Shown piece after piece: positions 1 to 64,000 of a stretch of DNA of 64,000 bases. A program made the translations under genes and the position numbers. Under the pieces are notes generated by a model that ran no database searches, had not been told where the DNA came from, and worked only from the letters and a program-made list of their open reading frames with translations. This DNA is from Acidisarcina sp. GTDB taxonomy: Bacteria > Acidobacteriota > Terriglobia > Terriglobales > Acidobacteriaceae. The stretch covers positions 434,001 to 498,000 of the forward strand of contig DATLIY010000007.1 of NCBI GenBank assembly GCA_035539175.1, written 5' to 3'. The number at the start of each line of letters is the position of its first letter. Position 1 is the stretch's first letter.

Positions 1-2
1 TC

Positions 3-86
3 AACCCCATAAGGCTGGACGCGACGCGGTCACGGAGAATTCGAGAGCAGAGGCCCACCTCAAAAGATACAATCGCGATGTCATGA
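3..86 (+). CDS. possible 3' end of an upstream gene (partial)
   Basis: An open frame enters from the left edge and ends at a TGA (84-86) that overlaps the ATG of the next gene as ATGA. The visible 27 codons encode a basic, unremarkable tail ending in KDTIAMS. The next gene has no clear SD sequence, which would fit translational coupling to this frame. The region is also open in the frame of the next gene, so coding status is not proven. No function can be assigned. Confidence 0.3.
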   Translation, partial: NPIRLDATRSRRIREQRPTSKDTIAMS

Positions 87-1843
87 ACAGGCTCCTATGG
101 ATCGCGCTGATGGCGGGAATAGCAGTGCCGGGCGCATCTGCGCAGAACGCTACTTCGAACCAGACTCCGGCCCTGCAATCCGCAGGCGTTGCCTTCCGCG
201 CGGGAACAGCGGCAATACAACGGAATGACCTGGCCAAGGCGCACGCGGAGTTCGCGAAGGTTGTGCGTCTTGCGCCCAAAATCGCAGCAGGCCACAGCGC
301 CCTTGGGGCCGTCCTGCTGGCGGAAGGTGATACAGCGGGCGCCATTGCCGAACTGGAGAAGGCCCACAAAATTGACCCCAAAGACACCGCCGCCACGATT
401 AACCTGGCAACGGCCTATTGCAGGCAGAACTCCTACCCACAAGCGGTAGAGCTATTCCGCGGGCTGACAGCAGGAAACGTGACGCTCTCTCCGGACGAGT
501 TGGCCATCTATGCGCGGGCTTTGGACGGCACCGGAGATGCTCCACAGGCAGAAAGCAAGCTGAGAGAGGCGGTTGCTGCGGCTCCCGACAGCGCCGTGCT
601 GCACGACAACCTCGGCACTATCCTCGCGGAACAGAAGCGCTTTCCCGAAGCAGAGCGCGAATTCACCACAGCAATCACGCGCGACGAAAACTCGGCTGCT
701 TTCCATGCGCATCTCGGATCGTTGTTTCTGGAGGAGGGGAGGCTCCAGGAAGCAGTCACGCAGCTAACCACCGCCGTTCATCTCAACCCTGACGACTTCG
801 AAGCAAATCTGCAACTTGGCAAAGCACTGCAGTCTGCGGGCGACGATGATCCTGCCATCGCACGGCTACGTCACGCGGTGGAAGTGGACAAAAAATCGAT
901 CGATGCAAAGTATTACCTCGCTCTCGCTCTTCAAAGTCATGGCGACATTCCGGAAGCGTTGCCCTTGCTGCAACAAGTCGTGGCCGCGCGACCGGAAGAC
1001 GCCGCCGCTCTGACAAACCTGGGGCTCGCGTTGGTTCAGTCGGGCAAGGCCAAGGAGGCGACTCCTATCTATCAGCGTGCGCTTCGCTTGAATCCGAAGG
1101 ACCCAGTCTTGCGCCAGAATATGGGGGTCGCAGCACTGCAGCAGAGCGATCTGGATGGAGCGATTCAACACTTCCAGGCGGGCCTGGCCATCACGCCCGA
1201 GAGTCCCCAGCTACACTACGACCTGGGACTGGCGTTGAAGCTCAAAGATAGGATTGCAGATGCGATCCCCGAGTTTGAGCTTGCTGCAAAGGAAGATCCC
1301 AGTCTTCCTGATCCGCCCTACACTCTGGGTATCCTCTACATGCAGATGGGCAAATTCGAAGACTCAGCGCGAGAACTGCAGAAAGCGCTCGCCTTACGGC
1401 CGGGGAACGGAGATGCATGGTCCATCCTGGGGAGCGTCTATAAGCAGATGGAGGAGCCGGCGAAGGCCATCGATGCTCTTCATCACGCCATCGCTCTCCT
1501 TCCGAGCCAGCCAAGCCCGCATATCACGCTCGCAGCGATTCTTGCCGAGCAGGGAGACAAGACAGCGGCAGCAGCAGAACGCAAGACAGCCGCGGATTTA
1601 AGCCGCGTAGCCGTCGCTCATCAACGGGCTTCCTTTGCACTGCAGAGTGGCAAGTTGCTCCGCCAGCGAGGGCAACTTGCGGAAGCATTTCAGCAGTTGC
1701 AAATGGCAGTCGCAGCCGATCCAAACAACGCAGCGGTGCATCGCGAGCTAGCAATGATTCTTCAGGCGCAGGGCAAGAGCGCTGACGCTGCTGTGGAGAG
1801 AAATAAGGCAGACACCCTGGATCCCGATGGCAAGACGCCATAA
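83..1843 (+). CDS. secreted tetratricopeptide-repeat (TPR) protein
   Basis: The 586-residue product starts with a signal peptide (MNRLLWIALMAGIAVPGASAQ, cleavage likely after ASA) and is otherwise an almost continuous array of about fifteen 34-residue TPR units from residue 30 to the end, seen as the recurring pattern of small residues, a LG or LA pair and a closing proline. TPR arrays bind other proteins; no catalytic domain is present. It probably acts in the periplasm or is exported. The chosen start overlaps an upstream stop and gives an intact signal peptide. It is followed after a short gap by an FG-GAP/ASPIC-UnbV protein on the same strand, a pairing often seen in Acidobacteria, which suggests the two work together. 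The exact role is unknown. Confidence 0.85.
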   Translation: MNRLLWIALMAGIAVPGASAQNATSNQTPALQSAGVAFRAGTAAIQRNDLAKAHAEFAKVVRLAPKIAAGHSALGAVLLAEGDTAGAIAELEKAHKIDPKDTAATINLATAYCRQNSYPQAVELFRGLTAGNVTLSPDELAIYARALDGTGDAPQAESKLREAVAAAPDSAVLHDNLGTILAEQKRFPEAEREFTTAITRDENSAAFHAHLGSLFLEEGRLQEAVTQLTTAVHLNPDDFEANLQLGKALQSAGDDDPAIARLRHAVEVDKKSIDAKYYLALALQSHGDIPEALPLLQQVVAARPEDAAALTNLGLALVQSGKAKEATPIYQRALRLNPKDPVLRQNMGVAALQQSDLDGAIQHFQAGLAITPESPQLHYDLGLALKLKDRIADAIPEFELAAKEDPSLPDPPYTLGILYMQMGKFEDSARELQKALALRPGNGDAWSILGSVYKQMEEPAKAIDALHHAIALLPSQPSPHITLAAILAEQGDKTAAAAERKTAADLSRVAVAHQRASFALQSGKLLRQRGQLAEAFQQLQMAVAADPNNAAVHRELAMILQAQGKSADAAVERNKADTLDPDGKTP

Positions 1844-1997
1844 AGAAACCCAGCCACGATGAGGGATTGCAGTGCGGTCGAAGCCCGCTCCGGCATGGCC
1901 CCTGTCGAAGATTGTAGGAGTCATTTGCGTCCCATATACTCATGGTGCTTGCAGATGGAGTTTTTGGTTTAGCCTTGGTAGTCGGGGAGTAGAGCCT

Positions 1998-3881
1998 TTG
2001 ATCTGGAGTCGCCGCGGGTTCCTTCGTTCACTTTCCAGCACGGCTCTGGTGCTCTCCCTGGAAGACGTCCTGGCGCTGGCCATGCCGCCGCAGATGGGCC
2101 AGACCATGGGGCAAACTATGGGCCAGACAATGGGGCAGCAGATAGGCGCGCGTCCCACCTACGATGCCAAGCCTCGTCCCGTTCCCAAAGTACTTCCTTC
2201 TCCGGTGGCAGGCACGCCCCTGGGCGTGAGCTTTCTGGATGTCGCCCGGCAATCGGGGCTGAACGCAAAAACTATTTTTGGCGGCGAACACCGGAACAAG
2301 TATCTGTTAGAAACTACCGGATGCGGCGTAGCTTTCTACGATTATGACCACGATGACTGGCTGGATATCTTTCTGGTGAACGGCACTCGTATTGAGGGCT
2401 TTCCCAAAGGCCAGGAGCCGGTGTGCCATCTCTTCAAAAACAATCGCGACGGCACATTCACCGACGTTACGCTGAAGGCGGGACTGGCCCGCGCGGGCTG
2501 GGGGCAAGCCTGTTGCGTGGGCGACTACAACAACGATGGATGGGACGACCTCTTCATCAGCTACTACGGCCAGAACGCACTCTACCGCAACAACGGCGAC
2601 GGAACCTTTACCGATGTGACGGAGAAGGCGGGATTGCTGCAATCGCGGACCCACTGGAACTCGGGATGCGCATTTCTGGACTACGATCGCGATGGCCACC
2701 TGGACCTGTTCGTCGCCAACTACATCGATTTCGATATTAAGACGGCTCCGATTCCTGAGGCTGCTGGCTGCACTTACAAGGGCATCCAGGTAGCATGCGG
2801 ACCTCCCGGGTTACAGGGCGCGCAGAACATTCTGTACCACAACAACGGGGATGGAACCTTCTCCGATGTGTCGCAGAAGAGCGGCATGTGGGACACCATT
2901 GGCACCTATGGACTCAGTGTCGCGGTGGCGGATCTGGATAACGATGGATGGCCGGATATCTATGTCGCCAATGACTCGACCGCGGCGACGCTCTACATGA
3001 ACCAGAGGAATGGCACCTTCAAGGATGTGGCCATTGAAGCGGGTGTAGCCTTCTCGCCGGATGGCAAGCCGCAGGCCGGCATGGGAGTCTCCATCGGAGA
3101 CTTCAACCGCGATGGTCTGCCGGATATTGTGAAGACAAACTTCGCCGGCGATACGGATTCGCTGTACCAGAACCTCGGGGACGGGACATTCGAGGATCAC
3201 ACCTACCTTGCCGGAATGGGCCTGAACACACGGCTTCTGGGTTGGGGCGTGGGCTTTTTTGACATGGATAACGATGGCTGGCTGGACATCCTGATGTCGA
3301 ATGGCCACGTGTATCCCGAGGTAGATGGTACGCAGGTAGATGCTCCTTATGCGCAGCAGAAGTATCTCTATCGCAACTTGCGCAATGGGCAGTTTGAAGA
3401 CGTAACCGCACTTGGCGGACCGGGAATCAAAGAACCAGCCCCCGCGCGAGGCTGCGCCTTCGGCGACTTTGATAATGATGGCGACGTGGACATCGTGGTG
3501 AATTGCGTGAACGCCTACCCGCAGCTCCTGCGTTGCGACTCTACCCTGAACCGCAACTGGATCAAGATTCGAACCGTGGGAACGAAGTCGAACCGCACGG
3601 GTATTGGCGCAAAGATCAAAGTGACCGGGCAATTATCCGAGGGTAAGAAGCCAGTGGTGCAGATTGAAGAGGTTCGCAGCGGAGGCAGCTACTACTCACA
3701 GAATGATTTGCGAATTCACTTTGGACTGGATACGTCGACCAAAGCTGATGTCGAGATCTCATGGCCATCGGGACACACAGATGCGCTGAAAGACCTTGCG
3801 GCGAATCGGCTCTATGTGATTCAGGAAGGCGGCAAGATTCTGAAGTCCGATGCGCTGCGCGGAAGCTCCGGCACGAAGTAG
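1998..3881 (+). CDS. Tat-exported FG-GAP/VCBS repeat protein with ASPIC/UnbV domain (CRTAC1-like)
   Basis: I place the start at TTG 1998: GGGGAG lies 8 bases upstream, and the product then opens with a textbook twin-arginine signal (MIWSRRGFLRSLSSTALVLS). A GTG at 1872 is in frame but would bury that signal. The 627-residue protein carries at least seven calcium-binding-type FG-GAP motifs of the form DxDxDGxxD (for example DYNNDGWDDLF, DLDNDGWPDIY, DFDNDGDVDIV) from about residue 115, forming a beta-propeller. An ASPIC/UnbV domain follows at about 520-620 (NWIKIRTVG to VEISWPSG). Such proteins are exported adhesion or carbohydrate-binding proteins; none has a proven enzymatic role. A short MGQT repeat lies after the signal peptide. 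It follows a TPR protein on the same strand. Confidence 0.88.
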   Translation: MIWSRRGFLRSLSSTALVLSLEDVLALAMPPQMGQTMGQTMGQTMGQQIGARPTYDAKPRPVPKVLPSPVAGTPLGVSFLDVARQSGLNAKTIFGGEHRNKYLLETTGCGVAFYDYDHDDWLDIFLVNGTRIEGFPKGQEPVCHLFKNNRDGTFTDVTLKAGLARAGWGQACCVGDYNNDGWDDLFISYYGQNALYRNNGDGTFTDVTEKAGLLQSRTHWNSGCAFLDYDRDGHLDLFVANYIDFDIKTAPIPEAAGCTYKGIQVACGPPGLQGAQNILYHNNGDGTFSDVSQKSGMWDTIGTYGLSVAVADLDNDGWPDIYVANDSTAATLYMNQRNGTFKDVAIEAGVAFSPDGKPQAGMGVSIGDFNRDGLPDIVKTNFAGDTDSLYQNLGDGTFEDHTYLAGMGLNTRLLGWGVGFFDMDNDGWLDILMSNGHVYPEVDGTQVDAPYAQQKYLYRNLRNGQFEDVTALGGPGIKEPAPARGCAFGDFDNDGDVDIVVNCVNAYPQLLRCDSTLNRNWIKIRTVGTKSNRTGIGAKIKVTGQLSEGKKPVVQIEEVRSGGSYYSQNDLRIHFGLDTSTKADVEISWPSGHTDALKDLAANRLYVIQEGGKILKSDALRGSSGTK

Positions 3882-3891
3882 GATCGCGTCA

Positions 3892-4980
3892 TCAACGAGC
3901 GGGGTCTTGAACGGACCTCCCCCCGGATTGCAGCCTTTGCCCCAGTGCGGCCTCGCGATCAGCGTCTTCGGTTCGGCCCATCATGCGGTAGGCCTGCCCC
4001 AGCAGGCTATGCGTCATAAAGTTCGATGGGTCCATGCGGGCCGCTCGCTCCAGATAACTCGTAGCACCTGCGGGATCCTGACGTTTGAGCAGCACTTTGC
4101 CCATGAGGATGAACGGTCCCGTCGAGTTGGGTTCGAGCAGCATGGCCTGCTCTAACGCCTGCTGAGCTTTCTGATAGTCACCGGAGCGAGTATACGCATC
4201 CCCAAGACGATCGTAGATTCCACCGTAGAGCGGATTGAGAGCCCGCTCTTTCTCGAATTCTGTAACGGCTTCAGCCAATTGCTGATTCGCGAGCGATATC
4301 TCACCAAGCAGTTGATGAGTCAGCGGCAGATTGGGATTTAACTCGACGGCCTTCCTGGCAAACTGCTGCGCCGGCGGCAAGACCTCGCGACGCAACAACA
4401 TGCGCCCCGCAAGTTGGTAGGCTGCTGCCGAATCCGGCTCAAATCCATACTGACGCGCAAAGGCGTGCCGCGCATCGTCGTAGCGACGCACATCGATATA
4501 ACACAGCGCCAGCACATAACTGGGATCGACCTTTGTGTTGGGCGACCAGGTGTGCAGACCTTCAAGAACAGGTATGGCTTCGGCAGATCTCCCCAGGCGA
4601 AAGAGAGTAAGACCGCGCATCTCCGCGGCTTCAACATCCTTGCTATCTTGCTGCAGAGCCGTAGCAAGCGCGCGGTCTGCTTCAGGAAATTTATTCTGCG
4701 CATAGAACGCGACACCGCGCAGACGCTCCACGCCTGCCGGTTCAGGATGCCGCGCGGCCAGCAGGTCAAGCTGCCGGAGCGCCTCCGTCACATGGCCCTT
4801 ATCAATCAATGCGCGCAGGGCAGGAAGATCCGCCTCTCCCGCTGCCCCACTTGCGGCAGAAGACGATTGCTGCCCCGGCATGCTGTTGACAGACACGCAG
4901 AGCAATGCGAAGAAAAACGACACGCGTATTCCGAGGAAAGCCCGCTTCCCTGCCTTGCCGCAACGGCCGCGTTCCATCAT
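3892..4980 (-). CDS. secreted TPR protein
   Basis: The 362-residue product begins at ATG 4980, which overlaps the stop of the upstream glycosidase gene as ATGA, so the two are translationally coupled. A longer in-frame start at 5064 would lie deep inside that gene. A basic N-terminus and hydrophobic segment (GIRVSFFFALLCVSVNSMPGQ) form a signal peptide. The rest is eight or nine TPR units, the clearest near the C-terminus (GGIYDRLGDAYTRSGDYQKA and GPFILMGKVLLKRQDPAGA). It is probably a periplasmic partner of the GH130-like enzyme or of other exported proteins encoded here. It converges with the FG-GAP gene, with 10 bases between stops. No specific function can be given. Confidence 0.85.
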   Translation of the reverse strand: MMERGRCGKAGKRAFLGIRVSFFFALLCVSVNSMPGQQSSSAASGAAGEADLPALRALIDKGHVTEALRQLDLLAARHPEPAGVERLRGVAFYAQNKFPEADRALATALQQDSKDVEAAEMRGLTLFRLGRSAEAIPVLEGLHTWSPNTKVDPSYVLALCYIDVRRYDDARHAFARQYGFEPDSAAAYQLAGRMLLRREVLPPAQQFARKAVELNPNLPLTHQLLGEISLANQQLAEAVTEFEKERALNPLYGGIYDRLGDAYTRSGDYQKAQQALEQAMLLEPNSTGPFILMGKVLLKRQDPAGATSYLERAARMDPSNFMTHSLLGQAYRMMGRTEDADREAALGQRLQSGGRSVQDPAR

Positions 4981-6152
4981 CGCTTTACCTGCTTTGGCTG
5001 ATCTGCCATTGGTGCCACAGCAACTCCTACCATAGAGTCTGCACAGCCATAGTAGAGAAACCACTTTCCTTGAAATGCAACCAGCCCTTCGGCAAAGGTA
5101 GTACCGGCGACATACTGGCCTGTCTTTTCGTACGGCATCTCCGGCTTCAGAAAGGGAGAGTCGGCTCGTGCGGCCAGCCTTGCGGGATCGTCGCTGCGGA
5201 AGAGTGCCTGCCCCGCGGCATAGGCATTGGCGCCCAGAGCGGGATCTCCCGACTCGGGATCATTTTTGCCGTTGTAGAGAACCACGATTCCCTCTCTGGT
5301 TAAAACGGGCGGCGGACCAACTTCGGGAAAGCCGCTGTCAAAATGCCCGGCTCTTTTCTTCAGCACAGCGACTAACTCACCGGAGGCATCCTCCACCGGA
5401 GTCCAATGAAGCAGATCCAAAGATGTAGCTAAGTGGACCTCGCCTTCTCCCCAATACATCCAGTATTTTCCGTGGATCTTTGCGGCCTTAAGACGCCCAT
5501 CCTGCAATCTAGTTACGATGCCACCCGACTTATATTTCAGATTTGCATACTTCCCACCCATCGCCGAAAGAAAGGCGGGACCGTGTTTCTCCCAGTGGAG
5601 CAGGTCTTTGGAGCTTGCAATGCCGATGGAGTAGGTAATTCGATTCCACTGCGTATAGGTCAGCACATAGGTTCCGTCTTCACCTTCTACAATGCGCGGA
5701 TCTTCCACTCCTCCAGGCCACTCGCGCTCCTTTTGCGTATCGTTCACGGGATAGAAGACTGGAACCGCGCGGCGCTGGAAGTGGATGCCATCTGAGCTCT
5801 CCGCCAAGCCAAGGCGGGATGTATGCCCACCGATTGCGAGTTCGCCAGTATTATCTTCCGCGCGATAGAGGACATATACCTTGCCCTGGCGAACGACTGC
5901 GCCGGGATTGAAGGTATGCAGCGCCTCCCATTGGACAGGAGCTTTGCGTATCGGGTCGTTAAACAGGCTATCCGGTCGCGGAGCCATCACCGGGTTTCCC
6001 TGCGATGGCCTGAGGAATGGGCCTAGACTCCAACCTGCGGCGGCTGAACTCTGCATTGCGATTGAAGTCGCAGCGATGGCCAATGTCGCCAAGAGTGCAG
6101 AGACAGATACCTTACGAGTTATTCGAGGCATGTTTTTGCCGAATCCTGCCAT
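4977..6152 (-). CDS. exported GH130-like beta-mannosidase or mannoside phosphorylase
   Basis: The 391-residue product has an N-terminal signal or anchor (SALLATLAIAATSIAMQSSAAAG) and a five-bladed beta-propeller of the GH130/DUF377 type. FNPGAVVRQGKVYVLYRAED (residues 81-100) and GGVEDPRI (147-154) match the conserved substrate-binding and acid Asp motifs; YNGKND and LYYGCADS near the end match the last blades. Family members are phosphorylases or hydrolases of beta-mannosides. Export argues for a hydrolase, since phosphorolysis is usually cytoplasmic; this is inference. A second ATG 21 bases in (6131) would also work. It lies downstream of the receptor gene but behind a strong terminator, so it may be expressed separately. 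Its stop overlaps the following TPR gene. Confidence 0.8.
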   Translation of the reverse strand: MAGFGKNMPRITRKVSVSALLATLAIAATSIAMQSSAAAGWSLGPFLRPSQGNPVMAPRPDSLFNDPIRKAPVQWEALHTFNPGAVVRQGKVYVLYRAEDNTGELAIGGHTSRLGLAESSDGIHFQRRAVPVFYPVNDTQKEREWPGGVEDPRIVEGEDGTYVLTYTQWNRITYSIGIASSKDLLHWEKHGPAFLSAMGGKYANLKYKSGGIVTRLQDGRLKAAKIHGKYWMYWGEGEVHLATSLDLLHWTPVEDASGELVAVLKKRAGHFDSGFPEVGPPPVLTREGIVVLYNGKNDPESGDPALGANAYAAGQALFRSDDPARLAARADSPFLKPEMPYEKTGQYVAGTTFAEGLVAFQGKWFLYYGCADSMVGVAVAPMADQPKQVKR

Positions 6153-6216
6153 GCGGCCTCAAGAGCGAGTGAGAAAAACAAACTCCATCCTATTCGCCCA
6201 GGCATGCGCATGAAAA

Positions 6217-6246
6217 GAGCGAGGGGAGCAGATGCTCCCCTCGCTC
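6217..6246 (-). terminator. rho-independent terminator of the Oar-like receptor gene
   Basis: A perfect 14-bp inverted repeat (GAGCGAGGGGAGCA and its complement) with a 2-base loop lies 21 bases after the receptor stop. Read on the minus strand it is followed at once by TTTTCA. It separates the receptor from the glycosidase gene downstream. Confidence 0.8.
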
Positions 6247-6267
6247 AGGTTCGAGTTCACTTGAGCG

Positions 6268-9200
6268 TTAGAACTGCACACGCAAAGAGAACTGGAGTTG
6301 ACGTGGGGAGGCCCCAGGCGCCTGACTGCTGATGTACTGCGGTCCCTGATCGAGCGTGCCACTTGGCAGCGCGAGGTTGATGTGGTTGAAGACATTGAAC
6401 GCATCCATGCGGAACTGGGCAAGAACACTTTCGTAAATCGGGAAATTCTTCTGCACAGCGAGATCCGTGTTGAAGAACTCCGGTCCGAAAGCATCATTCC
6501 GTCCAGCCGTACCGATTGTGTCTAAAGCCGCATAGGTGAACCCGGGCGGCAGCGAACCGTTCGGTGCGTCAAAGAATTTGTGGCGATGGGTTTGGGCATT
6601 GTAACCGCCCAGGCTGACATTCAGGTTCTTACCACTGCCATTGGGATAGCACGGCACCGATCCTGGAATCTTGCAGCCTGAATCCGACAACGTAAATGGC
6701 AGGCCGCTGGACCAGTTCATGACTGGACTGATCTGCCACCCACCGATGATTTCATCGACGACACCCGGAACATTCGAAGCGAACTGCTTGTTGCGGCCGA
6801 ATGGCAGCTGATACAAGCCATACAGGACAAGCTGCTGCTCGCGGATATCGTTGTTGCGTCCCTTCTGGGCATTCCTTTGCCAGGTGACAAACTGGTTCCC
6901 ATAGTCGATACCGCGTTGCCATGCATAGTTAGCAGTGAGAGAAAGTCCCTTCGACATCTGCTTAGCGACAGTAACCTGGAGAGCACTGAAATGGCTATCC
7001 TGGTCGTTGCCGTAGTAGCTGATCCCGTTTGTCCAGCCACATCTGCCAGGGGTGATGCCGTGCTCCGGATCGAGCGGAACAGCATAAGCCGGATCCTGGC
7101 AGGCTGGCAAGGATAGGCCGTAATAGCGGGACAGGTAGTTTGTATTCGACGTGCCACCGTTTGCCGAAATTCCGATGATGCCGTTGGAGCGAGGAGCTAC
7201 CACGCCATTCGCCGGATTATCCGCAGATGGAACAAGAGGATCGAAGTGCAACGCATTGCCGGTCACGCTGTATTGCGGCGGCAGGTTGATGGCAGCTTCA
7301 TTTGGATTTGTGTTGTTGCCGTCCCCGGCGCTTAGTGTGTGCGTTCCCTTGTTGGCAACGTATGCCAGAGTTACCGATAACGTTGGCGTAAGCGAATGCT
7401 GAACACTCAGGTTCCATGCGTCCACCGTTGGCATGCGCATGGTGGTGGGACGAGCCTTCGGACTGACTGCATATCCGGGAGCGGGAAGCAACCCGTTCGA
7501 AGGAACAGTTGGGAAGGTTGCGGCTACGGGACCATCCGACAGCTTGAATACGGAGCCCGTTGGCGACCCGGTGTTCAGGCTTTGAGTGGCCAGTATCGGC
7601 AGATTCTGGGTAACCACATGACCGAACATGGATCCGAACACGCCGATATCGAAGCTCCGCCCGTAACCCATGCGGATCACAGTTTTTGGATCGAGCTGAT
7701 ATGCAATTCCAACACGCGGATTGAGCGGGAAGCTTGCCGGGCTCCATCCCATATTGAGCGGCACTTTGCCGACTCCAGCGACGTGAAGGTATCCGGTCTT
7801 GAGATCCATCAATGCGCCGTTGGCTGTTCCGTTCACTCTTTCTGGTGCGTAGTACTCATACCGCAGGCCGTAGTTCACGGTAAGAGCATTGGTCATGCGC
7901 CAGGTGTCCTGGACGTAGAAGAAGTCTCGCGGTTGAAACTCCTTCGCGTTTGTCTTGGTGCTTACATAGCGGCCAAAAGAGGTGACGTCGCCCAGCACAA
8001 ACGTCGCGAATCCAAGCCCTGTCCCTGAACCGGCCACGCCATTCGATGATGGGCCAGTGCCAAAGGACAGCAGACCAGTACGGTCATTGTCGCTGGGGAA
8101 TCTAAGGTTGCGTGCGTAACGGATATCCGCACCGAACTTCAACGAGTGGTTACCAATAATCTTGGTCCAATTGTTGACGATCTGCCCCTGGTCTTCTTTT
8201 TCAATTAGTGGGCAGTTGCAGCGCGTGATGTTGAGGCCCGACCCGTATTGCGCACCGGCAGCCTGAGAGTTGCTGGGACCACCGAACGAGCCGACGTCTG
8301 TAATGTTGAACCCGGGAGCGCCAGTCGTTGTAGTGTCCAAGTTCAGGCCTGGGATGCCCAGGTTCTTCGCAAACGGCGTGCCGGCATCGTACTTGCTGTC
8401 GATCACGTTGTAGCGGTAATAGCCGAGCCGGACGTCCGTCAGCAGCGTTGAGGTAACGGCGATGTCTACGCCGAGCGCAACGCTGTCATCCGCACCCGAG
8501 GAGTTGCCACCATAATTGCCCAGGCCGGTTCCTGCACCGCCTGCGGCGCCAAAGAGAGTCTTGCCCGAAAGCACACTGGTAAAGCGGCTGAAGCGACCAA
8601 ACACATGCGTCTTGGTATTCGCTTGATAATCACCGCGGACGTCCCACTGGTTGTCATTGAACAGGCCCGTGCCGCTACCCGCGAAGTTGCTCTTCAACCC
8701 ATTGAGATTGCCCTGGGTATTCGGAGCATAGGGTTGCAGCAGCTTCAGCAATGCCAGCGCCTGCGGTGAAAGTTGCGAGGCTGGAATCACATCGGACGGA
8801 TAACGGGAAGGACCTCCTTGATAAATTCCCGCAGTGGCGCCTGCAGCCACGTATTCGCTGAAGTCGCATCCGGCGATACCACTGGGACTGGTCTGCTGTC
8901 CGAGGCAAGTGGATATCAGGTACTTCGAAGGCACCGTCATAGTGGCCGATGTACCAACCTTCTGACGTACGCCCTGGTAGTCACCGAAGAAGAATACTTT
9001 GTCCTTGAGAATCGGACCGCCGATCGAACCGCCGAATTGATTTTTCAAGGCTGAAGGAAAGATCGTGTTCGTAATCTTGCCGTCGGGTCCTGGATTCTGC
9101 GTGAAGGGGTCTCTGGCCAGATTCGCCGCACTTTCGCGAAAATCAAAAATAGATCCATGGAACTTGTTAGTGCCCGACTTGGTCTGCGCCGTCACGATGG

Positions 9201-9927
9201 ACGAAACAGCCTTGCCAAATTCCGCATCGAAATTCTGCGTGGTGATTTTAGTTTCCGATAGAGCATCCATTGGCGGATTGATGACGATGATGCCCAGGAT
9301 CGGATCCTGATTGTCGGTTCCATCCAGCTCAAACGCCACTCCACCGAAGGCCTGGCCATCTACCTGGATCTGCTTGCTGCCCTGCGGGTTCTCGTCGGCT
9401 GCGTGGCTCCAACCTAACGGCTGCGCACCGGGAAGGAGCAATTGCAGGTTCGTGAAATTGCGATCGCCAATAGGTAGATCCTGAACTTCCCTCTGGGTAA
9501 AGGTGGTCGAGACATCCGCGCGGTCCGTCTTCAGCAGTGGGATGGCATCCGCATTGACCTCAACGCTCTCGGTCGATCCACCTACCTGGAGCTGCGCGTC
9601 AACCTTCAAGGATTGGTCGGCGTAAACCTGAATGCCCTTTGTCTCAGAGCTCTTAAATCCGGCCATCACGACCTTCACGCTGTAGAGATCTGGGATCAGA
9701 TGCTCTGCGCGATACTCGCCGGAAGCATTGGTTTGGATCGAGTCGCTGGTTCCCTTATTGGTGTCTGTAACAGTAACTGTTGCATTCGGAATAGCGGCGC
9801 CAGTGTTGTCGGTAACTGTGCCGTATAAGGAGCCATAGACAGCCTGGCCGAAACTGCTGGCCGGGATCATCAACCCCACGCAAGCGCACACCAAGAGCAA
9901 TAGTGCCTTGCACCTTGAAGCTTTCAT
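6268..9927 (-). CDS. Oar-like TonB-dependent receptor with carboxypeptidase-regulatory-like domain
   Basis: The 1219-residue product has a signal peptide (MKASRCKALLLLVCACVGLMIPASSFGQ), a CarboxypepD regulatory-like beta-sandwich at about 30-115 (GSLYGTVTDNTGAAIPNATV), a plug domain at about 120-240 and a long outer-membrane beta-barrel ending in SLRVQF, an aromatic C-terminus suited to barrel assembly. This size and order are typical of the Oar-like receptors that are numerous in Acidobacteria; they are thought to import large or complex substrates with TonB. No clear TonB box is visible. The neighbours (exported sugar enzymes, glycosidases, sugar-acid catabolism) suggest a glycan substrate, but this is inference. 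The gene has its own promoter region with LacI-type operator-like sequences and its own terminator. The TonB gene lies about 14 kb away on the same strand. Confidence 0.92.
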   Translation of the reverse strand: MKASRCKALLLLVCACVGLMIPASSFGQAVYGSLYGTVTDNTGAAIPNATVTVTDTNKGTSDSIQTNASGEYRAEHLIPDLYSVKVVMAGFKSSETKGIQVYADQSLKVDAQLQVGGSTESVEVNADAIPLLKTDRADVSTTFTQREVQDLPIGDRNFTNLQLLLPGAQPLGWSHAADENPQGSKQIQVDGQAFGGVAFELDGTDNQDPILGIIVINPPMDALSETKITTQNFDAEFGKAVSSIVTAQTKSGTNKFHGSIFDFRESAANLARDPFTQNPGPDGKITNTIFPSALKNQFGGSIGGPILKDKVFFFGDYQGVRQKVGTSATMTVPSKYLISTCLGQQTSPSGIAGCDFSEYVAAGATAGIYQGGPSRYPSDVIPASQLSPQALALLKLLQPYAPNTQGNLNGLKSNFAGSGTGLFNDNQWDVRGDYQANTKTHVFGRFSRFTSVLSGKTLFGAAGGAGTGLGNYGGNSSGADDSVALGVDIAVTSTLLTDVRLGYYRYNVIDSKYDAGTPFAKNLGIPGLNLDTTTTGAPGFNITDVGSFGGPSNSQAAGAQYGSGLNITRCNCPLIEKEDQGQIVNNWTKIIGNHSLKFGADIRYARNLRFPSDNDRTGLLSFGTGPSSNGVAGSGTGLGFATFVLGDVTSFGRYVSTKTNAKEFQPRDFFYVQDTWRMTNALTVNYGLRYEYYAPERVNGTANGALMDLKTGYLHVAGVGKVPLNMGWSPASFPLNPRVGIAYQLDPKTVIRMGYGRSFDIGVFGSMFGHVVTQNLPILATQSLNTGSPTGSVFKLSDGPVAATFPTVPSNGLLPAPGYAVSPKARPTTMRMPTVDAWNLSVQHSLTPTLSVTLAYVANKGTHTLSAGDGNNTNPNEAAINLPPQYSVTGNALHFDPLVPSADNPANGVVAPRSNGIIGISANGGTSNTNYLSRYYGLSLPACQDPAYAVPLDPEHGITPGRCGWTNGISYYGNDQDSHFSALQVTVAKQMSKGLSLTANYAWQRGIDYGNQFVTWQRNAQKGRNNDIREQQLVLYGLYQLPFGRNKQFASNVPGVVDEIIGGWQISPVMNWSSGLPFTLSDSGCKIPGSVPCYPNGSGKNLNVSLGGYNAQTHRHKFFDAPNGSLPPGFTYAALDTIGTAGRNDAFGPEFFNTDLAVQKNFPIYESVLAQFRMDAFNVFNHINLALPSGTLDQGPQYISSQAPGASPRQLQFSLRVQF

Positions 9928-10060
9928 ACGTTGTACCTCCCCAAAAAGCTACTTCCGGTTCTTGCTTGTTTCTGGCAGCTCGAGCCCGAACTTCAGGCAG
10001 GGCTATGTCGCCAGTTCTTTAGGTTTTGTTGTTGAACCAATTAGCATTACCGCGGAGAAG

Positions 10061-10090
10061 ACACTACGGCTTGCGATAGATGACTGTCAA
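10061..10090 (-). promoter_or_regulatory. candidate promoter of the receptor gene
   Basis: On the minus strand TTGACA (10090-10085) is followed after 18 bases by TAGTGT (10066-10061). The -35 box is perfect and the -10 box weak (3 of 6). The predicted leader is about 130 bases. Confidence 0.4.
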
Positions 10091-10112
10091 TCAATTCCTT
10101 ACGGGATTTATC

Positions 10113-10157
10113 TGTATTTAAATACAACCGTTTACATCGCATCCTGCGCAAACGTTT
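10113..10157. promoter_or_regulatory. paired LacI-type operator-like sites beside a 14-bp palindrome
   Basis: Two sites fit the LacI/GalR core AANCGNTT: AACCGTTT at 10126-10133, within TACAACCGTTTACA whose right half fits the family consensus, and AAACGTTT at 10150-10157. Their centres are 24 bases apart. Touching the first is a perfect palindrome, TGTATTTAAATACA (10113-10126). All lie 25-65 bases upstream of the candidate -35 box. No LacI-family gene is in the window, so the regulator would have to be elsewhere. Confidence 0.45.
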
Positions 10158-10423
10158 TTAAGGTCGCTTTCCGACTCTCAATCTAGCTTTGTTCCTTGAA
10201 TTATCCCCGGCAAACTTAAAGCGCGACGGCCCCCCTTTGACGGCGTAATGCAACCTGTTCCGACGGGCAAAACGCCATCAGACTGCGCGGAAATCGGAGC
10301 GATTGGAACGTTGGAGATTCTGTGCCGGAGCTGCGGTGGTGGAGTGGATCGACAGGCCGGAATCGCAAGCCTGGAGTGGTCTTTCTGCACTCGCACCTCG
10401 GGAATCGTACATTCTGCGGTCTT

Positions 10424-10455
10424 CCCTGGCGGATCGAACAACGGATCCGCCAGGG
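10424..10455 (-). other. stem-loop after the Gfo/Idh/MocA gene
   Basis: A perfect 12-bp stem (CCCTGGCGGATC with its complement) and an 8-base loop lie 9 bases beyond the stop codon. No T-run follows on the minus strand, so it may protect the mRNA 3' end or be a weak terminator. Confidence 0.55.
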
Positions 10456-10464
10456 AGGTGGGAC

Positions 10465-11700
10465 TTAGTACGGCTGCTTAGTGGTTTTTGCTTCGGCAAG
10501 GGTGACGCGGCGCTTCTCGCGATATGCGAGATTGGCCATATGTGCGGCGATAGCTGAGTTGTAGCCCACCTCCACCGGCGCATTCGTCTTCTGATTCCTG
10601 GAACGGATGCACTCCATCCAGTTCGCCATGTGATCCTTGCTCTGCGATTCTCCAGTGAGGTTTACGCCATTGGGCCGATTCAGCTTCTCAGGATAGTAGT
10701 TGATGCCCGAGGTATATTTTCCGGTGACCATATCCGTCGCGCCGCTGACGTGCTCGATGGTGCCGTCGCTGCCGAGAATCCTCTCTCCCAGGCCGAAGTG
10801 GTGATTGCTGAAGGTGGATTGCCACAGCACAATCGTCTCGGGATACTCCATCGTGACCGCAATCGTGTCCGGAACCTGGCGGCCATCCTTCTCTGAGAAG
10901 ACACCGCCTGACATGGTCACGGCCTCCGGCTCCTTCAGGTTGAGAGCTGTCTGGATCCAGGCAATCTGATGAACCATGTTCTCCGTAATGTTGCCGCCGG
11001 AAAACTCCCAGAAGAGCCGCCAGTTGATGAATTTGTTCCCATCAAACTCTGACTTGGGCCGGCCATCCAGGAAGAGATTCCAGTTGACGTGATCGGGATT
11101 GCAATCGCTGGGGACAGGGCGCACCCATTGTCCATGGCCGTGCGGAGTGTTGCGGCTCATCCATGCCTCGACCAGGGCAACCTTGCCGACCAGACCGTCG
11201 TCGATCCATTTCCGCGCGTCGGCCAGATCTCCGTCGCTCTCATGCTGCAAGCCAAGCTGCACCACCTGCTTGGAGTTCTGCGCTGCTTTCAGGCAGGCCT
11301 CAGCCTCTGCAATGTTCCACGTCATGGTCTTCTCGCAATAGACATCCTTGCCCGCGGCGAGCGTGGCCAGCATATGCTCTGCATGGAGATGCAGCGGAGT
11401 GGCTACGATGACAGCATCCACGTCCTTGCGTTCGAGAAGGCGCCGCGGATCGTCATACAGTTCGGCACCGGGAACAAGAGTCTTTGCCCGATCGCGGTTC
11501 CGCGAATAGACATCAGCGATTGCTACACATTCCACATCCGGCTGCCGAAGCGCATCCTTCAGATCCTGTGTCCCACGATCGCCAGCGCCGATAAGGCCAA
11601 AGCGAATGCGATTGTTGGCTCCCAAGGCACGCGCTGAAGGATATGCCGCCATTACCGCAGCACCGGCTGCGATGCCACCCACGAATTCCCGTCGATTCAT
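10465..11700 (-). CDS. Tat-exported Gfo/Idh/MocA-family sugar oxidoreductase
   Basis: The 411-residue product opens with a Tat signal (MNRREFVGGIAAGAAVMAAYPSARA). A Rossmann NAD(P) motif follows (GLIGAGDRGTQD, about 35-46). The family EKP motif is EKT here (residues 123-125, YCEKTMTWN). The C-terminal half is the usual alpha/beta dimerisation and substrate domain, with the GGNITENMVHQIAW segment that holds the catalytic-region His. Members oxidise or interconvert sugars with tightly bound NAD(P). Export with cofactor bound is known for Zymomonas glucose-fructose oxidoreductase, also in this family. It is the last gene of a minus-strand run with two exported TIM-barrel sugar enzymes, which points to extracytoplasmic oxidation and isomerisation of a sugar or glycoside. 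The substrate is unknown. Confidence 0.87.
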   Translation of the reverse strand: MNRREFVGGIAAGAAVMAAYPSARALGANNRIRFGLIGAGDRGTQDLKDALRQPDVECVAIADVYSRNRDRAKTLVPGAELYDDPRRLLERKDVDAVIVATPLHLHAEHMLATLAAGKDVYCEKTMTWNIAEAEACLKAAQNSKQVVQLGLQHESDGDLADARKWIDDGLVGKVALVEAWMSRNTPHGHGQWVRPVPSDCNPDHVNWNLFLDGRPKSEFDGNKFINWRLFWEFSGGNITENMVHQIAWIQTALNLKEPEAVTMSGGVFSEKDGRQVPDTIAVTMEYPETIVLWQSTFSNHHFGLGERILGSDGTIEHVSGATDMVTGKYTSGINYYPEKLNRPNGVNLTGESQSKDHMANWMECIRSRNQKTNAPVEVGYNSAIAAHMANLAYREKRRVTLAEAKTTKQPY

Positions 11701-11725
11701 TCCCTAACCCCTTCTTACTGTTTTT

Positions 11726-12715
11726 TCAAACCAATGCGCCGGCAGTCTCCAACGCAACCTTCATTCCAGCCCAGCTCTGGCGGGACGATTCCTCCGGTGT
11801 ACCTGCTCCACGCCAGTGCGTCTCCAGACTCACGGCATGGCGATACCCCATCGCCTTCAATGCCTTGAATTGCTCCGCCCAATGAATGACGCCTTTACCA
11901 ACCGGCTCCCATTCGTAACCGCCACCGGACTTTATTACAGTGTCCTTGCAGTGGCAGTGACCAATACGATTCTTCGGCAACAGGTCCCAGCCATTGGGGA
12001 AAGGAGTTTCGCCAAGTGCAGCCGCATTTCCTGGATCCCAGTTCAGCATCAGGTGTGGCGAAGGCACCGCGGCCAGCACCTTTGCGGCTTCCGCCCCTGT
12101 ACCGGTATTGCAGGCCATCTCGTTCTCCAAAATAAAGATGAGTCCCTGCCTGCCCAGTTTTTCTGCTGCATCCTGCAACTTGGCATTGATTGCCTTGCGG
12201 TACGGAGCAGGATCATCCAGTCTCCAGAAATCGAAGCCCCGGACGCGATCCGTCTGGAAGGCCTTCGCCAACTCGATGCTCTTGTCCAGTACGTGATCCT
12301 GGTCTTTGAAAGTGAAGGCGGCGTTGAATTGATCATGCTTCGGGCTGAACTTCGACAGCGGAGCGTCCGGCCAGTCCACCTTGAAGAGCGGGCTGGCAAT
12401 ATCGGTCACGCGCAGTTGGTATTTCGCCAGGATGCGACGCGCCTCGGCGATCTCTGCCGCGTCGAGCGCAAGAATGTTCTTCTTCCACAGATCCCTCAAC
12501 TCGACCCACTGCATGCCGAACTCCTGCGATGCCACAGCGCAGGCATGGTCGAAGTCCTGAGAGATCTCGTCCGTGATAACCGCGATCCTGAAGGGAGACT
12601 TCAACCGTGACATTTTTGCAATCTCCGAACCAATGGCTTTCGAGGGTGAAAGCCCGGCGGCAGCCATAGCAGCACCCACCCCAACCAGAAAACTACGGCG
12701 ATTCACATCCGACAT
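11726..12715 (-). CDS. Tat-exported xylose-isomerase-like TIM-barrel sugar epimerase/isomerase
   Basis: I place the start at ATG 12715, preceded by a purine-rich SD (GGAGGGGAGAAGAG); an upstream in-frame start would overlap the preceding gene. The 329-residue product has a Tat signal (NRRSFLVGVGAAMAAAGLSPSKA). The body is an AP-endonuclease-2/xylose-isomerase-like TIM barrel: IAVITDEIS at the first strand, a Glu strand (IFILENEMACNTG), MLNWDPGNA and the C-terminal HCHCKD and VSLETHWRG metal-site strands. Relatives are hydroxypyruvate isomerases, sugar-phosphate or keto-sugar epimerases and 3-keto-glycoside lyases. An exported member cannot act on cytoplasmic sugar phosphates, so a free sugar or keto-glycoside is more likely. 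It lies between a similar enzyme and an exported Gfo/Idh/MocA oxidoreductase. Confidence 0.84.
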   Translation of the reverse strand: MSDVNRRSFLVGVGAAMAAAGLSPSKAIGSEIAKMSRLKSPFRIAVITDEISQDFDHACAVASQEFGMQWVELRDLWKKNILALDAAEIAEARRILAKYQLRVTDIASPLFKVDWPDAPLSKFSPKHDQFNAAFTFKDQDHVLDKSIELAKAFQTDRVRGFDFWRLDDPAPYRKAINAKLQDAAEKLGRQGLIFILENEMACNTGTGAEAAKVLAAVPSPHLMLNWDPGNAAALGETPFPNGWDLLPKNRIGHCHCKDTVIKSGGGYEWEPVGKGVIHWAEQFKALKAMGYRHAVSLETHWRGAGTPEESSRQSWAGMKVALETAGALV

Positions 12716-12764
12716 CTCTTCTCCCCTCCATCTATTCCGAAGCTCGTCCTGAAGCCGACAGGCC

Positions 12765-13631
12765 CTAGGCCTTATCGTTCCTTCCGGCAAGAACCCCGCG
12801 CATGTAAGCGAAGCTCTCCATCATGCCCGGCATGGGATCGTCTGGATGAATCTCATATTCCAGATCCACACAGCCCTTGTAGTTCTGCTCGATCAGCGCG
12901 TTGAAGATAGCAGGAATCGGCATAAGCCCTTCGCCGACCGCCACCTGGCTATCCCGGCTATGGAAGTCCGTCAGGTCCTTGATGTGCATGTCGAAGAGAC
13001 GCGGTCCGCACTGCTTGATGGCGTCCACCACGTTTGTTCCGGCGCGCTCGGCGTGTCCTGCATCCAGGCAAACGCCCATCCGCGGGTCCATCCCCTGTAC
13101 GGCCTTCAACGAGTCCAGGGGCGAGGGGAACTGCTTATCCTCGGGGCCATGATTGTGGATCGCAATTCGAATGTCATATTCTTTGGCGAACTTCTCGATG
13201 CGGGGAAGCGTCTCCCGCGTGGGGCCCGCCACGATCAGCGAGATTCCCGCCAGCTTGCAGTATTCGAACTTGGGCCGCATGTCGGCATCGTCATCTTTTG
13301 TCATGTAGATGGTGCCCGCCGCGGTCAGTTCGATTCCGGCATCGCGATAGACTGCGGCTGCCTGTTTGATCTCCGCGGGAGTGCCCATCGGCAGGTGGAA
13401 GTCCTTCACGTTCAGGTAGGGCGTTCGCAATTGTTTGAGATCCGCGATAACCTGCTGGGGTTGAAATTTTCTCAGGGAGAAGCTCGCTACTCCGAGCCGA
13501 ATGGGAGATGATGACTCTTTCTTATTGCTGTCATTAGCTGCAGCAAGGGATGCATGAGGAGAGAGAAGCGCGGCAGTTGCTGCCAGGGCGCCTCCACGAA
13601 GGAAGCCACGTCGACTCGCTGTCTGGATCAT
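12765..13631 (-). CDS. Tat-exported xylose-isomerase-like TIM-barrel sugar enzyme, first gene of the operon
   Basis: The 288-residue product from ATG 13631 carries a Tat signal (MIQTASRRGFLRGGALAATAALLSPHASLAA) and a TIM barrel of the sugar phosphate isomerase/epimerase type: LGVASFSLR at strand one, IAIHNHGPEDK, MGVCLDAGHAERAG and GCVDLEYEIHPDDP, which supply the His, Asp and Glu metal ligands. A TTG at 13667 is in frame, but it is part of a -35-like TTGACA. No SD precedes the ATG, which fits a leaderless message. It leads a minus-strand run with a second TIM barrel and a Gfo/Idh/MocA oxidoreductase, all exported. The two TIM barrels differ clearly in sequence, so they probably do different steps. 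The substrate is unknown. Confidence 0.83.
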   Translation of the reverse strand: MIQTASRRGFLRGGALAATAALLSPHASLAAANDSNKKESSSPIRLGVASFSLRKFQPQQVIADLKQLRTPYLNVKDFHLPMGTPAEIKQAAAVYRDAGIELTAAGTIYMTKDDDADMRPKFEYCKLAGISLIVAGPTRETLPRIEKFAKEYDIRIAIHNHGPEDKQFPSPLDSLKAVQGMDPRMGVCLDAGHAERAGTNVVDAIKQCGPRLFDMHIKDLTDFHSRDSQVAVGEGLMPIPAIFNALIEQNYKGCVDLEYEIHPDDPMPGMMESFAYMRGVLAGRNDKA

Positions 13632-13974
13632 GCACGGAAATCTACGACGCAGATATGGGTATGTCAAGCTATCTTACACATTTAAAAATCGTTGACGATA
13701 GCCTATCCATTACGGGCACAATTCCTATCGCTCGGAGCACGGTGGAAACCTTGAGGAACGTGGTCTTTACGCCACAACTTTCACCTCTGGCGCAAATTGA
13801 CAGCTCCACAACCCCACTGCTACCGTCATCTGTAAGGTTGCCTGACAGATACTTCACACCCATCCATTTCCTGCTCCCCCGCGCTAATTTTGCAAAACCA
13901 AAGAGCAGACGGTCTTGAGAGGGGTCTGTGACCTGCGGCCCATAACACAGGATCCACAACGGCGAGGAATTCGA
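13632..13974. other. 343-base divergent intergenic region
   Basis: It separates the minus-strand Tat enzyme run from the plus-strand MFS gene. It contains a strong minus-strand promoter candidate at its left edge, an inverted repeat GCTATC/GATAGC (13668-13673 and 13697-13702) that could be an operator, and a weaker plus-strand candidate with a perfect TTGACA (13797-13802) and TACCGT after 18 bases. No gene was seen. Confidence 0.5.
13639..13667 (-). promoter_or_regulatory. promoter placing +1 at the ATG (candidate leaderless transcript)
   Basis: On the minus strand TTGACA (13667-13662), 17 bases, then TAGATT (13644-13639). The expected transcription start 6-8 bases further on falls at about 13632, next to ATG 13631. 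The lack of an SD before that ATG fits. Confidence 0.55.
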
Positions 13975-15276
13975 ATGAACAAGGCGCAGAGCGTCGACGA
14001 GAGCGTGATGTACCGCCCTAAGGACAACAGCAACCGCATGCGCTGGGTCCTCTGCGCGCTGCTTTTTCTGGCCACCACAACCAACTATATGGACCGCGTG
14101 GTCCTGGGCATTCTCGCTCCATTGCTGGAAAAAGATATGCATTGGACCGAGAACAGCTATGGCAACATGGTGGCGAGTTTTACCTTCGCCTACGCCCTGG
14201 CTTACCTGCTCTCCGGACGCATCGTCGATCGCTTTGGCACCCGGCGCGGATACGGTCTGTTTGTCGGCATCTGGAGCCTGTCTTCGCTGGCACATGCATT
14301 CGTCCACAGCGTCGTCGGATTCGGAACTGCCCGCTTCTTTCTGGGTATTGGTGAGTCCGGCAACTTTCCCGCCGCGTTGAAGGCGGTGGCCGAGTGGTTC
14401 CCAAAAGAGGAGCGCGCCCTTGCGACGGGAATCTTCAACTCCGGCACCAATTTCGCCGCCCTGCTGGCTCCTGCCCTGATTCCTTATATCGCCCTGCGCT
14501 GGGGATGGCGCTACGCATTCGTCTTCACCGCCGGCTTGAGCATGTTATGGCTGATCCTCTGGATGGCCTTTCCCTACAATCGCCTGCGGCCGCATGGCGA
14601 ACTACTTACGCAGAGCGCCGTTCAACTGGAAGAGTTGACCGAGCAGCGTTCCTTTACCTCGCTGCTGCTGGATCGCGGAACGCTGGCTTTTGCCGCCGGT
14701 AAATTTCTCACCGATCCTGCGTGGTGGTTCTATCTATTCTGGGGACCGAAGTTTCTCAGCAGCCAGTTTCATATGTCGCTCAAGCAGATGAGCATTCCTC
14801 TGACCATCATCTACTTTGGTGCAAGCTTCGGCAGCATCCTTGGAGGATGGCTCTCCGGAATGTGGATGAAGCGCGGACATACGGTGAACTTCAGCAGGAA
14901 GGCCGCAATGGCCATCTGCGGGGTTTTCGCTCTGCCGGTTGTCATGGCAAGCCACATTCCAAACTTCTGGATCACCGTTGCGGTGATCACCGTCGCGGCG
15001 GCGGCCCATCAGGGCTGGTCGGCCAACATATTCTCTACGCCATCCGACCTCTTCCGCGCAGGCTCGGTTGCTACGGTGGTTGGAATTGGCGGAACAGCAG
15101 GCGCGCTCGGCGGTACGGTCTTCGCCAAGCTCGCCGGCTATATGCTCAATCGTACGCATAACTACTCCACCCTCTTCGTGATTTGTGGATGCAGTTATCT
15201 GGTAGCCATGCTTTTCTTCCAGGTAATGGTTCCACAACTCAGCCATAATCGAGGCCGCGCCGCAACCGATGCTTAA
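13975..15276 (+). CDS. MFS sugar-acid (hexuronate-type) transporter
   Basis: The 433-residue product has 12 predicted membrane segments and belongs to the anion:cation symporter branch of the major facilitator superfamily, with ExuT/GudP-like marks: TTTNYMDRVVLGILAPLL in the first segment, GRIVDRFGTRRG in loop 2-3 and FFLGIGESGNFPAALKAVAEWFPKEERALATG across segments 4-5. It would import a sugar acid such as a hexuronate or aldonate with protons. The start is ATG 13975, with GCGAGG 7 bases upstream; longer in-frame starts lack an SD. It is the first gene of a plus-strand run with SDR, KDPG aldolase, LarA-like and PfkB genes, which supports a sugar-acid substrate. Its stop codon sits in the loop of a perfect hairpin. 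Confidence 0.88.
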   Translation: MNKAQSVDESVMYRPKDNSNRMRWVLCALLFLATTTNYMDRVVLGILAPLLEKDMHWTENSYGNMVASFTFAYALAYLLSGRIVDRFGTRRGYGLFVGIWSLSSLAHAFVHSVVGFGTARFFLGIGESGNFPAALKAVAEWFPKEERALATGIFNSGTNFAALLAPALIPYIALRWGWRYAFVFTAGLSMLWLILWMAFPYNRLRPHGELLTQSAVQLEELTEQRSFTSLLLDRGTLAFAAGKFLTDPAWWFYLFWGPKFLSSQFHMSLKQMSIPLTIIYFGASFGSILGGWLSGMWMKRGHTVNFSRKAAMAICGVFALPVVMASHIPNFWITVAVITVAAAAHQGWSANIFSTPSDLFRAGSVATVVGIGGTAGALGGTVFAKLAGYMLNRTHNYSTLFVICGCSYLVAMLFFQVMVPQLSHNRGRAATDA

Positions 15277-15288
15277 GCATCGGTTGCG
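15261..15288 (+). other. stem-loop carrying the MFS stop codon in its loop
   Basis: Perfect 12-bp stem (CGCAACCGATGC and its complement) around a TTAA loop; the TAA stop is at 15274-15276. No T-run follows. It lies between the transporter and SDR genes and could act as an mRNA-processing or stability element. Confidence 0.6.
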
Positions 15289-15350
15289 CAGGACGCCATA
15301 GTTCTGCAAACCAAAAATCGAAATCCAGATCAGCAGAAGGAGCATGTACG

Positions 15351-16127
15351 TTGGGAAATTCACTTTTTTCTTTGGAAGGCAGAACCGCGGTTGTTGTCGG
15401 AGGTACTACTGGAATTGGCCATGCACTCTCACTGGGCCTGGCCGAAGCGGGAGCCGATGTAATTGCATCCGCGCGACGGCAGGATCAGGTGGAAGCGATC
15501 GCCGCTGAAATCGAAGCCAAGGGGCGCAAGACCCTGCGAATCACTTCGGACGTCCGCGATAGAAATTCGCTCGAGAATTTATCGAGCACGGTACTGAATT
15601 CCTTCGGCAAAGTCGACATCCTGGTGAATTGCGCAGGCATCACGAAGCGTGCACCCAGTCTCGATTTCCCCGAAGACTCATGGAACGACATCCTGGACAC
15701 GAACCTTACCGGAACGATGCGGAGCTGCCAGGTATTTGGCAAGCACATGCTGAGCCGGGGTTACGGACGCATCATCAACATAGCGTCGATCTCGACCTTT
15801 CTCGGCTTGTTTGAGGTCACAGCTTATGGAGCAAGCAAAGCGGCTGTCGGCGAATTGACGAAGTCCCTGGCGGTGGAGTGGTCACGCCACGGAGTGATGG
15901 TGAATGCAATTGCACCCGGATTCTTCCGCACCGCTTTGAATGCAGCGCTGCTGGATGGAACGGATCGGGGCCGGGAAATCCTTACCCGCAGCCCGATGGG
16001 CCGTTTTGGAAAGATTGAGGAGTTGGTCGGCGCCGCGGTCTTCCTTGCATCCGAGGCAGCCAGCTTTATTACCGGCGAAATCCTCGTGGTGGATGGCGGC
16101 TATCTTGCCAGCGGTGTGAATCGGTAG
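15351..16127 (+). CDS. SDR-family sugar-acid dehydrogenase (gluconate 5-dehydrogenase/KduD-like)
   Basis: The 258-residue protein is a classical short-chain dehydrogenase: a cofactor loop GGTTGIGHA (about 17-25), a NCAG strand motif, an active-site Ser in NIASIST and the catalytic YGASK. The C-terminal segment IAPGFFRTALNAALLDG followed by RSPMGRFGKIEELVGAAVFLAS resembles gluconate 5-dehydrogenase and 2-keto-3-deoxygluconate (KduD) enzymes, which interconvert hydroxy and keto sugar acids with NAD(P). The start is TTG 15351, with AAGGAG 7 bases upstream; the nearby ATG is out of frame. Its place between a sugar-acid transporter and a KDPG aldolase supports a role in sugar-acid breakdown. Whether it reduces a uronate or oxidises an aldonate cannot be told. 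Confidence 0.85.
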   Translation: MGNSLFSLEGRTAVVVGGTTGIGHALSLGLAEAGADVIASARRQDQVEAIAAEIEAKGRKTLRITSDVRDRNSLENLSSTVLNSFGKVDILVNCAGITKRAPSLDFPEDSWNDILDTNLTGTMRSCQVFGKHMLSRGYGRIINIASISTFLGLFEVTAYGASKAAVGELTKSLAVEWSRHGVMVNAIAPGFFRTALNAALLDGTDRGREILTRSPMGRFGKIEELVGAAVFLASEAASFITGEILVVDGGYLASGVNR

Positions 16128-16161
16128 AAACAGGAACCTGTACAGCAAAATAAGGACGTTG

Positions 16162-16857
16162 ATGACGAAGGCTCAGGTATTGGCTCGAATTCACGATGCA
16201 GGACTGTTGCCGGTACTGCGTGCAAGTTCATCGGAACAGGCGCTTGCCCTGGCAGGCGCTCTCGAGGCGGGCGGCATCACGGTATTGGAAATCACGATGA
16301 CGGTCCCCGGCGCGGTGGAGGTGATTCGCCGGCTGGTGTTGGAGGCGGGAGATCGCCTGCTGATCGGTGCCGGAACCGTGCTCGATCCGGAAACGGCGCG
16401 CGCCTGCATGCTCGCGGGGGCGGAATTTATCGTGAGTCCCTCGCTCAATGTGAAGACGATCGAGATCTGCCAGCGCTATGGAATCGCGGTACTTCCCGGC
16501 GCGCTGACGCCGACCGAGGTGGTCACCGCCTGGCAGGCGGGCGCCGATGTGGTTAAGGTTTTCCCTTGCAGCGCGGTGGGCGGAGCAAAATATCTCAAGG
16601 CGCTCAAAGCTCCGCTGCCGCAGATTGAACTGATCCCCACCGGCGGCGTATCGCTGGCCACGGCAAGCGAGTTTCTCGAGGCGGGTGCCTATGCGCTGGG
16701 AGTTGGCAGTGATCTGGTCGATGCCAAGGCAATCCAGGCAGGCAGGCCAGAGAGCATCACGGAAAATGCACGGAAGTATCGGACGATTGTGCAGCAGGCG
16801 CGAGGGTTCAGCAAACCAGCGTTGCACTCGAGCACTGAAGAAGTCCGCACGGTTTGA
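16162..16857 (+). CDS. eda: KDPG/KHG aldolase
   Basis: The 231-residue protein cleaves 2-keto-3-deoxy-6-phosphogluconate (or 4-hydroxy-2-oxoglutarate) to pyruvate and glyceraldehyde 3-phosphate. Family marks are the catalytic Glu in TVLEITM, the IGAGTVLD strand, FIVSPSLN and the Schiff-base Lys in DVVKVFPCSAVGG. The GVSLATASEFLEAGAYALGVGSDLV phosphate-binding end is intact. It is slightly longer than the usual 205-215 residues because of a C-terminal tail. ATG 16162 has TAAGGA 5 bases upstream; a TTG directly before it is also possible. It lies in a sugar-acid operon; its phosphorylated substrate would come from the KdgK-like kinase two genes downstream. The stop overlaps an upstream extension of the next frame, so spacing to the next likely start is about 120 bases. 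Confidence 0.9.
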   Translation: MTKAQVLARIHDAGLLPVLRASSSEQALALAGALEAGGITVLEITMTVPGAVEVIRRLVLEAGDRLLIGAGTVLDPETARACMLAGAEFIVSPSLNVKTIEICQRYGIAVLPGALTPTEVVTAWQAGADVVKVFPCSAVGGAKYLKALKAPLPQIELIPTGGVSLATASEFLEAGAYALGVGSDLVDAKAIQAGRPESITENARKYRTIVQQARGFSKPALHSSTEEVRTV

Positions 16858-16976
16858 GGATTGGAGCCGCTTCCCCGATTGCGGCTCTTAAGGACCATGA
16901 GAAGAAAACTCGAGGCTGGAAATGGCCTGCCGCTGCGGCATTGCATCCTGGGGCCGTCGCGGAGTTTGGAGGTACT

Positions 16977-18278
16977 GTGGTTAACGGAATAGGAAATGCG
17001 GATCGTTATCTGACCAGGGACGAGATACGAAAGGTCGTTTCCGACGCTGTGGATTCGCTTGCATTGGATAACAAGCGGGTCCTGATCATCATTCCCGACG
17101 GCACTCGCACGATGCCGATGCCGCAGATGTTCGAAGCATTTCAGGAGCTGCTGCGCCCCAGAACCAAGGCTCTTGATTACCTGGTCGCGCTCGGCACTCA
17201 CCAGGCAATGACGGACGAGCATCTGAGCAAGCTGGTTGGCCAGCCAGTTGTCGATGAAAAGGTCGGCGAAACCCACATCTTCAACCATCATTGGGAAGAC
17301 CCGGCAAATTTCGTCAACTTCGGATCCATACCGGCAAAGGACATCTCCGACCTCACCGGCGGACTGGTGGCGAAGGAAGTGCCGGTTAGTTTGAATAAGT
17401 TGATTCTTGACTATGACCATCTCGTGATCTGCGGCCCGGTATTTCCGCACGAGGTAGCAGGCTTCTCCGGCGGCAATAAGTATTTCTTCCCTGGCATCGC
17501 CGGCTCGGAAATTATCAACTTCACACACTGGCTTGGCGCGGTCATCACCAACTACAAGATCATCGGGACCGACTACACGCCGGTTCGGGCTGTGATCGAT
17601 CGTGCGGCGGCAATGATTCCCCGCCCCACCTCGCTCATCGCGCTCGTCGTCACGTATGAGGGTGTGGCAGGTCTCTATTACGGATCGACGCAAGAGGCAT
17701 GGGCCGCCGCAACCAAGCTCTCCGCGAAGAAGCACATCGTCTATGTCGACAAGCCGTTCCGGCGTGTGCTCTCGGTAATGCCCGAGATGTACGACGATCT
17801 GTGGACGGGCGCAAAGGGCATGTACAAGATGGAGCCTGCGGTCGAAGACGGCGGCGAAGTGATCATCTACAGCCCGCACATCACTGAGGTTAGCTACACC
17901 CACGGCAAGCTGCTCGATGAAGTTGGATACCATTGCCGTGACTACTTTCTGAAGCAGTGGGATAAATTCAAAAACTACCCTGGCGGCGTGCTCGCCCACT
18001 CCACACATTTGAAGGGCCTTGGAACGTACGACCCCGCAACCGGCATTGAGACGCCGCGCATCCATGTGACATTGGCCACCGGCATTCCCGAGGAGCGCTG
18101 CCGCCGCATCAACCTCGGATATCTCGATCCGCGGAGTATCAACCTGGACGACTGGCGCAACCGTGAGCAGGAGGGCATCAAGCTGGTTCCCCACGCGGGA
18201 GAGACTTTATTCCGCCTGAAGCACCCGGCCGCCGCGTCCGAATCGCAAGCTACAGCAGCAATGCAGACGGTGTCGTAG
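16977..18278 (+). CDS. nickel-pincer (LarA-family, DUF2088) racemase/epimerase, probably for a sugar acid
   Basis: From GTG 16977 (GGAGG 4 bases upstream) the product has 433 residues, close to Lactobacillus LarA (424). An earlier in-frame ATG (16854) adds a tail unlike the family. LarA residues are kept in order: D41 and R44 (IPDGTRTMP), H75 (LGTHQAMT), H158 and K168 (FPHEVAGFSGGNKYFFPG; in LarA His174 and the cofactor-tethering Lys184, same spacing) and H184, 16 residues after the lysine as the nickel ligand His200 is in LarA. V160 replaces Cys176. Family members shift the configuration of alpha-hydroxy acids through a hydride on a nickel-pincer nucleotide; some act on aldonates. The KDPG aldolase and KDG kinase neighbours suggest C2 epimerisation of an aldonate. 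The cofactor genes larB, larC and larE are not in the window. Confidence 0.82.
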   Translation: MVNGIGNADRYLTRDEIRKVVSDAVDSLALDNKRVLIIIPDGTRTMPMPQMFEAFQELLRPRTKALDYLVALGTHQAMTDEHLSKLVGQPVVDEKVGETHIFNHHWEDPANFVNFGSIPAKDISDLTGGLVAKEVPVSLNKLILDYDHLVICGPVFPHEVAGFSGGNKYFFPGIAGSEIINFTHWLGAVITNYKIIGTDYTPVRAVIDRAAAMIPRPTSLIALVVTYEGVAGLYYGSTQEAWAAATKLSAKKHIVYVDKPFRRVLSVMPEMYDDLWTGAKGMYKMEPAVEDGGEVIIYSPHITEVSYTHGKLLDEVGYHCRDYFLKQWDKFKNYPGGVLAHSTHLKGLGTYDPATGIETPRIHVTLATGIPEERCRRINLGYLDPRSINLDDWRNREQEGIKLVPHAGETLFRLKHPAAASESQATAAMQTVS

Positions 18279-18364
18279 CGCCGCCGCAAGACATTGACTT
18301 TGAAAACCGCCCGAAGGGACCAGCCGTCCTATTCGGGAGTGAACGACTAAGGAGAAAGACTCAA

Positions 18365-19447
18365 ATGGATCTCGGATTTAAGATCGCAGAAAAAGGCACA
18401 CTGGATTTTCTTTCGCTCGGTGCTCTCGTCCACCGGCTCGATCCAGGCATCATCCCGTTTCGCAAAGCTCATGACCTTGCAGTCCACGTAAGCGGCGGCG
18501 AATTCAATGTCGCTGCCAATCTTTCCGATTGTTTTCGGCTGCAGACCGGCATCGCCTCCGCCATGGTCTCCTACCCGGTTGGCGATCTGATTGCGGAGCG
18601 CGTGCGCGCCATGGGCGTGCGCCCTCTGTACCGCACCTTTACGCACGATGGCACGCATGGCCCCAACATGGCGACGGTATACAGCGACCGGGGATTTGGC
18701 GTGCGCGCCCCCGTGGTCTTTTACAACCGCTGCAATGAGGCGGCAGCGCTGCTGAAGCCCGGCGACTTTGATTGGTCTGCGATCTTTCAAGAAGGAGTGC
18801 GGTGGTTCCACAGCGGCGGCATCTTTGCCGCGCTCTCCGATACCACGGCAGAGCTGGTGATTGAAGCCATGAAAGCCGCGCGGGCCGCTGGAGTCATCTG
18901 CTCGTTTGATCTGAATTACCGCGAGAAGCTCTGGAAGTTCCGGGGCGGAGCAGAGCGCGCTCAGGAAGTCCTGGGAGCCATCGTGGAGAACGTGGATGTA
19001 CTCGTCGGCAATGAAGAAGACCTGCAAAAGGGTCTGGGCTTTGCCGGTCCCGAGGTAGCTGCGCGTTCCAAACTAGATCCCGCTGCCTTCCTCTCCATGA
19101 TCGAGCGCGTGACCGCGCGTTATCCGAAGGTGAAGGTTGTGGCCACGACCCTGCGCGAAACCCACTCCACCAATCGTCATAGCTGGAGCGCGGTGGCATG
19201 GGTAAATGGAACTCCCGTATTCGCTCCCACCTGCGAGCTGGATGTTTATGATCGCGTAGGCGGTGGCGATGGCTTCGCCGCAGGCTTTATCTATGGCCTG
19301 CTCAGCGGAGAGGCTCCCGAAGAAGCGATCAAGCTGGGATGGGCTCACGGAGCGCTGCTCACTACCTTCCCCGGCGATACAACGATGGCAACCGTGGAGC
19401 AGGTCAGGGACTTCGCTCGCGGTGGATCGGCGCGAATCCAGCGCTAA
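18365..19447 (+). CDS. PfkB-family sugar kinase, probably 2-keto-3-deoxygluconate kinase
   Basis: The 360-residue product is a ribokinase-fold kinase. The N-terminal half has VSGGEFNVAANLSDCF (substrate glycine region), the middle VICSFDLNYREKLW and VDVLVGNEEDL typical of KdgK-like members, and the C-terminal catalytic motif is YDRVGGGDGFAAGF, with the base at about D302; the usual GAGD is GGGD, a variant common in one KdgK-type branch. It would phosphorylate 2-keto-3-deoxy sugar acids to the substrate of the KDPG aldolase encoded upstream. AAGGAG lies about 10 bases before the ATG. It is longer than the usual 310-330 residues owing to an insertion near 215-265. It is the last gene of the run and is followed by a hairpin cluster. 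Confidence 0.83.
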   Translation: MDLGFKIAEKGTLDFLSLGALVHRLDPGIIPFRKAHDLAVHVSGGEFNVAANLSDCFRLQTGIASAMVSYPVGDLIAERVRAMGVRPLYRTFTHDGTHGPNMATVYSDRGFGVRAPVVFYNRCNEAAALLKPGDFDWSAIFQEGVRWFHSGGIFAALSDTTAELVIEAMKAARAAGVICSFDLNYREKLWKFRGGAERAQEVLGAIVENVDVLVGNEEDLQKGLGFAGPEVAARSKLDPAAFLSMIERVTARYPKVKVVATTLRETHSTNRHSWSAVAWVNGTPVFAPTCELDVYDRVGGGDGFAAGFIYGLLSGEAPEEAIKLGWAHGALLTTFPGDTTMATVEQVRDFARGGSARIQR

Positions 19448-19451
19448 TCGC

Positions 19452-19501
19452 GGACCTGGAAGGGTCCAGGTCCAATCGCAGCCCGGTCCCCTATCCGGGC
19501 T
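19452..19501 (+). repeat. two small stem-loops after the kinase gene
   Basis: GGACCTGG (19452-19459) pairs with 19466-19473, and AGCCCGG (19480-19486) pairs with 19495-19501. They lie directly after the kinase stop and before the larger terminator hairpin. Confidence 0.5.
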
Positions 19502-19516
19502 GCGTGACCAAACGTG

Positions 19517-19550
19517 AGGGGCAGCTACTCCATCAGGAGTAGCTGCCCCT
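19517..19550 (+). terminator. strong hairpin closing the sugar-acid operon
   Basis: A perfect 15-bp stem (AGGGGCAGCTACTCC and its complement) with a 4-base ATCA loop, followed by only two T. It lies between the plus-strand operon and the minus-strand regulator gene and could serve both directions. Confidence 0.65.
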
Positions 19551-19579
19551 TCGACGCTGTAGAGTGGATTCGCCGACGC

Positions 19580-19632
19580 TGACCGCTTCGTTTGTCATCC
19601 TGACCGCTTCGTCATCCTGAGCGAAGCGAAGG
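19580..19632. repeat. dispersed-type repeat with TCCTGAGCGAAGCG core
   Basis: TGACCGCTTCG occurs at 19580 and 19601, and GTCATCCTGA at 19594 and 19611. CGCTTCG (19605-19611) can pair with CGAAGCG (19622-19628). A closely similar intergenic sequence is, from memory, widespread in Acidobacteria and some other phyla. The copy here is a partial tandem. Confidence 0.5.
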
Positions 19633-19734
19633 CTCCAGAGCCACAACCCATTCGCAGACCAACGGCCACTGACCTATCAGACAGCCTTACCTGACTAACT
19701 GGATCGAAAAACGGGATTCCTGCAGGATTCCGGG

Positions 19735-20475
19735 CTATTTCGCTCGTACCTTGGCGGTGCGAGCCTCGTCGGCAGCACCCACCGATGCAGATTCATGCTC
19801 GCCGGAGAGAGTCTCTTTGACGCGCAGCAGATGTTGCCGCATGGCGGTTCGCGCTCCCAGAGCATCGCCGGTTGCAATGGCAGCAAGAATGGCCTTGTGG
19901 TCGCGCACCGTCGCCTCCTGATTCCTCAGCAATCCGGTCCGCTCGCTCAGCTTGGTAAACATCGGGTTGAACATGTTGCTCCACAGCGTCTCCACCAGGC
20001 CGGTTAGAACGCTGTTGCCCATCACGGACGCAATTCGCTTATGGAAGGCTTGATCGGCGTCCCTACCATGACCACCTTCCTCCATCACCCGTTCCATTTC
20101 TTCAATGGTCTGCCCAATTTCCTGGACGTCTTCTGGTGTAGCCAGCACCGCCACATTGGCGGCAATCTCTCCTTCGATAAGCAGGCGTGCATTCAGAAGT
20201 TCGAACGGGCCTGGGCCGGAGTCCAAGATGATAGCCCGTGCAGGTGTGTGCTTGCTGACATAGATGCCGGACCCGGTGCGAACCTCAACCAGCCCGGAGA
20301 TCTCCAGCGCGATCATGGCCTCCCGAATGGTGGGACGGCTCACGCCAAGTTGCCGCGCCAACTCCTTCTCCGAGGGAAGGCGCTTGCCGGCGCTGATCTT
20401 TCCGCTGGCAATGAGGTCCTCAATACGGCTGGCCACCTGTTGGTAAAGGCGCTGTGTAGCTATTGGTTGGAGCAT
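19735..20475 (-). CDS. FadR-subfamily GntR transcriptional regulator
   Basis: The 246-residue protein from ATG 20475 has an N-terminal GntR winged helix (LYQQVASRIEDLIASGKISAG, then LPSEKELARQLGVSRPTIREA and GLVEVRTGSGIYV) and an all-helical FCD ligand domain with the metal or ligand residues in the AFHKRIASVMGN and DHKAILAAI helices. The longer frame (to 20580) adds 35 residues ahead of the domain and has no better start. UxuR, ExuR and similar members repress uronate and aldonate genes and are released by the substrate. Its place at the end of the sugar-acid operon, convergent with it, makes it the likely controller of that operon and possibly of the divergent Tat operon. Its operator was not identified by eye. 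Confidence 0.87.
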   Translation of the reverse strand: MLQPIATQRLYQQVASRIEDLIASGKISAGKRLPSEKELARQLGVSRPTIREAMIALEISGLVEVRTGSGIYVSKHTPARAIILDSGPGPFELLNARLLIEGEIAANVAVLATPEDVQEIGQTIEEMERVMEEGGHGRDADQAFHKRIASVMGNSVLTGLVETLWSNMFNPMFTKLSERTGLLRNQEATVRDHKAILAAIATGDALGARTAMRQHLLRVKETLSGEHESASVGAADEARTAKVRAK

Positions 20476-20622
20476 AGAAGCAATATCCTGGCGTGTCCGC
20501 AGGGTATCAGATAGCTTGACAGCCGTCCATATGCGCGATTCTGCGCGAACCCGCACCGGATTACGGGGCTTGCCCGTCATCCCAAAGATGGAGAGGTTTG
20601 CAGTCGCCCCGTCAGCGAGGGT

Positions 20623-21033
20623 TCAGGCGCGCTTCTCGCAGTTGATCATCCAGGGAATACCGAACTGGTCCACCAGCATGCCGAAACGGACGGCCCAGAA
20701 AGTCTCCTGCAGGGGCATCTGCACGGTGCCCTTCCGCACCAATGCGTTGAATACCTTTTCGCTCTCCGCCGGATCCGTGAAGGACAGACTCAGAGATATC
20801 CCGTGGGTTGCCGAGTAGCGCTCGGGCGGAACGTCGGAACCCATCAATACCTGCTCCCCCACCGTCAGGCGTGCATGAATGATCTGGTTGAGCTGATCCG
20901 CGGGCGTATCCTTCGCCATTGGCGAATCCGCATACTTCATCATGACTTCGATCTTGCCGCCAAGACTCTGCTCGTAGAACTTGAACGCTGCCTCGCATTG
21001 ACCGTTAAAGCTAAGATACGGATTCAACTCCAT
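20623..21033 (-). CDS. PhnB-like VOC-superfamily (glyoxalase-fold) protein
   Basis: The 136-residue product starts at ATG 21033 with AAGGAG 6 bases upstream; the frame is open for 370 bases further but that part is a shadow of the glycosidase gene. MELNPYLSFNGQCEAAFKFYEQSLGG opens the fold as in PhnB/YjdN and 3-demethylubiquinone methyltransferase-like VOC proteins, and ETFWAVRFGMLVDQFGIPWMINCEK closes it. Relatives are often stand-alone proteins of unknown substrate; some confer resistance or bind small molecules. No link with the neighbouring regulator or glycosidase is evident. Confidence 0.85.
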   Translation of the reverse strand: MELNPYLSFNGQCEAAFKFYEQSLGGKIEVMMKYADSPMAKDTPADQLNQIIHARLTVGEQVLMGSDVPPERYSATHGISLSLSFTDPAESEKVFNALVRKGTVQMPLQETFWAVRFGMLVDQFGIPWMINCEKRA

Positions 21034-21130
21034 AGTTCGCTCCTTGGTTGACGATATATGCTGACGGGCCGACGGTGTTTGGAACGGGTACAAGATACCA
21101 GAATCCTCCTGCTCCCAAATGCCTGCAGTG

Positions 21131-22975
21131 CTAGCTGACGTCCAGATAGGTGGTATAGCGCTCCTCGCCGATCGCCGTAAAAGGAAGCAACCGCAATCCG
21201 CCGGAAGCGGCCTCCGCCTGCCAGGCATCCTGTCCTGGAACCCTCTGCGCAGCCAGCAGCTGTTGGCGTGTAATGCGGGGTGTCCCTTCCGTAACGGCGA
21301 ATAACACCAGCGGCCCGCGAACCAGTGCGACGGTGCCGGGATGTTTCGCATCGATGGCCTCAAGGCGCATCGGCAGGGCAAGATCCAGTGCAATGCGGTC
21401 GCCATCTCTCCATCTGCGGCGCAACGTTGCGAACCCGGAACGGACTGGCGCAGAAAGCCGCGAGCCGTTCACGCGGATCGTCGCTCCTTCTGCGGAGGTG
21501 CTCCAGGCGGGAATCCGCAGCCGCAAGGCGAACTCCGAGGGGCGCGACAGCCTCAGGTTCATCGCAATCCTGCCTTCGAGCGGGTAATTCCCTGCCTGCG
21601 TCAAAGCGACCTGCGCACCGTTCGCGCTGGTCCATTGGACGGTAGACGGCAGGTAGAGGTTCACATAGACGCCATCCGCGTCATGGAGGTACGTAAGGAT
21701 ACGATAGTCCGCCGCAACCTGCGGCAGCGTGCCAGAGCAGCAGGGCCACGCATCGGGAAAATACGATTTACTGCCCGCCGAGCTATAGTCCGAGTAGTAG
21801 AAGGCACGCCCATCCCTCTGCAAAGGCTTCGCGCCCAGCACCGTGTTGTACAGGACGCGCTCCATGCTGTCGCCATAGCGGCCATCGCCTGTCACCCGCA
21901 GCAGGTAGCGGCTCAGTTTGAAGTGCGCATAGCTGCCGCATGGCGTTTCAAAGCTGTGATGGGTGTGGGCAAGGCTCGCATAGAGATCGCCGCTCTCCGG
22001 CGCGCGGAAGCTTTCATCAGGTCCCCAGCCGCCCGTAGCGAAGCTCTGCGTTGCGGTGATCATGTCAAACGCGTTGCTCGCCGCGCGCAAGTGCTTCCTG
22101 CTGCCGGTCACGATGTAGGCCTGCATCGCGGAACTCAGCGCATTGCAGAAGCTGTAGGCATGGTGCCCGGCGAGAACATTCCTGTTTTCGGAGAGAGGAT
22201 CGAAATAGGTTTCATCGAGCAGGTAACGGCCTGCCATCTGCCGATATCGCTCTCCCGCTCCCGACTGCGACGCGAGATAAAGATTCTCCGGCAGCGTGTA
22301 GGACTCGTCCCAGGTGTAGTCGTCCGAGGTGTTTTCGCCTATCGACGCGCGCCACTGCCTCTGGACGGCATCGCGATCGAGCGCATGCGGCGGCAGATGC
22401 GGCTGCGCAGCGTCCGTCGTGCGATCCAGAAGCGGCAGTGCCTGCGGCAAGCCAGCATACCTGTGCGCATCCAACAGCCCGATCACCATCTTGTCGTAGT
22501 CATAGGCCGGAAAGCGAAAGTTCGTGTAAAAGCGGCCCGAAATGGCAGGCGCATAAAGATCCAACAGCTTGGCAATCTTCGCGCGGGTACGGGCATCGCG
22601 GTCCACGGCGTATCCACGCGAGAGGGCGGAGATCCACTGACCGAATGAGTGCCCGGGCGCAAAGCCATGGCCGCCGCTTGGCGTCTTATCCAGGGGAACC
22701 TCGTCGTACCAGCCTCCCATATCCGGCCCAGGTGCAGGCAATCCGGCACGCAGACGCCACGGCTTCAGCAGGCTGTCATCATTCAGGGACATCAGTACGG
22801 ATTGCGTCTGAACAAATTGTGTCTGCGCGAGTCCGGGAGCAAGCTCCACGTCTCCATAACCGAATTCCTTCAGAAGAGCCGGCTCTTGCTGCTCCCCGGC
22901 AAAAAGCAAAGGACGGGACCAGAGAGCCGCACCAGCGAGACTCGCGGACTGCAGAAACGAACGACGCGTCAGCAT
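21131..22975 (-). CDS. Tat-exported GH127-like (DUF1680) glycosidase, beta-L-arabinofuranosidase type
   Basis: From ATG 22975 (GAGG 6 bases upstream) the 614-residue product starts with a Tat signal (MLTRRSFLQSASLAGAALWSRPLLFAG). The body is an (alpha/alpha)6 barrel of the DUF1680 family with GHHAYSFCNALSSAMQAY, HHSFETPCGSYAHFKLSRYLL and DAWPCCSGTLPQVAADY, then a beta-sandwich. Known GH127 enzymes use a zinc-bound Cys nucleophile, with Glu and Cys ligands in an ETC motif and a CC pair. The CC pair is kept here, but the first motif reads ETPC, one residue longer, so the metal site may differ. It would release L-arabinofuranose or a related sugar outside the cytoplasm. The gene stands between a VOC gene and a tRNA. 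Confidence 0.8.
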   Translation of the reverse strand: MLTRRSFLQSASLAGAALWSRPLLFAGEQQEPALLKEFGYGDVELAPGLAQTQFVQTQSVLMSLNDDSLLKPWRLRAGLPAPGPDMGGWYDEVPLDKTPSGGHGFAPGHSFGQWISALSRGYAVDRDARTRAKIAKLLDLYAPAISGRFYTNFRFPAYDYDKMVIGLLDAHRYAGLPQALPLLDRTTDAAQPHLPPHALDRDAVQRQWRASIGENTSDDYTWDESYTLPENLYLASQSGAGERYRQMAGRYLLDETYFDPLSENRNVLAGHHAYSFCNALSSAMQAYIVTGSRKHLRAASNAFDMITATQSFATGGWGPDESFRAPESGDLYASLAHTHHSFETPCGSYAHFKLSRYLLRVTGDGRYGDSMERVLYNTVLGAKPLQRDGRAFYYSDYSSAGSKSYFPDAWPCCSGTLPQVAADYRILTYLHDADGVYVNLYLPSTVQWTSANGAQVALTQAGNYPLEGRIAMNLRLSRPSEFALRLRIPAWSTSAEGATIRVNGSRLSAPVRSGFATLRRRWRDGDRIALDLALPMRLEAIDAKHPGTVALVRGPLVLFAVTEGTPRITRQQLLAAQRVPGQDAWQAEAASGGLRLLPFTAIGEERYTTYLDVS

Positions 22976-23175
22976 GAAAAACCTCAATCGGAATACTATG
23001 ACAGCCCGGTAGAGTCGCCAAGCAGATCCCTTTGAGGGGGACGCAATTGCGCCCATACTCCTTGAGAAACAGTCAATTATCGTCGATCGATTGGCCCGGC
23101 CTCATGGGGAAGGCGGCCCTTAGCTGATGGGGCTTTTGTGCGTTTCTCTGGAATCAGCAAGATGGGTGTGGATGC

Positions 23176-23267
23176 TGGCGGAGAGGGGGAGATTCGAACT
23201 CCCGATACCCGTAAAGGTATGCCTGATTTCGAGTCAGGTGCATTCAACCGGGCTCTGCCACCTCTCC
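23176..23267 (-). tRNA. tRNA-Ser (anticodon CGA)
   Basis: On the minus strand the acceptor stem GGAGAGG pairs with CCTCTCC, followed by G and an encoded CCA. The anticodon arm CTGA-CTCGAAA-TCAG gives anticodon CGA, reading UCG. A long variable arm (GCATACC to GGTATC) marks a class II serine tRNA, and the T arm has GGGAG-TTCGAAT-CTCCC. The length is 92 bases including CCA. Confidence 0.95.
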
Positions 23268-23405
23268 GCTGTGGGCAAATCAGTTGTTCTTTCCGGCATT
23301 CGAGGTAACAGCCCCGCCGGTTGCAGGGCGAAGATCCCGGATCAACTGCTGCATCTTGAGTTTACTGGTAAATGGGAGTTGAGACAAATGGTGCGGGACA
23401 CTTCC

Positions 23406-23473
23406 GCACAAAGAAAGAGGCGCACAAAGAAAGTGGGCGCATGAAAGAGGGCGCATACAAGGAAAGAGGGCGA
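23406..23473. repeat. short imperfect tandem repeat (GCGCA-n-GAAAG-GGG)
   Basis: Four imperfect units of 14-19 bases, each of the type GCGCA..AAGAAAG(A/T)GGG, lie between the tRNA and the tonB stop. On the minus strand they follow the tonB gene. There is no open frame of interest; they may be slippage-derived. Confidence 0.55.
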
Positions 23474-23513
23474 AGCACGTATGCCCCGCCCTCATCCCGA
23501 CTTACCGAAGCCT

Positions 23514-24629
23514 TTAGTAAATGCGGAAGTTGACCTCGATACTGATTTCTACTGGTACCGGGTGCCCCTGGAAATATGCTGGTTTGAATCGATACTGCCG
23601 CACTGCGTCCAGGGCTTTCTGGTCCAGCCCCATGCCGAGTGGCCGCGAAATGCGGATATGCTGCGGGTTGCCCTGAGCATCGACGATCATCGACACGATG
23701 CAGATGCCCTGATACTTGGCGCGACGCGCTTCGTCTGAAAACTCCGGATCGACCGAGTAGATCAGCGAAGGTGCGGAGACGCCGCCGCCTACGTGGTAAA
23801 CGCCGCCACCATAACCGCCACCGGAGCCAGCGCCAATGCCGCCGCCGGAACCGCTGCCGAGGCCGCCACCGCTGCCGCTGCCCATTCCGCCGCCACTGCC
23901 GGAGCCATTGGACGCCAGCGCTACCTGGTTGGACGACGGCATGCCCAGGTTCGGCATGTTCGCGTCAGGCAGCTTGATGTTTGGCATCACCACAGAGGGG
24001 GGTACGGGCAACTTTGGATTCTCGTTGCGAACGATCTGAGGAGGGGTGATCTGCTGCTTGTCGAACTTGGGCAGTTTGCCCTTGGAAACATCTACAATAT
24101 CGTGATCGCCACCGCCGCCACCGCCGCCCATGGCCTGACTGTTCTTGGGTGTGATGGGGATAAAGGGCTTCACATCCACATCTGTCAGGTTCATCGCGGG
24201 CTTACGCACCGGCTTGTGAACAATGTTGTTAATCAGGAGCAGGCCGATGATCGTGATGGCCACCACGTGGATGACAAAGGAGAGGAAGCTGGAGGCAGGA
24301 CTCCTCTTCTCCGCGAGGATCTCCTTGACCGCAATTGGCTTGGACGTGAGTTCCAGCGGCGGAAGCTTCCGCGGGAAAAAGATGTCGAGGACGTTGTCCC
24401 TCATCTCTTTCCACAAGGGAGGCTGGGCCAGAGGATCCGCCACAGCGACCGCGTGCGAGCTTAATTGGAGGGGTTTCTGCTTCCTGGGGGCGAAGGCATC
24501 ACGCACATTGGAGACCAGAGAACTCCACATCGAGCCATCTGCTTCGAACAACTGCTCGACAGGGTTCTGTCCGTCATCCTGTGGCTGTTCGGGATCCAAC
24601 TGCGGAGGTGTCAATACCTGATTACCCAT
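23514..24629 (-). CDS. TonB-family energy transducer with duplicated cytoplasmic segment and Gly-rich linker
   Basis: The 371-residue protein ends in a TonB C-terminal domain (about 285-371: YSVDPEFSDEARRAKYQGIC, VDAQGNPQHIRISRPLG, YRFKPAYFQGHPVPVEISIEVNFRIY) that would contact outer-membrane receptors. One membrane segment lies at about 114-136. Before it, two copies of a 35-residue unit (34-68 and 72-106) share the W, FxPRK, PL, LxS, AV and LA positions, 16 identities without gaps. After it come a Pro-rich stretch and four copies of an 8-residue GSGSGGGx unit (242-273). The long cytoplasmic N-terminus is unusual for TonB. No exbB or exbD is nearby. It may energise the Oar-like receptor encoded upstream. 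Confidence 0.88.
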   Translation of the reverse strand: MGNQVLTPPQLDPEQPQDDGQNPVEQLFEADGSMWSSLVSNVRDAFAPRKQKPLQLSSHAVAVADPLAQPPLWKEMRDNVLDIFFPRKLPPLELTSKPIAVKEILAEKRSPASSFLSFVIHVVAITIIGLLLINNIVHKPVRKPAMNLTDVDVKPFIPITPKNSQAMGGGGGGGDHDIVDVSKGKLPKFDKQQITPPQIVRNENPKLPVPPSVVMPNIKLPDANMPNLGMPSSNQVALASNGSGSGGGMGSGSGGGLGSGSGGGIGAGSGGGYGGGVYHVGGGVSAPSLIYSVDPEFSDEARRAKYQGICIVSMIVDAQGNPQHIRISRPLGMGLDQKALDAVRQYRFKPAYFQGHPVPVEISIEVNFRIY

Positions 24630-24931
24630 ATGTACTTGTGCTGGAAAGCCACAAAAGTGACCCTCCGCATCTCCTCATTATGGACGACCACTAGGCTGCT
24701 TGTCTCGTTTACGCTGCCGGATTTTTTTGGTCCGGTCGTCTCCGGATCCCATTTTCGGCTCTTCAACGGGGCTCTTGGTGGCCCTGTCCGCTCTCGATCG
24801 GGTCTTCAGGCTTCTCCAAATCCTTAGACGGCGGAAGTCTCCATTGGGTCACCTTTTATCACCCTCTTTTTTTATCTTCAGCGCCAGCTACAATAGAGTT
24901 TTACCGTTCCACCTTACCTATGGGAGATACG
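24630..24931. other. 302-base divergent intergenic region, tonB and ileS
   Basis: No gene was seen. Near the right end a -10-like TACAAT (24889-24894) lies about 38 bases before the ileS start but has no recognisable -35 box; a T-rich run (24865-24874) lies just upstream of it. No T-box leader is apparent. Confidence 0.4.
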
Positions 24932-27784
24932 ATGTCCGCTCCGCCGGAGCTCAAGGCGACCCTTACCCTTCCTCAGACCGACTTTCCGATGAAAGCCAAT
25001 CTGCCGCAGAATGAGCCTGTCCGTCTCAAGGGATGGGCAGAAACCCATCTGTATGAGCAGATTCGCCACGCACGGCAAGGCGCGCCAACCTATATCCTGC
25101 ACGATGGACCGCCGTACGCCAACGGGCCCATCCACCTTGGTCATGCGCTCAATAAATCCTTGAAGGATTTTGTAGTCAAGTCCAAGACCATGGCCGGCTA
25201 CGACGCACCCTACGTCCCTGGCTGGGATTGCCACGGCCTACCAATCGAGATCAAGGTAGACGAGCAGCTTGGCCGCAAGAAGCTGGAGATGCCCGCCATC
25301 TCGGTGCGCCGCGCCTGCAGGGAGTACGCTCAGAAATATCTCGACCTGCAAAGGTCGCAATTCGAGCGCCTTGGCGTCTTTGGCCGCTGGAGCAATCCCT
25401 ACTCCACAATGACCATCCAGTACGAGTCGAAGATCGTGGATCTCCTCTTCCGGTTCCTCGAACAGGGATTTGTTTACAAGGGATTGAAGCCCGTCTACTG
25501 GTGCATTCAGGACCGTACCGCTCTGGCCGAAGCCGAGGTGGAGTACGACATGCACACCAGCCCCAGCGTCTACGTCCGCTATGCGCTCACCAGCGATCCG
25601 GCGGCGATTGACCCGGCGCTGGCAGGGGAAAAAGTCAACGCCATCATCTGGACAACTACGCCCTGGACGCTGCCCGCCTCGCTGGCGATTGCCTTCCATC
25701 CCCAGTTTGAGTACCTCGCGATCGAGCAGGATGGACAGACCTACCTGGTAGCCGAAGCCCTGGCCGCTTCCACGCGGGAGGCTCTCGGGCTGCAGAATGC
25801 GGTCGAAGTAGCCCGCTTCAAGGGTTCGAAGCTGGAGTATGCCACCTTCCAACATCCGTTCCTGGATCGCTCGATCCTCGGGGTCAATGCCGATTACGTA
25901 ACCACGGAGCAAGGTACCGGCGCCGTCCACACTGCCCCGGCTCATGGCGCGGACGACTTCTACACCGGTGGCCGCTATGGCCTCAGCCAGGAGTGCCACG
26001 TCGATAATGGCGGACACATCCGTGGTGGACTGCCGGAGTACGACGGCCTTACGGTCTTCAAGGCGAACGAGCCGATCATCGAGCTGCTGAAATCACGCGG
26101 CGCCCTCATGGGACGATCGGATATTCAGCACTCCTATCCGCACTGCTGGCGCTGCCATAAGCCCATCATCTTCCGCGCCACGGAGCAGTGGTTCATCGGC
26201 ATGGAGACGCCGATGAAGCAGCCCGACGGCTCGGAAACCACCTTCCGCCAACTGGCTCTGAACGAAATCAAGCGCGTCAAGTGGGATCCGAAGTGGGGCG
26301 AAGAGCGCATCTCCAACATGATCGCAACGCGGCCGGACTGGTGCATTTCGCGCCAACGCATCTGGGGAGTCCCCATCGCCGTCTTCCTCTGCACCAAGTG
26401 CAACAAGCCCCTGGTGAACGAAGCGGTCAACCGCAGCATTGTGGACCTGTTTGCGCGGGAAGGAGCCGACGCATGGTACATCCATGAGGCGGCAGAGCTG
26501 TTGCCCGCGGGAACCATCTGCTCGCAGGATGGCTGCGGCGGAAGCGAGTTCCACAAAGAAATGGACATCCTCGATGTCTGGTTTGAATCTGGCGCAAGCT
26601 GGCATGCGGTGCTCGAAGCCGATGCGGAGCTGCGCTGGCCGGCAGACCTCTACACCGAGGGCGGAGACCAGCATCGCGGCTGGTTCCACTCTTCCCTGCT
26701 GACCTCGGTCGCAGTCAAGGGAGCGGCTCCTTACAAAATGGTTGCCACCTCCGGCTGGACGCTCGATGAGCAGGGGCGCCCGCTATCGAAATCGCTCGGC
26801 AATGGCGTCGATCCCGTGGATATTGCCAAGCGCCTGGGCGGAGAGATTGTGCGCCTGTGGGTTGGCTCGGTGGACTTCCGCGAAGATGTGGCCGCCAGTG
26901 AAAACCTGATGCAGCGGGTTGCCGACAACTATCGCAAACTGCGGAACACCTTCCGCTTTCTGCTGGGCAATCTGCACGGCTTCGATCCGGCAAAGGATGC
27001 TGTGCCCTTTGAGCAGATGGAGCCGCTGGACCAGTACATGCTGGCACGCACCCGCGAGGTCACGGAAAAGGTACTGCGCTGGTACGAGGAGTTTGAGTTT
27101 CACCGCGTCTACATGGCGTTGAATGAATTCGCGGTGGTCGACCTCAGCTCGCTCTACCTGGATGTGCTGAAGGACCGGATGTACACCTTCGCTCCGGCAA
27201 GTCCTGCACGCCGGTCGGCACAGACCGTAATGTGGAAGATCGCGGAGGCCCTGGTTCGGCTTGTCGCTCCGATTCTCAGCTTTACTGCCGATGAAGTCTG
27301 GAGCTATCTGCCGCCTGTGGTCGAGCGGGAGCCGAGCGTGCACCTGGCGCTGTTCCCCAAGCCGGAAGAGCTTGCGCCCGGAGACACCGCCGCCTGCCTC
27401 GCTGACTGGCAACAGATTCTCGCAGTACGCGAGGACGCCTTCAAGGCGCTGGAAGAAGCTCGCAAGGAGAAGCGCATCGGCAAGGCACTGGAGGCAAAGG
27501 TGCTTCTGAAGGTCTCCGCCCCCATCGCTGCATTGCTGTCCAGGTATGAGAAGGCGTTAAAGGAAGTCCTGAATGTCTCCCAGGTGCAGATCCAGACGCT
27601 CGCGGCATCCGACGCCAGCACGCAGGTAGATGTGCTTCCGGCAGAGGGAGAAAAGTGTGACCGCTGCTGGAACTACATGCCCGACGTCGCTGCCTACGGA
27701 GCATGGCCGCACGTCTGCGGACGCTGTCGCTCCGCACTCGCCGAGATGGGCATTACGCCGCCGGTTGAGGAGGCTCACGCGTGA
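24932..27784 (+). CDS. ileS: isoleucyl-tRNA synthetase
   Basis: This charges tRNA-Ile. The 950-residue product has the class I signature around DGPPYANGPIHLGHALNKSLKD (HIGH element as HLGH), the CP1 editing domain in the middle (IIWTTTPWTLPASLAIAFHP and GTGAVHTAPAHGADDF), the KMSKS-like loop GRPLSKSLGN (first Met replaced by Leu) and a C-terminal zinc finger CDRCWNY..CGRC. I choose ATG 24932 because GGGAG lies 5 bases upstream; an ATG 12 bases earlier is in frame. The stop overlaps the lspA start (GTGA), so the two are co-translated, an order common in many bacteria. Confidence 0.97.
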   Translation: MSAPPELKATLTLPQTDFPMKANLPQNEPVRLKGWAETHLYEQIRHARQGAPTYILHDGPPYANGPIHLGHALNKSLKDFVVKSKTMAGYDAPYVPGWDCHGLPIEIKVDEQLGRKKLEMPAISVRRACREYAQKYLDLQRSQFERLGVFGRWSNPYSTMTIQYESKIVDLLFRFLEQGFVYKGLKPVYWCIQDRTALAEAEVEYDMHTSPSVYVRYALTSDPAAIDPALAGEKVNAIIWTTTPWTLPASLAIAFHPQFEYLAIEQDGQTYLVAEALAASTREALGLQNAVEVARFKGSKLEYATFQHPFLDRSILGVNADYVTTEQGTGAVHTAPAHGADDFYTGGRYGLSQECHVDNGGHIRGGLPEYDGLTVFKANEPIIELLKSRGALMGRSDIQHSYPHCWRCHKPIIFRATEQWFIGMETPMKQPDGSETTFRQLALNEIKRVKWDPKWGEERISNMIATRPDWCISRQRIWGVPIAVFLCTKCNKPLVNEAVNRSIVDLFAREGADAWYIHEAAELLPAGTICSQDGCGGSEFHKEMDILDVWFESGASWHAVLEADAELRWPADLYTEGGDQHRGWFHSSLLTSVAVKGAAPYKMVATSGWTLDEQGRPLSKSLGNGVDPVDIAKRLGGEIVRLWVGSVDFREDVAASENLMQRVADNYRKLRNTFRFLLGNLHGFDPAKDAVPFEQMEPLDQYMLARTREVTEKVLRWYEEFEFHRVYMALNEFAVVDLSSLYLDVLKDRMYTFAPASPARRSAQTVMWKIAEALVRLVAPILSFTADEVWSYLPPVVEREPSVHLALFPKPEELAPGDTAACLADWQQILAVREDAFKALEEARKEKRIGKALEAKVLLKVSAPIAALLSRYEKALKEVLNVSQVQIQTLAASDASTQVDVLPAEGEKCDRCWNYMPDVAAYGAWPHVCGRCRSALAEMGITPPVEEAHA

Positions 27785-28281
27785 CCCAATCGCGACCGCG
27801 CGACTGGCGCATCCCGCTGTATACCCTCTCGGCCCTGGTGGTGCTCCTCGATCGGCTGACCAAGATCTGGGTGACGCAGCACATTGAGATCGGCCATGCG
27901 ATCCCGGTGATCCCGCGCGTCTTTCGGATCACCCACGTGCTCAACTCCGGCGCGGCCTTCAGCCTGTTCGCGGACTCTCTCTCGCCGGAGCGGGTTCGCT
28001 GGATGTTGGTCGGCTTCTCCCTGCTGGCTGCGGTGGCCGTCTTTGCCTTTCTCTTAAAGATCGGCCGGCGGCTCACGCTGACTGCGCTGGCCTTGTCCCT
28101 CATTCTTGGAGGAGCCATCGGCAATCTCTACGACCGAGTGCGCTTCGCCTCCGTGGTGGATTTTCTCGAGGTCTACATCGTCCGCTACCACTGGCCGGAC
28201 TTCAACCTGGCGGACTCCGCCATTGTCATCGGCGCTATCCTGCTGATGCTGGATGCCTTCCGCAACGCCAAGTCGGCGTAA
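27781..28281 (+). CDS. lspA: lipoprotein signal peptidase (signal peptidase II)
   Basis: The 166-residue inner-membrane aspartyl protease removes signal peptides from diacylglyceryl-modified prolipoproteins. Four membrane segments are visible. The conserved LLDRLTKIWV, HVLNSGAAFSLF, GGAIGNLYDRVRFASVVDF and FNLADSAIVIG boxes are all present, giving the catalytic pair D118 and D145. GTG at 27781 overlaps the ileS stop by four bases (GTGA). Its product acts on lipoproteins after Lgt, which is encoded about 7 kb away. A hairpin follows the stop. Confidence 0.97.
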   Translation: MTQSRPRDWRIPLYTLSALVVLLDRLTKIWVTQHIEIGHAIPVIPRVFRITHVLNSGAAFSLFADSLSPERVRWMLVGFSLLAAVAVFAFLLKIGRRLTLTALALSLILGGAIGNLYDRVRFASVVDFLEVYIVRYHWPDFNLADSAIVIGAILLMLDAFRNAKSA

Positions 28282-28301
28282 CCGGTCGGCCGAACCCATA
28301 G

Positions 28302-28326
28302 GTGGCGCGTGCCGCTCCCGCGCCAC
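28302..28326 (+). terminator. hairpin after ileS-lspA
   Basis: GTGGCGCG (28302-28309) pairs with CGCGCCAC (28319-28326) around a 9-base loop, about 20 bases after the lspA stop, followed by TGCTTTCCCC. The pyrimidine tail is weak. Confidence 0.45.
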
Positions 28327-28371
28327 TGCTTTCCCCTCCCGGCCAATCGGCCATTTGACTGCGCCAATCCT

Positions 28372-28400
28372 TATAATTTGCGTTCGCCGATCCTTATAAT
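28372..28400 (+). promoter_or_regulatory. tandem TATAAT boxes upstream of uvrA
   Basis: Perfect TATAAT hexamers at 28372-28377 and 28395-28400 lie in a repeated CCTTATAATT with a period of 23. Neither has a consensus -35 box at the right distance. They lie 80-110 bases before the uvrA TTG start. Confidence 0.45.
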
Positions 28401-28479
28401 TGAAGGTGGACGAGTATGGCTGCTGGCATGGAGACACCGCCTCCAGACGCCGCGGACGTATGAACCCCAGGATATCCAT

Positions 28480-31401
28480 TTGACCGATCAGATCATTATT
28501 CGCGGAGCGCGAACCCACAACCTGAAGAACATCGACTGCGACATTCCCCACGGAAAGCTGACGGTCGTCTCCGGAGTCTCGGGCTCGGGCAAGTCTTCGC
28601 TTGCCTTCGACACCATCTATGCCGAGGGGCAGCGTCGTTACGTCGAGTCGCTCTCGGCCTATGCGCGGCAGTTTCTGGAGCGGATCGAGAAGCCGGATGT
28701 GGATCTGATCGACGGCCTTGCTCCGGCCATCGCGATCAAGCAGAAGAACTCCACGCGCAACCCGCGCTCCACCGTCGCCACCGCAACCGAGATCTACGAC
28801 TACATGCGCCTGCTGTATGCGCGCTGCGGCACCGTGCACTGCGTTGCATGCGACGGCATTGTGAAGCGCGACAGCGTGGATGAGATTGCCGCTGCGGTGT
28901 TGGCCCTGGGCGAAGGTACGCGGCTGCACGCAATCTTCCCAGTTGCGTCTGCACTGCCTGCTGCGCCAACCGAAGCACCGAAGCCAAAGCGCGGCCGCAA
29001 GGCAGCAGAGAAGCCAGCGGAGACGCTCTCCGAATCGCTAAAGGAGCGACTCGCTGAACTACGCCGCCGCGGCTTCAACCGTCTCTACCAGAACAACACT
29101 ATCTTCGAGTTCTCGACGCCAGAGTCGCTGCTGGATCTCGACTTCACACTGCCGGTCTTCGTTCTTGTCGATCGCATCGTCGTGTCTCCAGAGAATCGCT
29201 CGCGTATCGTGGACGCGGCCGAGATCGGCTATCGCGAGTCCGGCGAAATTCTCTATGAGATCGTTCCCCGCGAAGAGGATGGCGCCGATCGTCAGCGCTT
29301 GCGCTTCTCCATGGTCTTCGAGTGCAAGACGTGCCACCGCATCTATCGCGAGCCAGAGCCGCGCCTGTTCTCCTTCAACAATCCTTATGGAGCCTGCCCG
29401 CGCTGCCAGGGCTTTGGCAATACGATCGACTTCGACCTGGACCTGATCATTCCCGATAAATCGAAGACACTCGAAGAGGGCGCAATCGATCCCTGGACGC
29501 GGCCCAAGTATCGTCCGTACTACACAGAACTGAAGCGCTCGGCGAAGTCCCTGGACTTGCCGCTCGATGTTCCCTGGCACGACCTCAGCCTGGAGCAGCA
29601 GGATACGGTGCTCCACGGCAAGGGGTCCTTCGCCGGCGTACGCGGCTTCTTTGATTATCTGGAGCGCAAGAAGTACAAACTGCACGTTCGCGTCATGCTC
29701 AGCAAATATCGCGGCTATGCATTGTGTCCGGAGTGCAAAGGTCAGCGTCTGCGTGCCGAGGCTCGCGCCGTGCGGCTCTCGGGAAAGAATATCTGCGAGG
29801 CCGCCTCGCTCACTATTTCTGCTGCCAACGAGTTCTTCGGCTCGCTGAAGCTGACACCGATGCAGCACGAAATTGCAGGCAGCATCCTGGGCGAGGTTCG
29901 CCAGCGTCTGCATTTCCTCGACGCAGTCGGCCTGGACTACCTCACGCTCGATCGCCTTGCCTCGACGCTCTCAGGAGGTGAGTCGCAGCGCATCCAGCTC
30001 GCCACGTCGCTCGGCTCGCGGCTGGTCGGAGCGCTCTACGTGCTGGATGAACCGTCAATCGGCCTGCACCCTCGCGACACATCGAAGCTGATTCGCATCC
30101 TGGAGGAGTTGCGCGACCTCGGCAACACAATCCTCGTTGTGGAGCACGACCCCGACGTGATCCGCGCCGCGGATTACCTGCTCGATCTTGGTCCGGGCGC
30201 GGGCGAATTCGGCGGGCGTCTCCTGGCCGCGGGTACGGTCGCCGAGGTTGAAGAGAATCCTGACTCCATCACGGGCCGCTATCTGAGCGGACACCTCACC
30301 ATTCCGGTACCATCGCGCCGCCGCGAACCTGGCCAGGAACGCCTGCTGCTGCGGGGCGCGCGCGCTCACAACCTGAAGAGCGTCGACTGCGAAATCCCGC
30401 TGGGCATGCTGGTCTGTATTACAGGGGTCTCGGGTTCCGGCAAATCGACTCTGGTACACGATGTTCTCTATCGTGCCGTATCGCACGCTCTCGGCAAGAA
30501 TGAGGGTGGAGATCCGACCGGGCTGTATCGCGATCTCAAGGGTGCGGATCGGCTCAATGACATTGTGCTCGTCGATCAGACGCCCATCGGACGGACTCCG
30601 CGCTCGAATCCGGTTACCTATATCAAGGCCTTCGACAGCATTCGGGAGCTGTTTGCGGCGCAGCCGGAGGCGCAGCGCCACGGCTATACGCCCGGCCACT
30701 TCTCCTTCAATGTGCCGGGTGGCCGCTGCGATGTGTGCAACGGCGACGGCACCGTGACGGTGGAGATGCAATTCCTCGCGGATGTTGAGCTGCCCTGCGA
30801 AGAATGTAACGGTACTCGTTACAAATCATCCGTGCTCGACGTCAAGTACAAGGGCCGCAATATCCATGAGGTTCTTTCCATGACGGTGAAGGAGGCTCTG
30901 CGCTTCTTTGCCGGTCATCCCCGCATTGTGGACAAGCTGAGCGTGCTCGAAGAGGTCGGGCTGGGCTATGTGCGGCTGGGGCAGTCCGCCACCACGCTCT
31001 CCGGCGGAGAAGCGCAGCGCGTCAAGCTGGCCGCGCACCTCTCCAACGGGCGCTCCAACAGCGAGCGCAGCGCCGCGAAGAAGGTCCGCAGCCGCGTACT
31101 GTATATCCTGGACGAGCCTACGACCGGATTGCATTTCGACGATGTCAGCAAACTGCTGATGTCCTTTCGCAAGCTGATCGATGGCGGCGGGTCGCTGGTG
31201 GTCATCGAGCATAATCTGGACATCATCAAGTCCGCGGACTGGATCATCGATCTTGGACCGGAGGGCGGAGCGGCCGGCGGGCAGATTGTAGCCACCGGTA
31301 CGCCGGAGCAGGTTGCGCAGTGCGAGCAATCCCACACCGGCCATTGGCTCGCCCGCATGCTTGCTCCCCAAACCCAACCAGCAACCGAAGTGGTGGTGTA
31401 A
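28480..31401 (+). CDS. uvrA: excinuclease ABC subunit A
   Basis: UvrA is the damage-sensing ATPase of nucleotide excision repair. The product from TTG 28480 has 973 residues, close to the family norm; AGGA lies 7 bases upstream and the protein then begins in register ([19 protein letters not shown]). The open frame reaches back to 28309 but contains two promoter-like TATAAT boxes. Two ABC modules are present: Walker [15 protein letters not shown] and [13 protein letters not shown], signatures [12 protein letters not shown] and [12 protein letters not shown], and zinc modules [14 protein letters not shown] and [15 protein letters not shown] 30-residue Ala/Pro/Lys-rich insert follows the first part of the UvrB-binding region. 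It ends two bases before a TPR gene starts. Confidence 0.96.
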
Positions 31402-31402
31402 T

Positions 31403-32722
31403 GTGAAGAATCTCTCTCGAATTTTCCTCTTCAACCTGTTGCTGGCAGCTCCGGCAATCGCCCTGGGACAACAGTCCCCGCTGCCGCCGGGAACGCATAT
31501 GCCGGACGAGGCAGAATCCGCTCCCGCTGCGAGTGGACTGTCTGGCATGGAAGAGAAGATCGCGCAAAAGGATCTGGTGGGCGCTCGCACAGCCCTCAAT
31601 GACTACCTGAAGCAACATCCCTCGGATGCAAAGGCGCTCTTTGACCTCGGATATGTGGAGGAATTGGGCGATCACAACGATCCGGCAATAGCCGCCTACA
31701 AGCAGGCCATCGCGGCTGATCCGAAACAAATGGAGGCACAGCTTGCCCTGGGACTGCTGCTGGCGCGCAACGGCAAGCCCGACGAGGCACGGCCCTATGT
31801 CGAGGCCGCAACGCTGCTGGAGCCGGCCATTCCCAACACCGACCTGCAGGCGCGGGCCTGGCGTGCCCTGGCGCAACTGGACCGCACGTCAGATCCCGCC
31901 AAGGCAAAATCCGCGCTGCTGCAGGCTCTCAAGATCAGTCCGGAATCCACAGACGATACCCTGCTGACAGCGGAGATTGCCGAGGCCAGCAACGATCCGG
32001 AGATCGCGGAGAACGCCTATCGGCGCGTGCTGGCGGCTCATCCGGAATCCTCCCCTGCCATCGCCGGACTGGTTCACCTGCTGCTGGCGCAGAAGAAGTA
32101 CGCCGAGGCAGAACCCCTTCTGCAAAGTGCGCTGGACCGTGACCCGGACGACCCGGCTCTTAACGGACAATGGGCAGCCACCCTGCTGGCCGAGAACAAG
32201 CCGGAGCAGGCCATTGCCACGCTCGAAAGGCTCCACCAGGCACATCCCGCTGACCCCGTCGTAGGCAGAATGTTTGCCGAAACGCTCTCCCGTACCGCGG
32301 ACTACGCGAAAGCCGATGCCATCTACACGGAGCTGCTCGCCCAGGCTCCCAACGACGCCGATCTCCTGTCCGGACAGGGCGAATGCCTTCTCCACCTGCA
32401 GAAGTATCCCAACGCGATTGCGGCATATCAAAAAGTAGTGAAAATCAGGCCCGAGGATGGTGACGCGTGGGCAGGATTAGCACTTGCATCTTCTGAGGCA
32501 AAGCAGTACGCTACCACCCTTGATGCACTGTCGATGAGGTCAAAATATTTAGCCGAAACCCCAGCGACCTACTTTCTAAGGGCAACGGCATACGATAACC
32601 TGCATCAACAGAAGGCAGCGGTTGAGTTTTACCAGAAATTTCTGGCAGCCGCACATGGAAACTTCCCCGACCAGGAGTGGCAAGCCAAACACCGACTGGT
32701 TGCTCTTGGCTATACGCGTTAA
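31403..32722 (+). CDS. secreted TPR protein
   Basis: The 439-residue product from GTG 31403, directly after the uvrA stop (TAATGTG), starts with a signal peptide (MKNLSRIFLFNLLLAAPAIALGQQ). A linker follows, then about ten TPR units from residue 50 to the end (for example DLGYVEELGDHNDPAIAAYKQ and LALGLLLARNGKPDEARP). It has no enzymatic domain and is probably a periplasmic scaffold. It may be co-transcribed with uvrA, though a functional link is not evident; the next two genes encode small exported proteins on the same strand. Confidence 0.85.
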   Translation: MKNLSRIFLFNLLLAAPAIALGQQSPLPPGTHMPDEAESAPAASGLSGMEEKIAQKDLVGARTALNDYLKQHPSDAKALFDLGYVEELGDHNDPAIAAYKQAIAADPKQMEAQLALGLLLARNGKPDEARPYVEAATLLEPAIPNTDLQARAWRALAQLDRTSDPAKAKSALLQALKISPESTDDTLLTAEIAEASNDPEIAENAYRRVLAAHPESSPAIAGLVHLLLAQKKYAEAEPLLQSALDRDPDDPALNGQWAATLLAENKPEQAIATLERLHQAHPADPVVGRMFAETLSRTADYAKADAIYTELLAQAPNDADLLSGQGECLLHLQKYPNAIAAYQKVVKIRPEDGDAWAGLALASSEAKQYATTLDALSMRSKYLAETPATYFLRATAYDNLHQQKAAVEFYQKFLAAAHGNFPDQEWQAKHRLVALGYTR

Positions 32723-32755
32723 CGCTTGTGACCGTCGCACCTTAGGAGGTGCGTC

Positions 32756-33220
32756 ATGCGGTTCATGCCAGGATTCGCTCTCCTCTGCTCGATATCACTC
32801 ACATGGGCGCTTTCCCCTTCCTGCGCCCTCGCAATCGATGAAAAACCATCGGATCAACAAGCCATTGCGGCTCTCATTCAAAGGGCAGCTCTAGCTCAAC
32901 CTCGCGAACAGTGCTTCCTCTACGCCGAACTTGTCCACCAGATGACGGAATTGGCCGCCCGGCAACTCGCCGCCGGGGATGTGGACATGGCGGACGTCAC
33001 GCTGAACACCGTGCAGCAATACGCCGACAAGATTCACATGGGGATCGCAGAGGATACGAAACGCCTGAAGAACGCGGAAATTCTGATGCGTCACACCAGC
33101 TTCCGGCTCAAGGAGATACTCTATGGAGCCTCGCCGGATGACCGCCCCAAGCTGCAAGCTACGCTCAAGCGGTTGGATCAGGTGGAATCAGAGTTGATGC
33201 TCCAGGTATTTCGGCACTAA
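32756..33220 (+). CDS. small secreted helical protein, unknown function
   Basis: I do not recognise this family. The 154-residue product has an excellent SD (AGGAGG, 6 bases before ATG) and a signal peptide (MRFMPGFALLCSISLTWALSPSCALA). The mature part, about 127 residues, is predicted to be all helical, with regular hydrophobic spacing and charged faces (YAELVHQMTELAARQLAAGD, MGIAEDTKRLKNAEILMRHT, ATLKRLDQVESELMLQVF) and one Cys. It lies 33 bases after a secreted TPR gene and 185 before another small exported helical protein. An envelope role is likely but unproven. Confidence 0.75.
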   Translation: MRFMPGFALLCSISLTWALSPSCALAIDEKPSDQQAIAALIQRAALAQPREQCFLYAELVHQMTELAARQLAAGDVDMADVTLNTVQQYADKIHMGIAEDTKRLKNAEILMRHTSFRLKEILYGASPDDRPKLQATLKRLDQVESELMLQVFRH

Positions 33221-33404
33221 GTATTTCGGCGTGCTCCAGCATGCAACTGTCTCCAAAGCAGACGCCGGTGGATAGCGGTAGTTAACGGTCTTCAAAGCCG
33301 GAGGCGTGGCAAAGCCGGAGACGTCGCGTTAAGATCTTGTCATCCCAAGGAAGCCATGAAAACGGCATTGGAGCCAACTCCGCCTTGGTGGGAAGATAGG
33401 ATTC

Positions 33405-33929
33405 ATGCCTCGCTGGACATACATGCTGATGCTCTTCCTCGCCGCGGTTCCCATGTGGCCACAAAGCCAACAGGACCCTCTCACCGACAGGGAGACAGAG
33501 CAGATCCGTGAGTATGCGGATCGGCCGCCGGAGCGCATCAAGCTCTACTTGAAGTTTATCGAGCAGAGAACCTCGGCCATTCATCAGCTATCGACAGATG
33601 CCAGGGACCGCGGCCACGGCACAAGACTTCGCATCCTGATCGAGGAGTTTACAAGGCTGGTCGACGAGTTGCAGGACAATCTGGACGTCTACTCGAAGAC
33701 CCATGCCGATGTTCGCAAGACATTGAAGGAAGTCATCGAGACCAGTGGCAAATGGCCCGTCGTGCTCAAGGAGGCACCTCCGGATCGCGCCTACGATTTC
33801 TCGAGAAAGACCGCACTGGACGCCGCGGACAGCGCCAATGACGAGGCCAGGAAGATGCTGGCCGAGCAGGAACAATACTTCGCGGAATTGAAGGGGAAGA
33901 ATAAGAAGAAGGATGCAAAACCGGAGTGA
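33405..33929 (+). CDS. small secreted helical protein, unknown function
   Basis: I do not recognise this family. The 174-residue product has a short signal peptide (MPRWTYMLMLFLAAVPMWPQSQQ) and a charged helical mature part: LYLKFIEQRTSAIHQLS, LIEEFTRLVDELQDNLDVY and a Lys-rich C-terminus (KGKNKKKDAKPE). It has the same general build as the protein encoded 185 bases upstream (a LY-E/K-x-hydrophobic helix, then a long regular helix), so the two may be distant paralogues; this is inference. No catalytic motif is visible. Confidence 0.72.
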   Translation: MPRWTYMLMLFLAAVPMWPQSQQDPLTDRETEQIREYADRPPERIKLYLKFIEQRTSAIHQLSTDARDRGHGTRLRILIEEFTRLVDELQDNLDVYSKTHADVRKTLKEVIETSGKWPVVLKEAPPDRAYDFSRKTALDAADSANDEARKMLAEQEQYFAELKGKNKKKDAKPE

Positions 33930-33990
33930 GCGCCTGCCCCACTGGTAGCGCGCGAAATGACATCGCGAAATGTGCTAGGCTCAGGCAAGA

Positions 33991-34677
33991 GTGAATTCCG
34001 AGCTTTTCAGTTTGTTTGAACGGGAGTATCGCGTGCTGCGTCCGCGTGCCCCGATACCGCCCTTCGACGTCCGCTTCTACCGCTTTACCAGCTTGAACAC
34101 CACGATCCGTCTGCGGGAGGGGCGTATTCGCGTGCATCTCTCCGATCTTCTGGAGGGTGCTCCGGAGCCTGTTCTAACCGCGATTGCTCACATTCTGCTG
34201 GCCAAGCTCTACCGCAGGCCCATCGAGCCCGCGCACGCGGACCGCTACCGTCGCTTCACATCGAGCGAGGCAGTTTTACGCCAGACGGAGTTGATCCGCC
34301 AATCACGCGGCCGAAAGAGGATACTCGGCGCGCAAGGCAACCACTACAACCTGGAAGAGGTCTTTGAGGGCCTGAATGCCAGGTTTTTTAACGGGTTGCT
34401 TGGGCGTCCCCTGCTGACCTGGAGCGGACACACGGCCCGCCGCTCCCTCGGCCATTACGACTCAGCACACAACACGATCGTCGTCAGCCGGATCTTCGAT
34501 CGCCCCAATACTCCGCGGTTTGCCATCGAGTATCTGCTCTTCCACGAGATGCTTCACCTGAAGCATCCTGTAAAAGTCCGTGGCGGCCGCCGCTGTGTCC
34601 ACGGCCGCGAGTTCCAGGCCGAGGAGAAGCTTTTTCCTGAGCTCCAGCAGGCGAAGGATTTCCTGAAGAGTCTGTAA
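33991..34677 (+). CDS. SprT-like zinc metalloprotease-fold protein
   Basis: The 228-residue product carries the zinc site HEMLHLKH (HExxH) in the C-terminal third, followed by HGREFQAEEKLFPE, which gives the third ligand region, as in SprT-like/WLM metalloproteins. The preceding LEEVFEGLNARFFNGLLGRPLLTWSG is the usual strand-helix lead-in. There is no signal peptide, so it is cytoplasmic. Related proteins cut DNA-protein crosslinks in eukaryotes, but bacterial functions are unclear; uvrA is only 2.6 kb upstream, which is suggestive at most. The GTG start at 33991 has no strong SD. Confidence 0.8.
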   Translation: MNSELFSLFEREYRVLRPRAPIPPFDVRFYRFTSLNTTIRLREGRIRVHLSDLLEGAPEPVLTAIAHILLAKLYRRPIEPAHADRYRRFTSSEAVLRQTELIRQSRGRKRILGAQGNHYNLEEVFEGLNARFFNGLLGRPLLTWSGHTARRSLGHYDSAHNTIVVSRIFDRPNTPRFAIEYLLFHEMLHLKHPVKVRGGRRCVHGREFQAEEKLFPELQQAKDFLKSL

Positions 34678-34694
34678 ACAGACCTGCAGGCTTC

Positions 34695-35480
34695 CTAGCT
34701 TCGCGGAGCCACGGCCGCACTCGCAGCAGGTACAGCGATTCCTTTCGTACGACGCTCTGCCCACACGATGAGCAGCCCGCCGGCGATCACCGAGCCCAGG
34801 CTGGCAAGCTGAGCATTGCTCATGCCCCAATAAATGCGGGGATTAATCCGGATAAACTCGACCATGAATCGGGCAATACCCGTCAGCACCAGGTACTCGC
34901 CGGTCAACTGCCCCAGTGGCTTTTTTGTGGCCCCGCGACGCCACAGGATCCAGCCAATCAGAAGTCCAGCAATCAGCTCATAGATCGGCGTAGGATGCAC
35001 GCGCTGCGTGGTCGGCACAAGCCCATTGGGGAAGCTCATGCCCCATGGCAGATTCGTCGGGATGCCGTAGTCCCCGTCGCCAGAGGTCAGGCAGCCCAGG
35101 CGTCCCACAGCATAGCCAATGGCTGCAGCGGGAGCACATAAGTCCAGCATCCTCAATGGACTCACCTTGTAGACACGCCCTTGCCACAGCAGCGCCAGAA
35201 TCCCCCCGACCAGCCCGCCAAACCAGGCGAAACCCGAGCGGTCGAACAGCAGCGCCAGTGGGCTGGCAAACAGGAGTTGCGGAGTCTCCAGCACGTGCCA
35301 GAGCTTCGCGCCGACAACCCCCGCCACCGTGGACACCGCCACGATGCCGATTGCGTCCGCAGAAATGCCCCAGCGAACAAAATTCCTATGCAGGACCCAG
35401 CAGCCGCACACAGCCGCAAGCCAGAGCATTAGGCCGAAAGTTCCTATCGAGAGTGGGCCAAGATGAAGGAATGGGTACAT
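34695..35480 (-). CDS. lgt: prolipoprotein diacylglyceryl transferase
   Basis: Lgt transfers diacylglycerol from phosphatidylglycerol to the lipobox cysteine of prolipoproteins at the inner membrane. The 261-residue product has seven membrane segments, the GFAWFGGLVGGILALLW segment, the signature region AVGRLGCLTSGDGDYGIPT with its invariant Arg, and HPTPIYELIAGLLIG and ARFMVEFIRINPR near the end. The usual N in the signature is C/T here, a variant found in several phyla. It is divergent from hpt with about 60 bases between starts. LspA, the next enzyme of the pathway, is also encoded in the window. Confidence 0.94.
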   Translation of the reverse strand: MYPFLHLGPLSIGTFGLMLWLAAVCGCWVLHRNFVRWGISADAIGIVAVSTVAGVVGAKLWHVLETPQLLFASPLALLFDRSGFAWFGGLVGGILALLWQGRVYKVSPLRMLDLCAPAAAIGYAVGRLGCLTSGDGDYGIPTNLPWGMSFPNGLVPTTQRVHPTPIYELIAGLLIGWILWRRGATKKPLGQLTGEYLVLTGIARFMVEFIRINPRIYWGMSNAQLASLGSVIAGGLLIVWAERRTKGIAVPAASAAVAPRS

Positions 35481-35539
35481 GATTATTGATCTATTGAGTA
35501 TAGTCCTGTACAGCGCTTTTGGAGATACTGGAGACAGCC

Positions 35540-36103
35540 ATGACGACCTCCCCCTCTGCTCCCTTCAAAACGCCCTCAGGCCTCGAAGTTCTTTACAATC
35601 GCGATCAGATCCACGCCCGCATCCAGGAGCTGGGCAAACAGATTACCCACGACTATGCAGGCAAAAGCATCGTAATGGTAGGCGTACTGAAGGGTGCGAC
35701 GTTGTTTCTTTCTGACCTCGCTCGTGCAATAGGAGTCGATTGCACCTTTGACTTCGTTGCAGTTAGCAGTTACGGCAAGGGCTTGCGCAGCAGCGGAGCC
35801 GTCAAGCTCATCAAGGATCTGGACAACCCTATCGAGGGGAAACATATCATTGTAGTAGAGGACATTCTCGACACAGGCCTCACACTCAGTTACCTGCGCA
35901 ATCTGTTTCTTCAGCACCATCCGAAGTCTCTGCGCATAGCAACTCTGCTCGACAAGCCCACCCGGCGTCTGGAGAAGATCGAAGCCGACTACATAGGTTT
36001 CAGCATTGCAAACCAGTTTGTGGTGGGCTATGGCATGGACTACGGGGAAAGGTTCCGCAATTTGCCGGACATCTGCGTTCTTCTCCCCAGCCATCCCGAG
36101 TAG
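35540..36103 (+). CDS. hpt: hypoxanthine phosphoribosyltransferase
   Basis: The 187-residue enzyme salvages hypoxanthine (and guanine) with PRPP to the nucleotide. The PRPP loop VVEDILDTGLTL is intact, with the YNRDQIHARIQELGKQI N-terminal helix, VGVLKGATLFLSDL, SSYGKG and the C-terminal FVVGYGMDYGERFRNLPDI. The start is ATG 35540 with GGAG 6 bases upstream; a TTG at 35519 is also in frame. It is followed by deoC on the same strand, so a nucleoside-salvage pair is plausible. Confidence 0.95.
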   Translation: MTTSPSAPFKTPSGLEVLYNRDQIHARIQELGKQITHDYAGKSIVMVGVLKGATLFLSDLARAIGVDCTFDFVAVSSYGKGLRSSGAVKLIKDLDNPIEGKHIIVVEDILDTGLTLSYLRNLFLQHHPKSLRIATLLDKPTRRLEKIEADYIGFSIANQFVVGYGMDYGERFRNLPDICVLLPSHPE

Positions 36104-36166
36104 AGGGCAACATTTCGTTTTCTCTCCCCGGAGGTCATTGCCTGGCCGGGGCCAAGGAGTAGATGC

Positions 36167-36916
36167 GTGGCAACAAAGTCTATCGAACCTGAGGCATCTT
36201 CTGACTACTCAGGATTTGACTCGAGAGCTTTCACTCTCCATGCCCTGTCGGCGTGGCCCCATATGGCCGCGATCATCGATCACACCCTGCTGAAGCCCGA
36301 CGCTACCCGCGATCAGGTTCTGAAGTTGTGCGAGGAAGCCGTCGAATACCGATTTGCATGCGCCATGGTCAACCCGGTTTGGGCGGCTGAGGCACAGTCC
36401 GCCCTGGCAGGAACCGGCGTTCCAGTGGGCGTTGTCGTCGGATTTCCACTGGGTGCTTCCCTCTCCAGCAGTAAGCGGGAGGAGGCCGTCGCGTTGTTGC
36501 GCAAAGGTGTTCGCGAGCTGGATATGGTAATCAGCATCGGGATGCTGAAATCCGGCATGAATACGCTGGTGCAGCAGGACATACAGGGAGTCGTCGAAGT
36601 AGCGCATGATGCGGGAGCCATCGTGAAGGTGATTCTGGAGACCTGCCTGCTGAGCCTGGAAGAAAAAATCCGCGGCTCAGAGCTGGCCATAGGTGCGGGC
36701 GCGGACTTCCTCAAGACCAGCACGGGCTTCTCCACCGGCGGCGCGAATGCCGTAGACATTGCCCTTCTGCGCGGAGTGGCCGGAACACGTTGCGGAGTAA
36801 AGGCATCCGGCGGCATCCGCACGCTGGCCGAGGCCCACGCGATGCTGGAGGCGGGAGCGACGCGCATCGGTGCCAGCTCCGGCATTCACATCCTCCGCGA
36901 GATGGGCGCGAAATAA
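36167..36916 (+). CDS. deoC: deoxyribose-phosphate aldolase
   Basis: DeoC cleaves 2-deoxyribose 5-phosphate to glyceraldehyde 3-phosphate and acetaldehyde. The 249-residue product has the class I TIM-barrel motifs AAIIDHTLLKPDATRDQV, CAMVNPVWA, VVVGFPLGA, the Lys in VKVILET (K154), the Schiff-base K183 in FLKTSTGF and K212 in GVKASGGIRT. GTG 36167 has AAGGAG 7 bases upstream; a nearby ATG is out of frame. The first 30 residues precede the fold and are not conserved. It lies 63 bases after hpt, suggesting joint nucleoside salvage. Confidence 0.95.
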   Translation: MATKSIEPEASSDYSGFDSRAFTLHALSAWPHMAAIIDHTLLKPDATRDQVLKLCEEAVEYRFACAMVNPVWAAEAQSALAGTGVPVGVVVGFPLGASLSSSKREEAVALLRKGVRELDMVISIGMLKSGMNTLVQQDIQGVVEVAHDAGAIVKVILETCLLSLEEKIRGSELAIGAGADFLKTSTGFSTGGANAVDIALLRGVAGTRCGVKASGGIRTLAEAHAMLEAGATRIGASSGIHILREMGAK

Positions 36917-37009
36917 ACACAGCCAGTTCAGGTCAAAAAACAGCTAGTTTGCCCAGTCAGCGAATCCTCAACCGCCTTTGCTGACCGGCTCTCTGGACTT
37001 TACGGCTGA

Positions 37010-38248
37010 CTACTCATACCGCAATGCCTCAATGGGGTTCAGATTTGCAGCGCGAATGGCGGGGATCATGCCGCTTACCAGCCCCACGAGCGCAAGGATG
37101 CCGGTGGCCACCAAGACAATCGCAGGCGAGATGAGCAACTGAATATCTGCGGCTTCCGCATTCGTGGCAATGGCGCTGTAGAAAGTAATGCGCCCCACGA
37201 CAATCGAAACGGTATACGCCAGCACAATGCCTGCCGCGCCACCGATGCTGGTAATCACCAGTGCCTCCGCGAGAAACTGCAGCAGGATGTGACGTTTTCT
37301 GGCGCCCAGAGCCTTCTCCACGCCAATCTCTCGCGTGCGCTGTTGCACGGCAACCAGCATGATGTTCATCAGCCCGATTCCGGCGATTCCCAGGGTGAGC
37401 GCGCCAATGAACGTCAGCAGAACCTGCAGACCGGCCGAGAGGATGCGGAACTCTTTCAATTGTTCCATCAGATTGGCAACGAAGATCGCATTGCGGTCCG
37501 ACGGGCGGAAACGATGCAACTCCGCCAGGGTGTTGCGTACGGCCCGCTCCGCCGCCATGTGGTCGCCGGTGTAGCTCAGCCAGATGCCGTCCAGATACTT
37601 GGTGTCCTTGAGATCGCTCATGGTGCTGAACGGCACATAGATCTGGCGATTGTTGTCGTTATCGCCCTCCTGCATCTTCGGCTTCAGCACGCCGATGACG
37701 GTGTAGCCCGTGCCGTTCAGCCGAATCCGCTCGCCGAGCGCGTAGGCTCCGGAGAAGAGCTTCGTCTTCGCCTCCGAACCAATCACTGCTACGTGATTCC
37801 GCTGGGATTCATCTTCGTTGGTATAGAAGCGGCCCGATTCCAGGTCGAGCACCATCACGTTCCTGATGTCCGGCCACTCTCCGTTCACGGACCAGGTAAA
37901 GCTGTGCAGCTCATTCTGCACTGTCACATCTTTTGAGACCATGGGGACGATGTGCTCCAGCCCCGGAACAGAGGCCCGCAGGCGCTCGACGTCGTCCTGA
38001 GTAAAGCGCACCTTCACGCCAGCCTTGGTTCCTCCAGCCTGCTCGCCGGTAGTGCCGGGAAACACGCCGATCAGGCGAGTTCCAAATTGCGCAAAGATCG
38101 TTTCAAAGGCGCGTCCAAAGCCGGCTCCATAGGCCAGCAGGAGCACAACCGTGGCAATACCCCACGCCATGCCGATCATGGTGATGGTGGTGCGCCTCCG
38201 GTTGTAGATCATGGCCTCGTAGGCCTGACCCAGTATGTCGCGAACCAT
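37010..38248 (-). CDS. MacB/FtsX-type ABC transporter permease
   Basis: The 412-residue inner-membrane protein has an N-terminal membrane segment (MIGMAWGIATVVLLLAYGAGF), a large periplasmic MacB_PCD domain (about 45-285) and a C-terminal FtsX domain with three segments (VLLTFIGALTLGIAGIGLMNIMLV, VTSIGGAAGIVLAYTVSIVVG, IVLVATGILALVGLVSGMIPAIRAANLNPIEALRYE). Such permeases work with a separate MacB-type ATPase in mechanotransmission or export of lipoproteins, peptides or drugs. I take ATG 38248 (AGGAG 4 bases upstream); the frame opens further to 38299. It follows a related permease gene by 52 bases. No ATPase gene is nearby. Confidence 0.87.
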   Translation of the reverse strand: MVRDILGQAYEAMIYNRRRTTITMIGMAWGIATVVLLLAYGAGFGRAFETIFAQFGTRLIGVFPGTTGEQAGGTKAGVKVRFTQDDVERLRASVPGLEHIVPMVSKDVTVQNELHSFTWSVNGEWPDIRNVMVLDLESGRFYTNEDESQRNHVAVIGSEAKTKLFSGAYALGERIRLNGTGYTVIGVLKPKMQEGDNDNNRQIYVPFSTMSDLKDTKYLDGIWLSYTGDHMAAERAVRNTLAELHRFRPSDRNAIFVANLMEQLKEFRILSAGLQVLLTFIGALTLGIAGIGLMNIMLVAVQQRTREIGVEKALGARKRHILLQFLAEALVITSIGGAAGIVLAYTVSIVVGRITFYSAIATNAEAADIQLLISPAIVLVATGILALVGLVSGMIPAIRAANLNPIEALRYE

Positions 38249-38300
38249 GCTGCTCCTATCTCGTCTTCGCATCTCTACAGGATGATGGTGTTTCCGCAAT

Positions 38301-39554
38301 CTACTCGCGTCGCAGCGCCTCTACCGGCTCCAGCATCGCGGCTTTGCGCGCCGGGTAAAGTCCCGCAACAATTCCGCTGAGTGCCAGCGAACCCAGAGCC
38401 AGCGCCGCCGACCATGGCACCAGCCGCGGAGGATCAAAGCCCTGAAAGCCTTCGCCAACGACCTTCTGCAGCATGGCCATCAGCGCTGCTGCTCCGGCAA
38501 TCCCTATCAGGCCGCTGACGCCGGTCAGAACCACCCCCTCCAGAAAGAACTGCATCAGGATGCTGGTATTCGTGGCTCCAATCGCCTTGAGCAAACCTAT
38601 TTCCCGCGTTCGCTCGCTAACCGAAACGAGCATGATGTTGATGATGCCCACCGCCCCGAGCGCCAGCGTCACGATCCCTACCCCACCGAGGAATACGTCC
38701 ATGGCATCGAATATCTTGCCAATGATGTGCTCTTCCTTGATGGTGTCCCACTCGTCGAAGGCTTCCGTCAGGGACGGATCAAAGCCATGTCTCCGGCCGA
38801 GAATCGCATGCGCCGAGGCAGTCGCCGCTGCATTTTCGCCCCGCAGGCGCGGCTGGTATTGGATCGAGGTCACGGCGTCGGCGGGAAGATTGTCTCCGAG
38901 GATCGGGAACATCTCCAGCATCGTGCTCAGCGGAATATAGACCTTCTGGTTGTCAAAGTCGTTGTTGCCACGGCTGATGTTGTCCACAACGCCGATCACC
39001 AGAAACCGCGCGCCATTCAGAGTGACGGACTCACCCACTGCGGGACGTCCAGGAAAGAGCAGCGCCGCATTCTTCCGCCCCAGTACGACGACCCTGCGGC
39101 GCTCATCCAGATCCGAGCGATCTACAAAACGACCGAATTTGATGGGGACAAAGCGGATTCGTGGGAAATTCGGCTGCACACCCAGGACCTGTCCCCCGGC
39201 ACTTGCGTACTGACTGACTTCCTTGATGTCGTTGCGCGTCAGCATCGCCGTTGCATCGCGTATCTCCGGCGAGGTAAGCATCTCGGCTTCATCTCCCAGC
39301 GTGAGCCGGTAACGACGCATCCCCGTGTGCTGGTTGGGGAGAGCCGGAATGGTTCCCCCGAAGTTCATGATGAGGTCGTTGCCGAGCTTGGCGAGCTGCC
39401 TGCGCTGGCCCGAGCGAAACCCTTCCCCCATGCCGATGAGCAGGAGCATCGAGCCGACGCCCCACGCAATCCCGAACATAGTGAGAAAGGAGCGCAACTT
39501 CGAGGACCAAATCGCACGGAAGACCTGCCCGAGAGTGTCTCCTGGACTCTGCAT
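38301..39554 (-). CDS. MacB/FtsX-type ABC transporter permease
   Basis: The 417-residue product has the same build as its downstream neighbour: an N-terminal segment FLTMFGIAWGVGSMLLLIGMGEGF, a periplasmic MacB_PCD domain (about 45-280) and a C-terminal FtsX domain (GGVGIVTLALGAVGIINIMLV, ISERTREIGLLKAIGATN-like coupling segment, and GSLALSGIVAGLYPARKAAMLEPVEALRRE). The two permeases are only distantly alike, so a heterodimer is likely. An ATP-binding subunit and membrane-fusion protein were not found in the flanks and must be supplied from elsewhere. The substrate is unknown. Confidence 0.87.
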   Translation of the reverse strand: MQSPGDTLGQVFRAIWSSKLRSFLTMFGIAWGVGSMLLLIGMGEGFRSGQRRQLAKLGNDLIMNFGGTIPALPNQHTGMRRYRLTLGDEAEMLTSPEIRDATAMLTRNDIKEVSQYASAGGQVLGVQPNFPRIRFVPIKFGRFVDRSDLDERRRVVVLGRKNAALLFPGRPAVGESVTLNGARFLVIGVVDNISRGNNDFDNQKVYIPLSTMLEMFPILGDNLPADAVTSIQYQPRLRGENAAATASAHAILGRRHGFDPSLTEAFDEWDTIKEEHIIGKIFDAMDVFLGGVGIVTLALGAVGIINIMLVSVSERTREIGLLKAIGATNTSILMQFFLEGVVLTGVSGLIGIAGAAALMAMLQKVVGEGFQGFDPPRLVPWSAALALGSLALSGIVAGLYPARKAAMLEPVEALRRE

Positions 39555-39634
39555 AGCACTGTACGGATCTACGCGAAAACGCCGCTCCTGGTTCCCTGCA
39601 GTTCTGTTTCCCCACAGCCGGGTCTACCTGGAAG

Positions 39635-40231
39635 TTATTGTTTCGTGGGCTGGGGCGCGGGCGAAAGCTCTCTCCACTCGTCCGTGCGGACCGTCGTTCG
39701 ATGGCCCAGGGCTGCCCAGAACGCCTGCACAGTCGCGACCACGTCGGGCCGCGTCCTGGTTGTCTGGACAATCTCAATCGATTCCGGCAACTCCGCCTCG
39801 CCAAGAAAAACCGCCTTGAGCTGGAAAGCGACGCATTGATCCGGCCTGTAGGTGCAGGAGGCAAGGTCCCCGATACTGAGCGCGACCGTCGGCGTTCCGA
39901 AGATCGTATGCGGAGGCGCCATGCGGTCCAGCAGGCTGAAGATCTCGAGCTTCGACTCCAGTTCGTCAGGAACGCAATCGATCACCAGGTCGGCAGTGCG
40001 AACCGCACCATCGAGCGTGGTGGCAAACTCCAGCGAACCGGAACCTGCACTGGCCGTTGCCGTGCCACCGTCCCTTGACTGGAGCTGCTCCAGGTGAGCT
40101 ACGGCCTGACGCATATTCCACGGCATTACGTCTTCCAGAATGGTTCGAAACCCCGCCCGGGAAGAGAGCCACGCGAGCCTCCGGCCCAAAGGACCGGCTC
40201 CAATTACCGAGATCGTTTTAAGGTTGCTCAC
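39635..40231 (-). CDS. 3-hydroxyacyl-CoA dehydrogenase NAD-binding-domain protein
   Basis: The 198-residue product has an N-terminal Rossmann fold with ISVIGAGPLGRRLAWLSSRAGF and ADLVIDCVPDELESKLEIFSLLD, as in the NAD-binding domain of 3-hydroxyacyl-CoA dehydrogenases. The C-terminal dimerisation and substrate domain of those enzymes (about 100 residues) is missing, and the usual FNP-type segment after the catalytic Ser/His is altered (CVAFQLKAVFLGEAELPESIEIV). It may therefore be a stand-alone dinucleotide-binding protein, not a beta-oxidation enzyme. GTG 40231 lies 3 bases after the stop of a 60-codon gene, so translation is probably coupled. Confidence 0.75.
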   Translation of the reverse strand: MSNLKTISVIGAGPLGRRLAWLSSRAGFRTILEDVMPWNMRQAVAHLEQLQSRDGGTATASAGSGSLEFATTLDGAVRTADLVIDCVPDELESKLEIFSLLDRMAPPHTIFGTPTVALSIGDLASCTYRPDQCVAFQLKAVFLGEAELPESIEIVQTTRTRPDVVATVQAFWAALGHRTTVRTDEWRELSPAPQPTKQ

Positions 40232-40234
40232 GGT

Positions 40235-40417
40235 CTACTTCGAGTCCAGTACGGCAACAACCTTGTCAACGCTGGGGTCGGTGTTCTTCAGGTACTCGCT
40301 GAGCCGCTTGCGCTCTTCTGGAGTAAGGGTTGGCGCCAGCGCGAGGATCCGACGCAACGTGGTCGTTACGTCATCGACATAATTCATCAAACGAATTGCT
40401 TCACCGGAAAGTGGCAT
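40235..40417 (-). CDS. small helical protein upstream of the dehydrogenase-domain gene
   Basis: I do not recognise this 60-residue product. It is predicted to be helical (EAIRLMNYVDDVTTTLRRILALAP, TPEERKRLSEYLKN, VDKVVAVLDS) with no signal peptide. A GGGGG run precedes the ATG by 4 bases and the stop is 3 bases before the next start, the best evidence that it is a real gene. A start at the second Met (40387) is possible. Confidence 0.6.
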   Translation of the reverse strand: MPLSGEAIRLMNYVDDVTTTLRRILALAPTLTPEERKRLSEYLKNTDPSVDKVVAVLDSK

Positions 40418-40625
40418 CTTGCCCCCGAGATTTTAAGTATCTATGTAGCCATTCTCAGGCGTCCGCGCCGATTCGTAAAGGTCCACCCACGAACGGGCGC
40501 CCCGGCAGCCACGCAAGAAGAACATGGTTCTCGCTTTCTGCATCCTAACGAGGGAAACAGGGCGCCTCGTCTCCGTTCCCCCAGCCCTGGTCGCCCAGGC
40601 CTCCGGAGAGCAACCCAAACACGCA

Positions 40626-43600
40626 ATGAGCGGGAAAGATGTGCGAATGAGAGATTGCATCGATCAGGTTGTCGCCAGCCAGGTTCACGCGCCCTTATCC
40701 ACCTACCGACTGCAGATGAATGCTGGCTTCACCTTCCGGCATGCAGAGGCCCTGGTTGGTTATCTGAAGCGGCTGGGCATCAGCGCTCTTTACGCTTCAC
40801 CAATCTTTGAGGCACGCCCCGGCAGCTTGCATGGCTACGACATCACGCGGCATGATCGCCTGAATCCCGAACTCGGCGGCGACGAGGGCTTCGCGCGTCT
40901 CTCCGCATCGCTGCAGCAAGCCGGCATGGGCCTGCTGCTCGACATCGTTCCCAACCACATGGGCGTCGGAAATGATTCCCACTGGTGGCGCGACGTGTTG
41001 GAGAATGGGCGATCCTCGCAGTATGCCGAATACTTCGATATCGACTGGACACCTCTCAAACCCGACATGCAGGGCAAGCTGCTTCTCCCCATCCTTGGCC
41101 GGCAATATGGAGAGGAGCTCGAAAGTAAGCGCATCCAGCTTGGCCTCGACGACGGACGCATCCAGGTCCACTACTTCAACCAGACCATTCCGCTTTCGCC
41201 GCGCACTCTGCCACTGATATTTCCTGCTTCGGAGGAGGCCGACTCCCCTTTGACGCAGTCCTTTCGCGATCTACTCAAGGATCTGCAGCATATTCCTCCG
41301 CATGACACGGCCGATCCCACGCTCGCCGCACAACGCCGCAAGCAGCTCGCCGAGTTGAATCCCCGGCTCAGAGAAGCTTTGCAATCTCCTGAGATCAAGC
41401 CCATCGTTCTCCGCACGATCGAAGAGATCAACGGAGTGGAAAACGATCCACGAAGCTTCGACCGGCTGCATACCCTGCTGGAGGCGCAGCCCTACAGGCT
41501 TGCCTTCTGGCGGGTCTCCGCAGAGGAGATTAACTACCGCCGTTTTTTTGACATCAATGACCTCGTCGGCCTGCGCATGGAGAACCCGGTGGTCTTCGCC
41601 GAAACTCACTGCCTGGTGCGGAAGCTGCTGGCGCAGCATCAGGTCATGGGACTCCGCATCGATCACTGCGATGGCATGTTCAACCCGCGCCAGTACCTTA
41701 TCCGGCTGCAGTTGCTCTATGTTGCCAGCCAGTGCGCCGGCGAATCCGCCAGCGAACCAACCGCGCCCAATGGCATCGAGCTCTCGATTCGCGAAGCACT
41801 GCGCGGCTATGACTGGACACGCAGTCGCGGGCCTCTCTATGTCGTCGTCGAAAAGATTCTCGAACCGCGCGAATACATTCCGCGCGAGTGGCCGGTAAGT
41901 GGAACCACGGGTTACGACTTTATCTTCCTCGTCAATGAAGTCTTCATCCAATCCAGGAACGAGCGCGCCTTCAACGAAACGTATACCCGCATTCTGGGGG
42001 AGACGCGACGTCCCGATGAAATCATCTATCGCTCAAAATTGCAGGTGATGCAAACCGCGCTTGCCAGCGAGGTTTACGTGCTGACCAACCTGCTCAGCCG
42101 GCTCGCATCGACAGATCGCCGCGCCCGCGACTTCACCGACAACATTCTTGAAATCGTCATCCGCGAAACCATCGCCTGCTTCCCTGTCTATCGCACCTAC
42201 ATCGACGACCGCGGCCAGTACACGGATCGTGATCGCGCATTCATCCACTACGCCATCAGCCGCGCAAAGCGCCGCAATGCCAGCATCGATGCCTCCGCCT
42301 TTGACTTTCTGCGAGAGACCTTGCTGTTGCGAGGATTCAACAGCACGCCGCAGCAGGAGCGGGTCGAGGATCGCCAGCTTTACTTCGCTCTCAAGTTCCA
42401 GCAGCTTACCGGGCCGGTGATGGCCAAGGGCGTGGAGGATACCGCGTTTTATGTCTACAACCGCTTCCTCTCCGCAAACGAGGTAGGAGGCTCGATAAAA
42501 GTCTTCGGTATCCCGGTAGACACCTTCCACTCCAGCAACCGTGAGCGCCTGGAGAACTCCCCCGATTCGATGCTCCCCACCTCCACCCACGACACCAAGC
42601 GAAGCGAGGATGTGCGCGCCCGGCTGAATGTGCTCTCCGAACTTCCCATACAGTGGTCGTCAATGGTACGCCGCTGGCAGCGAATGAACGCGCGCTATAA
42701 GCGCACGCTTGAAGATGGGCGCGTGGCGCCTGATGCCAACGAAGAATACATGCTCTACCAGACCATCGCGGGAAGCTGGCCCTGGCAGATGACAACTCCC
42801 GAACATCGCAGCAACTTCTTGAGCCGCTTGCAGGAGTATGCCACGAAGGCGCTGAGTGAAGCCAAAGTCAATCTAAGCTGGATCAATCCGGATCCCGCCT
42901 ATGTCGAGGCGGTACAGGGATTCCTGCACGACATCCTCGTACCCTCCGGCCGACGCAGCGAGACACGATTCGTCGAGTCGCTGGCTTCGATCCTGCCGGT
43001 GCTGCAGATCTTCGGCGCCATCAACTCCCTGGCCCAGATCGTGCTCAAGATTGCGTCTCCCGGAGTTCCTGACTTCTACCAGGGAAATGAGCTCTGGGAG
43101 TTATCGCTGGTCGATCCGGATAACCGCAGGCCCGTTGACTACGACCTGCGAAACCGCTACCTGGATTCGCTCGATCAGATGGCTCGCGAACAGGGTGCAC
43201 TCCACGTGTGCGAGGAACTGCTGCGAACCTTGCCCGATGGGCGAATCAAGCTCTGGACGATGCAGCGCGCGCTCGCGTTACGGCAGCAGGAGCCTGCGAT
43301 CTTTCAGCGAGGAACCTATGTTGCGATTTCCGTCACGGAACCGAAGTACGCCGAGCACACCATATCCTTCCTCAGAAGCAGCAGCGAAACCGGGAAGAGC
43401 GTGATCGCCGTCGTCCCCCGCTTTGCCTGCTCCATGATGAACGGCAAAGTGCAGATGCCGTTGGGAGGCGCCTGGGGAAAAGCGGCCCTCGCTCTGCCCG
43501 ATGGTGCCGCGAACGAGTACACCAATGTACTTACCGGCGAGACCTTCAGCGCAGACAAGGATCATACTCTGCGCCTGAGCAGCGTCTTCGCGCACTTCCC

Positions 43601-43628
43601 TGTCGCGCTACTCGTCAGCACACCTTAG
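40626..43628 (+). CDS. treY: maltooligosyl trehalose synthase
   Basis: TreY converts the reducing end of maltooligosaccharides to a trehalose unit, for release by TreZ. The roughly 1000-residue GH13 product has STYRLQMNAGFTFRHA and LYASPIFEARPGSLHGYDITRH at the N-terminus, LLLDIVPNHMGVGNDSHWW, the nucleophile region GLRIDHCDGMFNPRQYL, the acid region VVVEKILEPREYIPREWPVSGTTGYDF, and TSTHDTKRSEDVRARL and PGVPDFYQGNELW further on, all TreY-specific. ATG 40626 and 40647 are both possible. A treZ gene was not found. Its stop overlaps the convergent malQ stop. Confidence 0.93.
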   Translation: MSGKDVRMRDCIDQVVASQVHAPLSTYRLQMNAGFTFRHAEALVGYLKRLGISALYASPIFEARPGSLHGYDITRHDRLNPELGGDEGFARLSASLQQAGMGLLLDIVPNHMGVGNDSHWWRDVLENGRSSQYAEYFDIDWTPLKPDMQGKLLLPILGRQYGEELESKRIQLGLDDGRIQVHYFNQTIPLSPRTLPLIFPASEEADSPLTQSFRDLLKDLQHIPPHDTADPTLAAQRRKQLAELNPRLREALQSPEIKPIVLRTIEEINGVENDPRSFDRLHTLLEAQPYRLAFWRVSAEEINYRRFFDINDLVGLRMENPVVFAETHCLVRKLLAQHQVMGLRIDHCDGMFNPRQYLIRLQLLYVASQCAGESASEPTAPNGIELSIREALRGYDWTRSRGPLYVVVEKILEPREYIPREWPVSGTTGYDFIFLVNEVFIQSRNERAFNETYTRILGETRRPDEIIYRSKLQVMQTALASEVYVLTNLLSRLASTDRRARDFTDNILEIVIRETIACFPVYRTYIDDRGQYTDRDRAFIHYAISRAKRRNASIDASAFDFLRETLLLRGFNSTPQQERVEDRQLYFALKFQQLTGPVMAKGVEDTAFYVYNRFLSANEVGGSIKVFGIPVDTFHSSNRERLENSPDSMLPTSTHDTKRSEDVRARLNVLSELPIQWSSMVRRWQRMNARYKRTLEDGRVAPDANEEYMLYQTIAGSWPWQMTTPEHRSNFLSRLQEYATKALSEAKVNLSWINPDPAYVEAVQGFLHDILVPSGRRSETRFVESLASILPVLQIFGAINSLAQIVLKIASPGVPDFYQGNELWELSLVDPDNRRPVDYDLRNRYLDSLDQMAREQGALHVCEELLRTLPDGRIKLWTMQRALALRQQEPAIFQRGTYVAISVTEPKYAEHTISFLRSSSETGKSVIAVVPRFACSMMNGKVQMPLGGAWGKAALALPDGAANEYTNVLTGETFSADKDHTLRLSSVFAHFPVALLVSTP

Positions 43629-45151
43629 TGGCTGTCTTCCTTCAGTGCTTCGCTGGAAGCAGCGTCCCGGTCCGAGACCTCGGTAAGCGCCGCAAGCCGC
43701 GTTGCGAGCGACTCCGTCAGAACGCCCTCGGGGCATCGCCAGCACCAGTTCGCATCAGCTCTGGATGGCGTATTCATGCGCGCATCGGATCCCAGATCGA
43801 GAACATCCTGCACCGGGATCAGGCAGATATCCGCGACGGACGTAGAGATGGCGCGAATCATCGACCATACGGGCCCGTCGTCTCCGGGAGTGAGATATGC
43901 GATGGCCGCAGCCTTCTCTTCTTCATTCGTCAAGGACTCCCACCAGCCGCGCGAGGTGTCATTGTCATGCGTTCCTGTATATGCAACCGTATTTGTTACG
44001 TATTTGTGCGGAAGATAATTATGCGCGCCCTTGTTTCCGAAGCCGAATTGAAGAATGCGCATACCCGGCATTCCGAACTGCTCGCGAAGGCGCTCTACCT
44101 CCGGCGTAATCAAGCCCAGGTCTTCGGCGATAAAAGGCAGATCCCCGAGAGCTTCGCGCAGCCGCGCAAACAGCGCCTCGCCGGGAGCCGGAACCCATTC
44201 TCCATGGACTGCCGTCTCCTCCGCCGCCGGAATGGCCCAATATGCCTCAAAGCCGCGGAAGTGGTCCAGGCGAATCACGTCATAGAGCGAGTGCGCACGA
44301 CGAATGCGGCTCACCCACCAGTCAAATCCGCGCTTCTCCAGAACGTCCCAGCGATACAACGGATTGCCCCAGCGCTGCCCTGTCTTGCTGAAGTAATCCG
44401 GCGGCACACCGGAGACGCGTATCGGCCAGCCATCCTTGTCGAGCTCGAAGATATCGCGGTTGGTCCAAACATCCACGCTGTCGTAGTTCACGAAGATGGC
44501 AACATCGCCGATGAATCTCACTCCCCGTTTGAGTGCGTAGTCGCGTAAGGCAGACCATTGCTCGTCGAAAGCAAACTGGATAATCCGCAGCACCGTCAGT
44601 TCCTCGGCTGCGTCCTTCCGCAGCTTTTCGAGTGCCTCCGGATGCCGCTGCGCATACTCCTCAGGCCATGCCTTCCAGCTATTGGTCCCTAACTTCCTTG
44701 CCAGCACAGCGTAGAGAACGTAATCGTCCAGCCAATCCTGATTGTCCCGGCAATATTGCTCGAAGCGCTTCCACTGTTCGGATTTCTTGTGCGTGAGGAA
44801 GTTGCGAGCAGCCTCGTCGAGCAGAGGTAATTTGGTCCGCTCCACATCGTGAAAATCCACCTCTCCAGAACGCCCGCGCATCCCTGCCAGCCGTTCTCCC
44901 GCAATCCAGCCCCAATCGGAAAGATGCTCCAGACTGATCAACAACGGATTGCCGGCAAAAGCGGAGAGGGTGGCATACGGCGAATTCCCAAAGCCCGTCG
45001 GCCCCAGCGGAAGCACCTGCCACAATCGCTGTTTGGACGCAGCAAGAAAATCGGCAAAGGCATAGGCCGCAGGCCCCATGTCACCGATACCACCGTAGGA
45101 AGGCAGAGAAGTAATGTGCAGCAGAAGTCCGGAAGAGCGCTCAAAGGGCAT
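43625..45151 (-). CDS. malQ: 4-alpha-glucanotransferase
   Basis: MalQ (GH77) transfers alpha-1,4-glucan segments between maltooligosaccharides. The 508-residue product has SSGLLLHITSLPSYGGIGDMG at the N-terminus, WQVLPLGPTGFGNSPYATLSAFAGNP, the nucleophile Asp in DVIRLDHFRGF, the acid Glu in FIAEDLGLITPEV and the third carboxylate in YTGTHDNDTSRGWW. ATG 45151 is chosen; the frame opens to 45211, but that part overlaps the upstream ppiD terminator. It reshapes glucans that TreY can use, so the convergent pair fits glycogen-to-trehalose metabolism. Confidence 0.95.
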   Translation of the reverse strand: MPFERSSGLLLHITSLPSYGGIGDMGPAAYAFADFLAASKQRLWQVLPLGPTGFGNSPYATLSAFAGNPLLISLEHLSDWGWIAGERLAGMRGRSGEVDFHDVERTKLPLLDEAARNFLTHKKSEQWKRFEQYCRDNQDWLDDYVLYAVLARKLGTNSWKAWPEEYAQRHPEALEKLRKDAAEELTVLRIIQFAFDEQWSALRDYALKRGVRFIGDVAIFVNYDSVDVWTNRDIFELDKDGWPIRVSGVPPDYFSKTGQRWGNPLYRWDVLEKRGFDWWVSRIRRAHSLYDVIRLDHFRGFEAYWAIPAAEETAVHGEWVPAPGEALFARLREALGDLPFIAEDLGLITPEVERLREQFGMPGMRILQFGFGNKGAHNYLPHKYVTNTVAYTGTHDNDTSRGWWESLTNEEEKAAAIAYLTPGDDGPVWSMIRAISTSVADICLIPVQDVLDLGSDARMNTPSRADANWCWRCPEGVLTESLATRLAALTEVSDRDAASSEALKEDSH

Positions 45152-45186
45152 GGGGGTATTGTTCCGCACATGGGTCAAAAGGAAAA

Positions 45187-45221
45187 GGCCCGCGACGGAG
45201 AAAGATTCCAAATCGCGAGCC
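45187..45221 (-). terminator. rho-independent terminator of ppiD
   Basis: On the minus strand GGCTCGCGA (45221-45213) pairs with TCGCGGGCC (45195-45187), with one G-T pair, and is followed by TTTTCCTTTT. It lies 36 bases after the ppiD stop and before malQ. Confidence 0.7.
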
Positions 45222-45256
45222 CGAGTGTGTGCTGCTGTATCTGCTGCTTAGGACTT

Positions 45257-47230
45257 CTAGCTGGGGGAACCCGGCAACGCCGCGTTAGGCGCCTTCTTTG
45301 CTAACCGGATTCGTCCCTCTTTTTGATACTTTTCCTGAAGCGTCGTCACAAAGACCGCGAACATTTCTTCACGCCTCTGATCGAGAAGAGAGTCCCGGGT
45401 CTGCGGGAAGTTCTTCGCAATCTCGTCCGCCGTCGGCTCCTCGCGGTCGATGATCTTTGCCACGATGCCTGCACGTCCCGTATTGATGGGGGTGCTGATC
45501 GCGCCCGGCTGCAACTTGAAGAGCGCAGGGGCGGCCGATGCAAGCTGCCCTATTTCGGGAACCTGCGCATCCTGCCCCACCAGGTCGCTGGTCTTTACAG
45601 TTGCGCCCAGCTCCTTGGCTGCCTTTTCCAGATCGTTTTCAGTGTGGGCCTTTTCTGCCAGCGCCGTGGTTTTGCTGGCCAGCAACTGGGGCAGATTCTG
45701 GTCCCGATAATCTTCGAGGATGTGCGCCTTGTACTCGTCGAAAGTTGGCGCGTGAGCAGTCCTGACCGCTGTAACCTGGAAGATTCCATAGCCTTCGCCG
45801 GTTGTGGCCACTTGCGGAGCCGCTCCCGACTTCACGCCAAATGCCTGTGTCAGCATCTTCGATCCATCAGCCAGCCCGGGGATGACCGCAGTCTGCTCCA
45901 GATAGTCTGTCGTTACCAGCGGAAGATGATGCGCGTCCGCAGTCTTCTGCAGGCCATTCTTTTGTGCTTCGGTGGCCAGTTGCGAGGCCAGATTCTGCTG
46001 CAACTGCGCTTCCTTCTGACGCGTGAGAGTCGCCTCGATCATCGGACGAACCTCATCCAGCGTCCGAGTATGAGCGGTCTGCTTCTCTTCCACCTGCAGG
46101 ATGTGGTAGCCGAACTGAGTCTTTACCACGTCCGACGTCTGCCCTGCGCTCAACGAAAAAGCAACTTTGTCGAACTCGGGAACAGTAGCTCCGCGCTTCA
46201 GGAAGCCGAGCTCGCCGCCCTGCTCCTTGCTGCCCGGATCGTCGGAGTTCTTCCTGGCGAGATCCGCAAAGTTCGCCCCTGCCTTGATCTGCTTGAGGAT
46301 CGCCTGAGCCTTCTGCAGGGCCGCGGAGTTTGCTGCCGCATCCGCTCCAGGGGGCGTCTTGATAAGAATATGGCGGACCTTTACCTGCTCGGGTACGTCA
46401 AATTCAGTCTTGTGCTGGTTGTAGTACTGCTGAATCTCCGCTGCGCTCACCTGCGGCGTTCCGCCGGGAACCTGCCCCTCGCCAAAGGCGACGTACTGCA
46501 GTTTACGGGCTTCCGGAACGGCATTGGCATACTTCGCGGCGTTCTGCTTGAAGAATGCCTGCAGTTCGCTGTCGCTGGGGTTGATCTGCTTGCGCAGGTC
46601 ATCGCCATTCAGCACGGCATAGGCGAACTTGATCTTGGTTCCCTGCTGACGGTAGGCGTCGCGAACCTCACCGTCGGAGACGGTGGCGCTGCCAGTCACC
46701 ATCGCCCGCAGGCGGTTCATCTGGATTTCCTTCTTCAGCTGCTTCTCAAAATCTTCGCGCGATATGCCAAAGTTGTCCTGGATGAGCGCTGCATACTTGT
46801 CATCCCCGATGTACTGGCCATTGGGAAACAGGACCATTCCAAACTGACCGGTGTGCAGGAATTGACGGACATCCTCGTCCGTAACCTTCAAACCGAGACG
46901 ATCCGCCTCCAACAGCATGACTGCCTGCTGGATCAGCCCCTGACCTACGCGCTGAATCATGAAAGGCAGCACGAAATCGGGCAGGCGCTGCTGCTGCAAT
47001 TGCCGCGAAGCCGCCTGTTGTACCTGGGCATTGGTGATCTCAGTGGAGGGCCCGAAGACGCGGCCGAACAGACCGCCACTATGCACGGTGGCGTAGGTAT
47101 CTGCTGCACCCGAGGAGTCCTGGAAGATACCAGGGACCAAGGTGATGACCATCGTAATCACGGCCAGGCCGATAATGACTATGAATATGCCCTTGATCAG
47201 GCGACTGTCTCTTTGGAGAAAGCGAATCAT
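45257..47230 (-). CDS. ppiD: PpiD/SurA-like periplasmic peptidyl-prolyl isomerase and chaperone
   Basis: The 657-residue product is anchored by one N-terminal membrane segment (GIFIVIIGLAVITMVITLVPGIF) with the rest in the periplasm. A SurA_N-type chaperone region (about 60-240) is followed by a parvulin rotamase domain at about 283-395: VRHILIKTPPGAD, FADLARKNSDDPGSKEQGGELG, PEFDKVAFSLSAGQTSDVVKTQFGYHILQVEE. A second, degenerate rotamase-like segment follows. PpiD assists folding of exported proteins. A -10-like TATAAT lies about 110 bases upstream (47337-47342). Confidence 0.92.
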   Translation of the reverse strand: MIRFLQRDSRLIKGIFIVIIGLAVITMVITLVPGIFQDSSGAADTYATVHSGGLFGRVFGPSTEITNAQVQQAASRQLQQQRLPDFVLPFMIQRVGQGLIQQAVMLLEADRLGLKVTDEDVRQFLHTGQFGMVLFPNGQYIGDDKYAALIQDNFGISREDFEKQLKKEIQMNRLRAMVTGSATVSDGEVRDAYRQQGTKIKFAYAVLNGDDLRKQINPSDSELQAFFKQNAAKYANAVPEARKLQYVAFGEGQVPGGTPQVSAAEIQQYYNQHKTEFDVPEQVKVRHILIKTPPGADAAANSAALQKAQAILKQIKAGANFADLARKNSDDPGSKEQGGELGFLKRGATVPEFDKVAFSLSAGQTSDVVKTQFGYHILQVEEKQTAHTRTLDEVRPMIEATLTRQKEAQLQQNLASQLATEAQKNGLQKTADAHHLPLVTTDYLEQTAVIPGLADGSKMLTQAFGVKSGAAPQVATTGEGYGIFQVTAVRTAHAPTFDEYKAHILEDYRDQNLPQLLASKTTALAEKAHTENDLEKAAKELGATVKTSDLVGQDAQVPEIGQLASAAPALFKLQPGAISTPINTGRAGIVAKIIDREEPTADEIAKNFPQTRDSLLDQRREEMFAVFVTTLQEKYQKEGRIRLAKKAPNAALPGSPS

Positions 47231-47926
47231 TGTGTGGGTAAAACCTTTGCCTGAGTGTCTTAAGTTGTTCGAACAAATGACCGGAACTAACCAACACCGC
47301 AGGAATCTTTCGCATCTATATTAGGGTGCGTAAGAAATTATAAACCAGCGGATTCGGCCCTGCGGCGAGGATACTGAAAAGCTGCAATTCCGATCCATTT
47401 CATCTTCATTTAACTTCTATAAGGGAAACTGACAGCGCAAACCTGAATCGGGCGTACGTTGAAATGTTTAGACTTCGATAACGTTTTGACATACACTCTT
47501 GGTTAAGTAACCGGGGCTCAGTAACCAATTTGGGGCATTCAACCGGTTCCAAATCTGTAGTATTTGTAGTTATCGATCCCCAGTCGCAATACAAGGATTG
47601 GGCCCAGATTTCCGGAATCGTTCCGTGTTCCTAACCACTTGGGTTACCGAGCCGGCATAAATGCCTGCCTGGTGTCCCCAAACAGCCTTAATTTAGTCTC
47701 CGTCGTATCGGATTGCAGATTAGGTACCCCCACTGGAAATTGGCCAGGTGATCGGGGATCCTTCCAAAATTCTCCTTGGCACTAGGTTACTATCGGGACA
47801 ACAGGTTCCAAGGTGAAGGGCATTTATGACTTTGAGTTGACGATATTCGTGCCTGGAAAGTGTCTCGAATCAGTACAGCACGGTTAGCGAACCGCAAAAT
47901 CCAACATTGATGATGGGCGACTAAAC
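47231..47926. other. 696-base intergenic region with a GTAACC/GGTTAC motif cluster
   Basis: No convincing gene lies here. TAACC or its complement GGTTA occurs eight times (47288, 47501, 47508, 47522, 47632, 47642, 47785, 47882), about seven times the number expected by chance. GGTTAAGTAACC (47501-47512) and TAACC-N5-GGTTA (47632-47646) are inverted repeats, and AGTAACC is repeated with a 14-base period (47506, 47520). A perfect -35 hexamer TTGACA (47486-47491) lies beside the first site. The region precedes the outer-membrane barrel and polysaccharide genes and probably holds their promoter and control sites. Confidence 0.5.
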
Positions 47927-48547
47927 ATGCGACTTGTCTCTAAAATGCCGATGTTCGTACTCCTGTTTCTCTTTACTATGGGGACCATTCACGCGATCGG
48001 TCAGGTTACGGCCGCAGCGCGAGGTGGCGGTAACCAGGCGAACGTCTTTGGTATGTTCACGGCCAACCACCCCGACTACGATCAACCTTATACCTATGGA
48101 GGTACGTTCGGTGCAGATTACCGGTTCGGCAATCTGCACTTAGGCCAGCCTGCAGTCGCCGCACGCATCAGCATTGTGCCAGGCGGCATCGTGGGTGAAA
48201 ACACCTACCTGTTCGGACCGGAATGGCATTTCCGATTCCGGCGCTTCCGCCCCTACGCCGATTTTCATATTGGGTATGCAAGCATCTCTTATAGCAAGAA
48301 CCGGACCGAAGAAGCATTAGCCGGCATCAGCAGCAGGAGCGGCAGGGCATATGAGTTTGGCGGCGGTGTCGATTATCGTTTGAAGCGTAGGTTCGGGCTG
48401 CGTATCGTCGACTTTCAATACCAGGACTGGAACGTCGGTACCGGAAATGTGTTCCGCCCAGGCGAAAAGAAGCCCCCGGTTATTAATGGAAGCATCACGT
48501 ATTCGCCGTACCAGATCAGTGGCGGCGCTTACTTTCGATTCCACTAG
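47927..48547 (+). CDS. outer-membrane beta-barrel protein (OmpX/OmpA-like fold)
   Basis: The 206-residue product has a signal peptide (MRLVSKMPMFVLLFLFTMGTIHAIGQ) and alternating hydrophobic strands with aromatic ends (YTYGGTFGADYRFGNL, FGPEWHFRFRRFRPYADFHIGYASISY, RAYEFGGGVDYRLKRRFGLRIVDFQYQDW), closing with GGAYFRFH. The terminal aromatic residue is as expected for BAM-assembled barrels, probably eight strands. It is the first gene before the polysaccharide locus, ends in a strong hairpin, and may be co-regulated or act in surface attachment. The specific function is unknown. Confidence 0.82.
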   Translation: MRLVSKMPMFVLLFLFTMGTIHAIGQVTAAARGGGNQANVFGMFTANHPDYDQPYTYGGTFGADYRFGNLHLGQPAVAARISIVPGGIVGENTYLFGPEWHFRFRRFRPYADFHIGYASISYSKNRTEEALAGISSRSGRAYEFGGGVDYRLKRRFGLRIVDFQYQDWNVGTGNVFRPGEKKPPVINGSITYSPYQISGGAYFRFH

Positions 48548-48554
48548 ACTGCAC

Positions 48555-48581
48555 GAGCTAGCCCGGACGCCGGGCTAGCTC
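48555..48581 (+). terminator. hairpin after the outer-membrane barrel gene
   Basis: A perfect 12-bp stem (GAGCTAGCCCGG and its complement) around ACG, 8 bases after the stop, followed by ATTCTCCCC. The tail is pyrimidine-rich but not a T-run. Confidence 0.6.
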
Positions 48582-48696
48582 ATTCTCCCCTCCGATGTAG
48601 GCCCTCAAAAGGGCTTCGCTGCCTGCATCTGCGCGTCCTCGAGACGTGCTGGTGACGCAGCCATCCCCGTCCCCTGGAAGTGTTATTCTCTCAATC

Positions 48697-49797
48697 ATGT
48701 TGCCTGTGAAACCATCTATCTCCCTCAGCTATACTCCTCAACCGGTGTGGCCTGCGAAGAGCGCGGCAACCGCGCGCACGTGGGGAGATCGTTTCAAGTT
48801 CAGCGTCCTCTGCTCGCTCACGGCGACGATGATGGTGCTGTCCGCGAGTTCGCCTAAGAGCCTGGCACAGGCTGTCGGCGGATCCGCCGCACCTGCAGCA
48901 GCTCCATCTGTCACCTCAGCCCCCCAGAATCCCACTGCGGTGGCTCCTCTGGGATCATTTGGTGTTCCAGCGGGGCTGGGAGACGGCCCAATCCTGCCGG
49001 GAGATACCGTGGAAGTGCAGGTATACGATGCTCCGGAGCTCTCGGTGAAGGCACAGGTGTCCCAATCCGGCGACATCCCGGTTCCGCTTCTTAGCGTGTT
49101 TCATATTGCCGGACTGACCTCGACAGAGGCCGCCGCGGCACTCGCCAATGAATTCAAGACCCGCAATTACCTGCAATTCCCCAATGTCCTGGTAACCGTG
49201 CAGCAGGCGGCCAACGGAGTGACCGTGGCAGGCGAGGTACGATCGCCTGGGATTTATCCGGTCAGCGGCAAACATCGGTTGATCGATGTGCTGACTCGCG
49301 CAGGGGGACCGACGGACCTGGCCGCGCATGTTATCGAGGTCACCGGCCCGGAAGCGAACCAGATTCAGCGCGTCGTCTGGGACCCGACTTTTCAGGAGAA
49401 TCCCGCCACCCGCGTCTATCTTCAGGCTGGACAGACGGTGCTGGTCGGCAAGTGCGGCGTTGTCTACCTGGGTGGAAACCTGGTGAAGCCGGGCTCCTTT
49501 CCCCTCTGCGCATCGCGGCATACCACGGTATCCCAGGCGATCGCACTGGCTGGCGGTGTAAAGCCCGCCTCGTCGGCAAAGAAGACCGTCCTGCTGAGGA
49601 CCGAGGAAGGAACTCGGAAGGTGCGTGTCATCGACGTCGAAGCAATACTTCGCGGCAAGGCCCCGGACTTTACGCTCAACAGCGACGATATCCTCTATGT
49701 TCCTGGAAGCGCGCTCAAGGCTAGTGTGAATATCGTGGTTCCTGCCGCGTTGAATTTCGCTACCGCGGTCGGCGCATATCGTCTCCAGCAACCATAG
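48697..49797 (+). CDS. Wza-like polysaccharide export protein with SLBB domains
   Basis: The 366-residue product has an N-terminal signal or membrane segment (FKFSVLCSLTATMMVLSASSPKSLA), a low-complexity Ala/Pro linker, a Poly_export domain (PGDTVEVQVYDAPELSVKAQVSQSGDIPVPLLSVF, then TSTEAAAALANEF) and two SLBB domains (VAGEVRSPGIYPVSGKHRLIDVLTRAGG and LGGNLVKPGSFPLCASRHTTVSQAIALAGG). It forms the outer-membrane channel for polysaccharide with the Wzc-like kinase encoded downstream. No lipobox cysteine is visible. ATG 48697 is chosen; an earlier ATG 51 bases upstream is in frame. Confidence 0.9.
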   Translation: MLPVKPSISLSYTPQPVWPAKSAATARTWGDRFKFSVLCSLTATMMVLSASSPKSLAQAVGGSAAPAAAPSVTSAPQNPTAVAPLGSFGVPAGLGDGPILPGDTVEVQVYDAPELSVKAQVSQSGDIPVPLLSVFHIAGLTSTEAAAALANEFKTRNYLQFPNVLVTVQQAANGVTVAGEVRSPGIYPVSGKHRLIDVLTRAGGPTDLAAHVIEVTGPEANQIQRVVWDPTFQENPATRVYLQAGQTVLVGKCGVVYLGGNLVKPGSFPLCASRHTTVSQAIALAGGVKPASSAKKTVLLRTEEGTRKVRVIDVEAILRGKAPDFTLNSDDILYVPGSALKASVNIVVPAALNFATAVGAYRLQQP

Positions 49798-49812
49798 CCC
49801 CCAGGATTCCGC

Positions 49813-50994
49813 ATGCGCGTGCTGCAAATTATCAGCTCGGTAGCTGTGGGCCTGGGTGGCGTCCTGGAGAGCGTTCGAATGCTTTCTGAGGACTGGACGA
49901 AGTCTGGTCACCAGGTCGAAGTAGCCACCCTCGATCCCCCGGGCTTCGCGGATGCGCTCGCCTTTCCGGTGCGCGTGCATACACTGGGGCCATCGCGCAC
50001 CAAGTATGCGTATTCCAGCGCATTCTATCCATGGCTCCGCGAGCATCATCACGAGTACGACATCGTGCTGGTGCATGGCCTGTGGCAATATCACACTTTT
50101 GCCTCGTGGCGCGCACTACATGGTCAGGCGACGCCCTATACCGCCTTTACCCACGGTATGCTCGATCCCTATTTCAAACGGCGGTTTCCGCTCAAGCACC
50201 TGAAGAAGTGGTTGTTCTGGCCCTGGAGCGAATACCGCCTGCTGCGCGATGCCAAGGCAGTCATGTTCACCTGCGAGGAAGAGAAGGTGCTGGCTCGCCA
50301 GTCGTTCTTCCTTTATAAGGCGCATGAGCTGGTCGTGGGATTGGGCACAAAGCAGTCTCCCTTTCCTCTTCCGGCGGCGCGAGAGGCGTTTTTGAACCGC
50401 TTTCCGCAGCTTCGCGAGAAGCGCCTCTTGATTTTCATGGGCCGTCTGCATCCCAAAAAGGCCTGCGATCTCCTGCTCGAAGCCTTCAGCTCGACGTTGG
50501 CTGCGGACCCGTCATGGCAGCTTGTTATGGCAGGTCCCGATCTCGATGGATGGGGCCCAACGCTCCAGCAGCTTGCCAGCCAGCTCCAGATTCAGGATCG
50601 CGTGACCTGGACGGGAATGTTGCAGGGAGAGTTGAAGTGGGGTGCGCTGGCGGCCTCCGAGGTCTTCGCCCTGCCCTCGCACCAGGAGAACTTCGGCATT
50701 GTGGTTGCCGAGGCCCTGGCATGCGGCCTGCCGGTCCTGCTATCGGATCAGGTCAATATATGGCGCGAGGTCGAGTCCAGTCAGGCCGGGTTCGTGACCA
50801 CCGATACGCGCTCCGGCGTAGAAAAAGCGCTGACGCTGTGGAGCCGGCTCTCAGAGACCGAGCGGCTGGAGATGCGCAGTCGCTGCCTTCCCTGCTTCCA
50901 GAGGTATTTTGACATCCACACGGTCTCGGCATCTCTAATGCAGACGCTCGAAGGGATCGTGGATGCTTCCCGGACAATGCCGCAGTCTGTCTAG
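49813..50994 (+). CDS. GT4-family glycosyltransferase
   Basis: The 393-residue product is a GT-B retaining glycosyltransferase. The donor-binding half has LLIFMGRLHPKKACDLLLEAF, WQLVMAGPDLDGWG, VTWTGMLQGELKWGALAASEVFALPSHQENFGIVVAEALACGLPVLLSD with the conserved Glu pattern (E-N-F-G-I-V-V-x-E). The acceptor half starts MRVLQIISSVAVGLGG. It adds one sugar to the lipid-linked repeat unit; which sugar cannot be told. AGGA precedes the ATG by 6 bases. It starts 16 bases after the export gene and converges with fcl. Confidence 0.88.
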   Translation: MRVLQIISSVAVGLGGVLESVRMLSEDWTKSGHQVEVATLDPPGFADALAFPVRVHTLGPSRTKYAYSSAFYPWLREHHHEYDIVLVHGLWQYHTFASWRALHGQATPYTAFTHGMLDPYFKRRFPLKHLKKWLFWPWSEYRLLRDAKAVMFTCEEEKVLARQSFFLYKAHELVVGLGTKQSPFPLPAAREAFLNRFPQLREKRLLIFMGRLHPKKACDLLLEAFSSTLAADPSWQLVMAGPDLDGWGPTLQQLASQLQIQDRVTWTGMLQGELKWGALAASEVFALPSHQENFGIVVAEALACGLPVLLSDQVNIWREVESSQAGFVTTDTRSGVEKALTLWSRLSETERLEMRSRCLPCFQRYFDIHTVSASLMQTLEGIVDASRTMPQSV

Positions 50995-51072
50995 TTTTGA
51001 GTAGAATCCCCGCGCCGCCATTCCGCTAAGGAAGGCGACGCTTGAGGGGTTCCATATAGGCGCAACGGTAAT

Positions 51073-52038
51073 TTACATCGACACCAGTTGCAGCCTGGCC
51101 GACTCGTAGGTGCGCCGGATTCCATCTTCGAGGCTCGTCCTGGCATGCCAGCCGAGCTTGTGGATGCGGCCGCTATCCATCAGTTTGCGCGGAGTTCCAT
51201 CGGGGCGCGAGCTGTCGAATTCCAGCCTTCCGTTATATTCGAAAACCTTGCAGACCAGTTCGGCCAGTTCGCGGATGGTCAGGTCTTCTCCGGTGCCAAT
51301 GTTGATGAGCGGCGGCTCGTCTTCCTTGAGCAAGCTTCCGTATACATCGTCCGAAAGGTTCATCAGGAAGACACAAGCCTCGCCCAGATCCTCGCTATAG
51401 AGCATCTCGCGCCGCGGAGTGCCCGTTCCCCAGACGGTGATGCTCTCTGCACCGTGCGCCTTGGCCTCCACTACCTTGCGGATGAGAGCCGGCAGCACAT
51501 GCGAGTTCTTCAGGTCGAAGTTGTCTCCCGGCCCATAGAGATTGGTGGGCATGGCAGCGAGATACCGGGTGCCATACTGACGGTTGTAGGCCCAGCACAT
51601 CTCAATCCCCGCGATCTTGGCAAGCGCATAAGGGCGATTTGTTGGTTCCAGCGGCCCGGTCAACAGGTGCTCTTCCTTCATGGGTTGCGGGCACATCTTG
51701 GGATAGATGCAGCTCGACCCGAGAAAGAGCAGACGCTCCACACCCACGCGATAACTGGCATCGATTACGTTTGTCTGGATCAGCAGATTTTCACGAATGA
51801 AGTCCGCCGGATACGTATCATTGGCCAGAATGCCGCCGACCTTGGCAGCCGCGAGAAAGACATACTTCGGCTGTTCGCTCGCAAAGAATTCCTGCACAGC
51901 AGCAGCGTCGGTCAGGTCCAGTTCAGAGTGCGTGCGCAATAGCAGGTTGTGATAGTGCTGGCTCTCAAGCGCGCGACAAATCGCGGAGCCAACCAGACCT
52001 CGGTGTCCGGCAACATAGATTCGGCTATTCTTTTCCAA
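51073..52038 (-). CDS. fcl: GDP-L-fucose synthase
   Basis: This epimerase-reductase turns GDP-4-keto-6-deoxymannose into GDP-L-fucose. The 321-residue extended SDR has GHRGLVGSAICRAL (cofactor loop), AAAKVGGI, the active-site Ser-Cys region LFLGSSCIYPK, the catalytic YALAK in NRPYALAKIAGIEMCWAYN and TVWGTGTPRREMLYSEDLGEACV, all diagnostic. TTG 52038 has AGGAG 7 bases upstream. It follows gmd, which supplies its substrate, with a hairpin between. Confidence 0.95.
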   Translation of the reverse strand: MEKNSRIYVAGHRGLVGSAICRALESQHYHNLLLRTHSELDLTDAAAVQEFFASEQPKYVFLAAAKVGGILANDTYPADFIRENLLIQTNVIDASYRVGVERLLFLGSSCIYPKMCPQPMKEEHLLTGPLEPTNRPYALAKIAGIEMCWAYNRQYGTRYLAAMPTNLYGPGDNFDLKNSHVLPALIRKVVEAKAHGAESITVWGTGTPRREMLYSEDLGEACVFLMNLSDDVYGSLLKEDEPPLINIGTGEDLTIRELAELVCKVFEYNGRLEFDSSRPDGTPRKLMDSGRIHKLGWHARTSLEDGIRRTYESARLQLVSM

Positions 52039-52096
52039 CTCCCTGCTCCTTTAGGGCTCCGTCTGGCATTTCGCGGATCGCTGATTTCTATTCCGG

Positions 52097-52128
52097 TAGA
52101 GCGGCTTTCCTTAGGAAAGGCCGCTCTA
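52097..52128 (-). other. stem-loop between gmd and fcl
   Basis: TAGAGCGGC (52097-52105) plus TTTCC pair with GGAAA and GCCGCTCTA (52120-52128), with one bulged base and a 3-base loop. It lies 29 bases after the gmd stop. It could set the relative expression of the two genes. Confidence 0.5.
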
Positions 52129-52156
52129 CTCAGGAACCCGCGAAGTGACGGATCGT

Positions 52157-53242
52157 TTACGATTCGTGCTGCTCGAAGGCTGCGTAACCGTGCTTGCGGA
52201 CGAGCGCATCCCGCTCGGCGGACTTGAGATCTTCCGTCACCATCTCTTTGACGAGGGTGCGGAATTCGATCTTCGGAGCCCAGCCCAGTTCCTTGTGTGC
52301 CTTGGAGGCATCGCCAAGCAATGTGGAAACTTCAGCGGGGCGGAAATAGCGCGGATCGACCGCCACAATCACGTTCCCCTTGTCATCCGTGGCCGTCTCG
52401 TCTACCCCTGAACCCTGCCAGGTTATAGCAATCCCGAGGTTCTCCGCAGCCAGCGTGACAAAGTCGCGAACGCTGTACTGAACTCCGGTCGCAATCACGT
52501 AATCGCGAGCCTCTTTCTGCTGCAGCATCATCCACTGCATCTCGACGTAGTCGCGGGCATGTCCCCAGTCGCGCAGCGAGTCAAGGTTGCCCAGGTAGAG
52601 GCGCTTCTGCAACCCCAGCTTGATGCGAGCCATCGCCCGGGTAATCTTGCGCGTCACGAAGGTCTCACCCCGCAGCGGCGACTCGTGGTTGAAGAGGATG
52701 CCGTTGCAGGCATACATGCCATAGGATTCGCGGTAATTCACCGTAATCCAGTAGGCATAGAGCTTCGCCACTCCATAGGGAGAGCGCGGATAGAAGGGCG
52801 TCGTCTCCTTCTGCGGCGTCTCCTGCACCAGACCGTACAACTCCGACGTAGACGCCTGGTAGAAGCGGGTCTTGCCGCCCAGCTTCAGGATTCGCATCGC
52901 TTCCAGCAGCCGCAGCGTGCCCAGCGCATCCGAGTTCGCCGTGTACTCAGGCTCTTCAAAAGACACCTGCACGTGGCTCTGGGCAGCGAGGTTATAGATC
53001 TCATCGGGCTGCACTTTTTCGACGGTGTGGATCAGGCTCGAAGAGTCCGTTAGATCGCCATAGTGCAGGAAGAGCCTCTTCGACTCCTCATGCGGATCCG
53101 TATAGAGATGATCGATGCGATTGGTATTGATCAGGGACGTCCGCCGTTTAATGCCGTGGACCTCATATCCCTTCTTCAGCAAAAACTCCGCAAGATAAGC
53201 ACCATCCTGTCCTGTAATTCCCGTAATCAGGGCTTTCTTCAA
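52157..53242 (-). CDS. gmd: GDP-mannose 4,6-dehydratase
   Basis: Gmd makes GDP-4-keto-6-deoxymannose, the first step to GDP-L-fucose. The 361-residue SDR has [47 protein letters not shown], the STSELYG catalytic region, [21 protein letters not shown], and [17 protein letters not shown], all highly typical. The start is TTG 53242 (MKKALITG) with AGGAG about 9 bases upstream. It is slightly upstream of fcl in the same direction. Confidence 0.97.
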
Positions 53243-53267
53243 GCTTCACCACTCCTATTTTGTTATG

Positions 53268-53279
53268 TTTGCATGCAAA
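53268..53279. promoter_or_regulatory. 12-bp palindrome upstream of gmd
   Basis: TTTGCATGCAAA is a perfect palindrome 26 bases before the gmd start and could be an operator. No matching regulator is known in the window. Confidence 0.3.
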
Positions 53280-53401
53280 ACATGACCGGTATCGTGCCTG
53301 CTAATAGTGCAAGCGACTCGGTGCTCGCCTTATTTTAGGCCAAGCATTTGAAATTAGATGCAATCCGCCAGCCGGCAGACGTTTTTCACGCCAGATGTTG
53401 C

Positions 53402-53447
53402 GCATAAATTATTGAACATAATGCGCATGAATTGTTGAGCATAAATC
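53402..53447. repeat. two-copy 23-bp tandem repeat
   Basis: Two adjacent 23-base units beginning GCATAAATTATTGA and GCATGAATTGTTGA match at 18 of 23 positions. They lie 7 bases beyond the stop of the acetyltransferase gene and about 160 bases upstream of gmd, in unusually AT-rich sequence. Confidence 0.6.
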
Positions 53448-53453
53448 GTCCGG

Positions 53454-54146
53454 CTATTCCATCTTCGTCCTCAGCTCACGAGGTTTGATCGGGCGGCATG
53501 GATTGCCGGCACACACCATCCACTCCGGCATGTCTCTGGTGACCACGGAGAAGGCGCCAATCACGGCTCCATCGCCCAGGGTCACGCCGGGGCCCACGAA
53601 TGCCCCTGCGGCAACCCAGACGCTCGATCCGATGCGGATTGGCTTGGAATACAGAGGAAAGCTGGTGTCCGTGTAGTCATGGGTTGCCGAACAGAGATAG
53701 GTTCTTTGCGAGATGACGGAGTTGGAGCCGATATCAATCGGCGCAAGGTTGTACACCTCAACCGAATCTCCCAGCACAGCATAGTCGCCCATGACAAGAT
53801 TCCAGGGCTCCCACACTCTTACGCCACAGTTGACGCGGCAATTGCGGCCGATCTTTGCCCCGAAGAGCCGTAACAGCGCGATGCGAAATTTCGTCAGTGC
53901 GCGAGGCGTCGCCGACCAGAAAGGAAGCTGGAAGCATGCCCACAGGCCGCGTTTCACAAGATAGCTGAAGGGCCGGGGATGACGATAGCTCGCGAGATCG
54001 ATTGCCGCTGTTCCAGAATCCAATCTTTCCTGCGTCATGAACCCCCGCTTCGCCGCGTTCGCGTCCTCTGATGGTACTGGAGACTGCCCGGAGCGCTCAA
54101 GGTTTAGAATCGTCATGCTGTTTTCGATGCGTCTCTCAATCCACAC
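53454..54146 (-). CDS. WcaF-like hexapeptide-repeat O-acetyltransferase
   Basis: The 230-residue product has a left-handed beta-helix: GAKIGRNCRVNCGVRVWEPWNLVMGDYAVLGDSVEVYNLAPIDIGSNSVISQRTYLCSATHDYTD, with the catalytic His in ATHDY, then IRIGSSVWVAAGAFVGPGVTLGDGAVIGAFSVVT. This pattern is that of WcaF/NodL-type acetyltransferases, which put acetyl groups on sugars of the exopolysaccharide. GTG 54146 has AGGAG 4 bases upstream; ATGs at 54116 and 54038 are alternatives. It is divergent from a glycosyltransferase gene 14 bases away, leaving no room for two ordinary promoters. Confidence 0.88.
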   Translation of the reverse strand: MWIERRIENSMTILNLERSGQSPVPSEDANAAKRGFMTQERLDSGTAAIDLASYRHPRPFSYLVKRGLWACFQLPFWSATPRALTKFRIALLRLFGAKIGRNCRVNCGVRVWEPWNLVMGDYAVLGDSVEVYNLAPIDIGSNSVISQRTYLCSATHDYTDTSFPLYSKPIRIGSSVWVAAGAFVGPGVTLGDGAVIGAFSVVTRDMPEWMVCAGNPCRPIKPRELRTKME

Positions 54147-54160
54147 GGAGCTCCTGCTGA

Positions 54161-55003
54161 ATGGTTTCGGTGTTCATCCCCACCAAGAATGAAGAGAAAG
54201 ATCTGCCTGGGTGCCTGCAGTCCGTAGCGTGGAGCGACGATATCCACGTCTATGACTCCAACAGCACAGACAGCACCGTAAAGATTGCCGAGGCCGCGGG
54301 AGCCAGGGTCACGGTGCGTCCAGCGCAGGACCCCCAATATTTCGGCGGAGACGAATCGGTTCATAAGAACTGGGCCCTCAGGAACATTGCCTTCAAATAC
54401 CCCTGGGTGCTGCATCTGGATGCCGATGAGCGCACCACGCCAGAGCTTGTCGCGAATGTGCTGCAAGCCGTCAAAGATCCGGGCGGGCACGTGGCGTTTC
54501 AGATCCAGCGCCGCGACTTTTTCCTGGGGACCTGGCTGAAGCACGTGCAAGCATCGCCATACTATCTGCGCCTCTTTCGCCCAGAAAAACTGCACTATGA
54601 GAGACGCATCAATCCTGTCTCGGTGGTGGATGGGTCGTCGGGCACGCTGGGCGGATTTCTCGATCACTACCCCTTCAGCAAAGGGCTGAGCCATTGGGTG
54701 AATCGGCATAACGCCTACTCCACAATGGAGGCGCAACAGATCATCGAGAATCGTAAGGCCAACCGGCCCTTCAGCCTGAAAGCGGCATTTACCGAGACGA
54801 ACTTTCACGAGAGGCGCTTCCACCAGAAGGAGCTGTTCTACCGCTTACCCGCACGCCCTCTCATCAAATTCGCCATCCTCTACTTTGGAAAGCGCGGATT
54901 GCTCGATGGAAAAGCCGGCTTTACCTACGCGGTATTGCAGTCTTTTTACGAGTACATGATCGTTCTCAAGACCCAGGAACTGGAAACGAAACAAACATCG
55001 TGA
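54161..55003 (+). CDS. GT2-family glycosyltransferase
   Basis: The 280-residue GT-A enzyme has VSVFIPTKNEEKDLPGCLQSV, the DSNSTDSTVKIAEAAGA nucleotide strand, WVLHLDADERTTPELV (DxD metal site) and HYPFSKGLSHWVNRHNAYS. It resembles the WaaE/KdtX-like branch that adds sugars to lipopolysaccharide or polysaccharide cores. No membrane segment is evident except a C-terminal amphipathic region. It belongs to the polysaccharide cluster. Confidence 0.88.
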   Translation: MVSVFIPTKNEEKDLPGCLQSVAWSDDIHVYDSNSTDSTVKIAEAAGARVTVRPAQDPQYFGGDESVHKNWALRNIAFKYPWVLHLDADERTTPELVANVLQAVKDPGGHVAFQIQRRDFFLGTWLKHVQASPYYLRLFRPEKLHYERRINPVSVVDGSSGTLGGFLDHYPFSKGLSHWVNRHNAYSTMEAQQIIENRKANRPFSLKAAFTETNFHERRFHQKELFYRLPARPLIKFAILYFGKRGLLDGKAGFTYAVLQSFYEYMIVLKTQELETKQTS

Positions 55004-55114
55004 CGACATGCATCTAACCGATCACCGGCAGTAGATTAATTCGTAACCCAGCCTGTGCGATATTAGTTAACGGCGGCGTTGCGTGCCTGGTAGGGAAACG
55101 GAGAAGTGTGAGGA

Positions 55115-55915
55115 ATGAAATTCAGCATCGTGACACTGGCTTTCCGGCAGCGCGAGTTTCTGCAGGAGGCAATGGACTCGATTCTCAATCAGGATTATCC
55201 AGAGATTGAGTACATCGTCGTCGAACCGGGTTCGAATGACGGCAGCCGGGAACTTATCGAGGGATATGGCGACAAGATCGCGCACAAGGTCTTCGAACCC
55301 GATCGCGGTGCGGCAGACGGGCTAAATAAGGGATTCGCACGTGCAACAGGAGATATCTTCGGCTTCCTGAACGGAGATGACCTGCTGCTGCCCGGTGCTC
55401 TGCGCAAGGTCGCGGACTTCTGGCAGAGCCACCCGGAGTACGACATTCTGATGGGCGACGGCTTCATCGCAGACCATGCAGGAAAACCCGTCCGGCGGGT
55501 AAAAGCTACAGCCTTTACCCCATCGAGGTTTATCTATGGCGGCGCTACGTGGCTGCAGCAATCCACCTTCTTTCGCCGCAAAGCCTTTGAGGCTGTAGGA
55601 GGATTTAATCTGCAAAACCGTTCCTGCTGGGATGGCGAACTCTTTGTGAATATGGTGGCGAAGGGATTTCGGGTCGGATTCCTGCACGAAGACCTCAGCA
55701 TTTTTCGCATCCACGGAGCATCGATTACAGGCTCAAGGAGTGCGGAGCAGATCTATGCAGCGGATACGGCACGCATCTTCCGCCAGCTTCGGGGGCGAGA
55801 CCGCCGCCAGAGCGATGCCCTCCTCAGCCTGTGGTACAGGGCAGAGCGATTTCTGCGAGATCCTGGGGAACTGGTCCATACCCTGCGCTATCGCATTCAG
55901 GGGAGGCCCCAGTGA
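55115..55915 (+). CDS. GT2-family glycosyltransferase
   Basis: The 266-residue GT-A enzyme begins KFSIVTLAFRQREFLQEAMDSILNQDYPEIEYIVVEPGSNDGS and has GFLNGDDLLLPGAL (DD metal-site region) and CWDGELFVNMVAKG (the acceptor-side Asp-Glu). It resembles WcaA/EpsJ-type polysaccharide glycosyltransferases. Its stop overlaps the next gene as GTGA, so the two are coupled. The donor sugar is unknown. Confidence 0.88.
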   Translation: MKFSIVTLAFRQREFLQEAMDSILNQDYPEIEYIVVEPGSNDGSRELIEGYGDKIAHKVFEPDRGAADGLNKGFARATGDIFGFLNGDDLLLPGALRKVADFWQSHPEYDILMGDGFIADHAGKPVRRVKATAFTPSRFIYGGATWLQQSTFFRRKAFEAVGGFNLQNRSCWDGELFVNMVAKGFRVGFLHEDLSIFRIHGASITGSRSAEQIYAADTARIFRQLRGRDRRQSDALLSLWYRAERFLRDPGELVHTLRYRIQGRPQ

Positions 55916-56988
55916 GAGTTGCGGTACTTTGGACCGGCCTCTCCGGCTATCTGAACGCCTGCCTGCGAGAGTTGGCCAGCCGTCCAGGAGTGGAGCTCTT
56001 TGTAGCGCATGAAGCGACCAGCAGCGAGGCTCCGTACGAAGAAGGACTTTTCGCCTGGATGAAGAACGAGGTGGTATGGCGGGACGAGCGCGACTTCGAC
56101 CGCCTGCACACCCGGCTGGAAGCCTTCTCTCCAGATGTGGTTGTCGTGGCGGGCTGGCACGTTCCCATCTACCGCCGTATTATGAAGCCGCTCAAGGGGC
56201 GCTGTCTGCGCCTGATGACTATGGACAATTACTGGAAAGGAACCCTGCGGCAGCGGCTGGGGACAATCGTCTCGGCCCGGTATGTACTGCCGATGGCAGA
56301 CGCAGCCTGGGTTCCCGGCCATCATCAGGCGAATTTTGCCCGCAGGCTGGGCTTCCCTCTCAGCAACATCCTGCTCGGTTCGCTCTCCTGCGAGCAACCG
56401 GAGTTCGCCGCCGTATACCAGAAGAGGATGGAGCGCGGAACCCCGCTGCCCCATGCCTTCATTTTTGTCGGCAGACTGATTGAAGCAAAAGGGATTGTGA
56501 CTCTGGCGCAAGCCTACGAAAGATACCGGCAGACAACTCAGGACCCCTGGCCGCTCATCGTATGCGGAGTTGGCCCATTGCAGTCGTTGCTTGCAGATAA
56601 GTCCGGCATCCAGTTGAAGGGATTCGTTCAGCCCGCGGACCTTCCCCAGCAGATGGCAAACGCCGGATGCCTGCTGCTGCCGAGCATCTTCGAGCCCTGG
56701 GCACTGGTGGTCAATGAGGCCACCGCTGCAGGATTGATTCTTGTCGCCACCCAAAACGTCGGAGCAGTTCCCCATCTGGTGCACAACTACTACAACGGTT
56801 TTGTTGTGAATGCCGGCGACGTTGCCAATCTGGCGGAAGTGATGAACCGGGTCAGCAATATGGACTCGAAAAGGCAGGAGCGGATGTCGCGGGCCAGCCA
56901 CGAACTCTCCTGCCAATACACCCCGGCCCGGTGGGCAGATTCATTGCTGGAGTTTGCGCTCGATCGCAGGGTTGGTCAAGGATGTTGA
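55912..56988 (+). CDS. GT4-family glycosyltransferase
   Basis: The 358-residue GT-B enzyme starts at GTG 55912, overlapping the previous stop as GTGA, with GGGAGG 5 bases upstream. Its donor domain has FIFVGRLIEAKGIVTLAQAY, LIVCGVGPLQSLL, FVQPADLPQQMANAGCLLLPSIFEPWALVVNEATAAGL (E-x7-E type) and VNAGDVANLAEVM. The first half has VVVAGWHVPIYRRIM. It adds a sugar to the repeat unit. The coupling with the GT2 gene suggests successive steps. Confidence 0.87.
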   Translation: MRVAVLWTGLSGYLNACLRELASRPGVELFVAHEATSSEAPYEEGLFAWMKNEVVWRDERDFDRLHTRLEAFSPDVVVVAGWHVPIYRRIMKPLKGRCLRLMTMDNYWKGTLRQRLGTIVSARYVLPMADAAWVPGHHQANFARRLGFPLSNILLGSLSCEQPEFAAVYQKRMERGTPLPHAFIFVGRLIEAKGIVTLAQAYERYRQTTQDPWPLIVCGVGPLQSLLADKSGIQLKGFVQPADLPQQMANAGCLLLPSIFEPWALVVNEATAAGLILVATQNVGAVPHLVHNYYNGFVVNAGDVANLAEVMNRVSNMDSKRQERMSRASHELSCQYTPARWADSLLEFALDRRVGQGC

Positions 56989-57175
56989 CTACCCATATAA
57001 TGAGATATGTTTACATGGGAAAACCCTCTTCGGCTGAGGTCTACCTCGTACTTAGTAGCAAATTCTTCGAATTGCAGTCTGCGAAGCTGAACCATTTAGA
57101 TATGGGCTATTTCCTTCCCTCTATCTCCGACCACAGCACTGTATCTACTCAAGGCAATCGGGGTTTTTCAGCAGA

Positions 57176-59371
57176 ATGATTCAATATCCTGATCAAACTT
57201 CTAGCGTTGCTGAGCCCGTTTCTGCTGGCTATGGCGACGGTGGTCCATGGATGCCGGCGGCAGGCCGGGAGATTTCGCTCGCCAGCCTGCTGCGTGTTGC
57301 CAAGAAATATCTATGGGTGGTGGCGGTTTGTACGCTGGTGGGCATAGGGATCGCCGCCTACAAAAATGCACGCAGCACTCCCATCTATCGTGCGGCTGCA
57401 CAGATCCAGCTAACCCAGGATAGCGCCAACCAGTTCAGGCTCGATCAGACGGGTGGGGGCGACTCCTACATCGATTCGGCGCGTCTGGAAACGGAGATTC
57501 AGATTCTCCGCAGCTCGACCCTGGCGCTGGAAACGATTCAATCGCTGAACCTCGACCAGAACAATGATTTCGCGCCGCATCCGCCGGGCCGCGCCTGGGA
57601 TTTATCGAAAAGGCTGGACCGTCACGCTCTTATCTCCACCTTTCAGGCGGGACTGACTGCCACGCGCTCCGGACATACCAATATTCTGGAGATCAGCTTT
57701 TTGTCTCCGAACCCGGCGCTGGCGGCCCAGATTTGTAACAGGCTTATCGACAATTACGTCGAGCACAACTTCAAAGACAATTACCAGGCCACGGAGCAGG
57801 TCTCGAAATGGCTGCAGGCGCAGCTAGGAGAGTTACAGCGCCGTTTGCAGGCGAGCCAGGAACACATGCTCTCCATGCAAAACCAGATTGGCATTGTTGG
57901 AATCGATCAGACGCAGAGCATCGCCCTCGCACGGCTGGAAGGATTGAACAACGATCTAACCAAGGTCGAATCCGACCGAATGATGCAGGAAGCTCGCCTG
58001 ATCGCGATGAAGAGCTCTTCGCCCGCTGTTCTGGATACCTTGAGCAACGATCAAGTCATTTCTCAGCTTCGCGCGCGCAGAACGCAGCTGGCAGATGAAT
58101 ACTCGGCCATGCATGCCAAATATGGTGACGCCAACCCGCGCATCGTCTCGCTCCGCGCCGAGATGGCGCAGGTTGACCAGGCCATACGCGATTCGGAAAA
58201 CACCATCCTGAAGCATGCCGAGAAGGAAGTTGAAGCTTCCTCCCGGAATGAAGCCAACCTGAAGGCGCAACTCGATGCCGAGAAGCAGCGCGCCTACGAC
58301 ACCAACTCAAAAGTCGTGGAGTACTCGCTCGCCCGCCGGGAATACGAGTCGAACCGCACCCTTTATGACCAGTTAGAGCAGCGCCTCCAGGAAGCAGGCA
58401 TCATCGCCGGCTTGCACTCTACAAGTATCCGCATGATCGATCCAGCCGATACTCCGGACTATCCCAGCAGCCCGCGCAAGACCTTTAACTTGGGCGTTGG
58501 ATTTCTAGGCGGATTCATGGTTGGTGTTTTGTTGTCGCTGCTGATCTACGCGCTCGACACGAATATCAAGTCGCTCTCCGACGTGGAAGAAAAGCTGGGG
58601 CTGCCGTTGCTGGGCGTGATCCCGGCCGCCGAGGGCAAAGACATTCTTCCCGACGCATTCACCGCAAGTGCGACGTCCGGCGTCGAATCAGGATGGTCCC
58701 AGGTCGCCGAATCCTATCGCGCCTTGCGGACTTCCCTGCTGCTGTCGCGGCCCGGCAGTCCGCCCAAGGTCATCCTGGTCACCAGCTCAAAGCCCGCCGA
58801 AGGCAAGACCTCGGTGGCCACCCTCTCCGCTATCATTCTCGCGTTGAGCGGAGCCCGCGTGTTGCTGATCGATGCCGATCTGCGACGCCCCTCGGTTCAT
58901 ACGCGGTTCAAGATTGCGAACCGTGTCGGTCTCTCCTCCATATTGAGTGGCAAGATCGCGCCTGAAGAGGCCCTCTACCAGTATCCCAAAATTCCTTCTC
59001 TGCAGATCCTCCCGGCGGGTCCCATTGCTCCCATGCCAGCCGAATTGCTCGGGGCCAGAGAGATGCACAATCTCGTCGACTCCATGCGCTCGCAATATGA
59101 TTTCATCGTGATTGATACGCCGCCCATCCTGACCGTGGCGGATGCGATGATTCTTGTACCTCTCAGCGATGGCGTGGCATTAGTCCTGCGCTATGGCGAA
59201 ACTACTTCGAACGTTGCCGTGCGAGGCCGCGATCTGCTCCTCCGGTCTGGCGCCAACTTGCTGGGAACCGTCCTGAATGCCGTGGACTACAAGTCCCCCG
59301 ACTATGCTGAGTACTACGGACGCTCCTACAACGATTACTACACCTATCGCGGTGAGCAAAACGAGCAATAG
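57176..59371 (+). CDS. Wzc-like polysaccharide co-polymerase with tyrosine autokinase (BY-kinase)
   Basis: The 731-residue product has an N-terminal Wzz domain with two membrane segments (YLWVVAVCTLVGIGIAAY near 45-62 and FNLGVGFLGGFMVGVLLSLLIYAL near 442-462) flanking a coiled-coil periplasmic region, then a cytoplasmic BY-kinase: Walker A SSKPAEGKTSVAT (about 538-550), Walker A' LLIDADLRRPSVH (about 563-575), Walker B FIVIDTPPILTVADAM. The tail has a cluster of tyrosines (DYAEYYGRSYNDYYTYRG) for autophosphorylation. It controls chain length and export with the Wza-like channel. No SD is evident; it follows a 187-base gap. Confidence 0.94.
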   Translation: MIQYPDQTSSVAEPVSAGYGDGGPWMPAAGREISLASLLRVAKKYLWVVAVCTLVGIGIAAYKNARSTPIYRAAAQIQLTQDSANQFRLDQTGGGDSYIDSARLETEIQILRSSTLALETIQSLNLDQNNDFAPHPPGRAWDLSKRLDRHALISTFQAGLTATRSGHTNILEISFLSPNPALAAQICNRLIDNYVEHNFKDNYQATEQVSKWLQAQLGELQRRLQASQEHMLSMQNQIGIVGIDQTQSIALARLEGLNNDLTKVESDRMMQEARLIAMKSSSPAVLDTLSNDQVISQLRARRTQLADEYSAMHAKYGDANPRIVSLRAEMAQVDQAIRDSENTILKHAEKEVEASSRNEANLKAQLDAEKQRAYDTNSKVVEYSLARREYESNRTLYDQLEQRLQEAGIIAGLHSTSIRMIDPADTPDYPSSPRKTFNLGVGFLGGFMVGVLLSLLIYALDTNIKSLSDVEEKLGLPLLGVIPAAEGKDILPDAFTASATSGVESGWSQVAESYRALRTSLLLSRPGSPPKVILVTSSKPAEGKTSVATLSAIILALSGARVLLIDADLRRPSVHTRFKIANRVGLSSILSGKIAPEEALYQYPKIPSLQILPAGPIAPMPAELLGAREMHNLVDSMRSQYDFIVIDTPPILTVADAMILVPLSDGVALVLRYGETTSNVAVRGRDLLLRSGANLLGTVLNAVDYKSPDYAEYYGRSYNDYYTYRGEQNEQ

Positions 59372-59381
59372 AGTCTCGACA

Positions 59382-59409
59382 CGCCCCGATTCAGAGCTGA
59401 ATCGGGGCG
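59382..59409 (+). other. stem-loop after the BY-kinase gene
   Basis: A perfect 13-bp stem (CGCCCCGATTCAG and its complement) with a 2-base loop starts 11 bases after the stop; GAGTC and GACTC extend it outside. No T-run follows. Confidence 0.6.
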
Positions 59410-59438
59410 AGGACTCCGCAGAATAGGACTGGCATCGA

Positions 59439-60896
59439 ATGCAAACTTCCTCAGGGACCTATTCCAGACAAGGACGCATAGCGTTCCGGCCAATCACTGG
59501 GTTCAGCCCAGGTGCTGAGGCCAGGACGCCGGGTTCTTATGCCATAGACCTCTTTTGCCTCGCGCTTCCGCTTGCCAACTTCACGTCCATCACGCTGATC
59601 GGCGCGCTTCCCGGCGGAGAAGTCATGACGCTTCTCGTGGTTCTCCCCTGCCTGCTGGTGGCGTGGAAGCGCATCTGGAGAGGCTACAGCAAAACAATCT
59701 TTACCCTGATGGGGTTGTGGCTGCTCTCCCAGGTCGTGACGGATTTCTATCGGCATACCGACTTCGGCCTGGCGGCCCGAGGCTTCGCGGCAATCGTCTT
59801 CTTCGCCATCGATCTGAGTGTTGTTTCAGCGCTTGCCTACAAGAACACCAGACGCATCATTCTCCTGATCATTGGCCAGATTCTGGGCAATGCCCTTGCC
59901 TTCTACTTCTTCAATCGATTCTGGCTTGATGAAGCTGGAGCCTGGAAGTTCGGCTATTCCACCTTTGTAATCCCCACAATTCTACTCACCAGTTCCTATT
60001 TCTACGCTAAACGACAGTATGGGATTGCGTTTCTTCTGATGATCGGGATTGCAGGGGTGAATCTGTCACAGAACTTTCGCTCGCAAACACTGATCATCAT
60101 GGCTTCCAGCGTGCTGATCCTTCCGTTGTCCGCATTTGCAAGGCGGAGAAACGGACCGTCGTTGTATATGCGCTCTGCTCCTCGACCCAGCGCGCGAAGA
60201 CTTAGGCCGAAGTTCCCGATGCACGTAGTAGTACTGCTCGCTCTAGTGGGGGTGGTTGCATTTGCCACGACCAAAACCTACTCGTATCTTGCTTCACACG
60301 GCGCGCTTGGCGATCGGGCGCTGGAGAAATATGAGGAACAGTCGCGCGGGAAGTTCGGCATGCTGGTCGGCGGGCGTCCCGAGACACTTATCTCATGGAG
60401 AGCAGTGGTGGATAGCCCCATCCTGGGGCACGGATCCTGGGCTGCAGATCGTAAGTACAATTTGATGCTGGCAGATATCGAAGACGCGGCAGGTTATACC
60501 GACGACGAGGCCCCTGCGGAACAGAAAGACCAGTTCATCGGCGATCTGATTCCGTGCCATTCCTACCTGATGGAAGCGTGGGTATGGGCGGGCTTTCTCG
60601 GCGCCGTCTTCTGGATTTATATTTTCTATCTGAATGGCAAGGCCCTCTTGAGAGTGGTGACCGTGCAGCCACCCTTGTCGCCCTATCTCGCCTACATCGT
60701 CCTTCTTGAATTCTGGAGTATTCTGTTCTCTCCGTTCGGCTATACGGTTCGCATGGACCAGTCGATCATCCTCGTCATTTTCTTCACGCTCCTGGAGACC
60801 AGCGCCCGGCCAGCAAAGGTACAGGTTCAGCAGCCACAGGCTCAACCCTGGCGGTTCGCCGGTCCTGGTCGCACAAATCCACATCTTGCGCGGTAG
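59439..60896 (+). CDS. O-antigen ligase/Wzy-like polytopic membrane protein
   Basis: The 485-residue product has about ten membrane segments and a large periplasmic loop before the last ones (about 280-380), with GGRPETLISWRAVVDSPILGHGSW and CHSYLMEAWVWAGFLGAVFW. These resemble the RPExW and H-x-L motifs of O-antigen ligase and Wzy polymerase families. It would polymerise or ligate the polysaccharide repeat unit. The first 30 residues are polar. It follows the BY-kinase gene, from which it is separated by a hairpin. Confidence 0.78.
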   Translation: MQTSSGTYSRQGRIAFRPITGFSPGAEARTPGSYAIDLFCLALPLANFTSITLIGALPGGEVMTLLVVLPCLLVAWKRIWRGYSKTIFTLMGLWLLSQVVTDFYRHTDFGLAARGFAAIVFFAIDLSVVSALAYKNTRRIILLIIGQILGNALAFYFFNRFWLDEAGAWKFGYSTFVIPTILLTSSYFYAKRQYGIAFLLMIGIAGVNLSQNFRSQTLIIMASSVLILPLSAFARRRNGPSLYMRSAPRPSARRLRPKFPMHVVVLLALVGVVAFATTKTYSYLASHGALGDRALEKYEEQSRGKFGMLVGGRPETLISWRAVVDSPILGHGSWAADRKYNLMLADIEDAAGYTDDEAPAEQKDQFIGDLIPCHSYLMEAWVWAGFLGAVFWIYIFYLNGKALLRVVTVQPPLSPYLAYIVLLEFWSILFSPFGYTVRMDQSIILVIFFTLLETSARPAKVQVQQPQAQPWRFAGPGRTNPHLAR

Positions 60897-60930
60897 ACAC
60901 CTTTAGCTGGCTGCTAACTGGAAGCGGGGA

Positions 60931-62115
60931 TTACGATGTCAGCCTGTCTTTTAGTCTGAGGATAGGACTCTCAAAATATCTCCACGAGAGCGTGGCCAAC
61001 GCAAAGCTGCAGGCGATAGCAATGGCGGCAGCTACTAGCTCCACTACTGCCAGGTTGTTTGTTATGCCTAGTTTTGAATAAATACTATGGCTCTGGAATA
61101 TGAGGAAGACCGTGGGATGGATCAGATAGAGTCCATAACTGATCGTTCCGATATAACGCAAAATTGAGTTGGAAAAGAAGCGCAACTGCCAGCCCATCAG
61201 CGCCAGACCAACCAGGCCGGCAAACAGGGCCGCAAGACACGAGAATACGAATGAAAAGGCAATGCCATGGTTGACGAAGCGCAACAACACAGCAGAAACG
61301 ATGCCGCCACCTAAAAACAATGCCACGAAAACCCTGGCATACCTCCGTGGTTCCAACGGATTCCACGACAGTGCCAGCAGACATCCAGCTATCAATCCAT
61401 CCAGGTGAAACGGGGTAACACGATTCACCATCTGGTAGTAGACGTCATAATTCCCTCCGTGAAAGGACAGGAACGCTACCAGCCTGGCTATAGGCGACAG
61501 GAGCAGCAGCAACACCAGAATCACTCGAAGCCTGGGAATGGATAGCCGTCTTACCAGCAGCGGCCAAACAACATAGAAGTGCTCTTCGATGCACAAGGAC
61601 CAGGTTATGGATGTGAAGTCTTTGAAACTGAACAGAGTTGCCGGGTAGAAGTTTTGCGCCAGGACAAGATACAGAACCCATGGCGTCGCGATGGATAAAG
61701 GATGAGCCCGAAGGTTAGCCGAAGAATGGATGATGCGTTCTAAAAATCCGACATGACTGGAGGCAACGATCAATCCTGCGTTCACGAATAGAAAGGCGTA
61801 GTAAAGCGGCCAGATCCGCAGCCCACGTCGCGAGTAAAACCTCCACCAATAGCCGCTCTTATCCCTGGTGCCTACAAGAATTCTCGTAATGAGAAAACCA
61901 GACAGGACAAAAAAGAGGTCGACACCAACCCATCCGAACTCCAGATAAGGAGCAATCGAAGTATCACGGACGATGGCCCCCATATGACACAACAACACGA
62001 GGAGAATCGCGATACCGCGGACTCCATCCAGTTGCGGGATATGAGTCTTCAATCGAGAAGCGACTGATTGAGGGGCAACCGTTGAAACTTCAGCGGAAGT
62101 GAGGATCTGGCTCAT
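60931..62115 (-). CDS. OafA-like acyltransferase (acyltransferase 3 family)
   Basis: The 394-residue inner-membrane protein has ten or more hydrophobic segments and the family motifs IPQLDGVRGIAILLVLLCHMG (catalytic His in the first segment), WVGVDLFFVLSGFLITRIL, YSRRGLRIWPLYYAFL and SITWSLCIEEHFYVVWPLL, with the conserved SL-E. These enzymes transfer acetyl or other acyl groups to periplasmic or lipid-linked sugars. It is opposite in direction to its neighbours. No SGNH domain is fused. Confidence 0.9.
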   Translation of the reverse strand: MSQILTSAEVSTVAPQSVASRLKTHIPQLDGVRGIAILLVLLCHMGAIVRDTSIAPYLEFGWVGVDLFFVLSGFLITRILVGTRDKSGYWWRFYSRRGLRIWPLYYAFLFVNAGLIVASSHVGFLERIIHSSANLRAHPLSIATPWVLYLVLAQNFYPATLFSFKDFTSITWSLCIEEHFYVVWPLLVRRLSIPRLRVILVLLLLLSPIARLVAFLSFHGGNYDVYYQMVNRVTPFHLDGLIAGCLLALSWNPLEPRRYARVFVALFLGGGIVSAVLLRFVNHGIAFSFVFSCLAALFAGLVGLALMGWQLRFFSNSILRYIGTISYGLYLIHPTVFLIFQSHSIYSKLGITNNLAVVELVAAAIAIACSFALATLSWRYFESPILRLKDRLTS

Positions 62116-62324
62116 ACTTCATTGTAAATGGAGGAGACCTTCTGGAAGGCGGATTGGCGCTATCCGCTTCTCTCAAAAAATCCCGGGAGAATCTAGCAGA
62201 GAGCTATCTCCAGAACCGTCGATGCTGGCAATATAAAAAGTGAGTTACAGCAGAATTGGTTGCATCAAGGATGCGGCTGCATGGCACGACCACTGCGCGA
62301 AACGACAACGAGGAATGGCTCGTC

Positions 62325-63467
62325 ATGACAGGTGAAGGTACGAAGGTATATATCCAAACGCCGAAGTGGTTTCTGCGCCCGCGAAACACGGACTGGCGTT
62401 ACACTCGCTTCTCCATTCCTCGCATCCACGAATTCGAGCCGGACTGCACCTTCTATCCTGCACAATCCAATGCGACGACCTTTCACGTGAACGCCAGATA
62501 TGCGCGGCACGTTCTCTATCGGAAGCTGAGGCTTCCCTTCGCGGAAGATCCTCACTCTGTTCTCGACCAAAAGGAGTTTGCCCGGAGCGGAAGCCATGTG
62601 GTCTTTTGCCACGACGATTTTCCCCGGAACGCCAGCGGTATTCCTGTGGTATGGCAGAACTCGATCCTCGATCCCGCGATGACATTGGCCCGAGGTGTCT
62701 CGCAGAACGAACTCGATATTGAATATGAGGTGAAAAAGGGTGGCTTCCACGAAGCTGCCGCAGTACAGGTTTCCACGGAAGCAGAGCGGGAGAGGCTGGG
62801 ACAGTGGTTTCCCGAGATAGCTGACAAATTTGTCGCCGTGCCATTCTTTCTACCAAATGTGAAAACCATTGACCCGAGTCGCATGCAGGAAAAGATAGAG
62901 CGATCGGGGCCGCTGCGTTGCCTGTTCGTCGGGCATGAAGCACAGCGAAAAGGGTTAGGGCGAGTCTATGCTGCAATGGAAGGCCTGCCCCTTAGCATCC
63001 AGAAGCAGATTCACCTTACCGTAATCTCTGCGCAGACGGATGGAACGATTGCGGCACCCTCGCTCCCGAATTTGCACGTCGCTGGTGCGGTAACTCACGC
63101 GCAGGTTCTGGAGTTGATGCGCGATAGCGATGTATTCCTGATGCCATCCTATTTTGAGAGTTATGGACTGGTATACCTAGAAGCGATGGCTCAGGGTACG
63201 ATTCCCGTAGTGCCGGATTGGGAAGTTCAACGAGAGATCGTTGACTATGGCAGAGCGGGTATCGTCACCAGTGGAGATGCAGCAGACCTGGCCGCAAGCC
63301 TCGAGCACCTCTGCGATGACGCCACACTTAGAACCAGGTTAGCGGCAAGCGCACTGCAAAGGTTTGAGCAGCACCTTGCGCCGGCTGTCGTTGCAAAAAA
63401 ATATAGCTCGCTGTTCCATCGAACGGCGCTGCAGCGCGGCAATCCGGAATCGAGTATTCCCGCATAG
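62325..63467 (+). CDS. GT4-family glycosyltransferase
   Basis: The 380-residue GT-B product from ATG 62325 has a donor domain with RCLFVGHEAQRKGLGRVYAAM, LTVISAQTDGT, HAQVLELMRDSDVFLMPSYFESYGLVYLEAMAQGTIPVVPDW and GDAADLAASLEHL. The acceptor half is less typical (KVYIQTPKWFLRPRNTDW, VVFCHDDFPRNASG). Starts at 62256 and 62271 lie further upstream in frame, but the stretch they add has no clear motif. GAGGA lies 10 bases before the chosen ATG. Probably a repeat-unit or modification enzyme. Confidence 0.85.
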   Translation: MTGEGTKVYIQTPKWFLRPRNTDWRYTRFSIPRIHEFEPDCTFYPAQSNATTFHVNARYARHVLYRKLRLPFAEDPHSVLDQKEFARSGSHVVFCHDDFPRNASGIPVVWQNSILDPAMTLARGVSQNELDIEYEVKKGGFHEAAAVQVSTEAERERLGQWFPEIADKFVAVPFFLPNVKTIDPSRMQEKIERSGPLRCLFVGHEAQRKGLGRVYAAMEGLPLSIQKQIHLTVISAQTDGTIAAPSLPNLHVAGAVTHAQVLELMRDSDVFLMPSYFESYGLVYLEAMAQGTIPVVPDWEVQREIVDYGRAGIVTSGDAADLAASLEHLCDDATLRTRLAASALQRFEQHLAPAVVAKKYSSLFHRTALQRGNPESSIPA

Positions 63468-63522
63468 CGACGCGAGCCGATCGTAATAACTGCAATAACC
63501 GCTGAGGACACACTGACTGATT

Positions 63523-64000
63523 TTGAACTTAACAAAAGACAAGTCGCTCCTCGCTGACGATATCCATCCGCCACTCGTCCACCCTAGATATCGCCCAGAC
63601 ATCGACGGACTTCGCGGCTTTGCGGTTCTTGCAGTGGTAGGCTTCCACGCCTTCCCTGGACATATACAGGGAGGCTACATCGGTGTCGACGTCTTTTTTG
63701 TTATCTCCGGATTTCTGATTTCCAGCATTATTTTTGAAAGCCTTGCCAAGGATGCGTTTGATTTCAAGACCTTCTATGCACGCCGCATCAAGAGGATATT
63801 CCCCGCTCTGATTCTGTTGCTGGTGGGCTGCTATGCATTTGGCTGGTTCTCGTTGGCGGCACTTCCCTACTCGCAATTAGGCAAACATATTGCCGCCGGA
63901 GCAGGCTTCCTCTCTAACATCGCGCTCCTCAGCGAGGCTGGCTATTTCGATAGTTCTTCGGAGATGAAACCACTTCTCCACTTGTGGTCGCTGGGAATCG
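63523..64000 (+). CDS. OafA-like acyltransferase (5' part, cut by the window edge)
   Basis: Reading from TTG 63523 gives 159 codons to the edge without a stop. The sequence IDGLRGFAVLAVVGFHAFPG, GYIGVDVFFVISGFLISSII and FYARRIKRIFPALILLLVG, then MKPLLHLWSLGI, matches the acyltransferase 3 family, with the catalytic His in VGFHAF. The SLGI-E region at the edge is typical. It is a second, different acyltransferase in the polysaccharide locus; the full gene may carry a C-terminal SGNH domain, as is common in this subtype. The start is tentative as the SD is weak. Confidence 0.85.
   Translation, partial: MNLTKDKSLLADDIHPPLVHPRYRPDIDGLRGFAVLAVVGFHAFPGHIQGGYIGVDVFFVISGFLISSIIFESLAKDAFDFKTFYARRIKRIFPALILLLVGCYAFGWFSLAALPYSQLGKHIAAGAGFLSNIALLSEAGYFDSSSEMKPLLHLWSLGI

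Follow-up and report, generated by a model that had tools for sequence, protein, structure and literature searches.

Epimerisation of mannonate and gluconate by homologues of the nickel-pincer enzyme LarA, and the use of such enzymes in uronate catabolism, are already published. PDB entry 4NAR is GntE2 (LarAH20) of Thermotoga maritima, which acts on D-mannonate (PMC7583248), and the published T. maritima locus carries gnd, uxaE, uxaD, gntE and gntK (PMC3750489). According to PMC6978723, gntE homologues in Acidobacterium and Terriglobus had already been recognised in 2012. The GntE signature has been published as E, V, A and H at LarA positions 175, 176, 358 and 359 (PMC11770544); LarA itself has F175 and F176 at the first two of these (PMC7583248). 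The LarA-like enzyme described here is of this known kind, and what may be new in its operon is the kinase, which may prove to be a PfkB-type gluconate kinase.

The operon and its LarA-like enzyme

The operon lies on the forward strand of the window, the whole 64-kb stretch of DNA analysed, and has the gene order reported in the earlier note, with open reading frames and families as stated there: MFS transporter, SDR, KDPG aldolase, LarA-like protein and PfkB kinase. The transporter (13975..15276; PF07690, 3e-55) is of the D-galactonate/hexuronate kind, its top NCBIfam model being TIGR00893 (221.6 bits, under the cut-off of 395). The SDR (15351..16127), a proposed fructuronate/tagaturonate reductase, reaches NCBIfam scores of 261 bits with KduD, 252 with gluconate 5-dehydrogenase and 236 with D-mannonate oxidoreductase, each under cut-off; among the best 25 of 235 matching models it passes one only, NF005559 'glucose 1-dehydrogenase' (220 vs 215 bits). 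The KDPG/KHG aldolase, Eda (16159..16857; PF01081, 4.9e-49; TIGR01182, 203 bits, cut-off 156), is the one Eda match in the whole genome. It is followed by the LarA-like gene (16977..18278), a predicted D-mannonate/D-gluconate 2-epimerase of the GntE branch, and by the PfkB-family sugar kinase (18365..19447; PF00294). The gaps are, in operon order, 74, 31, 119 (counted from GTG 16977) and 86 bases. Two features of the operon sit awkwardly with uronate breakdown through gluconate, namely that the SDR passes just the 'glucose 1-dehydrogenase' model and that a KDPG aldolase is carried, not Gnd.

Convergent with the operon is a UxuR/ExuR-like GntR/FCD regulator (19735..20580, reverse strand; PF07729 and PF00392), with NF007588 (Uxu operon regulator) as its top NCBIfam model at 145 bits, under the cut-off of 442. 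On the other side, three divergent reverse-strand genes encode a Gfo/Idh/MocA oxidoreductase (10465..11700; PF01408) and two xylose-isomerase-like TIM-barrel proteins (11726..12715 and 12765..13667; both PF01261). The oxidoreductase and the first TIM-barrel protein have paralogues (L098:7939-9174 and L098:6874-7905, respectively) that adjoin UxaC of the same genome, and the second TIM-barrel protein is kept, at 81%, in L008, the closest relative. Within the window there is no match to UxaC, UxuA, mannitol-dehydrogenase-type UxuB/UxaB, IlvD/EDD, UxaA/GarD or MR_MLE, which bears out the absence of UxaC, UxuA, UxuB and an aldonate dehydratase near the operon noted earlier. A uxaC relic between the aldolase and epimerase genes was looked for by blastn of 16701-17100 against L008 and rejected, parts of the flanking genes alone being found beyond chance. 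No regulator motif common to the operon, the UxaC cluster, the UxaA-type gene and L008 was apparent by eye when 12 upstream stretches were scanned for palindromes. Promoter predictions were fewer than expected (one, vs 2.3 by chance), and terminator predictions were about one standard deviation over (8 vs 5.2 by chance).

The longest open reading frame of the LarA-like gene starts at TTG 16854, and the earlier residue numbering corresponds to the GTG at 16977; counted from that GTG, the named residues D41, R44, H75, H158, K168 and H184, as well as V160, are exactly placed. The first six are invariant in an alignment of eight sequences including the second LarA of the genome, whereas V160 is not. 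In LarA numbering, all seven of D72, R75, H108, H174, K184, H200 and K298 are present in the window protein, and these catalytic and cofactor positions show zero substitutions in 70 aligned proteins (the window protein plus those of 69 of 80 related loci, the 11 loci without a usable open reading frame being left out), one protein being gapped at the first two. The protein carries the Lar_N domain (PF09861, 2e-26) and falls in the LarA superfamily by both domain and fold, and its PDB matches at E <= 0.001, 19 in number, are without exception LarA-family chains. The top structure match is 4NAR (1.2e-69, 35% identity over 421 columns; Foldseek 1.8e-38, TM 0.82). In the numbering from TTG 16854 the GntE signature comprises E200, V201, W317, K321, A381 and H382, and E, V, A and H with the helix 11 W are found in 70/70 aligned proteins; columns 358/359 were placed by combining the 4NAR alignment with the E-V-A-H string from the literature, LarA itself matches weakly in that region, and the 2020 paper pairs W358 of LarA with another GntE2 residue, N348 (PMC7583248). 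The reading of V160 as a replacement of Cys176 was mistaken: the LarA loop is F175 and F176, V160 belongs to the published GntE signature, and Cys176 belongs to LarE, where it donates sulfur, rather than to LarA (PMC11796402, PMC9283937).

By family and residues, both read directly from its sequence, the protein belongs to the characterised GntE (D-gluconate 2-epimerase) branch of the nickel-pincer superfamily. Its top curated LarA subfamily model is NF052594 (LarAH group 18 putative hexonate epimerase), but with 191 of the required 500 bits it lies outside this equivalog; five relatives score 165-201 bits. Given this score and the 35% identity to GntE2, the exact hexonate could therefore differ.

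Cofactor and pathway genes in the genome and in related loci

The genes larB, larC and larE, whose absence from the genome would have refuted the reading in the earlier note, were found together, contiguous at C9 of the same genome (LarB 296 bits, cut-off 175; LarC 449, cut-off 22; LarE 320, cut-off 150). With the residues intact and these genes in the genome, the protein is probably active and, as predicted, uses the cofactor to epimerise an aldonate at C2. These cofactor genes, like the presence or absence of the partner families searched for, are read from the DNA itself. UxaC is encoded on contig C11 (579 bits, cut-off 387), unlinked to the operon, and sits within the corresponding operon of L008; the proposal that the LarA-like protein takes over from the uronate isomerase is therefore rejected. 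Gnd is likewise over its cut-off in the genome (788 vs 427 bits) and unlinked.

The search for a sugar-acid dehydratase that the earlier note had suggested gave a divided answer. UxuA has no match anywhere in the genome; a UxaA/GarD-type enzyme adjoining a GH28-like gene is present, as is an L-arabinonate-type dehydratase. Both enolase-superfamily genes that were scanned are far under the gluconate and mannonate dehydratase cut-offs, and no EDD in the genome is over its own. No mannitol-dehydrogenase-type UxuB/UxaB was found in the genome, and the operon SDR may take its place. The classical isomerase pathway is incomplete, with UxaC, the UxaA/GarD-type enzyme, PfkB kinases and Eda present, and UxuA and UxuB/UxaB not found.

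Among 80 related GntE loci, SDR matches were counted in 56, Gnd in 35, UxaC in 25 (21 of them at >= 50% identity) and UxaE in 19 (two at 30-32% identity), matches covering < 45% of the query having been dropped, PFK excepted. The SDR matches are 45-100% identical to either of two references, one of which was drawn from those loci. At least one of UxaC, UxaE, SDR, Gnd or a partner kinase is carried by 71 loci; three of the nine loci with none lie on contigs < 8 kb, and five extend the full 10 kb in both directions. Zero dehydratase matches were found in the 80 loci with the queries used (E. coli UxuA and UxuB, the UxaA/GarD-type, arabinonate-type and IlvD-type proteins of the genome, and an enolase-family protein whose own score marks it as an amino-acid racemase), a count that distant dehydratases could escape and that is taken over loci clipped by contig ends. 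The related loci point mainly to a route from gluconate via 6-phosphogluconate to pentose phosphates rather than to a 2-keto-3-deoxy route. The earlier claim that a dehydratase is replaced holds in part, agreeing with the lack of a UxuA match in the genome and, with the E. coli query, in the 80 loci. A 2-keto-3-deoxy feed is disfavoured by the related operons, although the operon aldolase leaves room for a KDG route.

The most likely interpretation, held with good confidence, is that a GntE-branch nickel-pincer enzyme converts D-mannonate to D-gluconate in a hexuronate catabolism whose genes are scattered over the genome. The unlinked UxaC would yield fructuronate or tagaturonate, which the operon SDR would reduce to mannonate or altronate. 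With no mannonate dehydratase recognised in the genome, mannonate would pass to gluconate through GntE, which would invert C2 by hidden-redox hydride transfer, as LarA is known to do. Gluconate would then most likely be phosphorylated, possibly by the operon PfkB kinase, and 6-phosphogluconate would enter the pentose phosphate pathway via the unlinked Gnd. The operon aldolase would serve KDG coming from the altronate-type dehydratase (UxaA-like, unlinked) or from other sources. Epimerisation of D-mannonate/D-gluconate is predicted here from homology and gene context, and we infer the direction and substrate of the epimerase, along with the substrates of the SDR and the kinase.

Substrates of the kinase and the epimerase

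The operon kinase may well be an ordinary KDG kinase, a prospect that falls only somewhat short of even. Gluconate or altronate would then be turned into KDG by an unlinked dehydratase, such as the UxaA/GarD-type or L-arabinonate-type enzyme, and after phosphorylation be cleaved by the operon aldolase, the sole one found in the genome. The nearest structure is 2afb, the T. maritima KDG kinase (1.2e-48; VIA Z 39.3, 2.5 A over 322, 33% identity), which places the protein in the KDG-kinase fold, and the Tyr-x-Arg of 2afb is kept in the operon kinase and missing from the second kinase of the genome. The top NCBIfam model is a KDPG aldolase/sugar kinase fusion (245 bits, under the cut-off of 700), and the curated KDG-kinase models NF052444 (34.6/400 bits), NF040938 (76/400) and NF041332 (130/440) are not passed. 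The KDG-kinase resemblance and the aldolase in the operon both tell against gluconate as the substrate.

Several observations argue against the KDG-kinase reading. Close relatives of the operon kinase occur with GntE and Gnd on the same strand and locus in 13/18 loci, and with an aldolase in 1/18; no gluconokinase was found in loci where they accompany GntE and Gnd. They share the group motifs YNR-x-NEA and GGGDGFA, which are unlike 2afb and split two paralogous groups. The second kinase of the genome (C7:258766) shares 45% identity with the operon kinase but 65-67% with those of L010 and L012. In L012, this second-type kinase lies beside a KduI/IolB-family gene (IolB score above KduI score, both under cut-off), an SDR that scores 338.7 bits against the KduD cut-off of 338.85, and an aldolase match; with such neighbours, the KDG kinase role is better placed with the second type. 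The genome also has no EDD over cut-off and no enolase-superfamily gene near the dehydratase cut-offs.

It is tentatively proposed, as a possibility still below an even one, that the operon kinase represents a new class of PfkB-type gluconate kinases with no kinship to the gluconokinases of the FGGY and P-loop types. Together with UxaC or UxaE, an SDR, the nickel-dependent GntE and Gnd, it would make up a dehydratase-free route from uronates to pentose phosphates in Acidobacteriota and Chloroflexota. The window-type kinase (18 loci, the L010 and L012 second-type kinases having been separated by 45-48% identity ahead of the count) never co-occurs with FGGY, GntK or PFK-type genes (25 loci; overlap 0/80, hypergeometric 4e-4), a pattern that serves as support only, since relatedness among the genomes inflates the statistic and PFK-type genes are not necessarily gluconate kinases. 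When the comparison is limited to the 14 loci with FGGY or GntK, the value is 0.019, the FGGY reference itself being under the gluconokinase cut-off (442 vs 649 bits) and 5/7 FGGY matches just 31-36% identical to it. A literature search returned no relevant paper on substrate residues separating KDG from gluconate specificity in such kinases, and the titles and abstract openings searched name no PfkB-type gluconate kinase, which falls short of proving that none is in print.

For the epimerase, another hexonate or an aldarate, such as altronate/allonate or L-gulonate/L-idonate, is an unlikely substrate. The subgroup does stand apart from the named equivalog, as its NF052594 scores indicate, and the authors of the 2020 paper suspected that group 19 has some other native substrate (PMC7583248), but conversion of mannonate to gluconate agrees best with the presence of UxaC, UxaE and Gnd as partners. 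Conversion of 6-phosphomannonate to 6-phosphogluconate, after a mannonate kinase, is more doubtful still. The operon does hold a kinase of unsettled substrate, and phosphorylation of mannonate followed by epimerisation of the phosphate has been described in Lactobacillus suebicus extracts, the genes not being known; the candidate there is similar to aldose 1-epimerase and therefore not clearly a LarA homologue (PMC6978723). However, GntE2 and GntE1 take free D-mannonate in vitro (PMC7583248), and the signature is largely common to GntE2, which has Ser at one position where Val stands here. A lactate- or malate-type racemase lying by chance in a sugar-acid operon is highly improbable, since although the superfamily (PF09861) is the same, the loop is E-V, not F-F, the partners are uronate genes, and it is the second LarA of the genome that is of the lactate/malate type (L001; 382 bits, under the cut-off of 460).

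Comparison with known systems

Conversion of D-mannonate to D-gluconate by the LarA-like enzyme would extend nickel-dependent epimerisation of sugar acids to uronate operons in Acidobacteriota and Chloroflexota, and suggests a way to use glucuronate without mannonate dehydratase; a kinase family readily taken for KdgK could also be partly mis-named. The window protein resembles T. maritima GntE2 (4NAR) in its fold (TM 0.82), in all catalytic and cofactor residues tested, in its uronate gene context, and in the Glu after the catalytic His, the W four residues before the catalytic Lys and the A-H pair. It differs in being only 35% identical and in having Val where GntE2 has Ser at the second loop position, the loop EV being shared with LarAH group 18 (NF052594) and published for groups 18-20. 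The operon kinase has the fold and the Tyr-x-Arg of the T. maritima KDG kinase TM0067 (2afb) at 33% identity, although its close relatives neighbour GntE and, in 13 of 18 loci, Gnd, and its two group motifs are different. The related loci imply the same steps as the T. maritima hexuronate route (uxaE, uxaD, gntE, gntK, gnd). In the window, however, Eda and a PfkB kinase are found where T. maritima has Gnd and GntK, the latter presumably of FGGY type; an SDR serves as the proposed reductase, and the genes for UxaC, Gnd and the UxaA-type enzyme lie elsewhere in the genome.

The putative epimerase operon and its LarA-like protein

The window occupies positions 434001-498000 of contig C7, in a genome of 3.92 Mb and 13 contigs. 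On its + strand, genes for an MFS transporter, an SDR, a KDPG/KHG aldolase (the sole aldolase found in the genome), the LarA-like Lar_N protein (16977-18278) and a PfkB kinase follow in that order, with intergenic gaps of 31 to 119 bases. A GntR regulator, UxuR/ExuR-like, lies downstream on the opposite strand. Upstream, divergent from the operon, are two TIM-barrel genes and one of the Gfo/Idh/MocA family.

By sequence, the best solved structure for the LarA-like protein is 4NAR (1.2e-69), the Thermotoga maritima GntE2, which acts on D-mannonate (PMC7583248); the predicted fold also matches 4NAR best (Foldseek 1.8e-38, TM 0.82, mean pLDDT 75.6). The residues usual in GntE at LarA positions 175, 176, 358 and 359 are E, V, A and H (PMC11770544). 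These four and a W in helix 11 are present in 70/70 aligned proteins (window protein plus relatives), 11 of 80 loci with no clean ORF having been dropped beforehand. The residue numbering of the earlier note is exact if translation begins at GTG 16977, but its replacement of Cys176 by V160 falls away, as Cys176 is a residue of LarE, not LarA. The NCBIfam hexonate-epimerase equivalog is not reached by the window protein (191 of 500 bits) or by five relatives (165-201). As the subgroup scores outside this equivalog, the protein is assigned, within the LarA superfamily, to the GntE branch rather than to the equivalog itself. Its closest named relative among the best 80 of 107 is from an Acidobacteriaceae MAG (77%). 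The genome has a second LarA homologue (L001:1483-2829; G000:C8:10043-10651), whose score (382 bits, below the cut-off of 460) places it with the lactate/malate type; its loop residues are L-M, as in short-chain hydroxyacid racemases (PMC7583248).

Cofactor and uronate pathway genes

The proposed check of the genome for larB, larC and larE found all three, contiguous on C9. LarE (L003:2802-3749, adjoining larC and larB) has the motif SGGIDS and cysteines 117, 120 and 197 in longest-ORF numbering, with one more at 277. This pattern fits the CXXC-C, iron-sulfur type of LarE described for T. maritima (PMC9283937).

The LarA-like protein had been suggested to stand in place of the uronate isomerase. 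However, UxaC is encoded on C11, and in the nearest relative, L008, the window's operon recurs with UxaC between aldolase and epimerase. Thus, the isomerase is unlinked here, not replaced. UxaC on C11 clusters with paralogues of the window's divergent genes; the paralogous Gfo/Idh/MocA and TIM-barrel pairs lie at L098:6874-10796 beside UxaC and at 10465-12715 of the window beside the epimerase operon.

Gnd (6-phosphogluconate dehydrogenase) is present in the genome, and on C7 a SAF/GD_AH gene (altronate/galactarate dehydratase type) adjoins one that is GH28-like. The genome gave no match to UxuA or to reductases of the mannitol-dehydrogenase type. There are two IlvD/EDD genes: one, at 689 bits, exceeds the cut-off for IlvD (618) and the other, at 969, that for L-arabinonate dehydratase (882); neither passes the EDD cut-off. 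There are three MR_MLE matches, the third below the Pfam cut-off; for the two scanned, the best-scoring models are o-succinylbenzoate synthase (over cut-off) and N-acetyl-D-Glu racemase (below cut-off), respectively.

Related loci and the PfkB kinase

One scan gave 107 relatives, and partner genes at the best 80 loci were counted by tblastn of reference proteins: SDR 56, Gnd 35, UxaC 25, UxaE 19 (assigned via PF16257), window-type or related kinase 20, PFK-type 11, FGGY 7, GntK 7, HAD-like protein 19 and aldolase 2. Dehydratase references (UxaA-type, IlvD/EDD, one enolase) and Escherichia coli UxuA and UxuB matched at 0/80 loci, queries that distant enzymes could escape. At nine of the 80 loci none of the partners UxaC, UxaE, SDR, Gnd and kinase was found; full flanks are present at five of the nine. 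The HAD-like protein (~300 residues, e.g. L067:4395-5309) lies near GntE; in the one member scanned, general HAD models alone match in Pfam. The diphosphate-type phosphofructokinase relative lies downstream of GntE (11/80 loci, e.g. L065:12948-14246), mostly directly after Gnd, and shares no locus with the window-type kinase.

The kinases form two groups, ~45% identical. The window type occurs at 18 loci, where it is 74-100% identical to whichever of two references is closer (one of these comes from L023); the second type is found in L010, L012 and at C7:258766 of the window's genome. In 13/18 loci the window type accompanies GntE and Gnd on the same strand, in the order GntE-Gnd-kinase in 12 (a transporter intervenes in L009), while an aldolase is alongside in 1/18 and FGGY, GntK or PFK-type matches in 0/18. 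If the window type is a gluconate kinase, it would supply the gluconate to 6-phosphogluconate step at GntE/Gnd loci. However, the window operon does include an aldolase, KDG kinases are nearest to its kinase in fold and sequence, the Tyr-x-Arg of the T. maritima KDG kinase 2afb is kept by the window type and not by the second, and in L010 a second-type kinase takes the slot after Gnd and transporter. We consider a gluconate kinase somewhat less probable than even. The second-type kinase of L012 neighbours a gene of the KduI/IolB family, an SDR that scores at the cut-off for KduD, and an aldolase match. A KDG kinase might have such a setting, although IolB is the better-scoring assignment for the KduI/IolB gene. 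A transposase of the OrfB/IS605 type (L012:16644-17879), whose TNB domain is Cas12f-like, lies between this SDR and the aldolase match.

Comparison with known GntE systems

T. maritima GntE2 has the same cofactor (R, K, H) and catalytic (D, H, H, K) residues as the window protein (PMC7583248). Mannonate epimerisation by GntE-type enzymes has been demonstrated (PMC7583248), GntE has been proposed to route uronates into the pentose phosphate pathway in T. maritima (PMC7583248, PMC3750489), and, according to PMC6978723, Rodionova et al. 2012 pointed to homologues of gntE in Acidobacterium and Terriglobus. With the activity, a proposed uronate role and acidobacterial homologues all in print, the window enzyme is therefore of an already known kind.
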